Origin: Lepidurus packardi
Taxonomy: Eukaryota; Arthropoda; Branchiopoda; Notostraca; Triopsidae
DNA: 64,000 nt
Direction of reading: 5' to 3'
Assembly (NCBI GenBank): GCA_023053545.1
Contig: JAKZAN010000006.1
Location: forward strand, 2,609,001 to 2,673,000
In this document: positions 1-64,000 of the stretch, piece by piece
Layout: each line of letters starts with the position of its first letter
How positions within the stretch are numbered: the first letter of the stretch is position 1
The notes under the pieces: generated by a model
The model's database searches: none
Told to the model about the DNA's origin: nothing
What the model saw: the letters and a program-made list of their open reading frames with translations, nothing else
Translations under genes and position numbers: made by a program

Positions 1-422
1 CCCGAGTTCGTAAAGTCCGCACTTCAGTGCATTTCCACCGACCGAAGACTTTGCGCTTACCTCGTAAGCCCAAATACCCCAGGAAGGCTGTTCCCCGTCG
101 CAGCAAGTATGACTAACTTTTAGCTATATTTGGGCGGTTCTAACACGATATGTTATGTAGGATGGATGCTTACAACATCATCAAGCACCCATTGACTACT
201 GAATCTGCCATGAAGAAGATTGAAGATAACAACACCTTGGTATTCATCGTCCACCCTCGGTCTAACAAGCACCACATCAAGACCTCTGTCAAGAAGTTGT
301 ACGACATTGATGTTGCTAAAGTGAACACCTTGTTGAGGCCAGATGGTAAAAAGAAGGCTTACGTTCGTTTGGCACCAGATTACGATGCATTAGATGTTGC
401 TAACAAAATCGGCATCATATAA
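1..422 (+). CDS. RPL23A: Ribosomal protein L23a (uL23), 3' part
   Basis: This is the cytosolic large-subunit ribosomal protein that binds 28S rRNA near the peptide exit tunnel. Two exons are visible, 1-106 and 161-422, joined across a 54-nt intron (AGC AA|gtatga ... gttatgtag|G ATG). The reading frame starts with codon 3-5. The N-terminal basic extension is cut by the window edge, so the start codon is missing. The visible 121 residues include the basic stretch [11 protein letters not shown], then the conserved core with [28 protein letters not shown] and the canonical end DVANKIGII before TAA at 420-422. These motifs are near-identical to animal RPL23A, so the call is secure. Nothing points to a pseudogene. 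Confidence 0.97.
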
Positions 423-1019
423 GCGTGTTTTCTAAGATCCTCTGCGTTGAATACATCCTTTCAGGGGAAATTCATTGTTTTATTATAACTTGCTGGCTTT
501 ATTCCCTTTTATATTTAGCCACCTAGACAGAAGTAGCGTAGGTCTTTTCAAATTTTATCGTTATCTTCAGCATTGCTAATGTCACAAAAGAGTTGAATAT
601 AGATTTGAAAGGTAAGACAAGCCAAAGGTTTGTTCAACGGTCTGTTTACAATTAATTATCGTCACAAGGATCGTTGATAAGGCGCCTAGTTGGGTATAAT
701 TCAGAGCTTGACCGTTTATTCATAGTAGCGCTGCTAGTAGCTAGGTGAGATTGTCAAGTAAACGTAGGTGAAGTGGTTGTGATTTCTGGGGTATTTAGGT
801 CTCTTTTTGGATGTTTCAAAGAAGTAAGTAATTCATATCGTTTATAGGAAAAAAAAGTTTCTCTTGAAAAAAAGTAAATTTCGTGATTTTTGTTTCAGTT
901 GGACGTCTGTTATGAGTTTGTAGCCGAAGGCCGTTGCTCCGGCCATATTGCCAGCCAACGCATGTATAGAGCTTTGTCTACAAGAGGAGCTGTGTAACCT
1001 CCCCGTTACAGAGGTTGTT
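423..1019 (+). other. RPL23A 3' flank and Mondo 5' UTR region
   Basis: No gene is visible. A good splice acceptor (tgtttcag, ending at 898) lies just upstream of the Mondo ATG. The first coding exon therefore probably carries 5' UTR from about 899, with a non-coding exon further upstream. A four-codon upstream ORF (ATG 912, TAG 921-923) precedes the main ATG and is in frame with it. Confidence 0.4.
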
Positions 1020-4000
1020 ATGACCAAAGGAATATCTTTTGGAGGCACTATGTTGTCCCCTTCACCGAGATCTACCACGTTTGGAGCAACTACAGTAGCA
1101 CGACCGAGCTCTAGCCATGCGAATCAGCGTTCCAAAGAAACCATCCATTCGGGGCATTTTATGGTCTCAGATTTTGAAGCTGAGGCCCAAGATGATGAAG
1201 ATGAAGTAGCTATTCCGGTTCCAGAAAGTGACGAAGCTAAAGTTGTAATACAGGCTACTAACGACAATGCCCCTGCACCTGGAGGAGCCAACGAATTGGC
1301 TCCAACAGCGAGCATTGTATTAGACGAGCCCAAAATTTTCGAATCCGGGTTTGGGATGACGATCAGCATCATGCCTGAATTAGCTCTGCCGTACGGAGAC
1401 ATCCCCACCAGAGAACGAAAAAACTCCCAGCCCTCCTTAGCCATTGACCAGTCCCTGACAAAACTTTTTCAATGTATGTCGCTGGCTTACAGGTAAGCCC
1501 TTAAGTTTATATAATTAGTATGTAAGCGATTTTAGGATAGATTCTGCGCAAGCGATACGCAACTAACCACGATAAGCATGCTCAGATACCTTTAAAATTC
1601 TTTTTTTTGGGGGGGAGGCTTATTTTTCTTTGTTAGGAGCATGCTAAGACCGGCACTAAAATTTTACATACTTTGTCGCATTGCTTGCCATAATTCTTGC
1701 TCTAATATACTAACGCACGCGTGTAGCAATGAGTGCAAGATAGGACAGAATGAAAAGACTACAGAAGGCGTATGGCCCTGCCGGGGAGCTTTACTCCCCT
1801 TCGTGTGGTCGATTATTTGAAATTAACACCTCTAACCAAGAAACAAAGATGCTCACTATTACGTTTTTGGGAGGGAGGTTGCTCCCAGCACAGTTTTCAT
1901 TTTGATCTTTTTCTTTCTTGTGACTTGTATCAGTCACAAGCTGACATCTCCTCGCTGGAAAAACTTCAAAGGTCTCCGACTCTCTTGGAAGGATAAAATT
2001 CGTCTCAACAACATCATCTGGCGATCTTGGCACGAGCAATGTAAGATAATTAGCCCCTGCCCTAGACACCTTTTCTATCCTTCCAGAATTTTAGCTTTTT
2101 TTTCTATCCCTTTTCCTCCCTTCCTTTCTTTTCATTTCTTCATTTCGACTGTCGTGTTCGTTGCAAAATCTCCGTTTTCAAATCGTGTCACTGGTATGTT
2201 TGTGACTTCGCTTGGCGTGTAGTGGTCGCATTTTGGGTATTTCATTCTCGTTCCCGCTTGCAAGAGCTAGCTATATAACGGCAAACATGGAAGGTTATAA
2301 TATTTTGATAAGTTAGTCATTGTCATTCCAATATTCAATGAATTACATTCATGGCCTCGCATAGGCAAAAGCTCACATCTCCCAAATGGAATCCCTTCAA
2401 GGGCTTGCGATTGTCCTGGAAGGACAAGATTCGCCTCAATAACGTCATATGGAGATGTTGGCACCTGCAATGTAAGTTACGAACAACTTTTTTTGCAACG
2501 GGAGAAGGGATTTCCCTTTGGTTGTCAAAATCACCAGCTAGATTGTGGACATTTGGAGTAGATGTCTTTATTCTATTGTTTTAGTTCTATGTTCTCATGT
2601 TCCTCTTTTTCTTGCACTGGAATTATTCAAGCGTGCCAGTTTATTTGTAATTTGTACGTCTTCTTCGCCCTTCCACCTTACTTTCTTCCTTTCAACCACA
2701 GTAATTTTACCGTATGTTTAACTGCTAATAATGCAAATTGTCTTGCAGTCGTCCGTAAACAGAGTACGCAGATATGCCAGTTCGCGTCGCCGTTGGAGGT
2801 TGATCAGCATAATAAACCTGAAGTAAGCCAATTTGATAAGTTTATAATGCTACTCAGAATGGAACACTATCTCCTCTAAACACTTTCGTAGGCGGTAGTC
2901 TTGGAAGGCAAATATTGGAAGCGACGTTTAGCAACCGTGACGGCTGAGTACAAAAAGTGGCGGATCTTCTTCAAGAATAAACTTATGGGGCGTAGCTGCA
3001 AGGAGACCGAAGACATTGTACGTAATATCGGCCTAATATTGTAATTTTGATTATTCCTTTTTTAAGTGTATGCATCACGAGCTGGAAGCTCTGGATTGGT
3101 TTGGGCCTCGCTCAAACGGGTCCTGTTCCAATTCCTCGTTTCCCGTAGAAGATGATTTCTATATGGATTTCTCGGATACCTTATTTTCGTCCTTAACTTC
3201 AAATCAGCCTTTTCCCTTTCCGAACCCACGTGAGATAGGTATTATTGTGATCAAAATATGACGTAGTGGCACATATTAATTTTAATTTTGTATAGCGCGT
3301 GGAGTAAGTCTTGCCGATTTTATCCAGCCTGGTTTGGTGCAGTTACAGCCAAATTTGGATGATTTTATGGATACTTTTGAACCGCTGCAAGGTAAATGTC
3401 TTGACTTGCAGAGTTAACATTTTTAGTTGTAATTCTTCAATAGACCTGTTGTCAGTACGACTACCTCCAGTAGAAGAAGAAAGTTCTGCGGTAGACGATT
3501 CAGGAGCCTTCAATGGGAACAATTCCTTGCAAAATTCTTCAGCTCTTTCGAGGGAAGAACCGGCTAGACGAGAGCAGCCCAACGTGACGTCTATGAATGA
3601 ATCTTTTACATCAGCCATGGATGCTTACATGTCTGTAGATGGATCGCCGTCCGAACCAGTCATGTTCTTTACACAGGAACAGCCACGGTCAAACAGAGGT
3701 TTGTCCAATTACGAGCCGAACCAGGCAAATCAGCTGGTCATACGCCAGCTGTTAGTTCAACCTTCACGAGACGCTGAGTCCATTCCACAACAGGTAGAAG
3801 ATTCGTCATTCCTATCTCAACAGCGGCAACAAGAGATGGTAACGTGTGGTTACCTTCCTTCGAATCCCTATATGGAAGCGGAAGTTAGCTCGCAATCCGC
3901 TCAGGAAATTTTCGTCGTCCCCAAAACGTCGTTAAAAACTCGTAGCCGCTCTAGAAGCGGCTCTTCGGTGAATGCTGCTCCTTGCCCGCCCCCGTTGACC

Positions 4001-5733
4001 AATAGATTAACCCTTTCGAGTAGCCAACCGTCCCTTGCTCCACTCCCTAATGTTCACACCTCCAAATCCGCACCAGCTATGAGTCACGGCGGTGCTCGTA
4101 GCAAATCGACCCGCTCGACCCCGTCTACTTTAGTAGCCTCTGCTGTAGCTACCATCTCGTCCTTACCTGCTTCTCGTGGGCCAGGACGAGCAGGAAGTCT
4201 GGGTAACGTTTCGAATCTTGTCACCGCTAATGCCTTAAGGATTCCTGTGCCAAACACGGCGACTCCGACTCTTGTCCAGGAAAACGCCTTAATGCAATTA
4301 TTAACCTCAGGTAAAGGACTTGTCTTGTTCGTTATTCTTCAGTTGGCGCGGCTAATATAACGAGAAGGTTTGTTATTCCATTGCAGATCGTATTTCAAGC
4401 ACATCTTATGTTACGCGCACAGCACTCCCTGCTACACCTGCTCATACCAAGGTTGCCACTTCCTCCAGCCAAACAGTTATCGATACCGGAGGCCTTAATT
4501 TGCTGGCTGACGTTGGGCTGAGGCCGTTCAATCTTTCAGAGGAAACCACACCCAGCTCTGGCAAAAGCAACACCGCCCCTTCCACTCCCACCGCCACGGT
4601 CCCGCCATCTCTTCCCACGACTCATTTGAAACCTTTTCGCCCTAGAGGGGAGCACGAACGGGGACAGTATAAAGTACATAATCTTGAATTTTGCCTTCCC
4701 CTGTTCTTATTTATTTGTGTTCTGTTGGTTTTTAGGAGCACCGCCGGGTATGCCATATCAATGCAGAACAGAAACGTCGTTGTAATATCAAAAATGGTTT
4801 TGATACGCTACATAGTTTGTTGCCTGGCTTAGGAGGCTCAGCGAGTGGGTCTGGTTCAAGTACTTCGCCGTCTCACTCAAAGGTTAGCGAGGTGAGACTT
4901 CAGCGTTCTTATAGGAATGCGTTTTTTTCTCCTGGAGTGTGCAAGGGAATCGAGTTATATATGTGTGTAATTATTGTCATGTGGTTCTGGAATGTTTAGG
5001 TGAGCAAAGCAGCTTTATTGCAGCGTGGAGCTGAATATATCCGCCAGTTGAAGGCAGAAAGGCTTCAGCAAACCGAAGAAGTGGAACAGCTGCGCCAGTG
5101 CATTGAAAGCCTGAACGGGGCCATTAGGTCAGTCAGTTTTAGTGCACACGTAAATGCTAAGATATGACACACCGACTTTTTGCGTTCTTAGTGGTTGCCA
5201 AGCCCAGTTGCCAGCCACGGGAGCTCCCGTTTCGCGACAGCGCTCATCTCGGATCAAAGAAATGTTTGACGAATGGGTTCGAATACGTACCTTGCATAAC
5301 TGGAAATTCTGGATCGTATCCTTTTATGAGCATCACTTAATTTTGATAAATTTGCTCATAAATTAAGTTTGATTGGGTCTTTTCAAGCTGAAGTTTATTA
5401 ACCTTAACTTGAAACACAGTTTAGTTTGCTCATTCAACCATTGCTGAATACCTACGTAGCTACAGTATCTACAGCTAGCATCGATGACTTGTGCCGCACT
5501 GTACTTCAGTGGGTTGATCAGCATTGCTCGCTGGTGGCATTACGCCCAGGTATTCATCACCGTTTCAATCCTCTAACTTAGCGCTAATTGTTTATTTGCT
5601 CGCCTTAGCCGTGCTGTCGTCTCTACGCCATTTAAGTACAAGTACGGATATTTTGACAGACCCTTCCCGCCTTCCTGCTCAGGCCGCACAAGCTGTATGT
5701 AAAGGCGAGCAACCCAGTCAAACACTCCATTAG
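1020..5733 (+). CDS. Mondo: Mondo (MondoA/ChREBP-type) bHLH leucine-zipper transcription factor
   Basis: Glucose-6-phosphate-responsive transcription factor that pairs with Mlx on carbohydrate response elements. Exons: 1020-1492, then either 1934-2040 or 2365-2471, then 2749-2822, 2892-3017, 3067-3238, 3296-3391, 3444-4310, 4387-4673, 4736-4891, 5000-5127, 5192-5315, 5420-5549 and 5609-5733. With one alternative exon this gives 954 residues, close to human MondoA. In order the protein shows IHSGHFMVS (MCR1), SLTKLFQCMSLAY (nuclear export/MCR2), the MCR3 segment in the duplicated exon, KYWKRR...KKWRIFFKNKL (MCR4), NPREI...QPGLVQLQPNLDDFMDTFEP (MCR5/GRACE), a Ser/Pro-rich middle, the basic region HINAEQKRRCNIKNGFDTLH, a zipper, and the C-terminal dimerisation domain (RTLHNWKFWI, LSTSTDILTDPSRLP). 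ATG 1020 was chosen because the frame is closed by TAG at 921. A possible exon further upstream cannot be excluded. Confidence 0.95.
1934..2040 (+). other. Mondo: Mondo alternative exon 2a (107 nt)
   Basis: Acceptor tatcag|TCAC and donor CAAT|gtaaga. It encodes SHKLTSPRWKNFKG, then LRLSWKDKIRLNN and IIWRSWHEQ. The segment matches the MondoA/ChREBP stretch whose helix binds 14-3-3 (MCR3). It has the same length and the same phases (2 in, 1 out) as the exon at 2365-2471. Confidence 0.85.
2365..2471 (+). other. Mondo: Mondo alternative exon 2b (107 nt)
   Basis: Acceptor cgcatag|GCAA and donor CAAT|gtaagt. It encodes RQKLTSPKWNPFKG, then LRLSWKDKIRLNN and VIWRCWHLQ. It differs from exon 2a at about 8 of 36 residues, all outside the shared core. 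Using both exons, or neither, would shift the downstream frame because 107 is not a multiple of three. Confidence 0.85.
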
Positions 5734-7109
5734 GCCAACAAGCAAAGGGTTGGTTAATATGGATCTTTTACTTTTTTCCCCAAAGTAATTAGGAGAGCGT
5801 TCTTATTGTGTCTGTTTTTATCCACACATGTCGTTGATTTTAGGAGCGATGTCTTGCATTTAGTGTTGGTTCAAAAGATTTGTTTTCTTTTTTTTTTCCT
5901 TGCTTTCCTTTAAAATGATTGATTTGGGCTGGAAAGTGATGGTTTCAAGAGGTTACTGTAGAACTTCTTGAAAACGGGATGGGGCAGATGAGTTTTTTGG
6001 TTGATTGTTTCTCGAATACTTACGTAGTCGTGAAGCGAACATCCCCAGAAGGACCTTGCAACGTACAAAGGACTGAGGTACTCCCATGTCGCACAACGAG
6101 GAATGCTGTGTGCCTTAGCGAGGTTTCAGTCCCCAACAAAGAAAGACAAGACAAAACTGATTTAAGAAAAAAGTGTGCGAAGCAAATGTTATGGGTTTAG
6201 ATCAGATTTAATGAAGGAAAAAAATGGCGTCAGCAGATGGCTTGATGCCAGTCATTTCTTGCATGGTAGTTATAAATAACAGAAACCTTATTAGAACGTT
6301 TAGTTTATGTGTTAGTATTTTGTTATCTGCTTTTTTCATCATGTGGCCATGGACGAAGGGAAACATTCATGTGCTCTAAAAAGATGCCTCATAAAGTGGA
6401 CTGATTTCAGTTTTTTGTTTAAAAAAATACTGGTGCGTGGCCATTTGTTGCTTGGTGAGGTTCAGACATGTAACAAAGAAGATGATAAAATATCCATCCA
6501 AGCAAAATAGAGGAACACTTCAGTGCATCCGAGTTTTATCGATCGAATAAGTCCGAAGACAACTCGTGGGCCTTGCTCAAGTCGATCCCTTCCTATATTT
6601 AGTCCTGTATACAGAATGTGGAACCCGCAACGTATACGAGGACTGCCTTTGGCATGCGCAGGTCCACTTTAGGTCAATATGTGAATCGCATTCGTCTAGA
6701 GAGCCGTGCGAGCGGAACGCGCGTCAAAAACTCCTCGTTTTCTCTAGTCATTGTGTTGATCGCATGAGTGTTGCTTTGTTAGTTTTATTCTCGTTTACTA
6801 AACTCTTCAATTAAAAGAGGGTCACGCCAACTTTGGGGGCTTTTATCAGAGGAAAATCCTCGTTGTGGTTGGCTGGTAGTCCGTCGAATTGTGCGAGGGA
6901 ACAAAAGGATCCAGTTACAGACGGAAATTGTACGCGAAGGTACGCCCAATTTACGAGTACATAGCTTGTTCGATAAAGTCGTCTGTATTTCACTATCGAA
7001 CTTGCTTGTGTTAGGCTGTGTGCACACCGCTGTACAATATAACAATAATAAAAGTATATATACATTGGTTGCGCGGGGGATTGTGTACGCTTCGGGATTC
7101 AGAAACAAC
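5734..7109 (+). other. Intergenic: Mondo 3' flank and septin upstream region
   Basis: No convincing gene. Short open frames here lack family resemblance and splice-consistent neighbours. A TATATATA-like stretch near 7055-7062 lies about 50 nt before the septin ATG and could be its core promoter. Confidence 0.3.
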
Positions 7110-8707
7110 ATGGATACAAGAGACTACATTGGATTTGCCACGTTGCCCGAACAAGTGCACCGGAAATCTGTCAAGAAAGGGTTCGAATTCACGCTTATGG
7201 TAGCGGGGGATTCCGGGCTTGGTAAGTCGACGCTCATCAACAGTTTATTCCTGACGGATTTGTACGCTGATCGAATTGTTCCGCCGGTTCAAGGTACGTT
7301 TTTACATATGGGATGATTCTTTTTGAGCTAATTGGCTTAAATACATTGTAGAACGAATCGATAAGACCACAGCAATTGAAGAACGAACGGTGGAAATAGA
7401 AGAAAGGGGCGTCAAGTTGAGACTAACTGTTGTTGATACACCAGGTCCATTTTAATTTCTTGTGTAATTTATTCTGCTTTAATTTGCTTATCGTCATAAT
7501 GATTCGAGCAGACATCCTAAAGAAAGGGTGTGCCGGAGGTGTGTTGTTTAGTTTGAAGATTGTTATGGTTTCGCATCCCACCAGCGAAGAAAGTAAAAAT
7601 GCGCGGTTTGGTCCTGTAACGCTTCTTAATGTAAATGCAGGTTTTGGTGAAGCACTTCAGAGCGAAGGAACATGCCAAGCTTTATCCGACTACATCGACG
7701 CGCAGTTTCGACACTACTTCACGGCGGAAAGCGGACTTCACCGGAAAGCTATTCAAGACCGAAGAGTAAATGCCTGCTTGTATTTTATCCCTCCTTACGG
7801 CCACGGGTATATAATAGCGTTGTAAATGTAAGCACTTGTATGATAAAGGAGTGCATTAATTAGACTTCGCCAGTTGGATGCGGAAGTGATGCTACGTTTG
7901 CACCGAAAAGTGAACTTGGTGCCGGTTATTGCCAAGGCTGACACCCTTACACCTGTGGAACTTGCCTCTTTGAAGAAACAGGTGTTAGAAGACCTTGAAC
8001 AATATCGTATTCAGGTGTATCAATTGCCCGAATGTGATTCAGAAGAAGATGAAGAATTCTTAATCCAAGATCGCGAATTGAAAGCCGCCTTACCGTTTGC
8101 TATAGTGGCGTCCACTCAAACGTTCGAAATCGCGGGAAAGACTATACGTGGTCGGCAGTATCCGTGGGGTATTGTAGAGGGTAGCGCATAAATATTATCC
8201 GGTCTGACATGTGAAAACTGAGTATGATTTCTCATAGTTGATAACCCACTTCATAGCGACTTTATCAAGTTACGTACCATGCTTATTTCAACCCATATGG
8301 CGGATCTCAAAGAAATAACCAACGACCATTATGAACAGTTCCGAGCTCAGTGCATAGCACATATTTCACAACAAGCTATCAAAGAGCGAGGGTATGGCTT
8401 ATTTTAATATTAAACAGAGATTTCTCATAAATGTAAAATCATTTCGCCCTCTTTTAGAAAGCTGAAACGAGATTCTATGAATGTCGAGTGTGAAACGACA
8501 GATGCTCTTTTACAAGAGAAGGAAGAAGAGGTAATCCCAGTTTATGCCATGACGTTATAATAAAGCATTGTATTTTCCCTCCTCCTTTCCCCTTCCCCTC
8601 AGATTCGACGAATGCAAGACATGCTCTCTGCTATGCAGCAGCAGTTGGCACAAGCTCAGTTAAACCAGAGTTCGGCTCCAAACAGTCCCAACATGGTGCG
8701 GGTTTGA
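7110..8707 (+). CDS. Septin GTPase (SEPT2/SEPT5-like)
   Basis: Filament-forming GTPase of the cytoskeleton that acts at the cell cortex and cytokinesis ring. Exons: 7110-7293, 7352-7444, 7641-7806, 7864-8180, 8238-8391, 8458-8530 and 8603-8707, giving 363 residues. Visible motifs: the polybasic segment [18 protein letters not shown]-loop GDSGLGKST, switch 2 DTPG, AKAD for guanine specificity, and the septin-unique element near [11 protein letters not shown] with [10 protein letters not shown] after it. The last two exons make a Gln/Glu-rich coiled-coil tail that ends soon after [11 protein letters not shown], so the tail is short, as in the SEPT2 group. The ATG at 7110 starts [13 protein letters not shown], the usual septin N-terminal pattern. 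An AATAAA at 8861-8866 is a plausible poly(A) signal about 155 nt after the stop. Confidence 0.95.
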
Positions 8708-9447
8708 CCGAAGCTGTTTCCAGATTTTTTGAACCAAAACTTTTTTCATGGTTACAATATTTTGTTTTACTATGGCGCGTTTTCTTTTGTTGTACATTTA
8801 AACTTGTACATCGTCACTTCCGACGTTTTTTCACGTTAGTTACGTTATCGTTATTGCGACAATAAATTTGTATTCCTGCTAACAACTTATATCAATATTG
8901 ATGCAAAATAAAATAAGGCTAAGCCGGCGTAATCCAGCAGGAAATCAGGTACAAGAGTAAGGATTTGTAAAGCCCGTAACTGTAATCTTAAAGAGATTGT
9001 ACCACATCCGTATTTTAGCTCTTTTCACGGGACCACCGGACCGAACCGCACCGCGGGTGATCTGGTAGGCGGGACGACGAACAGTACGGGTCGCATTATC
9101 TTGATTCTGGTGTCAGACGCGTCGCAGGTTGTGTGCTTTTGTTTTGACTTTCACTTTTCACTGTCTGTTTTTTTTAAAAACCTATTAAGTATTACTTCTC
9201 TTACGTAAGATCCGCCAGCCTGAAACAGTTTTATTCGTGTCATGTAAGTAGTTTAGGTGATCAACATTACGACTGTCCTCCAATAACAACACATAGCAAG
9301 GTGAGATTACTTTCGAACGTTACAAGTCACGAAAGTTGTTGATGTTGTGGAATTCTTAATTGAATTAAGAGCTAGTCGATTTCACTTTCATTTTTCTTTC
9401 CAAAATTGCTCTATATTCGGTAACTAACTGCTTTGTGTATCTTACAG
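8708..9447 (+). other. Septin 3' UTR and BCR-like gene upstream region
   Basis: No ORF of note. 9025-9110 is a locally GC-rich, CpG-containing patch and may be the BCR-like promoter. The acceptor cttacag directly before ATG 9448 implies at least one upstream non-coding exon. Confidence 0.35.
8861..8866 (+). terminator. Poly(A) signal AATAAA after septin
   Basis: Canonical hexamer about 155 nt beyond the septin stop codon, with no closer hexamer on this strand. Confidence 0.5.
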
Positions 9448-12400
9448 ATGTCTACCTTTAGTGATGTTCCCAAAGCTACGTTAGAAAAGTTTTCTGGTCA
9501 TGATTTGCCAGCTGCTTGTGCTTGGGAAGAAGATGTGAGATCAAACTTATCAAAGCATAAGGAACGTGTCTTAACTTTGAAGCAACAGTTAGAGAAAGAA
9601 GAACATCACGTGCAATACTTGGAAACATTATTAGCAGATATAGAGCTCCGTAAGCAAAGTGGCAATGATGAAACAGCTACTTCAGACAGCGCTGCTCAAA
9701 CTAAAGCTGAATTAAAAGCTGAAGAAGCAGAGGGTATTAAACCAAATGAAGATTGTGCTGGCTTCGTGACTGTTATAATGATAAGTGAGTCAGAGAAGCA
9801 AAAAGGTGCACAATTGAACGAAAGTCTAGAAGAACTGCAAAGTAAGGAAACAGTAGAGGATTCGCCAGAGCCAGTGCTTACAAGTCAGGAAGATTTAACA
9901 AACAAAGTCCGTCCGCGAGCTCCCCCACCTCCACCCCCTAAACATTTTAAAAGACGAACATCAGAAGACGTCCTGTCAGCCCTAGAATGGACTAAGCAAC
10001 AGATCCAACAGATTGGAAACGGTGTGACTGATACTACGGAAACAAAATCCAGGCGGTCTTCCATGGGACCTGTAAGATCCTTATCTCAGAATTACGAAAA
10101 CGTTCGAACCCAACCCCGGAACTATGAGAATGTGGTTACTTTTCCCCCGAAGCGAATTCATTCTGTTGATTTGCCGATAACTGATTTAGATGAAAAAAAG
10201 TAAGTTAATTACGTAATAGCTTACAACATTATTTAGACGTAATATCCCCGGAAATTCGTAGGGGAAAAAGTCCAACTTTGGTGACAGATCTGGATGAGCC
10301 TACTTCCGGTTGGAAACCCAGTGAAAGCGATGATTCTGCGAAACGTCGCAGTTCCGATGCTTTTGACCGTCCTTTAAAGGAAGGTCCGATGGAACCTATC
10401 CGACCATATGGATTACCGCCAGATTCACTTGGTAAGTGTTACTAAATCAAGAAATTAATCACCCTAAAGTCGCAAACTTTATCAAGTTATATTCTCCTAA
10501 AGAGCTTTTAAACGTGTCCTCGATAGTATAGTGGTGAGTATCCCCGCCTGTCACGCGGGAGACCGGGGTTCGATTCCCCGTCGGGGAGTATTTTTTTTTC
10601 GAGTAAAACCTTGATAAGCCCAAATTCAGTGGACCAAAAAACGCTTCAAGTTATAGGGGTTTCGAGTTATAGAGGGATCAAAATCTACTGCATAAATAAA
10701 CTCTAGTTATGCATTTATTATCATAACACGTCGAATTTTCCAAACAACATAAAGAACTCAGAAAGAGAAGTTCGAGCACTGAAACTTTTACAATATTTTC
10801 TTTTTTTAAAAATTATTGATGCTGGAATATGGAACTTGTTAGCGATGTCCAGATTTTTGCTCCCCTTTGGCAAAGCCTTGGCCACTTCTTTGAGAGTTTC
10901 TATGTTCTGGTTGATCATAAGGATTGTAAACTTGCGTTTTTGCAGCCATTCACGCTTGACTGCAAGTTTAGACAAAGCTTTTCTATACTGTGTAATTTAG
11001 TTGGTGAGAGGAAGCTGATGAAATTCTTACAAAATTCTAAGAAGCTCAAAGACCTATGTCGTTTTATAATTGAAAGGTAGGTCTAGAGAGGGAAAGGTAT
11101 ATTAGATGATTTAGATCACCTCCCAGTTAAAGTTGATATCCTATTCTAAATCCTTTTCTGAATAAAACAAGTATTTCTTACTAGTAGACGTTTCAACTTG
11201 TAGGTTTATGTCAGTTTTTTTTTTTAAAGTTTTTTTTTACATTATTTATGTGGAACAGCAGCCGGGAACATTTTTAGGCTTCGACTTATCAAGGTTTTAC
11301 TGTAAAAATTTTCTCATGCAATTGTTTTCTGCAGTGGGAATATTTCTAGAAACCTTGCGTAGAGTATGTTTTTATTTCGTATTTTTGTTTTTCAGGTTTA
11401 GGAGCAAAAGTTCGAGTTCAAGACTTGGTACAGAAACTGCAGAATGCCCCCATCCGCCCTGCCCCTATACCCGCTGGTTCTTCATTGTCGTGTGCATATC
11501 CTCCAGCTCCTACACACTTTTCTGCGCTTCCTAAAGACCAATACCCTACACTCCCTTCTACGGCTTCACTGGATACAGCTATTAGCGAGCCGCTGTATGA
11601 CTCCGTCCCTCTTGAATCAGGACTTGTGTCCACAGCGTCCACTTCCACCTTACTCTCCAACTCGTCATCGTCTTCGGTTAGATCCGAGACGTTAAAGAGC
11701 AGCGGGAGCGATAAAAGCGGTAAATTTCCTCCAAATTACGAGAATTTGTCGTGGGGAGACGTCACTTCAGAAGAGGATGAGGAATTTACGTTTTATCGCG
11801 GTAGTTCAATAGACGAAGACCGTCCGAAAGAATTGGATTCAGGTATATTCTCAATTTTTTAGTGAACGTATCTTAAGTTGTAGTATGTTCGTGACAGGAG
11901 TTTTTGGCTCATCCGTTGAATCTTTGTCGGCTATTGCTTCAGGTTCTACGGCAACTCGACTTATGATTGCTCAGAATGTGCTGGAAAGCGAGGTGTCGTA
12001 TTTGGAATGTTTATCCGTGCTCTTGCAGTATAAGAAAGCACTCCTTGCTACCCTTACAACGTCACAACCATTGCTAAGTCAGGACGACTTCAATGTGATC
12101 TTTTTCAAAGTGGGCGAGTTGCAACAGCTGCATAGTCAGTTTGCCAATAATCTCAAGGAGGCGTTGGATCGAGGAGGGGCTACAATAGGCGATGCTTTTC
12201 ATCAATGGGTATAATCCTCCCCTTTGAATTTTAATCATTTTAGTTACAATGTTAGTATAATTATTGTCACTTGTAGTCGAATGGGCTTTCATTGTACAGC
12301 AGTTTCCTTCAAAATTACACCCGAGCATTGAAAACAGTAAGGAAATGCTCGCAACAATCTCCAGCATTTGCAGACGTCACGGCTGCTATTCCATTGAAGT

Positions 12401-14930
12401 GTCTGCAAGGACAGGCTATGTCCATGGAAGATCTACTTCATAAGCCCGTATCACGAATCCAACGACAAATGGCGCTCTTAAATGTAAGTTCAGTGAGACA
12501 GAAATCGTCAAATATTTAAAACTTGTTCAAGTGCTGTTCGTTGATCCACTTCTTCGCTTTCCATCCGTAGGACTTGATCCAGCAAAGTTTTGAAGGCGAT
12601 TCGGACCGACGATTATTGGAGAGTGCCCTCCAGTGTACCAAATCTTTCTTGCAGCAAGTGAGTGCAGTCCAGGTGCAGGCGCTTTTCCCCGTAAGTGTAC
12701 CCTGCAAGCTTGCCGGGCTTGCGCTGTTCCGTAACCAAATCATCGTAGCTTAACTCGCTTTATTTTTGCAAGTTGCTTCCACCCCAAAGCGCATGTTTTT
12801 AGCTAGTCTGGTTTCGTGCATATCGGAACAATTCTTTTTGTTTCCCTAACTTTGCTTTTCTGACAACCGTGTAACTATGCTTAGGCTAATCAACGAAACC
12901 AACGTCACTTGGTTAAGGAAGGGTACTTGGTTGAAGCCGCAGAAGGAAACCGGAAACTGCGACATTTGTTTTTGTTCAACGATATTCTGGTCTGTGCCAA
13001 ATATAAGGTATGTTTGGTATTCTTACTTTGTAAATTAAAAAATAATAATAATTCAAATTTAGATGGCTTCTAAGGGCAAATTTGTGTACGAAATCAAGTG
13101 GTTCTTGCCTCTAGCTGAAGTACAAGCGCAATGTGAAGAATTCCGAGGAACGCAGCGAGAGCGTGATAAACCCAGTGTGTCGGATATGACACACTTAATT
13201 TCACTACGATCTCAAGCTGCAGCTGTTCGAGAACAAGTTCAGAAACAGTCTCTCAAAGAAGAAACCGCCAGAACTGTATGTAATCTGTATTTTGATTGTG
13301 TATACTCTGATCTAATTTTCTTCATACAGAAATTGTTGAACAGTGGTGAAAAGCAAAGAAAGAAGCTAGCTGGTTTGGAAGCTCAGCTAATGCTCGCATC
13401 CCCTAACTTACCGTTTCGTATTGTACATCGGTTGCAAAACAAGCATCCGTACGTCTTCTACTTATCTTCAGAGTTTGAGAGATCTCAGTGGCTAGAAGCA
13501 ATTCAAGCCGTTCAGGTATAATAAACTCGTGATATTCGTATTGAGTTATTTTTTTACTTTTTTATTTTGGAATGGGTAGTCTTCGTTGTTGCCAGGTCCT
13601 TTTGTGCCACCATCGCAAGACGAAGTGGAGACCTACGTACGAGCACTCAAACGACAAGTGACTCCCCCTAAGATGTCGTCAAGTGGCTCAGTTCTGGGTG
13701 GAGATTTGCACATTACAATTCATTCACTATCAGGGTTACCTCAGTCAGCTGATACGTATATCGCAATAGAAGTGGATTCCTATGGACACTTTTTCAGGCA
13801 AGCAAAAACCAAAATGGTAGTTGGTTCCATCGTGCCCAGGTGGGGAGAAGAATTCACTCTTGAACTGGAAGGAAGTCGAGGTTTACGCCTCTTAGCTTAT
13901 GAAGAAACCCCGCAAGGAAACAGCATACTGCTAGGCCGAGCTGAGATTGAAGTATTACGAACTGATGGGTATAAGGAAGAAATTAATGTCGATTGCCAAT
14001 TCCAGTTGTCACGGCCGTGGTTACAGTCAGTTAGCAATCCCCAGTCTCTCAAATTGGACGGACATTTACAGCAACTTGCCTTGTCGCTTTCGTTGCGCTT
14101 CATGTCCTCCGAAATGACGCTACGGAGAACGCCAACCAAAGGTGTGCTGTTTGGGGCACGCATCGATGTAGTTTGCTCCCGAGAAAGGCGGCCTGTACCT
14201 TTGTTAGTCACATCCTGTGTACGTGAAGTGGAGAAACGAGGCATGCAGGAAATAGGAATTTACCGAGTATCGGGGTCCGCGTCGGACGTCGCAAAACTCA
14301 GAAAAGCCTTTGAAACACGTAAAATTCTTCATTTACAACGAAACCGAGAGATTAGTTTGGTTGTACTTCTTGTTTGTAGGAATTCACGATGCGGAACTTT
14401 TGCTGCGCGAAGTGGATATTCATTCTGTCACCGGGGTCTTAAAACTCTACTTACGGGAACTGCCTGAAGCTTTGTTCACAGATAATTTGTATCCCAAATT
14501 CGCCGAAGCGTTTGGGAGTTTGGACCGAGCAACTGCAACGGGAGCTAGTATCGATAGTCCAGGGGCCAAACAACTCCTTAGCTTGTTTTCTTCGCTTCCG
14601 CAAGTGAACCAAAATGTTATAGTCTACTTACTAGAGCATCTTGTGAGGTATGGCAGTCAATAACAGAAAGGGAGACCTGTTTAACTAAATGCTTTTCTGA
14701 TCCCATGCAGGATTAATGGGGCTGAAGGACACAATAAGATGTCATTGCACAATCTGGCTACTGTCTTTGGGCCAACATTGCTCAGACCTGCCTCAACCGA
14801 ACTTCAGTCTACGGGAGCAGAGGAATTAGCGATCGGCACTGTCAATGTAATGGCTCAAGCTGGAATCTTATATTTCTTCTTGTTCCGTAGAGCAAGGGGC
14901 GAGCCTATTCAGTTGAATTGCGAGTCGTGA
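9448..14930 (+). CDS. BCR/ABR-type RhoGEF-PH-C2-RhoGAP protein
   Basis: Dual regulator of Rho-family GTPases: a DH-PH exchange module and a C-terminal GAP for Rac/Cdc42. Exons: 9448-10199, 10262-10431, 11396-11842, 11898-12208, 12277-12483, 12571-12690, 12885-13007, 13063-13275, 13330-13515, 13580-14318, 14380-14647 and 14711-14930, giving 1251 residues (human BCR 1271). Residues about 25-65 resemble the BCR oligomerisation coiled coil ([20 protein letters not shown]). A proline run and three Tyr-Glu-Asn motifs follow. The DH domain has [19 protein letters not shown]; the PH domain has [18 protein letters not shown]. The C2 domain has [20 protein letters not shown], and the RhoGAP has the arginine finger in GIYRVSG and [17 protein letters not shown]. 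The start is the ATG directly after an acceptor. The coiled coil makes it look more like BCR than ABR. No kinase domain was recognised. Confidence 0.95.
10517..10588 (+). tRNA. tRNA-Asp (GTC)
   Basis: A 72-nt cloverleaf nested in the second intron of the BCR-like gene, on the same strand. The acceptor stem TCCTCGA pairs with TCGGGGA (one U-G), with G as discriminator base. The anticodon GTC is at 10550-10552 and the B box GGTTCGATTCC at 10567-10577. A run of nine T at 10591-10599 is the Pol III terminator. The body is almost the same as other animal tRNA-Asp genes. The last acceptor-stem pair is A-T where I recall T-A in human, so pairing is preserved and the gene looks functional. Confidence 0.97.
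10602..11302 (-). mobile_element. Internally deleted Tigger/pogo-type DNA transposon
   Basis: Two 17-nt ends are identical in inverted orientation (AGTAAAACCTTGATAAG at 10602-10618, its complement at 11285-11301). On the minus strand between them, 10721-10975 encodes a piece like the N-terminal CENP-B-type helix-turn-helix of pogo/Tigger transposases (LKEVAK...[13 protein letters not shown]). The DDE catalytic part is missing. Only about 700 bp remain, so this is a non-autonomous, decayed copy. It sits directly after the Pol III terminator of the tRNA-Asp, inside a BCR-like intron. The right end is followed by TA, the usual target site of this family; the left TA is not clear. Confidence 0.7.
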
Positions 14931-15384
14931 AAACACCAGAGCAAGGTAAAACATTCGGTTAATTAAAAAGTTGTAATTGAAAAAACTCTTTTTGTAGATT
15001 TTGTAAGGACCTCATCTGGGGTTCGGGATGTCTTACCAACTTTGTTGATAAATCGGGTGTGTTTGTCTTGTGATTTGGTATTGTCCCTTGGGAACATAAT
15101 CATTCTTGCATTCAAAAAATTAGGCTGATCTCATAGCCTGCCTTCCAATCGGTGTTAACCAAGTCTATTAATCTTTGATGTGCTTAGTTTATTCGTACAG
15201 TAGGAACTGTATTTTGGAATACAGCATACAGAATTATATAGAACATAGTATGCGTATTACTTCAGAACGTGTAAGACAATTATTCACTGAGACCCACTTA
15301 AGAATCGTCTAAACTTAGTGAAACTTATGAAAAAGTGCGACACTACACCAATTCTTCTATTTATTCTTATACATATTCGTCTGT
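14931..15384. other. Convergent 3' flanks of BCR-like gene and SLC35G-like gene
   Basis: No gene is seen. On the minus strand an AATAAA (plus-strand TTTATT at 15360-15365) lies 20 nt past the SLC35G-like stop and is a likely poly(A) signal for that gene. Confidence 0.4.
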
Positions 15385-17004
15385 TCATTTACTCAGAATT
15401 AGATCTTGACTTTCTTCGTTGGATGAGGCGAAGCCAAATAAGACAGTTGAAAAGCGAGGAACCACAGTTGTAATCTTCGGCTCCAATCCGATCCCAATAA
15501 CGACAGCGAGGACAATTAGAGCTCCTGCTACGCTAGTCCAACCAGGTATTTCTCCGAAAATGGTTATCTATGTTGGAAACGATCAGTAGTTAGAGGAAAT
15601 CTTTCCACTTTATTTCCACTCCTACTTGAAATAGGTACGCTAAAACGATGTCGAGGGATCGTGCCAATGAAATCGTACCAGCACCTTCATATTGCAACGC
15701 TAGGGCTAACATACTATGACCGAGTGCACCCAAAACCCCGAGGACTGCCAGCAAGATCCATTCCGTGGAATTGTCCGGTAACGCGATGTTTCCAAATATA
15801 CTGAAGTAAAAATCCGAATAACCGTAAACGTTAGCATTGTATCTGCTCGCATTGTTTTGTGAGTTATTTTGCTCCCCTTAGGCAAACACGTGTGGTATGT
15901 GACCATAGGTACAGGTAGATGGTACACGTCGCGTCTGTTATTTTTCCGTTCAGTTTCAGTCGTAGTTTGTATGTAGGTCGTAGTTCGTGCGTAGGTCATA
16001 GTTTGTCTGGTTTCGGTCGTGATTTGTCAGCACAGCAAACAGGTATGTTTAAATCCTATGTTTTTTTCATTGATTCCTAAAAGAGATTATACTACCTCAT
16101 ATTAAACGAAGCCACAAGAGTACAAAATACCGAGTAATAGAACAGGACAACGTTGAAGTGTACCGTCTTCAGCTTTCTAGTAACTATGTAGGTAATCGAG
16201 TAGAAAAACGTTCCTGCGAATGCAGCAAGTAATCCCAATGGATCTAGACTTAGGCTTTCGACCTATAGAATGAATTTGTGATTCCGAAAACGTTTTATTG
16301 TGTACAGTATTTCTGTCTGAATTTTGCTTCTTACTTGGGCCCCAAAGAGAAAGGGTGGTCTCGTAATAAGGGCACCCCCGCTGATAATTAGCAGGAGGGC
16401 CAAGCTGCGAAATATAGTGAAAGGCTCTTTCAGAAATAGGGATCCTAAGACCATAACAAAAACAGGCGCACTAAATATGATGGTCGAAGCATCTCCAACT
16501 GGTAGACGATGAAACGCAAAAAATATTGGAGTGTGAAGCCACCAAGTATTCCCTATCAACCAAGTATTTCCTTTTGCAATTGCTACCCGAGAGGAAAATT
16601 TGAAATGGAAAGGGTTTACTTGTGCTATTAGCAATCTTCGGAATTCAGAGGGACCTGCCGGATTAATCTGCAAAAATCCGGCTAAGATAAGGCTTATGAA
16701 AGTTTGATCTACGCCCCGGACGGCTAATATAAAGTGTGGATGTAAAGGCCGCAGCAATTTCACTAGAACAGTGCATGTAGTAAAAAAGCCTCCTGATATG
16801 ATAGCCAGCAATATTCCTTTGACACGATTTGTGAGGTTTTGACACCTATTGGAAAGTACGAATTAGAATAAGAGTGGTATGGCGTAACTTGCGACTTCAC
16901 TTGGGCTTGTTTATAGAACTTTTACTTTTACTTTCACTGGTAAGGCTTTGGCTAATACTTTCCACATCCCGGAGTGGGATTTTTTCCTGTTCTATCAACG
17001 ACAT
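15385..17004 (-). CDS. SLC35G-like EamA-family membrane transporter
   Basis: Multi-pass protein of the drug/metabolite transporter superfamily; the substrate is unknown. Exons in transcript order: 17004-16901, 16845-16335, 16262-16096, 15800-15626 and 15567-15385, giving 379 residues. It has the family's tandem EamA halves. The first contains LPVGDASTIIFSAPVFVMVL, then LFLKEPFTIFR and ISGGALITRPPFLFG. The second has LAAFAGTFFYSITYIVTRKL, LALQYEGAGTISLARSLDIV and GEIPGWTSVAGALIVLAVV, followed by a short hydrophilic tail. ATG 17004 was chosen because it gives the short hydrophilic N-terminus expected before the first membrane helix. An in-frame ORF reaches further upstream to 17109 and cannot be excluded. 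The gene is divergent from the ammonium transporter. Confidence 0.88.
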
Positions 17005-17143
17005 TGTCGCTACCGTGAATGAACAGATTACTTGAAACATTGGAGTTGGAGGCTTTAAGTATATAATAACGCAAAAAGCTGGCATCCAAATAATCCCACA
17101 GTTGGCCAAATAAACAGATGGAGGATTAACCTTAATTGAATAT

Positions 17144-17159
17144 GGATTATATATAATCC
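17144..17159. promoter_or_regulatory. Perfect 16-bp TA-rich palindrome in divergent promoter
   Basis: GGATTATATATAATCC is identical on both strands and includes TATATATA. It lies about 140 nt upstream of the SLC35G-like ATG (minus) and about 390 nt upstream of the ammonium transporter ATG (plus), so it could serve as a TATA element for the minus-strand gene. Confidence 0.45.
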
Positions 17160-17276
17160 CTACTCGAATGGGGTAAATGGAAAGCCATGCTTTTCAAAGA
17201 AAAGGGAATTATGTAACTATGAACTCTTGCATCCATTTACCTTTCACTTGACCTGACGAAGCTTTCTCACTGTAGG

Positions 17277-17283
17277 TATAAAA
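17277..17283 (+). promoter_or_regulatory. TATAAAA box of ammonium transporter gene
   Basis: TATAAAA on the plus strand, with a TTCAATT initiator-like sequence about 33 nt downstream. The region up to ATG 17546 would then be 5' UTR. No other TATA element lies between this site and the gene. Confidence 0.45.
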
Positions 17284-17545
17284 TGCTCTGTTGGAGAATT
17301 GATCGAGTTCAATTGCATTTTGCAGGTTGTAATGAGCTTGGTCTCTTCGAGTGAAGATATTCTGAATTTTTTAAGTTGGATCCCCCCTGTGATGAATGGT
17401 CATCTAGAGCGGATTATACGAAGGGGCTGTTGCCGCACATTGTGTCCTTTCAAAGTGCTAACGTCAGATTAAGGGATACATTGTTAAGTGAATTAGTTTT
17501 GCACACATTTGGTATTGTTCGTCTTCTTTATTACGAATAGCAGTC

Positions 17546-19765
17546 ATGACCAACCTTACGGAAGGGTTCTCATTTTCGTCCGTGGAGATTTTTAGCCTGT
17601 TCAACGCTTCGACGCTACAAACGAGCAACTCGTCGAAGTTTCTTAATAGTTCTGAAGCTGCGTTTTCCATCACTATGGCTTTTAACGAAATGAGCGCTAC
17701 AGTAAAGGCACTGCAAAGCGCTATGGATACGCTTTTCCTACTTAGCATGACTTTGTTTATTTTCGGTAAGCTTTTGCAGTTTTACGCGCATTTCAGTTTC
17801 AACACTTATGTATTGCCGTATTGGAACGTTCTATCAATTGTCTCTCTATTTAAATCGATTTTAACTGTAGTAATGCAAGCTGGGTTTTGCTTTATGGAGG
17901 CCGGGATCGTGCGTTCGAAGAATACGACCCACATTTTGCTCAAGAGTATGCTGGATGCTTGTAAGTTCTCAATACTATTTCTATCGTATTTAATTAAAAA
18001 ATAATTCCGTTATTTAATGTTAATTTATTTCCGTTTATTTAAATAATTATTTAATTAATTCCAGTTATTGGTGGACTTTCGTATTGGATTTTCGGTTACG
18101 CTATTGCTTGGGGAGAGGGGAATTCGTTTGTGGGCTGGACCTACTTCGCTTCGCATAATCTTCCTCCCAGCAGACGCATTAATTGGTTATTTCAATGCAT
18201 GTTTGCCAACACCGCTTCTACGATTGTCAGCGGCGCGGTCGCCGAGCGACTGGAATTTGGAGCCTATCTCGTGTACAGTTTCTTCTTGACAGGTGTGGTA
18301 CTGTTTGCCTTCCGTAGCACCATAGTCAATACAGATAATTAACCAGTTGCTTAATTGTCGTAGGTTTCGTGTATCCTCCAGTAAGTCGATGGGCCTGGTG
18401 GCCTGATGGATGGCTGAAAAGCCTGGGTTTCAATGACTTTGGCGGAAGTGCCGTCGTTCATATGTTAGGAGGCTGTTGCGCCCTAGTTGCCAGTATTATG
18501 GTCGGTCCTCGTTTAGGTCGCTTTGACGGTAGCAAGGCAAAGTTCATTAAAGGGCATTCCGTTCCGGTAAGCTTAGCTTTGAAAATTTTCTAGCTTTCAT
18601 TTGACCCACCCACCCGTTTTTGTTTAAATCTTAAAGCTGACTTGCTTGGGAGCGTTTTTCTTGCTGATTGGATTCGTCAGTTTCAATTCTGTGTCGGGAT
18701 CAAGTCTGTCCAAGCCCGGGGATGTGGACGTAGTATCCACCGCCGCCTGCAATACGTTTCTCTCTGGCTCTGGCGGGGCACTTTCAGCGGTCTTTTTTGC
18801 CCGCGTTGTTAAGATCTTCCGAACGTATGAGAAGAAACGCGCTTGGAGTTTTATGTCAATGGCAAATGGAGCAGTAGTTGGAATGGTAAGTGTTTCTAGC
18901 GAAGTTCTTCTCTCAAATTGGACTTGAAAATGCTGTCGTGTAGGTTGCCTCTTGTGCCGGCTGCAATAACTTTCAACCTTGGGCTGCGTTTGTGACTGGG
19001 GCTACTGCTGCACCCTTTTTTCTAACTCTCAGATGGCTCTTACCTAAGCTTAAAGGTAGCGGTTCAATTACTGTAATGCGTAACCTTAAACATTGTTTTG
19101 TAGTGGACGATCCCCTTGATGCCTTCCCCGTACATTTCGGTGGTGGCTTTTGGGGGACCTTGATGGCCCCTCTGCTGTCCAACGAAGGAGTGTTCTTAAA
19201 AGGCGACACAGCTTCGGCTATGGTAAAGACAAAGATCTCAACGGGCCTACACGAAACAAGAATACCTTTGTAATACTATTTTTCCTGTTAGTCTTTCGTC
19301 TACAATTTGGCAGGTATTGTCAGCATTTGCACGTGGGGAACGACCTGCTGCCTTGTCCTTTTCGGCTTGCTAAAGTATTTTAAGAAGCTAAGAGTGGATC
19401 CTGAAATGGAAATTCGTGGGTTGGATCTACTCGAGCATGGAGAGCCTGCTTATCCATATGAATCGTGGCTTGAAGAGCAGTATGGTACATCTGAATCGTA
19501 TAGGGCCACTGCATCACTGCCTGATATGACAAACTCACGAACAAGTATGTCTTGTCTTTTACGTTGCCTTGTCTTTTACGCATAAAAACGTTACAATTTC
19601 GGCTTGTTAGGACATCACGGACCTAGCGTTTTGAATTTAATGGATATCAATCCGTCCAAGAACTACGAAATTACGAAGAATCCGTCCAAGAAAAGCGTTG
19701 ACTGGCAAAATAGCAGTTTTGATTTTCCATTGGCATCACAAGTGGGGCTGGCCTCATTTTATTGA
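17546..19765 (+). CDS. AMT: Ammonium transporter (Amt/MEP family)
   Basis: Plasma-membrane ammonium channel/transporter, working as a trimer. Exons: 17546-17765, 17871-17960, 18065-18292, 18364-18566, 18637-18885, 18944-19055, 19104-19222, 19292-19544 and 19611-19765, giving 542 residues. Family signatures: VMQAGFCFMEAGIVRSKN, WGEGNSFVGW, NDFGGSAVVHMLGG with the first pore histidine, GCNNFQPWAAFVTG, and DAFPVHFGGGFWG with the second pore histidine. The N-terminus is Ser/Asn-rich with potential glycosylation sites (NLT, NAS, NSS), which fits its extracellular position in Amt proteins. The C-terminal tail is cytosolic. It is Amt-type rather than Rhesus-type. The 48-nt intron 19056-19103 is a multiple of three and has no in-frame stop, so its retention would add 16 residues. 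Confidence 0.95.
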
Positions 19766-20951
19766 CTTCAATTCATGTTGTAGTTCTCTATATTATATGA
19801 CGTTCTCTTTTGTGCTTCTCTTTTATATCCATAAGACGACAAATATAAATCATACCTTATGTGGGCAACATTAATTCAATTTTCGCTGTTCTATTTCCTA
19901 ACTGGATTTCCCAGGGAGACCTGCTTTGCGTGCTCTAAAGCCTATTTAAGAAGCCCCAAAAAATCAGATCATTAGGTAGACTGCACCCAAGCTTTCGTCG
20001 CTAAACAAGTTGTTTCCCAGTTTTAGTGGTGGAAAAAGCTTGGCGTTTATTTTTTTTCCAGCTTACGTTTCTTGCTAGACACAAAAAATCGAACCGTGCG
20101 CCCATAACGATATGATTTAACCCCGCCTACTATTCCATATGCAAGTCACACCCAGTTTCGAGGATGGCCGCCCGTGTTTGGACGTGTGTGTTTGTTTACT
20201 GGAGTAAATTATCTAGTTAAATGTGTTACTTTTAGTGAAAATTGTTCTTGTAGATACATGATCACCGTCGTGCCAATTATGTTTATATAATGTTCTAAGA
20301 ACAAGACACTAACATAGCAAGTTTTTATGTGACGTTATTGATTTGTTATACTCAGCCGCGGAAAAGTTGAACTCCTGCTGCTTTTGCAGATGAATGGCTC
20401 ATCATTAAGGTAAATTGGTCGGTTCACCTCTGTATTTTACTCGTAATATAAGGTTCCGTGTAGCCTGACGAAAAAATCACAGTTTCGGACAGTTTGTTTA
20501 ACCTTTATCTAAACTGCAGAATTTTATTTGTTCAGTGGAAAGTATGAAATACGCAAAGGGTGCCCCGTTGACCTTTAACCTTTGTGTACCAATTCTTTGT
20601 GTATGCTAACGTGCGTATGTTTTGGTATCGGTAGATTGTACGGCTCTATAGTATCGCATTAACTTCCGTTTTTCGCTTCCGGGGCAATAGACAGCCATTT
20701 TTTTAAAGTTATACACATTCATGGATTACAAACGGAAACTTGTTTATCATATTTTAAATCACGAGCTGCTTCCACCTCTTGATAAAACAATAAAACTTTC
20801 CACGCGATTGGGTTATCTCGCCTTATATATTGCGCCGCTATTCTGGTTTGGTGCTGCAGTTGATTGCGTTTTTCTATTTCGTCCGTTTCTTTTTGTAGGG
20901 CATTGGTATACTCATGTTGCGGTTTCCTCCCCGTCCAAATTCTTCAGGAAG
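19766..20951 (+). other. Intergenic: ammonium transporter 3' flank and PITPNM upstream region
   Basis: No gene recognised in about 1.2 kb. A short open frame at 20721-21056 overlaps the first PITPNM exon in another frame and has no family resemblance. Confidence 0.3.
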
Positions 20952-23900
20952 ATGCTGACAAAGGAATACCGTATACCACTCCCTTTGACTGTAGAGGAAT
21001 ATCGCATCGCTCAGCTTTATATGATAGCTGTAATTCTCGAAAATCGCTTTTCTTGAACGTGTTGCTTGAGCAGATTTCTTTTTATTGTGACTAGAGAAAA
21101 AGTCGTCAAGAATCACATGGAGAAGGGAGTGGAGTAGAAATACTGATAAATGAGCCATACACAGACGGACCAGGACCTGCGGGCGAAGGGCAGTATACCA
21201 AAAAAATTTATCATATTGGATCTCACCTCCCCGGTATTCATAGAAATTTTATTTTTTAAGAATTTTAAGCGGAATTCCTAATTTTATTATATGTACGTCT
21301 AGGTTGGTTTAAAAGTTTATTGCCAAAATCCGCTTTAACTGTTGAAGAAGAAGCTTGGAACGCTTATCCTTATACTAAAACTCGATACACTTGTCCATTT
21401 GTTGACAAGTTCTCGCTGGAGATTGAAACAATCTATTCTAGTGATGGTGGCCATCAAGACAACATATTTAACTTGAAAGGCTCCGATTTACAAAATCGTG
21501 TTGTTGGTAATGCGTCTTTATTTCCTTCAAACGATCATAAAAAAAGTCAATAAACGGATTCTTTCTCATAGATTTGATTGATGTAGTGAAAGATCAGTTG
21601 TATGGCGCCGATTACTCGAAAGAGGAAGATCCTATGTTGTATGTGTCCAAACAAACTAGTCGTGGGCCTTTGAACGAGTCATGGATCGATGATTACTGGA
21701 ATGAATGCAAGGTAAAAGTTTATTCCGATATCCTGCCAACCCCTGCGAAAGTATGTACGTCATATAGGGTAAGCCGTACCCGTTACCCAATGGGAAAGCC
21801 ATCATGTGTGCGTACAAGTTATGCAAAGTTGAATTTAAGTATTGGGGTATGCAAACGAAGATCGAACGGTTCATCCATGACGTTGGTAAAGTAGACTTGC
21901 TCAGTTTGTCTGGGCTAAATAAAAATATGACCGGGGTGCTTTATGTCTCGGATAGCTCTTCGAAAAACCATGTTGAGGGCTCATCGGCAAGCGTGGGCTT
22001 GGCAAGACGAATGGTGCGGTTTAACCATGGATGACGTGAGGGCAATAGAGCGCGAAACGCAGGAAGCTTTAGCGCGTACCATGCAAACTGCGAGTACCAC
22101 ACATGCTCCTGAAGTTAACGACGATATTAAATCAGGTATGGTTATATTTAAGCATAGGTTTGCATGACTTAAACGAATTGGCTCGTTGGAACGTAGCAAC
22201 CGATAAAGGAATTCAAAGGGATGCGACACTGTCTCACCCATCGCTCGAAGAAAAATCTCCCATGCTCAGCCATATGGAATGTATTAGGCGAGATTCCGAT
22301 AGCGATAGTCAAGATGAATTTTTTGACTGCGAAGGTAAAATAGCGCCAAGGAAGAAAAAGGCCCAATAATGCTGAACGTGTGGTTATTGTCTAGAAATGC
22401 GTGCCAGTGCAATCAGTTTGAACAAGTGGAGTTCTCTGGAATATTTGCCCGTGGAAGAAGGCGATAACGATGAAGTGAATGAGAGTCCTTACAAGTTCAA
22501 AGGCGCTTTGTTCGTAAGAGCACCTCCGCCACCGCGTCCTTTATCGCCTCATCCTGGCACAACTCCAGCCGAGAAGATGCTCATCTTAGTGTTCCATGCA
22601 GGAACCGTTGTAGGTAAGCCGTTTTTTGCTGAGCTCTACTTCTTTTCCTGAAATCTATTTATTTTTTTTTTCGTTAATGTCAACAAATGTTATTTTGGGT
22701 TCGTTCATGTAGATACTGTAGCAGATCTAAGTTCAAAGACAGTCGACATCTCCACGTTCCGTCACTCGTTGGAATCCGTGGCGCGCCAACATTACCCAGC
22801 TTTGTCTGGTCGTCTGACTTTACGCTTAATCCCCATACCACCACTCTGTGCTGACGCCTTAGCTTCATTATCTCTCTTAGCGACCGACAATCATGAATCG
22901 TCTCAAATCCCATTGGGAGCTTTGCCACTTTTCGCTGTTCAGAACCCGGACTACCAGGAACACGTGAGCCATGCCATCCAAACGGCCAATCAAGCGTATC
23001 AAGACAGTCTAAGAGAGGGAATGGGTATTGGGGCCCGTGTAGCCATAGTTGGTATGCTTTAAGCTTACTTGTGCTCTTATTTTGAAATCAGATTTAAAAA
23101 AATATTATGGGGTCCTTTTGAATTTCCTTCAGGCGATGCCCTGGGCGGTATTATCGCATATGACGCATTGTGTCGTTCTCAAGATTTGCCGTCTCGATAT
23201 GGAAGTGAGACGAGCATTGCTGAAGGTATGTTTTGGCTCGTGTTTTGGCTGCTTTCGCTGTACTTAAATGTGCGCTTTAGACTTGGACGACACGGATTCA
23301 CCTAAACCACGATTGTTAGGTTTGCCCAATCCCCGCAGACGCTCCTCGGTTTGTAGCGAAGCGAATGCCAGTACTAATACTAATGTCAGTAATGTGTCGT
23401 ATTCTGTCCCGAAGCTCGAATTCGAGGTGTCGGACTTGTTTTCATTCGGGTGCCCGTTAGGCCTGGTGGCGTCGTTTCGGAAAACGGAAGAAAAACAAGG
23501 TGGTTTCCGTGATAAAACACAAAACAAGCATTTTTATTATTACGAAAACCTTGTAGGACCCCCTAAGCCTTCTTGCGTACAAGTCTACAACTTATATCAT
23601 CCCATGGATCCTTTAGCGTCACGTTTAGAGCCTCTTATCTGGAACAAACTAACGTCAACTTCACCGTATTTGGTACCTCGTTATCAGAGGTTTCCGTTGG
23701 GCGATGGCCAGCCTTCTGAATTTGGTAACATTTTGGAATCCATTCGGTTTCTGTCGTAAAGTTAGCTTCTATTTGTCCTGTTTATAGTTGAATGTTTGCA
23801 ACAGAACAGTTTTTTGTTTTCTGAATCTACTCCGGAAGGTCGTCGCCTGTCTGAAGCTAGTATTTTGAGCATGCAAGGCGACCACATACCTTCGCATGTC

Positions 23901-25607
23901 TTAATGTCACGTGAGTATCTAGACAATTTGCGCTCTACAGCAAGATCTGTCTTATATATCCCTGTGTTGTCAAGCAGTAAATCATCGGTGGTGGGGACAC
24001 AAGCGTCTGGATTATGCATTGTATTGTCCGGAAGGATTAGGACAATTTCCCACGTCGGCTTTGCCGCCATTGTTACATGCGTCGTTTTGGGAATCTATGG
24101 ATGTGGTGGCGTTTATATGTAGAATGCTAGGAGGAGAGCGTCAAGGGGAACAGATCCCGCAGCAGGCAGGGCTGGCGGGAGTATTTGCCCACTCTCGACC
24201 TTGTGAAAAATGGCTACGAAAGCGAACTTCTGTCAAGATCAAAGTAAATGCAAGCTGGAGAATTTTTGTTTGCAAATTCTTATAATCTTTTATTATTATT
24301 ATTTTTATTCTTGGACTCATTTGGTGGTAAAAAAAAAATTACATTGTTTTGTTTTCTTAGAATATTGGTGCTAATCATCGAGGAAGTGATGTCATTGTCC
24401 GAGAAGGAGCTCCACAAACTATTGTGGCGAGATTTATGTATGGTCCGTTGGATGTGGTTGCGCTAACAGGTACATTTGACGAATGCTTGGCGCAGTAATG
24501 TTACATTTTAGCGTACGTTCAGGGGAGAAAGTGGATGTCTATGTGCTCCAGGATCCTTCCGGCGAAGGCGAGTGCTCTTTACTCGTTAGTGACGTCACGG
24601 ACCGTAATGGGCGCCTTTGCGTCTCCGTCCCTACTGAGCTTCTTTTGCCTATTGGTTTTCATTCGCTAAAACTGGTTGTCCGGGGCGATCACACGAGTTG
24701 TGTACTTACGGTCGCCGTTTTGCCACCACGAATTCTTCAAGCGGTGGTCTTTTCCATTGATGGATCCTTTACAGCTTCTATGTCTGTTACCGGTCGAGAT
24801 CCAAAAGTCCGGGCTGGAGCTGTCGATGTAGTCAGGTAGGTAAAAAAAAATGCGTTTTGGTATTGTTGCCTTTTTTTTTTTAGAAAATATTCCGAACATA
24901 AGGTAATGGTGTCAAGTAGGCATTGGCAAGAGTTGGGTTACATGATACTTTATATCACGGGAAGACCTGATATGCAACAAAAACGTGTGGTTTCGTGGTT
25001 GGCCCAGCACAATTTCCCTCATGGTTTAGTGTCTTTTGCTGATGGCCTGACAACGGAACCATTAAGACAGAAAACGGATTATTTGCGTGGGCTGAATCAA
25101 GTACTTACGACTCATAGGGAAATCGTTTTTAATCGAGGTAAATTAGGATGTCGGAGTGGAGATTATGGCTGCATATGGAAGTGCTAAAGACATTGGTGTT
25201 TACGGAAGTTTGGGGCTAAAACCCCATCAGATTTTTATCGTAGGCAAAGTCGCGAAAAAGCAAGCTAGTATGGTCTCCGTTCTCGCTGAAGGTAAATGTT
25301 GCGAAATGGGCCCTACATTGAGCAATCAACTTAAGCAATTTATCTATACCTGTTTCCTGTACTTTTAGGATATGCAAGTCACTTGGCTGAATTAACTTCT
25401 AAACCTTGCAAGCCGGCATTGCCTAATGCATCTTTACCACTGCCCAGAGGTTGTATGGCGTTTCCAGGCAATCATTCGTTGTTATTGCGACGAAGATCAG
25501 CTAAAAGGGCTACGTCGTTCCCAATGGGAGTTACAGGAGGTAATTTGTCGCCACCAAGTTCTAGTCGAGAAGTAGGACGATCGCCATCAAGGCAACCCCG
25601 ATTGTAA
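20952..25607 (+). CDS. rdgB: Membrane-associated phosphatidylinositol transfer protein (PITPNM/RdgB)
   Basis: Moves phosphatidylinositol and phosphatidic acid between ER and plasma membrane at contact sites. Nineteen exons: 20952-21029, 21095-21233, 21303-21506, 21572-21711, 21768-21885, 21956-22093 (or 22135), 22158-22334, 22395-22613, 22713-23051, 23133-23225, 23281-23499, 23557-23724, 23788-23910, 23978-24243, 24361-24469, 24523-24835, 24920-25100, 25147-25291 and 25369-25607; about 1135 residues. The PITP domain begins at once ([49 protein letters not shown]). An acidic FFAT motif EFFDCEE for VAP binding follows. The DDHD domain has [39 protein letters not shown] and [13 protein letters not shown]. 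The C-terminal LNS2 domain has [27 protein letters not shown] and YITGRPDM. The start matches the usual PITP start exactly. Confidence 0.96.
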
Positions 25608-27196
25608 TTTCGGTCTTGAGCTTCTGAACAGTAAGTTTGGAAATACGCGTATCCATGACAATACAAAGAAGGATCTGCAGGCATCGGATGACGATGTTTT
25701 AAGGATCGAAAGTCCTCGGTATCTGTTCAACAAAGGTGCTTTTGGTGGGTGACCTTTGAACTCACCATTCCATGGCCAGGGTTGTCTTCCTGTTCTTGTT
25801 GATTGACTGAATTTTAATGTTTATCATATCCCAAAGTCAATTTTCCGTTTCTTTTGAACCTGTTCCCCATTCTCATGAAGTCCAACTATCGGATTGTGTG
25901 TAACAGTATTTATCCCTAACTTATCAATAATAATGGATGTCTAAGCGAAAGTCCTTCCTCGAAATACGAAAGCATTTCTTTTTTTTGTTTGTAAGAATCC
26001 GTTGTAGTTGATTAAGTAGCGAATTCTTAGTTGTAATGCATTCCGCATTTGTTGCCGTGGACAGTTTCAAATCTGGCGCAGTTTCATGAGCCAATGGTAA
26101 GCTTGTTTCATCCCAATGTATTGCTGATCGCAGTTCCCGAGCTTGACCTGTCAAACTGGGATACCTTCGTTTGGCCAGTCCGGCCTTCTTGTTTTCTACC
26201 TGTTTTTTGTAGTGCTGTAGTGTTTTATTTTCGTCTTCTCGCTTGCTAGGAGGTAAGGCTTTATTATAGTGATAAATGCAAAAGTAAGCTTGTCTCTATA
26301 AAAAAACCAAGATGTCCGTAAGAGTAAAACGCTTTTACAACACGTCTTACTATCCGGCCATAGTAGTATCCTTGCGTGCAGGCCATGCAAAAAAAATCAA
26401 TTCTAGCATGCGTGGGTTTTAGGATTGATTTTCTTGCTTGAAGTTTGGAGTTTGAGTACTGACCCACTGTGGCAGCTTCTTTAACTTTCGACTGCTTTCA
26501 TAACGTATCAAAGGAAACAAGGGACTTATCCAACGTCAGCAATAGTTGTTCCTATTCACAAGCGCGGCTAGACCCCCGCATGATCAGCCCCTGAATGTGA
26601 TTTATAATAGATACCGACTTCTTTTAAGATTTCCAATTTGATATAGTACGTTAAGGGTATGCGTGAATAGTAGTTAGCTGTTTCGTTATAATTGTTAGTA
26701 TTTTTAATGTAAGAAATATGTGAACAAATGTTATGCACAATCATTCGTTCAGCTTTGGATTCTTCAAGAGTTTTATGATTCATATAGGTATGGATAATGG
26801 AGGCAGAAAGGTATTGGCTGTTTAGATTGATATAAAGACTAGATTACCTTAAATTAACTTCTTAGGGGCCCAGAAATCCTTAACTATATCTTTCTAGGGA
26901 CCCAACATGGATACACCAAAGCTAGTTTCTTAGCAAAATTATCGAGTTTCTCTTGAAGCAAACTTTTGTATGTTCTATTTATAAAGGATTCGTACGAAGT
27001 CCGGGTAGTTATTCGATGGTTCGGACAATAGAGAAGAAATTAGCTCATTTAAATGGCAACTAAAGTGTAAATTAATTTTACAGTCACGAACACGTGTTTT
27101 TATTTATGTATTGAATTCATGTACAGCAACTTCACGTTCTATCAACTTCACGTTCTATCACTTGCTTTATCAAGTGGGTATATTCCGCTTAACTTC
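25608..27196. other. Convergent 3' flanks of PITPNM and NDUFS8
   Basis: No gene recognised in about 1.6 kb. A perfect 16-bp tandem duplication (CAACTTCACGTTCTAT, 27127-27142 and 27143-27158) lies just beyond the NDUFS8 stop. Otherwise AT-rich non-coding sequence. Confidence 0.4.
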
Positions 27197-28106
<910 letters not shown>

Positions 28107-29654
28107 GGTTCTGACGAAAATGGCCGATTCCTATTGATTGCTGCGCCATCTAGGAGCTCTTACATAACGTTGTGTTCACATGGCGGCGTGAACACATGCT
28201 GTTAAAAACAAAATACTCTTGTGATAATGACAGTAAAAGTAGTTCTGGAGTTAATTCCTTCTGTGTTTTGTCTTTCAGGTGATGGTAGTGCTTAGTGGTC
28301 AAGTTTAGAACTGAACTTTCAAGCACCGTCTCCGGCTATCTTTTTAGTTAGCGTAAATCCTCTATTCCTTGTTCAGTTCTTGTTAACCAGATTTTTAACT
28401 CGCTATCTTCAGCTTCCTTTGGTGTTGTACCAGCCCGACAGGTAAACGAAGCATAATGATGGTTTTTATATATAATGACAAGTATTTTTACTGGCACGCC
28501 AAGTGCACTTCATGTTCGTCTAACATGACAGAGGAATAAGTTTATAACTTTTGTTAATTTCAAAACAGCCTCTGGCGTTAAACTTCTCGACAATTTGCTC
28601 GTTAGGATACAGTTTAGCCATACTTTTCTCGTTCTTTGAAGTAGGTGAAGCGTATCTTCAAATCTTTTTATTTTGCAACTCAAGTCTTTGTCGTCCACGC
28701 CATACAACAAACAGTATATTAAAATATCTGTTCTGTTAAGCTATCTGTAGAACTTAAACGGTTCCATAGTTGCAAAGGCCAATCTGTCTTTCATTTCCAT
28801 TGTGGAACTCGGCTCGAATGGCCGAGACACATGGCTCGAATATGCTGTTCTTGTGTGGAGTAGAAGAAACGAGTCGGGAGCTGCGCTGAATTGAAACGCG
28901 AAACAGCAGCATGGAGCCAAAACGGATAGGAGGAAGGTCGAATATGCCGGGCAAGACATTAGGGATTTGCCAGCTAGAAGCCAGAAGCTCGTGCCTGTTT
29001 CTTTGGCATCCCGAAAGCCAACGTCGAGCCCTTGAAATCCGTCTGGGAAATCAGTAGGGCTGCGGTAGTGGGGCCAATAGGACGTGCGTAATCTCGTCAC
29101 AAAGGCTAGATAGCCTAGTTGTAGCTGTTAATTTCTTCTCCTACCACGAGACAACACTTAGAGAATTTCTTAGGCTACGTATACCAAGTTGTATAGTTAG
29201 CCAGATACAAACTCACAAAACAACAACCCGTCTTTTCTGTGCGAGCCGGCCAAGTTCTTCAACTACCCGGGGGAAAAAGAAACTCACGCTGTAGCCCTTT
29301 TTTATAGTGCAGCAATTTGAACTTGTTCTTCTCCAATCAAATTCAAGTCGAGAAGCCTTTTCCGGATTTGGATCATTCAACTTTGCGAAATCACACTGAA
29401 ACGTCCTTTTTTTCTAGTATATCGCAGCCCAAAACAAACAAAAAAAACATAAACAAAAACGAGACCTGTACTTGGGTTCCTTCAATAAAAAACTACTACT
29501 CTCGTTTCTAATTACCCAGGGCATATCTCATCAGGTTGTTTAAGCCTTTTGCTCTGGTCGCGACCGTGTTCCTAACCCCCATCATCTCTAAAACAGAAAA
29601 GTTTGCTGTTTCCATCGTCGGGAGTTCGACACTAGCACTCGCAGCATTTCAATC
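28107..29654. other. Divergent upstream region of NDUFS8 and Musashi
   Basis: No coding gene is supported. 28171-28196 holds a 9-bp perfect inverted repeat (TGTGTTCAC / GTGAACACA) around ATGGCGGC, a YY1-like core, 65 nt upstream of the NDUFS8 ATG. The rest probably contains the Musashi promoter and 5' UTR; the stretch just before ATG 29655 is open but unremarkable. Confidence 0.35.
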
Positions 29655-32600
29655 ATGGAGAACGAACACGGAACCACCGAGGTGCCCAACGATCCTGGGT
29701 AAGCAAACTTCCTTTCCATTCGTTTTTTTTTTTACTTCAGACCTTTATGTCTCATGTGATCCATTAATTTTCTAATTACTGCGTGTGACTGTGATTATTG
29801 GGAAATCTAGTAAGTGAAATGGCCATTGGGGAAGGTGAACCGGGGTTAAAGCTAGGGAGTGCGAAGGGTTGAGGGTATTAGGGAGCAAAGTCACGGGGGA
29901 GAGAAAGCAAGCAGAGCATAGGGGATGAAAAGACGGAAAGTAGAGAGATGAGAAGTCGAGGCCACCTTTGCTTTGTTTTTATCGACAAAGCTTATCAAAC
30001 ATCTTAATTGATCAAGTGTTTCCCTTTCTCTCATTCTTCTTGACTTGTCTGGACGGCCCCAAGTAGGGTTTCTTTCATATCTGTCCCTTCGTTATTACCT
30101 TCTCCCATTCGTGTGTATGGGTCTCCTGCCTCATATTCGCATCCTCTCATCCATGTGGTGGACAATATCGAATTATTTTCTACTGCTTTTTTCGGAAGGG
30201 GGGGGGGGGGGGGGGGGGGGGAGGTTCCGTGGTAGCTGGATTGCACATGTTTGGAGTCAAGACGCTGTATGGAAGGCATTGTCTTGGCTGCCATAGCGTT
30301 TTCTGTCGGTATTTCGTAACGTTATTTCCTATAAAAAAAAACGAATAAGGACAGCGTCTATCGTCTCTCTCTTCGTAGCGCTTTTACCTGCAGAACCCTA
30401 CCTGGCGCGCTTTTACCTGTCGTGTTTTGTATGCCGTCTCGTGACTGACCAACAGGCACGTGACTGCGACTAACTCCCAACCATTATTATCCCACTGCAC
30501 CTTGAGTTAGAACCTGTAAGCATCCTATGGTCCAGCATCTCGGGGTTGGGACTATGCTTCCTGTTGTGCTGTCCCCCCCCCCCCCTCAAATGCGAGCAAC
30601 AGCACAATCTTACCTTTTTCCTCATTATTATTCCTCGACGTAACTCATTGTGATTATGCTACTTGCATTTTCCCACACCAGTCCATGCCAGTTTCCACCT
30701 CATAACAACATAGGGGGTGAATCTTAACGAAGTCTCCTAGCATTGAGAATCAAGTCTAGACCAGGAAGCGGGAATGATGTTGGTAAGGTGTCGAAAATGA
30801 AGGAGATGGTAATGGGGTTTGTGTGCGAGTTAATTCAAAAATTATCCTGTGAGTTTAACAATTGTGATGCTTGTGGGAATTTTCTAAGAAAGGAAGAAGT
30901 AATTTTTATAAAGAAAGAAAAACACTCAGTTTTTTCCAAGGAAAAAAAGCAGGAAGAATTAGCGGGGTTTTGGGGAGTAAAAACGTCCAAACCAGAAAGG
31001 AAATGGGAACCATCAATACCCGGTGGGAATTGCTAGGACCAAAAAGGAACCGAAAGAGATTTTTTAAGTTTTTTTTCCTCCTCTGGACGTAAAAAATAAC
31101 GGGTTCTTTTGGGGCAGTTATGTTTGTTTAGTCTTTTTTGGAAGGTCGGGGACACGCCATTCGTATAAGCATTTGACTTTTCATTGATTGTGAAGGTGAT
31201 GAAGCTAACGTTGCGTACCTTTTCTAGGAAAATGTTCATCGGTGGCCTGAGCTGGCAGACGAGCGCGGAAGGGTTGCGTGAATATTTCAGCAAGTTTGGA
31301 GACATCACGGAGGTGATGGTGATGAAAGACCCAACCACGAGACGGTCCAGGTAATCTAAAACATTTCTACATTCCGTAAGTGTGTACCCCTCTGGTGGTT
31401 GTGTTTCGTTATTTGTTACATTTCAGTCACATTCTCATTAGGAAAGCTCATCAAGGACTGTTTGGCAGACTTTTGAGAATTGAGTGTTTGTGACGAAATT
31501 GAAGAAGTTATGCTCTCTGTCAATGTTGTAAGCCCTATGTGATAAGACAAGTCCTCTTAATCTCAGGGTGTGTGTTGAAAATGGGACCTGATGTGCTGGC
31601 TAACGTGTGTATAAGATTGACAATCTCAGAGTCCAATCCTGCTGCTGCAGCTTCGGTTTTACACATGCTAAAAACACGGTATTCAATTATTTGCCCAGCA
31701 ACACCAACAATTTTTTACTTAGCGTGATTTTTTTTTTTCGTGGGACCAAATTTACCTAGTCAACCTCTTAGTATGACCCGTTCGTGGTCCTAACTTTAGT
31801 TGTTTATACACACTTTTAGCCAAACTGACCTTAGGTGTGGGTGTCGTACAGTTTCTATAATGCAGCCGTTTTTCTAGATCAGAATGGACCCGTCCTGAGT
31901 AACCAGAATTTGTGTGTGTTTCTTATAATTTTTTTTACTAGTGCAGTTACCTTTTCGAGAGATAGATCTTAAAAGAAGTAGTCCATAACTCTGCGGACGA
32001 CTCTTACGTAATCCTCTTTGGGGTCTTTTGGAGTCTTGCTCTTCACTAAAACCAACGAAAAAAACGTGTTATGTATAATGTAGCAAAATGAGCTTGATTG
32101 GTCGTTTGGCATTTGTCTTTTTCTTGTTACCCAGTTTTTCGGGAGAAGTGTAATGTAACGGAACTCTTAGGTTTAGCCAGCTCGTCTCCAAAAAACTTAC
32201 TCTTTTCTTTAGTTGTGAGACCAAAAAAAAAGTAATTTACCTGTTTACCTCTTAGGAGCTCTGTTGACTTTTTGGAGTTAGTTGGACAACCTTTATAGAA
32301 TGGCTTTAGAGTGTTTTTCATGTAGCTATAACGCGGACATGTCAGTGTGTGTTTCTGTATTCGGTATTCTTCTAATGAAAAGGCTTGCTTTCTGGGGCAC
32401 GTCTTAATACTTGGGACTGCCAAAACTAACAAAAACTCTTGTGTCGTTAGGGGTTTTGGATTTGTTACGTTTGCGGAAGCTGCAGCCGTGGAAAAAGTGC
32501 TGGCGGCCGGTACTCATGAACTGGATGGCAAGAAAATCGATCCCAAAGTAGCGTTTCCACGACGGGCCCATCCCAAGGTATGTATATCATCTCGAGATGG

Positions 32601-35600
32601 CATGTTGAAATCAAGTTTTTGTTTCCTGTACATTGTTTTATGTGTTTGTTACGTTGCCGTGCCAGTTTCTCACTCACTTGGTTGGCCAAAGATGGTGAGA
32701 GAGTTAGACACGTTGGGGAAACAAACAAAAGACATCTGGACGAGTGGTGTCAATATTTTTGGCCTATTAATCACGTTTGTCTTTTTTTTTTTCGTGTGTC
32801 TTTTGTTTCTGTACGTTGCAGATGGTTACCCGGACCAAGAAAATTTTCGTTGGAGGCTTGTCGGCGCCCACTTCTCTGGATGATGTCAAATCCTATTTCG
32901 AACAATTCGGCAGGGTAAGAAAAGACGACTGTTTTAAATTTAAGCGACATTTTTTTGTCGCGTGTATTAAAAAGAAAATGAAAACCTCGCAAAAAAGCAA
33001 TGCGAGCTTGTTGTTACAATGTAGCCAAAGTGTATCGTTAGTGATCTGGGTCTTGTTCTTGTCCAGAGCCAAAGTTTTTTTTTTTTCAAACTCGTGTGTC
33101 TTTCCTCCCCTTTTTCCCCAGGTGGAAGATGCTATGCTCATGTTTGACAAGCAGACGAACCGTCATCGAGGTAAGTCAGAATTCACGCTACACTATATAC
33201 ACTTCCTATCCAACGTTTTTCGGTCGGGAAGGGCGGTTCAACAGCCGGGTTCGTTAAAAGGAGTGACATATTGGCTTTCTTAGCACTGCTTTGTAAATTT
33301 GTAAAAGTCGTAGAGGAAGGAAGTTGTCGGACGGAGGAACTCGGGGGGAAAAAAGGAGCAGTTGTTTTATTTGGGGCGTTGTGTTCGGTTCGTGCGTACG
33401 CCGAGTAATAAGTTACGTTGCGAAAAAAGAAAAAGAAAAAATAGAAAAAAAGGAAAGAAGTTTAGGGAAACGAAGCTGCATCTTGTCCTTCTCGTCTCCT
33501 TTCCCTAAAAATAACATGGACGCCTTTGGGGTTGGGAAAAAGGAAGGTATAAGAGCGTTGAGAGATGTAGAGACGAGCAAGGTGCATTCTTCGGCATCTG
33601 TTAAGTATGTGTACATGTATATGTGGAGCAAGAAGAACGAAGTAGCTATTCCTTCGAGCTCTATGACGGTTTTATGGGCGTTGGGAAGGATGTGTCAAAA
33701 GCAGCTTCGGAACGGGGTTAAAAACTTAGAAGAGAGGGGGGTACGTATGCCTGCACTGGTTCACGTACTCACTCGGTCTGGTAGGATAGCTTGGGAGTAT
33801 CGAAGGGGCCTAGAGGTATAGCAGGTGTATGAGGGTGGAGCTCGTTCATCATCTTGCCATCCTTTTGACGTCGAGCAAGTTTAAATTGGGGACTCTTGCT
33901 ACTGCTACGGATTCCGTGGCGGAATTTGCGCTCTGCTGATATGCGGTGTGCGGCGTTCGAACCTTAGCGACTGCCACGTGACTGCTAGCCGACGCCCGTC
34001 ATGCTCATTTCCCTTTATTCTCTCTCCTCCTATCTTCCCTTCTTACGTTAACCGTAATAATTGGGAAGTGAGATGAGGAAAGAAGAAGCTCCACAATTAT
34101 TTCGAGTCGTTTTAGATTTGCGCTACCAACGAAGCCTAGCGCGGTCTCAGCGCGCAACTCATCGCATGTTAGATAAACGATTTTTGTAGATTACAGAGTC
34201 AGAAACTATTTCGAGTGCTTTCTTCGAGTTTGGAAATCTGATATCAAAGTTTTCTTTATTTGTTTATTTTTTTAAAGAAAAGAAAAGGATCTTTACTTGA
34301 GTTTGGAATGGGGAGGGAAAAGTTGGTATTGTGAACTAGTATCATGCAAAGAGTAAAGGGAACCTGGCCAAAAACCGAAACTAAATTACAGGCACGGTGT
34401 GAAAATAGCATTAAAGATGATCCTTTGTGCAGAGTTGGGACAAGGAAGCTTTTTTTTTATTGTCGCCTTCCTTGGTAAATGAAACGGGGGAATTAGAGGG
34501 AATTTAAGCGCGTGCATATGCTGCACCTGTCTTGCAACCTGCCTTCTTTTTACGAACGCGGTAATGGTAAGGCTTTCGCTCTGTCTGCATATGCATGTGG
34601 TTTCTTGGCGGTAGTCTATTTGTGGCGACGACAACTCGCGAGTTGGCGAAGACCGGTCCTGACGTCACAAGCCACGCATTCTCCTACGTCCACTGATTGA
34701 TTGCAATCAAAGAGATGATTTGGCACCAGTCGAAGCAAAAAAAAAGAAAAAAGATTGAAGTGCAACAATAAGAGGATAGAGAAGTCGTTCACGTGAGTGT
34801 TGGCGACTTCCGTCGCAAAGGACGTCATTCAGTCCGACAGGTTTTATATTCCTTACGACAAGTTCGGCCAAGAATTTTTGCCGAGTGGACGATAATTCTT
34901 GAGCGCCATTCCAAATACCGTGGTGGGAGTTATTTTGCCAGTTCCTGGGGGCGATTTGGGGGTCTAGTTTCGATGATTCTTGTCCACACTGATGAAACGG
35001 TTCGTGGGACGGACGGGGTCAGGGTTCAGCTTGTTTTGACTAAGCTCGTTGAAGCCTAAAATCCATCTGTCTTCCATGAGTTGGGACGCGCTGAAAATTG
35101 CATTGACCAGGAAGCTGCGTTATTGATGGCTGAATAGCAGGGAAAGCGACCAGAGAACGAATGCGTGTAATGTTGTCGTTCACGAAGGCTTCTACAGTCA
35201 GAGCGGAACTCGCAGATATTTCCAGGCATAGTTTTCATTAGAACTAGAGAGGAAACTTAACGAACCCTCTCTAAACGTCACCTTGGTGTAACAAAGCGGT
35301 TTGTCACGGAATTGTTTCCTAGGTTAGAAGAAGAATTGTCCCCGTTCGCTGTTATTTATGGATGTCTATTTTTCCCCCTTTTTCTGAATTACTTTCCAGG
35401 TTGAGAATTTGAGAATACAATGTTTTAATACTTTTTTTCTCCCGTAGGTTTCGCCTTCGTTACCTTTGAGAGTGAAGATGTCGTGGATAAAGTGTGCGAA
35501 ATCCATTTCCACGAAATTAACAGCAAGATGGTAAGTTTTGCCATTCTTTTTTTTTTTTTTTTGTTAGCTTTATTATTTACTTTTATTTTTAGCCCGTAAG

Positions 35601-38600
35601 AAAAAAATATGAAGCTATGCTGTCATCTTCAAGCGTCACTAACCTGGAAGGGCAGGACGAAGTTTTAATTAGGCTATGGTTTCCATCTTCTTTTTAATGC
35701 CAGGCAGGTTTTGACTTGAGAGGGCGAAAGTATTTCTGGCGCCCACAAGTCGAGAATGTGCTGCTTTTGCAGTTTTGGTGCGAAACAGCCTCGTATTTTA
35801 ACGGTGTGTGATAGAAAAACGCATCGTAGCCAGTTTCTTTTCTTTTTTTGCCTCTTCACTCCCATTCTTTTTAAATCTTTAAGTACGTGGCCAAAAGCCA
35901 TTATTTTTTAAGAACCTATAACGTTGCTGGACTCGAATTGCGGTATCAAAGGTTAAGCTTTTTTCTTCCTTTTTTTCTATTCTCGAGAGCTCGGGCTAGA
36001 GAAGTGGGGGTGGGTTAAGTTAAAGGAAAAAGAATGGAAAGTTCCAAGTAAATTTCAAGGTATATACGTATCTGTGGTATTGGGGAAAGGGGGGAGGGGC
36101 GGACACAATGGGGAGGGACTGTTTGATATGAAAAATCGTGGTTGTCCGGAACAATTTAAAGGGGAGGTTTTGGAAAGTAGGGGGATCTATTGTCCCAAGA
36201 ACAAATGACTCTTCTGGTTAGGACTTTTGGCTGGTTGCCTCCGTGCTTTTCAACTCGTCTCTTAGTCTTGCTATTGTCGCAGTGGGGTGTACTAGTAGGC
36301 AATATTCTGAAAGTTTGAGGGGTGGGGGAGGGCGAAGAATAGGAACTGTTTTACGTATTATCACGTGGGGAGGGGGCTCGAGGTATTGATAATCGATGAT
36401 GGGTTTCTTGGGTTCCTTTCTCGTATACTTCTCGAAAACGGCCCGAACCCGCGTCTCGAGTGGGATTTGCTGCGAGAGAGAAGAGCACACCGCTTCTTGA
36501 CAAAAGACTATTGAAATGAAGAGGAAGAGGAACTTAGGGTTCGGAGTCAAGTGCAGGCTGCTTTAGCTGTGGATTTAGTGTAGCAATCTAGATTTTTCTA
36601 TTTGTTTTTAGAACTTTTGTGTCTGTTTTAAGCCAGGGAATTCTATTCTTGAAGCGCAATAGCCACCGAAATCACACGTTGAGATTTTGATGGATGCTTT
36701 TCTTTTATGTTATTGTAAAAACAATGAATTTGGTCAAAATTTTCTTTTTTATAGTAGCCGTTCAGCAGTTACTCGCATGGCAATATTTGGTCACGAGGTC
36801 ATAGACGTGGCATGACGTCATGGACACGTCTTAGGTGGCTTACGTCCATGGCACATGGTCCTTCTTAGCATGGTTATTGTTCATATGCCTCGAATAGTAA
36901 ATAAAGCTCTCGGTTTTGATGGATAGTGACTAGTGATAGTGACACAGACTCACGTCTGTGACGTCAGGAAACCAAGGGATCTCTTTTTTTTTAAATCGTC
37001 CTTTAAAGCTAAGTAACTATTGTGCGCATGGCGAGAAGGAAAATATCACTTGAAACTAGATTCTTTATTTTTTCGTGGCTACTGACCTTTTACCAGCGCA
37101 GTCAAATGTAGCATATTTCCAAAGCAAATTGTAATAGTTGTGTTTTCTTGGATATGAATTGTGAATTAATACGAAATTCTTTGTTAATAGGTGGAATGCA
37201 AGAAAGCTCAGCCGAAGGAAGTCATGTTGCCGGTGAACGTCGCCCGAGGTAGGGCAGCCGTACGAGCAGGATACGGTGAGTTACTCCTGGTTACGCAAGC
37301 CACCCAAGGTTCTGTCCCGGCTTCGAGACCCTCCCCACCGGCACGAGCTGCGGCAGCGGCAGCTCCGTTGATGGGAAGTGTCCTCGGAATCGCAGGCATG
37401 CCTACCACCTTAGCCGCCTACCGCTATGCTCCTTACACAGTACCAATTTCAATTACTCAGCAAAATCACAACAGCCACGCCCTTGCCACAGCGGCAGGTC
37501 ATTCAGCTACGTCTCTTGCCCAGTTTTACGCCCCTTTCTTGGGCCTAGACCTCGCCAGCAATTGCAAAAGAAATCGCGAGTTATCAGCGGCAGGCTTTAC
37601 CTTTTCGGCTGCATATCCACAAGCGGTAGGCGATTTGGTGACGATCGGGGGCATGCCAACCCTGGAGACCTCCTTGTACCCCATTCCGATAGGCTTGTGA
37701 GGCCAGCCGAGATCTTTCTGACAATTTTTCTGCAACTTTTCTCTCAAACTTTTCTTCTAACAAAAATGCCTCAAGTAATATTATTCTATGTGCATTATAA
37801 ATGTGACATTTTTGGGGAGTCGTTTTTAGTTTTCTTGGCATTTGTTTCCTCCCAAATGAGCTTCGGATTTCTTAAGTTTTTAAAATTTCGGGGAATTCAG
37901 TTGAAACCTCAGCTGGCCAGTACCTGCGTCTTTGACGTGTTTCCGTTACAGGAAAAAATGCTGTGTATATTTCGAAAAAGTAGGCGCTAGGCGCTAGTTC
38001 TAGGTCATGTTTGCCAAATTCACAGCAGAGCTAGATTTGTTTTGGGTTTTTTGGAGTTTGGGGGAAAACGGACTAGGCAAAAAGGTATCTTAGCTTGAGT
38101 TGAGTGTTGGGTGGGGATTACAAAAGAAGAGAAAGAAAGCCCTGAATTTTACTCCTAGGACCAGTCCAAAGGCCTTAGTCCCTTCCAGGTAGCAATAGTT
38201 TTTGATAGTGATATACTAAAAATAGTGTTATCGAACGTAAACATAACGCCACGCCAGACCTATGCAACATAACGTAGTGGTTTTCTTCACTGGTACTTGT
38301 TATACCATTGAAGAACACGTTTTTTCTAGTCATCGTGTATTTCCTTTCCTTGATTCTAATCTTTGTCAGCTAGTCACACGTGGTTTTCTACTTAGCTAGC
38401 TTAGTTGTCCATTTTTTGACAACCTCATCTCACCAAAATGACCAGTAGTGTGTAGTTTTAACCAAATTTGTCTTCTAACGGCCTGGACCAAGAGCTGTAT
38501 TTTAGAATTTTTGTCCCATCCTTGCCAAACTAACGTACGTCTTCCGGACATTATTTACTTAGGAGGAATAAGCAGTAGCCAAAGAAACATTTATTGTAGT

Positions 38601-41600
38601 GTTGTTGACCCCCGCCCCCTCTATTTTCTGTATTAGAAAAGTTCCCAAACTGTCTTGTCGATTTTTTAATTTTTTTTTTTGAGCCAAACTAGTATAACGG
38701 TAGCACAAGTTAGCTTGTTCAGTGATCGGCATTTGTTATCTAAAAAAGGCTCATGATTATTTAATTATTTTTTGGTAAAACGTTCTGTTTTCTCGTACCC
38801 CTACGTAATTTACCATGTAGAGGTTCTAGGGGTAAAATATGAGCTCGGCTTAGATGGAGTAACTCATGTATAGAGCAACATCACTTGGGATGATGCAGTC
38901 TTGCTGCTTCCTTTTTTTCCTGTGTACTCGCAATACACTCTCTGTCCTGTACTTTTTTGCTCAGCACTTCTCTCGACCAAACATCTAACCACCCGAGAAT
39001 CTTGTGTAAAAACTTTTTTTTTACAAACAAAATTGACTAACCATTTTTCATTAATCGACTTTTTGCTCCTTTTTCTGGCCGTTTTTCCTGTGGGTTTTCC
39101 TTTGCATCCGTCCATTACTAACTTCACTAGAACCCAGTTCTCTTATTAGAGCTCATAGTTACTCCTTTTTGTTTTTAGTTATTTTTAATTTGTGTTTTTT
39201 TTTCCCGAGTATTAGCTTAAATCTGTCCTCTTAGTTGACCTAGAACTAGTTGCCTCTTGTAGCGCGTAGTCTCTCTAGTTTTAGAGAAGGAGAAAAGATC
39301 CCGAGTACTTCGCGGTACCGGGATGGCGATTTTCGGGTGGGGTTGGGATACAAGCAACAAAAAGGGGTTGCTGCTTGTGCTTGGTCCGTGATATTGATTT
39401 GAGTCTCGTGTAGTGATGATAGATTCTGTTACAGACTTGGTATGGTCCCTCGGCGCCCTGCAAGACGGTAAATATCATTCATGTTTTCTTTTTTTTTATG
39501 GGGATTTTTTTTTTCTGCTCGGTACCCCTATATTGTGTTGCCTCGTATTAAAAATAACAATAATAATAAGGCTTGTTTGGTACCAGGATTCCCTGCTGCT
39601 CCCTACGCTTACGCCGGAAGAGGCTACTCCGGATACCCCGGCTTTGGACTTCCTTACCCTGCAGGTAAGCCGCCTTTCTTTATACCTCGCGCACTATGTG
39701 GTAGTTTGCCAAAAATACACGCGTGGCGTCAAAAAAAGGCGGGACATTCCCCCTTGCCATGCACACTCATCTCGGCGTTCCGCGTTACAGTTTTCACATT
39801 GGGAAGCGATGGTTTATGTGACGTATGTCAGGTTATTCAGACACACATACATACACAACATACATTCATGATAGCCCCTTCTAAGGGTTCTTCTAGATAG
39901 AGGAACTTTTGTATATACCCTTTTTGCCTTACATACCCTCAAAAGTAATACTCGCTGTCAACCTTTCTTATCGTCCCTCATTCTTGAGTAGAGTAAGCTA
40001 CTACCCCATCCCTCCGTTAACTCTTTGAACCCCGACCACCTCTCACGGTCGTTCATGTCTAGCAATCCCAGCCTTGCGTGTCGTAGAATGTTGGTTTAAT
40101 AATTATTCCTCGAAAGTTACTAAACTTCCCACCTCTTGTGAGACAAAGCTAATTTTCTCTTTATTTTCTCGGTTTTGTGTTTATTTTCTAATTTGCATGT
40201 TTTTGTATCTTCAGAAACCCCGGAAGCTTTCCGTAATCGATTAGGTTCGCAAAAGTTCACATTCTAGAAGAAACCTCATATTGAGCTACTTAATTATGGT
40301 TTTCTTAGTTGTTTTTTTTTTTTTTTTTTAAACGTGGCTTTTCGTACGTCATTCCTTGTTTCAAGCATGGGTTCACTTTCATTGTAGCTTGTTTTTTCAT
40401 TTTTTGTTGTTATGATTGTTTTCTCTGGCTAGAGTCAATCTTTAGTTCTCACTCATATGGTTTTGAATGGTATTTTATGCTGGATTGCCTTATTTGATTT
40501 CCCGGGGTTATTTGGGTATTGGTTATCTTGCACACAGGGCTGGTGGGATTTTTGTCTGAGGCTCGACTCCCTCTGCCTGACTTCGTCGGGGTGGGCGGGT
40601 TGAGCTTAAATTTGGTCCCGCCCGCCTCATCTCCCTCCTCGTGACCATCCCGTTTTTTGAGCCACAGAATTGCGAAAGGGTTCCAAGGGAGGTGGGGTAG
40701 TAGTTGATGATGGGGGGAGGGATGGCTTTGATCCTTGTTGTACAAGTCTTAGTTACTGTTTTTCCCTTTCAAACTTCACTTCATTTTTTTTTCAAATTAT
40801 CTGCGTCGTGTTTCTTGTTAGGAGCAGACGCAATTAGACTCCCTTTTATAGAAACAGAGCGCAATTAGAAATAAGTTACCGAGCATTGAAGGGAAGCAAG
40901 CTTGGAGCCAAGGGTTCAGCTACGCCTTAGTGACAATTTCAAAAAAGATTAAAACTTTCAAAAAAGAGAAGAAAATTAAGTCTTTCTCCCAATGCCTACC
41001 CTTTTTTACTGAATGTATAACCTTCCCGTTTTTGATTGTGTCATATGGTCCCTCCTTCTTAAAAAAAGACACCGCCCAATGTTGTTTACCATATATCCGT
41101 CCAGGTTTGGCCCTACTGCAACGCAGCGTAGCCCCTCGGCCCCCTCGCCGTCTTTAGCTTGGTGCACATTGTTGTGGGATCTTAAGGCAATATGTACAGT
41201 ATACTAATGTTAACGGAAAGGTGTGAGTGAAGCCAGAGCAGAGCAGCACGATCTTCCTTGGGAAATAAGGAAAATAACAAGCAAAAAACCGCCAATTAGA
41301 AAAGCCAATGCAGGGCTTTTATTCTTTGGAGGAGTAACGAGAAAACGATCACTACTTTTTCTCGTCTCCTTTTGTAACAGTAGTCAGGACGCTAGTCCCA
41401 TAGCTATCTATCCCCCAGTGACGGAGAAACTTTTAATGTTCTGTAGTTTTCCTTAGAAGTCTAAGAATGGTTAATCTTTTAGTAAGATGTTGTTAGTGGA
41501 AGAGGCGATGTTACAAAATAGTACTAATTTCAAAACTTATATACTGTGACCCATTAGGGGCAGTTAGATGACAAAACGGAATTGACTTTGGTTTGGTGAC

Positions 41601-44600
41601 TTTGTCAACCTGGAAATCTTTCAAACCTGATTTCTTTTCAAAACGTGAACCTCAGTTTTTGACGTTTTTTTGCTTTTCTCATCCAAGTATCTTCTCTATT
41701 GCTAAACAATCTTGCCTTGCTTTTCCTTTTTCTTTAAACTCGCAAAAACCAAAAAATGGCCCGTGCTTTGCTCAAGATTTTTTACAACCCTGGTTACCGT
41801 ACTCAGAGGTTGATTATATTGGTCGTAAATGTGTTAATATTTTCAACCTTTTTAATTGGCGGGAACGCAGGGGCGAGACTATTTTGTCGGGTTTTTTTCT
41901 TTCTTTCGTGTTCAATTCAGGGTATGCACATTTCCGCTGAGCCTTTTGGTGTGTCCAATTCTTCGATCAATCAATTTGTTTTTTTTCCACCCTTTTTTCA
42001 GTTCTCAAAGTTTGTTTCTCTTTTTTAATTCCTTTTTTTTGGCTTACAACGAAAATGAATGATTTTTGGGTCATTTCTTACGGGAAAATACGAAGGAGAC
42101 ATGACATTTTTTTCTAAAGGCAAAAACAGTTTTGAATTTTAACGTGATGCTAAGTGGGCCTTCATTTTGGATTCCGGCAATGTTATTTCTTAACCCTTTC
42201 TATACATTTTTTGGGAGGTTTGCTAACTCCTTCATACCCTGTTTATTTTTTCCCTTGTACCTTTGCTTACAACGCCCCTGCTTTACGAACTACTTGCCAA
42301 CGACTGTGAATGTTATATTTGTGCCGATTCGCACAAGCAATAAAACACAAGCCAGTGTTTCTGATGGATCAACCACAAACTTTTTGGACCCAATTCTTTC
42401 TTTCCCCTTCCTCGAACGAGTCAAAGGTTTTATCAACTTACAGAATTAAGATTGTACCGGTAGCGGGCGTGGCCAACATCGTGATCATCACAAAATGCGA
42501 TAACTCGAAGATGTCTTCATCCAGCGCCAATTTAAGTATCTTTCCGGTACCCATCCCTTGCCAGGTTTCAATGTCTTTTTCGTTTTGTTTTTGTGTTTTT
42601 CCGTTCTTTTATGCTGGTCCCTCCATTACCCCCGTCCTACGTCCCACCAAAAAAAAAAGAAATACTAGCGTCCAGTCGTCCAACTACCACCACATTATTC
42701 CAAGCAACTTGGCGCTCTTTAGTCGATAATTAGGTTATCATTAGAAAAGTTCCTGTTCCTACCCCCACACCTCCTCCTCTAAACTACACACTAACTTAGA
42801 CTAGTCTAGATCCCTCCTCGAAACCACTTTAGCTGTGACAATTTTAGATCTGATTAGTCCTTCTTAACTAGACACACAGATAGAACGAAACTAGAGCTTC
42901 AGTATAGCAATGGCAAGGCTGACCCGAGGCAAGAAGCCGTAACGTGTCGTTAACCGGGGGGAGGGGGGTGCTAAAAGAAGATGGCGATTCCTGAGATGGG
43001 ATGTAAACGTGCAACGTGGGGGGAGACATCTATTTGTTGTCATGCAGAGGGGTATATTTTTTCCTGTAATCATTGTCACTCCTTTGATGACTTGCCAAAT
43101 TATCCCTCCTTTCCTGTCGTCGATCTGTCTTATTGAGGAAAGGATCGTATCGATTGAGCTTACTCAGCATCCTACCACAGTACCAATACCCCCTAACCAA
43201 CACGCTTCTCCCCCCCGGGTTTTTTTTCCCCTTAATAGGAATCATCCTTTCCAGGCTTCTTGCCAAATATCGGAACCGTCTTGCCAAAAAGCTGCTAGCT
43301 TTTTTTTCGACTTTCGTTGTATTTTTCTATGTGACTACATCATGTGGATTGTCCGTGTGTTAGTTTTTAAATAATTTTTTTTACTTTCGCATACTTGCAT
43401 TTAAGTCCTGGAAACTGATTTGTCTGATTTTGGATGTAGGATTTCCTGGTTATGGATATTTTCCAGCACCGGGTCCCGGCGCGGCCACGCCCAATGCTTC
43501 CAGCGGAGACCGCAGCACGCCACATTACTACGACTACAGGGATGGACAACAAACCATGGGATCACCCTTGCGGGAGTATCAAGGACGTTCAGGTAAACTG
43601 TCTTTTATTTAACTTTGGAATCCGAGAATCGATGTCTGATGTCTGCCTCTTTGATGTTCTTAATTGAATTTATGTTTATTTTGTTTTTTTAACAGTGGAG
43701 TTGAGCAATGGACAATTGACGCCTAATAGCTCGACGCCCCTTTTGACGCAGGCTTTGTCCGGTAAGCAAATTTGGTTTTCCAAAGGAGCTTGACACATGC
43801 ACTTGCAGCTCTCTGTATTGAAAAAAGGGACGCCCGGATTGTCGTGGTGGACTTGAGCTTTTTTTTTTATGAAGAGTGTAGGTTTTTGTCCACAAAGTCT
43901 TTGGGAGATGTTTGAGATTTGCGCAGAAACTAACTTTTGTGCTAGTCCAAGCTTGTTCGACAAGAGCGTACTTGACGGACACAAAAGGTTACGAGGGCGA
44001 GGAGAATGAAGACAAGGCAGACCACAAGAGGAGAAGGATGCTTGATGCTTGCGTGTGCTTTATCGTGAAATGCCAAGTCTGGCATCTCTTTTTAGCTCCC
44101 TAAGCTGCGGGAAAATGCACTATACACGTATCTCAAGTGCACTGTTCACTGAAAGTAGAGATAAAATGCATGTGATTAAGAGCGCTTAGTTAGCAAGCGG
44201 TACCGTGAATAATTAAGAGGGAAACATACAACTTTGCCTCAGAAAAGCCTCCGTTCCAACTGTTTACTCTGCAGACATATCAATTCTACTTTTTCCCCCT
44301 TCTTTTCGTCTACTGCTATGCTACCTTAGTATAAATCACGAGAGCAGTATCAATCATGCCAAAAGCTCTCCTTTTTTATGACAATAATGGGAAAGACGGA
44401 GTTGGGGGAGAAAAAAATATTGTGAATAAAGGAAAGAAAACGACCAATACTTGCGCTTTAATATTAAAGAAACCATAGTATATCTTTAAAGTGAATGGGA
44501 TAAAAAGCAGACATTAACAGCAGAATCTCCGTGCATACGCCAGCTTGAATTACTTGCCCAAATCGGAATCTATTTTTATGGGACTTCCCCCCTAAATCGT

Positions 44601-45429
44601 TATTAGGGACAGTCCTGCAGCGGACCTTTTAGAAGCAATGTTAGTTTGTTGGTTTTTGGAACTATTAGTGGTACGTGAGACTTTGGTTGGTGATTTTGCT
44701 TTGTCCGTGTGTGGCTGAAACAGACAGTTTGTGTTCAGAGTCAATGCTAACAGTTTCCGACTTTACATTACAGTGATGAGCTTGCAGAGCTATGGTCCAC
44801 CTTCTTCGCCAGCCAATTCATCCAACAGACCGTACCCGCCCAATTCGCATCATATTGGCAGTATGGGAATGGGCGTGGGAGGGCCATCGGGCCATGCCCC
44901 ATCTCCGGGTCCATTGGATTTGTACAATGCTGCTGGAGGCGATCAAGGCTTAAACTATGGAGGACAATCTCCCCAGCCAAGTTTCGCCATGGCTAATAGG
45001 GTAAGTGCTCACATGTTATAGAGGGATCTTGAACTGTTTGCCTTTTTCTGGTGCATTTTGTTCCTCCCCCGTGCCTTCCCCCCCCCCCCCCCCCCCCCCC
45101 CCCCCTTGAACCTTGTTTTCGAAGTTTGGGAAATGAACGCGTGCATGCAAGTCCATTTGCGTTTCCGTTTGATTTTTGTTTGTCAACATGAACTTTTCCT
45201 TTTGGTTAATTTTATTTCAAGTACGGTAGTGTTATTTTTGTTTGCATTGAAAATCGGGAAAGTTTTTCAAAAATGTCGCGTTTTTTTCCTTGGTAGCTTG
45301 GTGTGTCACGTTTTTTCAGAATGCCTTTACTCCTAATCTTTGTTCCAAGTGAACGAAAACGCTTAAAGTATTTTTTTTCCGTTATAGGCTCCGTTGATTC
45401 CAGCCCATTACACGAATGGCTATCATTAG
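29655..45429 (+). CDS. msi: Musashi/RBP6-type RNA-binding protein, two RRMs
   Basis: Translational regulator that binds UAG-containing 3' UTR sites. Exons: 29655-29698, 31228-31350, 32451-32577, 32822-32914, 33122-33170, 35448-35530, 37191-37275, 39587-39664, 43440-43592, 43696-43761, 44774-45000 and 45388-45429, giving 389 residues. RRM1 has [20 protein letters not shown] (RNP2) and RGFGFVTF (RNP1). A linker with [17 protein letters not shown] leads to RRM2 with KIFVGGLS and GFAFVTF, then [19 protein letters not shown]. The low-complexity tail is Gly/Pro/Tyr-rich ([18 protein letters not shown]) and ends TNGYH, the conserved Musashi C-terminus, which fixes the last 42-nt exon. Introns reach 3.8 kb, unlike all neighbours. 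Reading on past the donor at 37276 gives an alternative 342-residue protein that stops at 37698-37700. Confidence 0.96.
29699..31227 (+). other. Musashi intron 1
   Basis: A 1.5 kb intron with no gene. It holds a run of 24 G at 30198-30221, a C run near 30570-30585 and a short direct repeat GCGCTTTTACCTG around 30380-30420. Open frames here show no family resemblance. Confidence 0.5.
31351..32450 (+). other. Musashi intron 2
   Basis: A 1.1 kb T-rich intron that splits RRM1. I see nothing specific in it. Confidence 0.5.
33171..35447 (+). other. Musashi intron within RRM2
   Basis: A 2.3 kb intron. The longest open frame (about 165 codons, 33324-33821) has no ATG at its start and no recognisable domain, so I treat it as chance. 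Confidence 0.45.
35531..37190 (+). other. Musashi intron after RRM2, with CRE-like palindromes
   Basis: A 1.7 kb intron. 36803-36831 is a near-perfect 29-nt inverted repeat centred on TGACGTCA and flanked by AGACGTG / CACGTCT. 36943-36960 is a 7-bp hairpin (CACAGAC / GTCTGTG) followed at once by GACGTCA. The spacing, 230-390 nt upstream of the alternative exon, suggests a regulatory element or the remains of a small palindromic repeat. Confidence 0.4.
37191..37700 (+). other. msi: Musashi long alternative exon with early stop
   Basis: The exon that starts with [11 protein letters not shown] has two phase-1 donors (CGAG|gtaggg ending at 37250 and TACG|gtgagt ending at 37275). Without either it stays open to TGA 37698-37700, adding about 140 residues rich in Ala, Pro and Tyr ([26 protein letters not shown]). 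The composition resembles known Musashi tails, so a shorter isoform with its own C-terminus is likely. A stretch this long without a stop in intron-like DNA would otherwise be unexpected. Confidence 0.55.
37701..39586 (+). other. Musashi intron downstream of long alternative exon
   Basis: A 1.9 kb T-rich stretch that would be 3' UTR for the short isoform and intron for the long one. No gene or clear poly(A) cluster was recognised. Confidence 0.35.
39665..43439 (+). other. Largest Musashi intron (3.8 kb)
   Basis: T-rich intron between two symmetrical tail exons. Many short open frames but none with domain similarity or matching splice neighbours. I see nothing else in it. Confidence 0.4.
43762..44773 (+). 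other. Musashi intron before penultimate exon
   Basis: A 1.0 kb intron with no recognised feature. Confidence 0.4.
45078..45105 (+). repeat. Run of 28 C in the last Musashi intron
   Basis: Uninterrupted C homopolymer at 45078-45105 in the intron before the last coding exon. With the 24-G run at 30198-30221 it shows that G/C homopolymers are tolerated in this gene's introns. Confidence 0.9.
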
Positions 45430-48400
45430 CCAAAAAAACCGCCATGCAACCCATGCCATTTGACATACTACAAAGAGACAAATTGTTACAAAAAAAAAAC
45501 TTTGTTTTAAGCTATGCCCATCCTCCCCATTCCCCCAAAAATTGTGAAGTTAGATAAAATTGAATTGTGGGGCTTATTTTAAACGTACCGTACCTATATA
45601 TGGTTGATTCTTTACACACAACCAACATTACTCTCTCCCCCTATATCCTAAGCGGAATGATCAAGCAAGGTTAATTTTTTTTAACAAAAGAATTAAGGCG
45701 TTAGGCCTTGTGTTGCATTTAGCAACCTTTTTTGTTAGAAGTGCGTATATCCTTGTTCCCGTTCCCCATCGTTGGGCTTTTTGCCGAGTTGTAGGTCTAG
45801 ACTATTGACTCTTGTCTCCCCACTCCTCCCTCCCAGACCCCCTCTCCCCCAAATCCTCCTTTTTGCATAACATTCATAATCAGCAATAATGATCCGGGGC
45901 CTGTTTGTTATTATTGTTGTTGGTTGTTGATCTCCCAGCCTTGAGCTTCCATAGGGGAGTAAGGGATACGGATCTCAGCCCACATCCCTCGCCGTAGTCC
46001 GCCGTAGGTTTGCGTAGTAGGTGTAGTAAGTAGGTTTAAAAAAATTGAAAAGCTTTTTCGTCCTTCACCCCTCGCCAAACATCATGGATTTTTGTGCGAG
46101 GTTTCAAGTGGACAAAAGCCTCGTAGTTGTAGCAAAGAGACACTCTTTTAGCGTAGTTTTGTCGATAGACGACACGCCTTTTCTTCTCGAGGAAAAAGGT
46201 AGTAGGTTTTAGTGACTTTTTGAATACTAGTTGGTAGGTTTTTCTTTTTGAACGTGTGGAGATGCAACCGAATGTCTTGGCCAAAAGGAAAACAAAAGAG
46301 AAAATCAGAAAGTGAACGAGAGAATGGCAAATATCGTCTGCTCTCCAATGCTGCGCCAACCCACCACTTGCCTCGATCTACTAATATCCATCATATTGGC
46401 CCGATAGCTTATAGGAATCGACTCATAAAATGCCTCAGCCTCACCGATAGAATCCTATCAGGAAACCTAATTAAGTTTTGTTGACACATACTTTTTTCTT
46501 CCCCCAAAAAACTGACAAATTCCATTTTGAACTTCTTTCCCGTCATTTTGATTTTTTTTCTTTACTGCGGTAGTAAGATTTGATTTAGGTTTACAAACTT
46601 GGAAAGACAGGATTTTGCATTGCGATTTGCATGAAAACAAAAAGACAAAAGCCAACGGGGCTAAAATGCTGTTCATGGACTGTGTTACCTACCGTACCTA
46701 TTATAGGTGGTTTGTTAGATCAATTAGTTAGGTATGGGAAGACATGTAGTCAGTGTGGGATGAAAGGGTTAATACTTCTTTATGTGCCGGAAGTTAGACA
46801 TTAGTTGTTAGAACGTCATCTAGAAAAGACGTTAGCAAACTTCTGGCTGCTTCGTGGAGCGTGAACGACATCATCGACGGTGGATCTACCTCCTGACCAC
46901 GCCCCTCTTTACCCCTCCTCATACTTGAAGCGTATAAACCTGGTTGTTGTTGTTTTTTCCTTTTTTGGTCTTTTTTAATTATCATTATTGTTTTTACATT
47001 CTCCGACTCCTTAAGTTTAAATTGAGCAAGAAATTTAGACAAAGTGTTTTTGCAAAAACACTTTAAGAGACGCTACCTAAATTTTTAAAAGTTCCCACCC
47101 TCCGGCAGCTGCCTTGCTAAATTCTAAAATCCGTAGAAAATTTTTCTTATAAAGGTTTAAACAAAGGTCGTGTGAGATCACCCACTGTGATACGGGCCAC
47201 GTGGTCTAGCCGCGGGATCCGCCCTAGTTTTAAAAAAGAAACCTCTCCCCGCCCCACTTTGCTAACCTAGAGGTTAACGTTGTACAACTTCTTTTTAAAA
47301 AGATCCTGCAACAAATTGCCAACTATGCAGCTAGAACTACAAGTTGGAAATAACATACTAGAAATTGAGAAGTACGTTTACTTATGCTCCCCCTAGGTAA
47401 TAGACTAGGAGTAGGTCATCGAGGTTCCAATAGGTTAGACGAGGTTAGGTCTGGCCACGCCCAGTCAGCTTAGAGAAATGGCCAGGTAGGTAGAAAGGCA
47501 CTGAAAACTTACACAGTACACCCCGACCCCTCTGTAGCAGCAGGTGAAGTAACATGGACCTGAACACGTGTCAAGCGAAAAACTGAAGACAAATATGAAT
47601 TTTGATTTCATCGACAAAAATGCGTTTTTCTTATTAATTACTCGTTTTACCTTCTAGCAACCACGGGGAATGCCCTGAGCAGCGTCTGTAGAATTTGCAA
47701 CCATTTTTACTTCATTTTTGCATCATTATTTATGTGTGTGTTGGATAGTTCAAAGTCTGACTTTTTTGCTAGCGGCAATTTCGGTGCTAAAGCTGTCTTA
47801 CAGAACAGTAAACTCGAAATGTGGGATGTGAGAATTTGGCTGAGACAAATGTAGTTTTAGTTTTCGTTCCTGCTGCTGGTTAGCAGGTTTTATTGTGTGT
47901 AAATATATCTGCAACAAATACGACGTGAGATACGACATTTGGAAATCTCATTCAGGGTGAGTAGCTAAAGAGTCACCCACGCGCTTATTCACTGTCATTT
48001 GCAAAGTTGCCAGCCACCCTTTTATGTAGGGATTTTTCCCTCCCTTTTCGTGCATGTAGAAGATTAAGGGAACAGTTGCTCGGTTCCTCCCTGAAGAACG
48101 TTTCTTCCTAATTGACTTCTCCTGAACCTGATCAAGATAGAAAAGGGTGAATTCGAGGGTGCGATTCAATTAACCCTGGCAAGTTACCAAACTGCGGAAC
48201 AAGTTGATCAAGTGGCAAGGATCCAAAACAGCTCATCGCGTTTTGTTGAACATTTCCCCCTCTTTTTCTTGAGTCTGATCCAGGAGTTACCACGCCCATT
48301 CTTACGGCGTTTGACGGATGCATTCTAGCTGAAGCTAGTGCAAAGTAATAGTAGAAGAAAAAGGGGGGAGGTATCTATTCTCCTACGACCATTAACAAGG

Positions 48401-50856
48401 GAGATAGAGTCGACGAGATGCTGCAGCAGGAGACGCCACGGTTCCTAGCCCGACAGTGCACACACGCCAAAAGAAAAAATGACCATGTCTTCTTTCCGGG
48501 ACGTTTGGCTTCGCTCCACTGAACCGGAAGTTACTGATAGCTTTGCCTATGCACCTGATATGACCAACTTCTCTCGTATGGAAGTAGAGCACTGCTAAGG
48601 CTATTCGGAAGAGACTGTATTCCGCTCCCCCCCCCCCCCAACGGGGTAGAGGAAAATAGCAAAAGAAAGGGAGATCTAAAGGGCTTATCGCCTTACACCG
48701 CATTAACTCCATTCACGTCAGGTCATCGTTGGGTCATCACGTGTCCTAGTCTAGACTCTGCGAGAACGTCGTTGCAACTACTTTATGCTGAATAGGAAGA
48801 AAGCCTGAAATCGAAGAGAGATAAGCTGATGCTGACTGACCAGTATGGAACTAAAGGATTTGCAGATTGGGATTGATCGTCTGCAAAATCGTTATGGCTC
48901 ATAATACAGCATTACGTGCCTTTAGATGCAGAAATGGGTCTGTTTGGAAGAAGCTGTGACATGTATGGCCAGACCAAAGATTTGACGCGTTCTATCAATC
49001 AATGAAGCTGGTCATTTACCGCTGACTTGGGAATGGAAATGGATTTGTCATGGGGAATTAATGTGGTGCGCTACTGGGTTAACCATGTAAATGCAGTACA
49101 CGACAAGGGTAAGACCCTGAGACAACTCGAGCAAAGAAAACTGAAATGATCGGATTTTTGGTCTAGAGCCGCTATGGTAATGTGGTTTCGATCAGGATGA
49201 CGTGAGAGGGGGGATAGTAAAACGTCTTTTTTTGCAGTTATATGGGATGGCCCACTTGCCCCGTCTTTCCTCTCATAAACAAGAGTTCATTTGCATTGAA
49301 GCGGCACTAACGTCAACCGCAGGAGTTCGGCAGGGTGCCAAGCCAGCAGAAGCGGACGACTTCAGGTCAACTTGGGTTAGTTTGCTACAAAAGTGCAATA
49401 AATTTACTTCACCGTGGCTGCACTACATATAATATATGGTATGTCTTTTGAGAGAAAATTGGATCAGGACGTCAGTCGCATATGACCTTTGTTATAGAAG
49501 ATACCAGAGCGCTTTTCTTTTTTGAAGGGTAAAAAAATTGATAACTGCGATCGATATAGTCCAGTTACTGATACGAATAAATTGTTGGAATACCACGTGA
49601 ACATCTTCATGAAATGGCCGAGACCGGGTGAGGTTTATGAGTACTTTCTGAAGGGGGGGGGGTGGAGGCCAGCGCTGCAGCTTCATTGATCAAGATCCGA
49701 TGATCGGTTTTCTAGCAAGGGTTCCGAAGAACCGAACTGGAAGGGGAAGTGGCGGCAGGGCATCAGTGTCACGACGTGGCGGGAGATCTTTGATTGATTG
49801 ACCTTCCAGGAAGGAAGCAAGAGTTAGGTGAGTTTTCGGGATGTATGAAACAGGAAAGTTACAGCCATACGCTGAGAAAAGAGGGACACAAGCCAAAAAG
49901 TTAGATTTGACACTTACCGTAAATCACCCTAAACGTATAGCGATCATTCACTAATGGGTACTATGTAGGTTACTTTATTGAGAGTTACTTTCGGACTGGC
50001 TCCCAAGTTCTCACGTCTCAACTGTTCTGATTGCGAGACATACCCAGAGCAGCTTTATTTCAACATACGCGCGTTATAACGATTTTCTCGTAGAATCTTT
50101 AGCTTTCTAACTAAGGGAAAGCTTGAACCGCTTTTGCCTCTTTGAAAATGGTTCTTATACCCATTGTTTTCAAATAGCAATTGTAGTGCACTCTTTAATT
50201 TACTACCCAAATTTCTCATTCGTTTGTTTTAACATCTTGCGATGAGTTTCATGCTCAACTATCTTTAGAAGAGTGGCGGGCTATTGAAGCTTTTCATAGT
50301 TCCTTCTTTCTGTTAGCTCTCATGTCAGGTAGGCGTATTGAAAAAATATTCGGTCTATTGAACTTGGACTTTTCTGCAGGGACGCTGTGATATGGCCCAT
50401 GGATCGGCTTTCTAGTCGAGAACAACGAGTTGATAATGGCTGTATTTACTAAAGAAAAATTTGTCATGGATTCTCATTCATCCGGCTGGTGAAATGCCCT
50501 CCGAGAACTCGTGGAAGGTATACAGTACTACACGACGCGGCTGAAAAGGCGGAAAGTTTTCTCGCTCATCCAAAAACTTTCTTCCGGCATTGTCTGCAGA
50601 GGAACGTGACACTTCCATGGCTTTGTATTTAGAGGCTCCGAGAGCAACCTATTTATGTTATTATAGCTAAGAAGGTGCTGGTCATTGACTAAACGCTAGT
50701 TACTGATGCAGAGAATTGGTGAAACGACTGGCACATTCACTGCGTGAACCTGCTGCGTGTTTTGGCCGACCAACGGTTCTCGTATTTGATTTTTTTAAAG
50801 TAAGCAATTTTCGTGTTGAATCAAAGGATAAAACTGGAAATCCCATTAAGCTGAGG
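45430..50856 (+). other. Gene-poor stretch after Musashi (3' UTR plus intergenic)
   Basis: About 5.4 kb without a supported gene. The proximal part is probably Musashi 3' UTR and has a cluster of UAG triplets at 45994-46036. A perfect 24-bp palindrome (AAAGTGTTTTTGCAAAAACACTTT read in two halves of 12) lies at 47041-47064. A short C run is at about 48629-48638. From about 48.8 to 50.8 kb the sequence has a patchwork look that may be decayed repeats, but no family could be recognised. Confidence 0.4.
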
Positions 50857-50893
50857 TATAAATAGCGCCTCTTCGACTGGCAATCTATCAGTC
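50857..50893 (+). promoter_or_regulatory. TATA box plus TCAGT initiator of the secreted Lys/His/Gly-rich gene
   Basis: TATAAATAG at 50857-50865 is followed at the right distance by ATCAGTC at 50887-50893; the A of TCAGT is about 33 nt from the first T of the TATA box. The pairing matches the arthropod TATA-initiator core promoter. The predicted 5' UTR is about 95 nt before ATG 50986. Confidence 0.7.
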
Positions 50894-50985
50894 AACAGCT
50901 CTTGTTTGATCCTGAAGGAAGAGCTCTTAACGTTCAGAAGAGATTCTAGGTTACGGATTTGAAGGAATCCGCTAAGCACCTCAGA

Positions 50986-53213
50986 ATGGGGGCTTCTCGG
51001 CTGCAAAAGGTATTTTTTCTTCCATGATTCAATGGATATTTTGTATTAATCTCGTGTATTCTTAGCACCTCATCTTAACAGCAGTCTTATATCTGGCCCA
51101 GTCGGCTTTAGCCGATTGGAATTCGCAATCGAGTTACCAGCATTCCAACCCAGGTTCTGGGGTATACTCACTTGTGACCAGGAGGAAACGCCAGAATGAA
51201 GATTACCGAACATCCCAAGAAAGTTACGATTTGGACATAGCTGCTTCCGGTAATTTTTGTGGTGGAGTTGTTTATCGAGTTTAATTTTGTTTGGATTTTA
51301 GGCAAGGAAGAGAAAAAAGAGGAAGAGAAAAAGGAGGAAGAGTCGAGTAACAAGGAAGAAAAAGGACATTATGACAACGAGGCCAAAAAAGGTGCCAAGA
51401 AAGGCAAACATGGCAAAGGTATATACATATAACAAATTAAATAAAAGACTGAAACACTTAACTTTGTGGCTTTTTTTAGACGACCATAAATCAAACTACG
51501 ATAAAAGTGGGAAAGCGTACAAAGGAAGTGACGACAAGAAAAAGTACCACGGTGACGAAAACAAGGGCACCAAGGTTCGTATATTTTTTTTTTCATCTAA
51601 AACTGAATTGCCAACAACTTAGAAGTAAAATAATTGTGTTTAAAACATATTCAGGGCAAGAAGGGACTTTCTAAGGGAGATAAAGGCCACAAGACGAAGG
51701 GTTCCAAAACTGACGGCTTTAAGAATGTGTACAGCAAGAAAGAGTTTGGAAAGAATACCAAGTTTTGGGATGACGATGACAACACTAAGTATCATAAGAA
51801 CTATGATGACCACCACTCCTTCCATGATTCCAATAAAGGAGACAAGAAAAAGGTGAGTTGCGTTTCAAGAATATTTTGCATCATTATAACGTCTTTTTCG
51901 CACAGGGAGAGTCCTATAAAGGTGGAAAACATGCGGAATCGCACGGCAAGAAAGGGGGAGATGAAAAAGGACAATTTCACGATGAATTTGCTGGTCAGAA
52001 GGCAAGCTCTGGCAAAAAAGGTACGAATTTCTTACACGAGAAGAAAATCTCAGAAATTACCAAGCAATTGCAAGGAATTGTGTTATTATTCTAAACTATT
52101 CATTTATTTTATGAACGGTACACGTTTCTTACCAATCATCTTATCCTTTCTTATAAAGGTCAACATGGCTCCAAATCAAGCAAAGCCAGCAAGAAAGGAG
52201 GCGGCGGAGGAGGTGGCGGTGAACATGGCGGAGGCGGAGGTGGTGGTGGACATGGCGGAGGCGGAGGTGGCGGTGGACATGGCGGAGGCGGAGGTGGCGG
52301 TGGACATGGCGGAGGCGGAGGTGGCGGTGGACATGGCGGAGGCGGAGGTGGTGGTGGGTACGGCGGAGGCAAAGGTGGAGGCAAAGGTGAAGGCGGTGGA
52401 CATGGTGGAGGCGGAGCTGGCGGCGGACACGGCGGAGGTGGTGGTGGGTACGGCGGAGGCAAAGGTGGAGGCAAAGGTGAAGGCGGTGGAAAAGGTAAGT
52501 TTGAGTAAAAAAAATTGGTAAACAAACATTAGTAATTTCTTAAGGCGATGATGGTGGAGATTATGGACACGGAGCAGGCGGCGGCGGAGGCAAAGGTGCT
52601 GGTGATGAAAGCGGTCATGATGGCGGGGATCATGGCGGATATGGAGCAGGAAGTATATACTTGAAATATTACTTTATTTTTTTACCTGATTAATTTTATT
52701 TATATTTCTTCCTTGGCTTCACAACACTTCAGGCGATCATGGAGGTATGAAAAATTTTAGTACGTTAAAAAAGTGGTTTGTGCTAATGTTTGCATTACTT
52801 AGGTGGAGACGATCATGGTGGCGACGGAGGACATGGTGATGATGAGGGACACGGTGGTGGCGATGAAGGTCATGGTGGTGGTGGTGGTAAGTTTTGCCGT
52901 TATTTTTCTGTGTCGGAATTTATTTTTATTTTTTGAATTTAGATGATCACGGCGGAGATGGCGGTCACGATGAAGACCACGGTGGTGATGAGGACCATGG
53001 GTAAAAATGAAGGAATTAATTTGCTAGATTATTTTAACCTTTGGTTTTTCTAGCGGTGATGGTGACGATGGCGATCATGACGCTGGATACAGTCAAGTTC
53101 GTGTTATAACTGTGCCCAAGAAAGCGCGCGCTAGCGTAAATGTGAAGAGCAACATTCCGAAAAGTATCAATGCGAAAATCGCCATCATGCAAAAGAAAGC
53201 CTTTGATGAATAA
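50986..53213 (+). CDS. Secreted Lys/His/Gly/Asp-rich repeat protein
   Basis: Extracellular low-complexity protein of unknown function, perhaps cuticular or metal-binding. Twelve exons: 50986-51009, 51066-51249, 51302-51418, 51480-51574, 51655-51852, 51906-52020, 52159-52494, 52545-52652, 52733-52744, 52803-52886, 52943-53000 and 53054-53213, giving 496 residues. A signal peptide is visible (LILTAVLYLAQSALA), and a basic site RRKR follows at about residue 48. Next come a Lys/Glu block, an arthropod-like KGHKTKGSKTDGFKNVYSKK segment, Gly8-His repeats from a 27-bp unit, an Asp/His/Gly block (DDHGGDGGH) and a basic tail (VRVITVPKKARASV). The arthropod comparison is from memory. A strong core promoter and clean splice sites show it is a real gene. 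Exons 7-10 are all phase 1-1 multiples of three, one of them only 12 nt. Confidence 0.82.
52224..52494 (+). repeat. 27-bp Gly8-His coding minisatellite with a higher-order copy
   Basis: Five head-to-tail 27-bp units begin with CAT at 52224, 52251, 52278, 52305 and 52332 and encode His followed by eight Gly. A longer block that starts GGTGGTGGTGGGTACGGCGG and encodes a Tyr/Lys-containing variant occurs twice, near 52350-52400 and 52438-52490. The opposite strand gives a long Pro-rich frame that is only a shadow of this repeat. Confidence 0.9.
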
Positions 53214-53744
53214 GTTTCTTCACGTTTCCTCAGCTACGCTTATTCTTCAGTACACACAGCATTGAAAGGCTCGCTGGTCGAGAATGAAACGCAGCAATAG
53301 AAGACAGTTTTTAAGTGGTTACAATCGTGTGACTCCTAGTAATCAAGTTTACCATGTAGCTCCCGTTGAATTTCTACTTTCCTGCGCGGACACACTTTTC
53401 CGTGTAGTTGGCATGTACAATTAAAGCAACAGAATACAATCAAATAATTCTCTGAAAACAAATTTTGACATAGATTTTTTTATTTATTTTTTTCATTCAC
53501 AGCGCTTTGTGAAAGCTATTGTAGAGAAATTTACTAAGGAAAGAGTAAAACACTCTGAACATTTGAAGAGTGATTAAGTAACGCTTTCAGAAAATATTTC
53601 GTGATGAAATTCCGAAAAGTATACCGCAACAGTGGAGTAATAGCCTTAAAAAGTGAAGCATTTTTGCGATAAAGAAACCAAACTAAGCCTTTAGCCTTGT
53701 AGGGACTAAGCGTTGGTGTTCGCTAGTTATTGTTGCATTAATGA
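53214..53744. other. Convergent 3' flanks of secreted repeat protein and carboxylesterase
   Basis: AT-rich non-coding stretch of about 530 nt. No gene or clear poly(A) hexamer close to either stop was recognised. Confidence 0.4.
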
Positions 53745-56188
53745 TTACAATTCATCTTTGTTAAGCGAAAGTGAACTCCACAGTTTAACTCGATCTTCGA
53801 AAGGAAGCTTTCCGGGAACAAAATGCGGTTCGCGTAAAATGTCCAAATAGCCTTTTTTTTCGTTAACAGGCAGCCAAACTCGATCTTCCCGAGTTGAGTT
53901 TCCATTTGGGTCCCTGAAGGCGATATTTGCTGATCCGCACTTATTGAGAGTTATACGTAACTTACCCAGTTGTAGCGAAATTCACCAAAATCTTAATCGT
54001 AGTCTTTGAGATTTTCTTATCATCACCCTCAAGAAATGGCATTTTTGGGATACGGAATAACCCCAACAGATCATCCGTATGTGTCACCCCTGTTTTTCGA
54101 ATAAAACAGATGATGTCATATTATAGGGAAAGGCCATAATGCCGTTTCCACGACCAACCTATTAAATGTCTGGCAAACCATGATTTGACTTGATATCTAG
54201 ATTTCTAGAAAGATGGCTTGGTAGTTCACTCCATAAATTGAAAGTGAATAATTTAAGTAGAGGAAAATAACTGAGATGAGATGAATGAAGGAGGAGTGAG
54301 ATGAATGAATGAGGTGATGTCAATGAAGGAATTTGTGCTTATGGACAAGGCATTATAATCCAGTTCTACCTAAATCAGGTCCTTTGTAGCCAATAAAATC
54401 CATAGCAGTAAAGTTGAATTTATGGGAAAACTGATAGACGTAAATTGGTTGAAGGTTATTTTGCGCATGGAGCTCTAAAGCATCTATGAATCCCGTGTTG
54501 AATAAACTGTCCGAAGCCGCCTAAATCAAACTCGTAAGATAACTTGTATAGAATACAAACGTAATTACATCGACGAGTTGAGCTGTTTGTTCATGGGTAA
54601 TTTTCTGGTTCTTGAAGTAGTGAGCTAATACCTTTCTCGTAAAACTGGCCAAATTAGGTAGGTCAGCGTAATTGAGAAAATATGGGAGGTGAAGTTCAGG
54701 CTCATCAATAAGTTCCTGAAAGCCTCCCTGAGCTTCCATTACTTAGAACAATAATTAATACATTAAACCCCCCAAGGAATAAATTTACTTGCAAAGAAAA
54801 CAGCACCCTCGTTTTTCGTAACCCCAGTCATCCAAGGGACGGGATGATATTTTCCCTGTTCCAGTAAAGATTTGGATTCATCAGGTATTACAGGCTGCTG
54901 TCTTTCCCTATCCACTCGCGGACCAAACGGAATTGGAAAGAAACCCACAGGACGCTAGAGTTTCTCACTGAATCATGTGAAAACGAATGTCTAACGCATT
55001 TGTACGTACTTTAAACATGTCATGATGACGTATAATTTCCATGCCGTCAACTTCTCTTAGGCAACTTATTAAGCTCTTCGAATCGTCAGTTTTACAATTG
55101 AGAACTTTTCCCAATTCATTTGCGTAATATCGTGGATTCTGAATTGTCGCCCAGGAATTCATTGCAGTACCAGACTGAGATATAGCTCCATGAAACAACC
55201 CTGGAATCAGCGATTACACTATAAGACAAAAATACAGCATAGAGAAAATTACCTTTAGCGAGAGGTGAGAGCATCATATGATGAACTGCGGCACCCCCTG
55301 CGCTTTCGCCAAATATCGTAACCTTCTTGGGGTTTCCCCCTAACTGTTCGATATTATTTTGTACCCACTTAAGAGCCAATATCTGGTCTAATAAACCATA
55401 ATTGCCAGGAGCCTCTTCGTCGTCGGTGCTCAGGAATCCTTCAATCACAAATTTAGTCAAGTTAATATCATCAGAAGAACTAACAGGAACAATCAAATTC
55501 ATTTACCGAACATGGTTAGCCTATAATTAATCGTTATTAACACAATGTCTTCATCCATGAAATAGTCCGGTCCAAAAACAAACGTTTCTCCATTGCCGGT
55601 ACCTTCTAGCCACGCACCTCCATGGATCCACACCAACACTGGAAGGAGTTGGTTACTGGAAATCTACGAAAGAAGAGGTTTTTATTCACGTGGAATGGGT
55701 ATAGTAATATCTACATTAATATTTTTTTATGAAAACATACAAACCTTAGGCGTGTACACGTTCAGATAAAGACAGTCTTCTTGTCCCATAAACAATCTCA
55801 TCACCATTTCGTATTGCAAACAAGCCGGGGCTTCTTTGGTAGCATCTTGAATGCCTTGCCAGGATTTAGCTTGTATAGGATCCTAACACAAGCCCTTATA
55901 TCCATGTGTGCACATAATAGAAATAAAGTGGAGAAAGTCCAACTAATATACGCGACCTACCTTAAACCGAAGGCCATTCACAGGAGGCTCAGCGTATGGA
56001 ATACCTCGGAATGCGAGGTACCGCTTTTGTTCGCTGGATTGCATTACGGAACCTTTTATCAGGCCCTGCGATATTTCCACCACCGAATCGTCATTCAAAT
56101 TATTATGTTCTTCTTCAATTTGAGTAGTTGAAATTGCAAACTGAATTGCAGTAAAGACACTGAATACAATTCGGTAAGAAAGCTGCAT
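53745..56188 (-). CDS. Secreted type-B carboxylesterase
   Basis: Serine hydrolase of the carboxylesterase/cholinesterase alpha/beta-hydrolase family, likely acting on dietary or xenobiotic esters outside the cell. Exons in transcript order: 56188-55961, 55882-55745, 55663-55507, 55438-55253, 55200-55010, 54954-54789, 54741-54569, 54520-54370, 54089-53966 and 53913-53745, giving 560 residues. A signal peptide is visible ([20 protein letters not shown]). Motifs: [27 protein letters not shown], oxyanion WIHGGAW, ITINYRL, nucleophile [12 protein letters not shown], acid TKNEGAVFF and the histidine in GVTHTDDLL. All three catalytic residues are present. The nucleophile elbow is GESAG, not the GQSAG of juvenile hormone esterases, so I do not call it one. 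The ORF continues upstream only through a non-ATG codon, so ATG 56188 is the start. Confidence 0.94.
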
Positions 56189-57303
56189 AGCTACTACCCT
56201 GGACAAACTGCTTTAAGCTACTACCACACTGTCTAAGGTCTCTTACAAGTGAATGCTCACGTGGTTTGAGTATTGTACCTAATGTAATGTTGACCTTCCC
56301 AGTTCCCTTCTTCCATTACATTAGCATACATAGCCAAGTCTTCTTCGTTGAATACTGCGAAACGATTAAGCATACTGAGTAGCCGACTAGAAAGGCCAGC
56401 TTTCAAGGCTATAGTTAGGATCATCAGATATGCGTACTCAGTAACCGATAGAACGATGAATATAAAAAAATTTGATATTTTAAAACTAAGGTTTTACTGT
56501 GCCTAATTCAAGAAGAATAGGGCGTTTGAAGACAAGACAGTCCCATTTCAATGGTATGCGTTGCTATGCGTATATAGTACAACCATTTTCTGTTGTCCAG
56601 CCAAACTACTACGAAGCGAACAGCCTTCTTTACGGCACAACAGCTTAAGCTTGAGCTCACTAAAGCTAGCTTTACATTGCCCCTGTCAACTGTTTGTCTG
56701 GTGGGCAAGTCGCATGGGCAGTAGCGGTGGCATGGCTAAAACTCCTGTCAGAAAACTACCCTGTCAAGAGTTCAGCAGCTTCTGGCTGGCAGGCCAGAAA
56801 AGTTGATTGGATAGGCCCCACACATCCACGAGAGACCAAGAAAGCCGGCCCCAAACCCTTTAAACATTGGAAGATACTCGTGTTATCCTACTGTGTAAAC
56901 CTTTATACTGTGCCCTAGTCCTTCAGCCACTGACTCGTAAAGTCTTCGAACCCCGTACAATCGCTTCGTCTCTTCAACACAGACTTAGCGTAACACACTT
57001 AAACATCCTACAACTTTCGACTTTACAAAAATTGCTTTTTACACTCTTCAAATAGAGTTTCACCCCATCTCCATTAAAATCTGACGATGTAATTAAGTAG
57101 GGTGTATGTAGATTACAAATACAACGTCGAGGAGTCAATAAGTGATAAAATCAAAAGTGTTTATCGACCTTAAGATCCTAGCTAACTGCCACCTGTCATC
57201 AGAAGCAAACTCCTATGCAAAGCAAACCGAGTAGAATAGAATCGAACAGCTACGTGCTGGGGCATTTTTTGTGCGGAAACAACTTTAACGTTTTTTTCCA
57301 GCA
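56189..57303. other. Upstream region of carboxylesterase
   Basis: No supported gene in about 1.1 kb; several short open frames look like chance. It should contain the carboxylesterase promoter, but no clear TATA element was seen. Confidence 0.35.
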
Positions 57304-57915
57304 TTACAATACTAGCTTCATGTTGACGCAACCAATCTTATCCGAAAAGTCTCCCAAATCATCATCACTATCGCGCTTGAAAGACGAGGGAATACAATGG
57401 CCGGTAGTACACTGGGATTCGTCGCTGGAACACGTCGGTTCTGAGGGAGAGGAAAATTTTTTCCAGATAATCTAAAAGAATGGGTAAGAACAGGAAAACG
57501 GGGTAAAGAAGGGGTAAGAATATTTACCGGGTAAGGACACGATTCCGTGTCCTCACACTCGGCGTCCGGATCAAAATTTTCATCTCCGTCAGAGTAATAG
57601 TCCTATCCAGTAAAGCTACTATTCAAGTTTTCTGAAGTAAAGGTATCGCTTCTTGGAAGCGGGTTAGTTTCCTACATATGTAGGCCAGTTTAGAAAATTG
57701 GTATGCATTGGTATCCTATTCACCGACAAAAGTAGCCCATCCTCAGGAAATTGACAAGAGAAGTTTTGCGTCTTCGTACCGGAGAACTGGCAAGAAAAGT
57801 CTTCCATTTCAACTCCGGAAAATTGACCAGAGAAATCTTGCATGTTAGCTTTGGTCACTCGCAGCCCAGACACAGTTCCCGGCCTAACAAACTTTGTAGG
57901 CATAGCGGTTTTCAA
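57304..57915 (-). pseudogene. Degenerate LDL-receptor class A-like gene fragments
   Basis: Three minus-strand pieces resemble LDLa modules. 57664-57915 (ATG at about 57903) has three tandem copies of a 12-residue unit around DFSGQFSG / DFSCQFSG / NFSCQFPE, then GLLLSVNRI, like the first half of an LDLa module with cysteines lost. 57528-57602 has acceptor and donor borders and encodes YYSDGDENFDPDAEC, like the calcium-binding end of a module. 57304-57472 contains [10 protein letters not shown] and GDFSDKIGC, again LDLa-like, but in a frame that does not join cleanly to the previous piece and with middle cysteines missing. A decaying or fast-changing gene is likely. A functional gene with other splice choices remains possible. 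Confidence 0.35.
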
Positions 57916-58222
57916 CGATTTCCTACTGTGACATGAAACAACAGCTGATGACGACGGCCAGCACGCTGGACCTGCTACCTTCGACCCTGCGCACTTCGTT
58001 AGGCTGGAAGTATACGTGAACGCGGTGCAGACGTGGGAGGCAAGAAAGCGGCGACGCCTCCAATGTATACAATGTACAGAATGCCGAATGATAAAATAGT
58101 AATTCGGTGTTCAGTCTTTGCATTACGCGCAGTGCTTGCATTATCTAAGGAAAGAGCACGTTTGTTGTAATTTCGAACGAGATCTCTACGAAAAATTAAG
58201 TTCGCAAGACCAAGAAGGCAAG
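57916..58222. other. Upstream region of EARS2-like gene
   Basis: About 300 nt between the LDLa-like fragments and the EARS2-like ATG; presumably promoter and 5' UTR. The reading frame is open upstream of the chosen ATG from 58118, but no ATG there gives a better presequence. Confidence 0.35.
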
Positions 58223-60311
58223 ATGTTAAAAAAGACTATTGTTCTTCATAATACCGGTTTTTCACGTAAACCTACTAAGAAAATTGTTTTCCAAGCTTCA
58301 AACTATTTACATCTCAAAGGAGACAGACCTGTTGTCCGAGTAAGGTTTGCTCCAAGTCCAACTGGTAAATATTAAGGGTTTATATTTTCTGAGATCTTAA
58401 CAATACTAATAGACTGGTCGATTGTCTGACAGGTTATCTGCATCTGGGGGGCCTTAGAACGGCACTTTATAATTTCCTATTTGCCAAGAAGCTAAATGGA
58501 ACTTTTATTTTACGCATTGAAGACACCGATCAAAGCAGATTAGTTGAAGGAGCTGCCAAACAATTAGAACAAGATTTAATTTGGGCTGGTTTGACCCTAG
58601 ACGAGAGTCCAAGTATGCCAGTGCACCTAAAAACTAACTAGAGTACTAAGTAACATATTTGTAGCCTGTGGTGGAAATTATGGACCCTATGTTCAGTCTC
58701 AAAGGATCAAGACATACCAAGAACACGTACAGCTGCTTTTAGAAGAAGGAAAAGCCTATCGTTGTTTTTGTTCGGATCATCGATTAGGTCTTCTCAAGAA
58801 CGCAGCTATCAAGTCTGGAGAGGTTCCTCGCTACGATAATCGGTGTCGCTCATTAACAGCCGCTCAAACTGAGCAAAAAATTCAAGAGGAAAAGCCATAT
58901 TGCATACGTTTTAAGGTGAATAAGATTTCAGTACTTAGTTTTCTATTTAATTATTTTAATTGTAGTGCTTTTGCTTGACAGCTGACACCAATTCCTGAAC
59001 CTTTTCACGATTTGGTTTATGGGCCCATAAGCTATGACGTGCACAAACACGAAAGTGATCCAGTTATCCTGAAACAAGACGGATTTCCAACGTACCACTT
59101 AGCCTGCGTCATTGATGACCATCTAATGAATATTAGTCATGTTTTAAGAGGTGTTGAATGGCAAATATCCACGCCAAAGCATATCCTACTTTACAAGTAC
59201 GCAACTATTGCTAACTTTAAAATTAAAAAGCTTCGATATTAAAGTGTTCATCGTTTTAAAAGGGCCTTTGGATGGGAGCCACCTAAATTTGCTCACTTAC
59301 CTCTGATTAATAACCAAGATGGGACAAAATTATCCAAGAGACAAGATGACATCAGACTAGAAACGTTTCGCCAAAATGGAAACTTCCCAGAAGCAGTTTT
59401 AAATTTAGTTGCAAGCACTGGAGGAGGTTTCGATCCGGCTATTTTAACGAACGAACTATCTCCCTTGAAGAAACTGATCCAAACAGTAAGCTGAATTTAA
59501 ATTCATTTGTTGGGGTTATTATAACATTTCTTTTTTTTTTGTAGTTTGAAATTACTCGCTTAGGAACCAATTCTTCCAGGTTGAATATGTCACTGCTGTC
59601 AGATTTCGACAGGCTTGCATTACAAGAGCGATTCAAATCCCCATTTGAAAAGGAAATTCTAGTCCAAGACTTACAAAAATTAATCATCCAGAAATTGCAA
59701 ACAAAAAAAGACCTAAGCCAGGAAGTGTACAGTCGTCTGAGCTCACCGGATTATCTTATGAAAATACTGGATTGGGGTGTCAAAGATCGCGTCAGCACCG
59801 TTAAGGATTTCGTGAAGCCAGCCTTGGAATTCCTTTGGTCTATGCCATCCAGTTCAGATCTTAGACTCATTATGGATGAAATGAAAGTCCCGTCGAGTAC
59901 GTTTATTGCATGTCTCTCGTCTAAATCTGCTGATAAAAAAATTTATACATATGTTCAGGTGCCGAAAAGCAAATAGAATTGGTGTCAAATTGGTTGCAGA
60001 ACTTAGACGAATCGCAATTTAAGAGAAAAACGTTACTCGAGATGATGAAGCACCTATGTAAAGAAAACGGTCTAAAACTAGCGGTCGTAGCTAAAATGCT
60101 AAGAGGCGTCTTAAGCGGCTTAAAGGTATAAAGACTTACAATAAAAATAATGAAAAACGTATTCAATCGAAGTAAGAACCTTTATGAGCAGGATGGACCT
60201 CCGGTTGCTGAAATGCTAGAAGTATTAGGGCGAAAAGAGACTTTGTATAGGTTAAGATACGCTCAAAATCTCCTCAAGCAAAACTTGGCGAAATCCAAGG
60301 TCGGCGTGTGA
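58223..60311 (+). CDS. EARS2: Mitochondrial glutamyl-tRNA synthetase
   Basis: Class I aminoacyl-tRNA synthetase that charges mitochondrial tRNA with glutamate. Exons: 58223-58364, 58433-58612, 58665-58915, 58982-59196, 59263-59485, 59545-59896, 59959-60125 and 60192-60311, giving 549 residues (human 523). The N-terminus [16 protein letters not shown] is basic and lacks acidic residues, as expected for mitochondrial import. The Rossmann fold opens with [20 protein letters not shown], which contains the HIGH-equivalent HLGG, then [36 protein letters not shown] and HVLRGVEW. The KMSKS-equivalent is KLSKR. The C-terminal helical part binds the anticodon and is less conserved. The start was chosen for the presequence; the frame is open a little further upstream. 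Confidence 0.95.
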
Positions 60312-60674
60312 GAATGTCAATAACCTTTTTTAGAATACAGCACATTTATTTAACCGCTGAGTTTCTCAAAATCATTGCATAAATCTTGATTAGTTGAGGT
60401 TACATTATGATTAAGTTTTTCTGCTCCATCGGTTTCTCGTTCATGTTGTTTGCAGGTAACGAAGGTCACGTTAAAGTCAAAAGTGCAAGAAAATGCAAGC
60501 CAGAGCTAAAACCAACAGCAACAGGTTTCCTGTGGCCCTCCCCATCACAGTTTCAACTCTTAGCATAGGTTCAATGGTTGAAGCGGTGTTAGCGTGAGTT
60601 CAGTCTCGTCTTTCATTCCGAGCTGTCAAGGCGTACGTGAGATAACATTAGTCGTAAATATTAATCTGTGTCTA
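60312..60674 (+). other. Gap between EARS2 and carboxypeptidase genes
   Basis: About 360 nt holding the EARS2 3' end and the carboxypeptidase 5' UTR/promoter. No specific element recognised. Confidence 0.35.
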
Positions 60675-62270
60675 ATGGGTTACATAGTGCTTAGTGTAGT
60701 CACACTGCTTATTCTCGGGACATGGTGTAATCCCGTTAAAAGGTCAACTATCTCACAAGGCGAAGACCAATTGCCCTTAGATGCGTACACGTCGCACAAA
60801 ACCATGACGGAGTTTTTTGAAGGCTTAGTCGAACGTCATCCAACGCTCGTCAAATTGCATTCAATTGGAAAATCCGTGCAAAAGAGGGATCTCTGGGCTA
60901 TCGAACTCGGCAGGGCAGTGGCCGAAGGGGAACGTCCTTTAGGAATGCCTATGGTCAAACTGGTGGGTAACATGCACGGCAACGAAGTTGTGGGGAGAGA
61001 ATTGCTTTTACAATTAATTTCGTTAATGGTACGAGGCTACGGAGAAAACGAGAAGATTACTCGATTACTCAACACAACAGACATTTTTATTATGCCCTCG
61101 ATGAATCCCGACGGATTCGCCAAAGCAAAGGTAGCTAATCTCAATCACAAATTTAAATTCAAACATCCAAATCAACTGAAATAATACATTAATTAAACAG
61201 AAAGGAGACTGTTGGGGTGGTGACCATAATTCTGGCCGACTCAATGCACAAAACGTAGATCTTAACCGCAACTTTCCCGACCAGTTTGTTGAAGAGGATC
61301 AGTTTCTTCGAACTGCGCATGATTTACAGAGAGGTCGGGCCCCTGAGACCCGAGCAATGATCCGATGGATATTAAATAACCCCTTCGTCCTGTCGGCAAA
61401 TCTTCACGGAGGAGCGATGGTAGTGTCATATCCCTATGACAGTTCCAAGTATTATTTAACGCACTACAGGAATTTATTATCTTAATTTAAGCGTTAATTT
61501 TACACAGGTCACATGAAAGCGGTATTGAAAGCCGCTCTCCAGATGACAGCATGTTTAAGTTATTAGCTAAAGATTATGCTAGTCGCAACAAAGCTATGAA
61601 CAAAGAAGGAACGTGCGGTGAATACTTTAAAGATGGTGTTACCAATGGTGCCTACTGGTACGATGTCCCCGGTAAACTTGCGCAATATACACCCTTGGTC
61701 TGGAAAAAATACGTTTATTTGTTTCGTTTAACATGCATAGGTGGAATGCAAGACTTCAACTACGTTCATACGAATGCGTTTGAGATCACATTAGAACTAT
61801 CTTGTTGCAAGTACCCTCCAGCTGACCAGTTGCCCCAAGAATGGGATAATAATCGGGTAGCATTACTTTCCTTTATCGGTGCCGCCCATCGTGGCGTGAG
61901 GGGAATAGTAAAGGACGCTGACACGAACATGCCCATAGCAAGTGCTTCCGTTGTTGTTGAAGGCATTGATAAAAATATTACAACTACCGATAGAGGTGAA
62001 TACTGGCGACTACTTGTTCCAGGACAGTATCGACTAAGAGTAGTCGCTGATGGGTAAGATAACCTACACAATACTTTGGCATTGACTCAAAACTGTTCTT
62101 GCAGGTACGAACCTAGTGAATGGTTTGACATCAGTGTTAGCGACCAATATACGGAAATCCATAACATGGAATTAACTGCCTCCACCAGCGACACGAATAC
62201 GGAATTAGGTATTCGAATCGAGAAAGATGAAGCCACCACGTTGTTTGCTGACATACATTTGCTTCCTTAA
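60675..62270 (+). CDS. Secreted M14B metallocarboxypeptidase (CPN/CPE/CPM/CPD type)
   Basis: Zinc exopeptidase of the regulatory carboxypeptidase group; such enzymes usually remove C-terminal Lys or Arg from peptides. Exons: 60675-61130, 61201-61448, 61508-61671, 61741-62053 and 62105-62270, giving 448 residues. A signal peptide is visible ([18 protein letters not shown]). Zinc ligands: [14 protein letters not shown] (HxxE) and the third histidine in [26 protein letters not shown] carries substrate-binding residues, and the catalytic glutamate is in [18 protein letters not shown] transthyretin-like domain of about 80 residues follows ([20 protein letters not shown]). It ends soon after, without the membrane anchor or repeated domains of CPD, so it is probably soluble. 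Whether it is CPE-, CPM- or CPN-like cannot be settled by eye. Confidence 0.93.
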
Positions 62271-62409
62271 AATAAATAAGGAAATACTACCAAAGAAAGA
62301 ATAGAAATTTTCCGGTTTTACTACAGTACAAAAAACAAAACATTCTTGTTTGGTCGTGTAGGATCAATGACGCACTAGTGCACATTTGCTAGTATATAAT
62401 TATTATTAT

Positions 62410-62415
62410 TTTATT
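62410..62415 (-). terminator. Poly(A) signal of the SLC49A4-like gene
   Basis: AATAAA on the minus strand about 75 nt past the stop codon at 62491-62493. Confidence 0.45.
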
Positions 62416-62490
62416 GCTCCGTGCTTTTACACAAAACTTGACATTAAATTACAACTTTAAATATTTAAAGCTATAGAGACTTGCATTCTT

Positions 62491-64000
62491 TTATTCAACT
62501 TTTGCACTTATGGTAGGCTTGGTAATATGTCTATCCGTATTAGAACGAAGGTACTCTTCTTTCGTAAATATCACAAATGGCAATGAAATCAACGGCGACA
62601 CTACTAAGCAATAATTCATCCAGGAAGTTCCTAACGGATATGATAGCATAGCACATGTTGTACTGAGTTATAAAGTAATTTATAAATGTGCTTTGACTTA
62701 CCTATATTCGGAATGTAGAACATCAACAGAAAGAGCATGGCCATAACGTTGAACATAATAGTCATAAACGTACCAACAAGGGCTTCCGATATAGGATAAG
62801 CTATCTCCACTGTTAATTCGAAGAATAACGGTGTAGACCCAAAGCAAAAGCACGTAGCCAAAACGATGGCGACATACAATTGCCCTATATGTTTCGGTAG
62901 AATTTAAAAGTATGCTCTTCTTTGAAAGCTCAGAACTTAATCTATTAAAACTATATTACCCAAAGAAGCCGGAATAACCCCGAAAGATAGAAGAGCCAAA
63001 TAGAGGAAAGCTAATCCAGTGCAAATTAAGAGAACTATTATAGTAATCTTCATCTTTCCTTGAAGGATGTCCGAGAATCTGGCTACCAAAACGCCAACAA
63101 TACAACTAGCTACAATAGCTGTGACTGCAATCCAACCACAGTCAACCTGTATTTGTTAGGGATATTAATTTTCAATTACTAAACCTTTGGCACTAAAAAT
63201 TATTCAATACCTGTGATATGCCTAAAGGCTCTAAATTAAGAAACATAACGCCTTGCCACGCTCCGAACACTCCTTGGGTGGTGCAATACGCTGCCGTTAA
63301 CATCAACATGTTACGATTTTTGAAGATAGCTCCTATTGCATTTTTAATCCCAATTCTCTCCTCGCTCGATGTAGTGCTCGGAGGGTTTGGTGGCGTCGAA
63401 GGATAGTAAATCAACATCGCAATAAATATGGCAGTGCAAATAGCCGCTTCTACGACATGTAACCAAACACATTCAACTTATTGCTTTGCAAGGAATAATA
63501 AAATCGAATTATCTCACCTGTGTACATAAGATTTGCTATTTCGTTCGTGATTTCTTCATGTTTGGCAGAAGAGGAAGAATTCGTCGAGTTTTCAGGCGGC
63601 TGACTTACTATTAAAGGGCCCAGTAATGATCCCACAGCATTACCCAGTTGATTTAAAGCCGAGGAAATTCCTGTGAATATTTTCTCAAAGCACGCTATAT
63701 CATTGAGTTCGAACGTAAATAACAAACCTGTCGCTGTCGTACGTTCTTCTGGTGGAAACCACATAGCGGAGAGAACCGGAGCTGCTCCCATGGCTGTAAC
63801 ACCGCTGATCCCATTAAAGAAAGCTCCGATGTTGGCAGTCCTGGAAATCCCAAAACTCTTATAACAAACACTCACATAAATTAAGCTGGTGAACTTTACC
63901 ATAAAAAGCCTTTTTCGGAAACAGGAATGCATCTTATAACCGTCCCAAGGCAAACAAACCCCGCACATAAGACGCACGCTGGGCGTAGACCTGTAATAAC
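62491..64000 (-). CDS. SLC49A4/DIRC2-like major facilitator transporter (5' end outside window)
   Basis: Multi-pass major facilitator of the SLC49 group; SLC49A4 (DIRC2) acts in lysosomal membranes. Exons in transcript order, starting inside the gene: 63990-63900, 63840-63728, 63670-63518, 63449-63211, 63146-62960, 62884-62702 and 62630-62491. Visible segments: LRPACVLCAGFVCLGTVIRC, then GAAPVLSAMWFPPEERTTAT and ISSALNQLGNAVGSLLGPLI, which are typical of the middle helices. A cytosolic loop PSTPPNPPSTTSSEE comes next, then the C-terminal helices with GAWQGVMFLNLEPLGISQ, GVLVARFSDILQGKMK, FGSTPLFFELTVEIAYP and a short tail. The N-terminal helices lie beyond position 64000. The family call rests on remembered SLC49A4 motifs; another SLC49/FLVCR member is possible. 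Confidence 0.85.

Follow-up and report, generated by a model that had tools for sequence, protein, structure and literature searches.

Results

Mondo gene structure at the locus

The DNA analysed (hereafter the window) is a stretch of 64,000 nucleotides from Lepidurus packardi, with a G+C content of 42%. On the forward strand of the window lies a gene with a coding sequence at 1020-5733 (13 coding exons and 954 codons in each isoform; the start codon, like the whole model, was picked by eye). Judged by its sequence this gene is Mondo, of the MondoA/ChREBP/MML-1 type, as a preliminary description had proposed. The N-terminus of the isoform carrying the second of two alternative exons (isoform b, see below) aligned with the ChREBP chain of PDB 5f74 with an E value of 3e-43 (query residues 141-250 to chain residues 81-193, the MCRII-IV part), and the bHLH matched the Pfam family HLH (PF00010) with an E value of 3.3e-13. 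A search of PDB sequences with the 56-residue segment containing the first of the alternative exons (copy a) found ChREBP with an E value of 1e-19; three of the four sequences matched were ChREBP, and the fourth, a capsid protein (E 0.084), was treated as noise. The N-terminal MCR module matched no Pfam family.

The coding part of exon 1 (1020-1492) is an open frame with MCRI-like and MCRII-like sequence, which ends 2 nt into a codon at a GT donor at 1493. Its motif IDxxLTxLF aligned with ChREBP of 5f74, as did IHSGHFMVS; the MCRI stretch, aligned with residues 18-61 of the chain, is not significant by itself (i-Evalue 7.4). Exon 3 (2749-2822) carries the end of MCRIII and exon 4 (2892-3017) is MCRIV-like (AVVLEGKYWKRRL). 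Exons 5 and 6 (3067-3238 and 3296-3391) hold MCR6-like and putative MCRV-like segments. The MCR6 signature, as quoted from PMC3323566, fits them by eye at 10 of 12 positions. Exons 7 and 8 (3444-4310 and 4387-4673) make up the middle region, with an open frame in both isoforms; exons 9 and 10 (4736-4891 and 5000-5127) encode the bHLH-zipper, and exons 11-13 (5192-5315, 5420-5549 and 5609-5733) the C-terminal region up to the stop. A putative WMC/DCD dimerisation region at the C-terminus was recognised by eye, and no Pfam model matched it.

The intron at 5316-5419 (+) has the donor GTATCCTT and a CCTTAAC element shortly before its CACAG end, features that agree with the consensus for minor (U12-type) introns. 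The remaining 12 introns of the gene are U2-type in appearance, by eye. Elsewhere in the window, a tRNA-Asp (GTC) gene at 10517-10588 (+) was found by both ARAGORN and Rfam; no other Rfam family reached its gathering threshold anywhere in the window. A run of 28 C occupies 45078-45105, and arrays of 27-, 21- and 30-nt units at 52200-52500 (+) are readable as a very glycine-rich protein segment.

A tandem pair of homologous exons

Between exons 1 and 3 lie two exons, 2a (1934-2040, HKLTSPRWKNFKGLRLSWKDKIRLNNIIWRSWHEQ) and 2b (2365-2471, QKLTSPKWNPFKGLRLSWKDKIRLNNVIWRCWHLQ), both on the forward strand, each of 107 nt and separated by 324 nt. Each has AG immediately upstream and GTAAG immediately downstream (donors GTAAGA and GTAAGT, respectively), and both are built of 1 nt, 35 codons and 1 nt, the phase that matches the end of exon 1 at 1492 and the acceptor of exon 3 at 2749, common to 2a and 2b. 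The coordinates and sites thus agree with the tandem pair of equal phase and consensus splice sites that the preliminary description had reported, and in-frame translation gave the very peptides that it had quoted. The two exons are neighbouring and homologous, of similar length, and with conserved splice sites and frame, the properties by which tandem exons are recognised in PMC3228551. Translated with either exon, the model stays open through all 954 codons without a stop.

The introns around the pair (1493-1933, 2041-2364 and 2472-2748; 441, 324 and 277 nt) are the three longest of the 13 introns of the gene (one-sided Mann-Whitney p 0.0035), the other ten being of 49-108 nt with a median of 63. 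Such long introns, in a gene that is compact elsewhere, would suit a regulated exon. The pyrimidine fraction across the 13 acceptors was 0.50-0.77; exon 2a stands at 0.77 and exon 2b at 0.55, low but within the range, and four of the 11 others are as low or lower. To call exon 2a the default form would be a guess.

Full-length protein requires exactly one of the two exons

We followed the reading frame through the other two combinations. When both exons are skipped, the frame runs into a stop within exon 3, at 2756 (codon 161, with 10 junctions downstream); when both are included, it does so within exon 4, at 2896 (codon 256, with nine junctions downstream). Since both meet an early stop, full-length Mondo can come only from messages with a single exon, and the pair is organised like mutually exclusive exons, a conclusion that the gene structure supports. 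The preliminary description had held that exclusivity is built into the gene structure; this stands for usable protein, but not for the choice made in splicing, as the frame says nothing about the spliceosome. Incompatibility between the major and minor spliceosomes as a cause of exclusivity was set aside on inspection, all three donors around the pair reading GTAAG.

The pair is apparently old and constrained

The peptides of the two exons are identical at 28 of 35 residues, and their nucleotides at 80 of 107 (28/35, 31/35 and 20/35 at codon positions 1, 2 and 3, respectively). By the Nei-Gojobori method dN was 0.167, dS 1.35 (a rough value, from 35 codons) and dN/dS 0.12; a Fisher test on rounded counts gave p 1e-5 for selection between the copies. 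Under neutrality, simulated sets of 26 substitutions over the 105 codon bases produced on average 17.1 amino-acid changes, with a minimum of 10 in 20000 trials, in contrast to the seven observed. The 150-nt intron stretches flanking the exons gave alignment scores of 11 and 13, below the maxima of 15 and 19 reached by 200 shuffles. Because dS is high, dN/dS is 0.12 and the flanking introns can no longer be aligned, the pair is apparently old and constrained, and neither a decaying copy nor an assembly duplicate. A pseudo-exon was rejected on the dN/dS and on the seven changes against the neutral minimum of 10.

An all-against-all protein comparison of the 2119 ORFs of the window (stop to stop, at least 20 residues, after masking of low complexity and with an E cut-off of 1e-3) gave the exon pair as the strongest match, with E 3e-19, on which chance similarity of the exons was rejected. 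Four ORF pairs matched, three of them being the exon pair itself (one match on the strand of the exons and two on the opposite strand). The remaining pair, at 31169-33280 (+), consists of ORFs that share 41% identity across 34 residues (E 1.9e-5) and resemble the two RNA-binding domains of a Musashi-type protein; a 43-residue piece of these ORFs had no match in Pfam. A third copy of the exon was not found in the window in an ungapped search of six frames at a threshold of 11/35 identical residues. An alignment of both copies with ChREBP, run against viral and prokaryotic contigs only, gave 66 and 41 pattern matches and no relative, a result uninformative for animals.

Residues changed between the copies

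Aligned to ChREBP, exon 2 corresponds to residues 99-133, that is, most of MCRIII with most of the 14-3-3 helix; the matches to the 4gnt peptide and to the 5f74 chain bear out the earlier claim that the exon contains this helix. Identity to ChREBP over the 35 residues is nearly equal, 24/35 for copy a and 23/35 for copy b. McFerrin and Atchley (PMC3323566) list nine residues of MCRIII as invariant in the family, and both copies keep all nine (P104, W106, F109, R121, L122, N123, N124, W127 and R128).

The isoforms differ at eight residues (a/b): 98 S/R, 99 H/Q, 105 R/K, 107 K/N, 108 N/P, 125 I/V, 129 S/C and 132 E/L. The first of these, absent from the preliminary description, is the codon split by the junction, where AG of exon 1 is completed to Ser by the T of copy a and to Arg by the G of copy b. 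At 105 it is copy b that has the ChREBP-like Lys, copy a having Arg. Position 132 is Glu in copy a, and hydrophobic in copy b and in ChREBP. In both copies Lys replaces R117 of ChREBP at the start of the helix.

Candidate RNA pairing in the flanking introns

The intron upstream of 2a contains a purine element, GGGAGGGAGG, at 1869-1878, the one between the exons a pyrimidine tract at about 2095-2150, and the one downstream of 2b a second purine element at 2500-2511. The CU tract at 2106-2124 can pair either with 1869-1878, looping out 2a, or with 2500-2511, looping out 2b. Competing pairing as good as this occurred in 4/200 shuffles and at 5/80 sites of the same geometry in the window, by a rule of three-base overlap that was set after the stems had been seen; the first competing-pair score was equalled in 3/200 shuffles. 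Taken one by one, the best stem between introns 2 and 3 was equalled in 9/200 shuffles, and the best stems between introns 1 and 2 and between introns 1 and 3 were at chance level (55/200 each). In the ensemble of 1493-2748, pair probabilities were 0.57-0.77 for the stem 1869-1878/2115-2124 and 0.14-0.20 for the stem 2106-2117/2500-2511, and at most 0.04 for the other five candidate stems. Folding z was -2.3 for the stretch around 2a and -1.4 for that around 2b, with -2.0 and -0.5 for two coding controls. A similar pattern, in which the outermost introns pair with introns inside the cluster, is reported for mutually exclusive exons (PMC6071210). On these weak statistics, a docker-selector-like RNA control of the choice between 2a and 2b is possible.

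Functions that the exon choice may change

The preliminary description had suggested that the two isoforms differ in retention by 14-3-3, so that the exons would give forms with different cytosolic localization. The exon does hold most of the solved 14-3-3 peptide (117-137), and the changes I/V 125, S/C 129 and E/L 132 fall within it. In addition, copy a alone has Ser98 and Ser129 (Arg and Cys in copy b), and 14-3-3 binding of MondoA depends on serine phosphorylation according to a review (PMC10218701); because of these serines and this dependence, we gave different retention somewhat more weight. ChREBP, however, is reported to be a phosphorylation-independent client of 14-3-3 (PMC7414219), and all nine invariants, as well as I120, N124, W127, R128 and W130, are the same in the two copies; I120, N124, W127 and R128 are reported to lie at the ChREBP interface with 14-3-3 and with bound ligands in ternary complexes with small molecules or macrocycles (PMC7414219, PMC12865133). 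On a helical wheel the changes at 125, 129 and 132 lie on one stripe, at about 122 degrees to the average direction of I120, N124, W127 and R128; the argument is crude, because W130, on which the binding of ChREBP to 14-3-3 reportedly depends (PMC3323566), itself lies 104 degrees off the contact stripe. According to the same paper, ChREBP needs the helix 116-135 and R128 for 14-3-3 binding, and residues 100-115 for activation but not for that binding; three of the five changes outside the helix (105, 107 and 108) lie in 100-115. Since the contact and invariant residues are kept in both, both isoforms probably still bind 14-3-3, and we regard a difference in retention as unlikely, with the serines of copy a in favour of the earlier suggestion and the conserved contacts against it.

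The clearest candidate for a difference between the copies is K107N/N108P, in a motif resembling a MAPK-docking site. The conserved KWKxFKG[LIV][KR]L at 105-114 fits the ELM expression for MAPK docking, its role in Mondo being a prediction (PMC3323566). Using the expression as printed there, we found a match in ChREBP and in copy a (RWKNFKGLRL) and none in copy b (KWNPFKGLRL), which breaks a lysine of this conserved sequence. The pattern is loose, as 13.7% of shuffles of residues 99-116 of copy a match it. From these comparisons we infer that altered kinase docking, or another altered face of the module, is better supported than different 14-3-3 retention.

The copies may also have divided the ancestral features between them, which would be compatible with a tuning of functions other than 14-3-3 binding: copy a keeps the ChREBP-like K107 and N108, and copy b the ChREBP-like hydrophobic residue at 132. 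The near-equal identity of the copies to ChREBP agrees with this, as does a pattern like an export signal at 122-132 in copy b (LNNVIWRCWHL) and ChREBP (LNNAIWRAWYI) that is absent there in copy a, so that E/L at 132 might possibly affect export. But the export-like pattern is loose: it appears in 42% of shuffles of the segment of copy b, 24% of copy a and 11% of ChREBP, and has a second match at 112-122 in both copies that ChREBP lacks; moreover, ChREBP is one outgroup only, and its K105 is found in copy b rather than in a. We consider such a division distinctly improbable. It is still harder to credit that one exon is a near-silent relic, or a poison exon that lowers Mondo output. Truncation upon double inclusion and double skipping would suit it, and so would the low pyrimidine fraction of the 2b acceptor, yet that acceptor has its equals within the gene, and the low dN/dS at a dS of 1.35 with nine of nine invariants in 2b indicates long constraint at the protein level. 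Duplication in the assembly or between haplotypes can practically be dismissed, as the exons are identical at only 80/107 nucleotides and their 150-nt intron flanks align no better than shuffles.

Discussion

The above results are best explained by a tandemly duplicated, alternatively used exon of Mondo, in which control by 14-3-3 would be kept and other functions of MCRIII tuned; we assign this reading a probability of roughly 0.72. By the logic of the frame, each mRNA for full-length protein carries exactly one copy of this part of MCRIII, 2a or 2b, and transcripts with both exons or neither would stop early and be expected to undergo nonsense-mediated decay. The switch would more likely tune functions of MCRIII other than 14-3-3 binding: exon 2a has, and exon 2b lacks, the KWKxFKG kinase-docking-like motif beside a conserved S-P site, and a side face of the helix changes at 125, 129 and 132. 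In this way the switch would govern the degree to which the low-glucose inhibitory module undergoes modification, export or release. A bolder proposal, which we offer tentatively and hold to be rather doubtful, is that one exon makes a Mondo that is docked and modified by a MAP kinase, and the other a Mondo blind to it and with an altered helix face, both remaining under 14-3-3 control, so that certain tissues or states alone would link stress or growth signalling with nutrient sensing.

In Mondo proteins, 14-3-3 binding and glucose-dependent activation come together in MCRIII. Activation of ChREBP is inhibited by mutations that abolish its binding to 14-3-3, but also by others that leave this binding intact (PMC3323566). 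Two naturally occurring versions of MCRIII, both constrained at the protein level, are a ready experiment on the roles of single residues. Splicing is a route by which nutrient sensing could be tuned, and should both exons be in use in the living animal, its sugar sensor would exist in two tuned forms.

The type of mechanism, a tandem exon swap, is well known: Dscam, Mhc, 14-3-3 zeta and srp are named among the genes with tandem mutually exclusive exons (PMC6071210), and counts in human and fly give many genes with swaps of tandem duplicated exons (PMC9741552). For Mondo, MondoA or MLXIP we found no description of a mutually exclusive exon pair in the open-licence literature, so far as its text was available. 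The available portions of PMC10932287, PMC4424892, PMC11055387, PMC7618037, PMC3228551, PMC6071210 and PMC9741552 do not describe it. Among the first four of these, a pig splicing atlas has MLXIPL among the differentially spliced factors, with the type of event not given in the available part, and another has MLXIP among the alternatively spliced genes. The anatomy of a familiar mechanism is seen here in a gene for which, within that open-licence text, it appears not to have been described.

Like the clusters of the Dscam and Mhc type, the Mondo pair consists of homologous neighbours of equal length and phase, swaps one segment of the protein, is constrained at the protein level and has candidate competing pairings. 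It differs from them in its host gene, a nutrient-sensing transcription factor, and in that the exon choice is here predicted from gene structure. Its introns are mutually dissimilar, whereas the clusters of PMC6071210 show intron similarity above random. ChREBP alpha and beta are likewise alternative forms of a Mondo-family factor, but they arise from alternative first exons, 1a and 1b (852 and 675 residues; PMC10218701), and not from a homologous internal pair. The closest counterpart is the MCRIII/14-3-3 helix of ChREBP itself (PDB 4gnt, 5f74, 6ygj and 9gcp), which is the same segment with the same invariants as in the Mondo pair. Unlike ChREBP, the Mondo gene described here encodes this segment in two versions, both with lysine at the position of R117.
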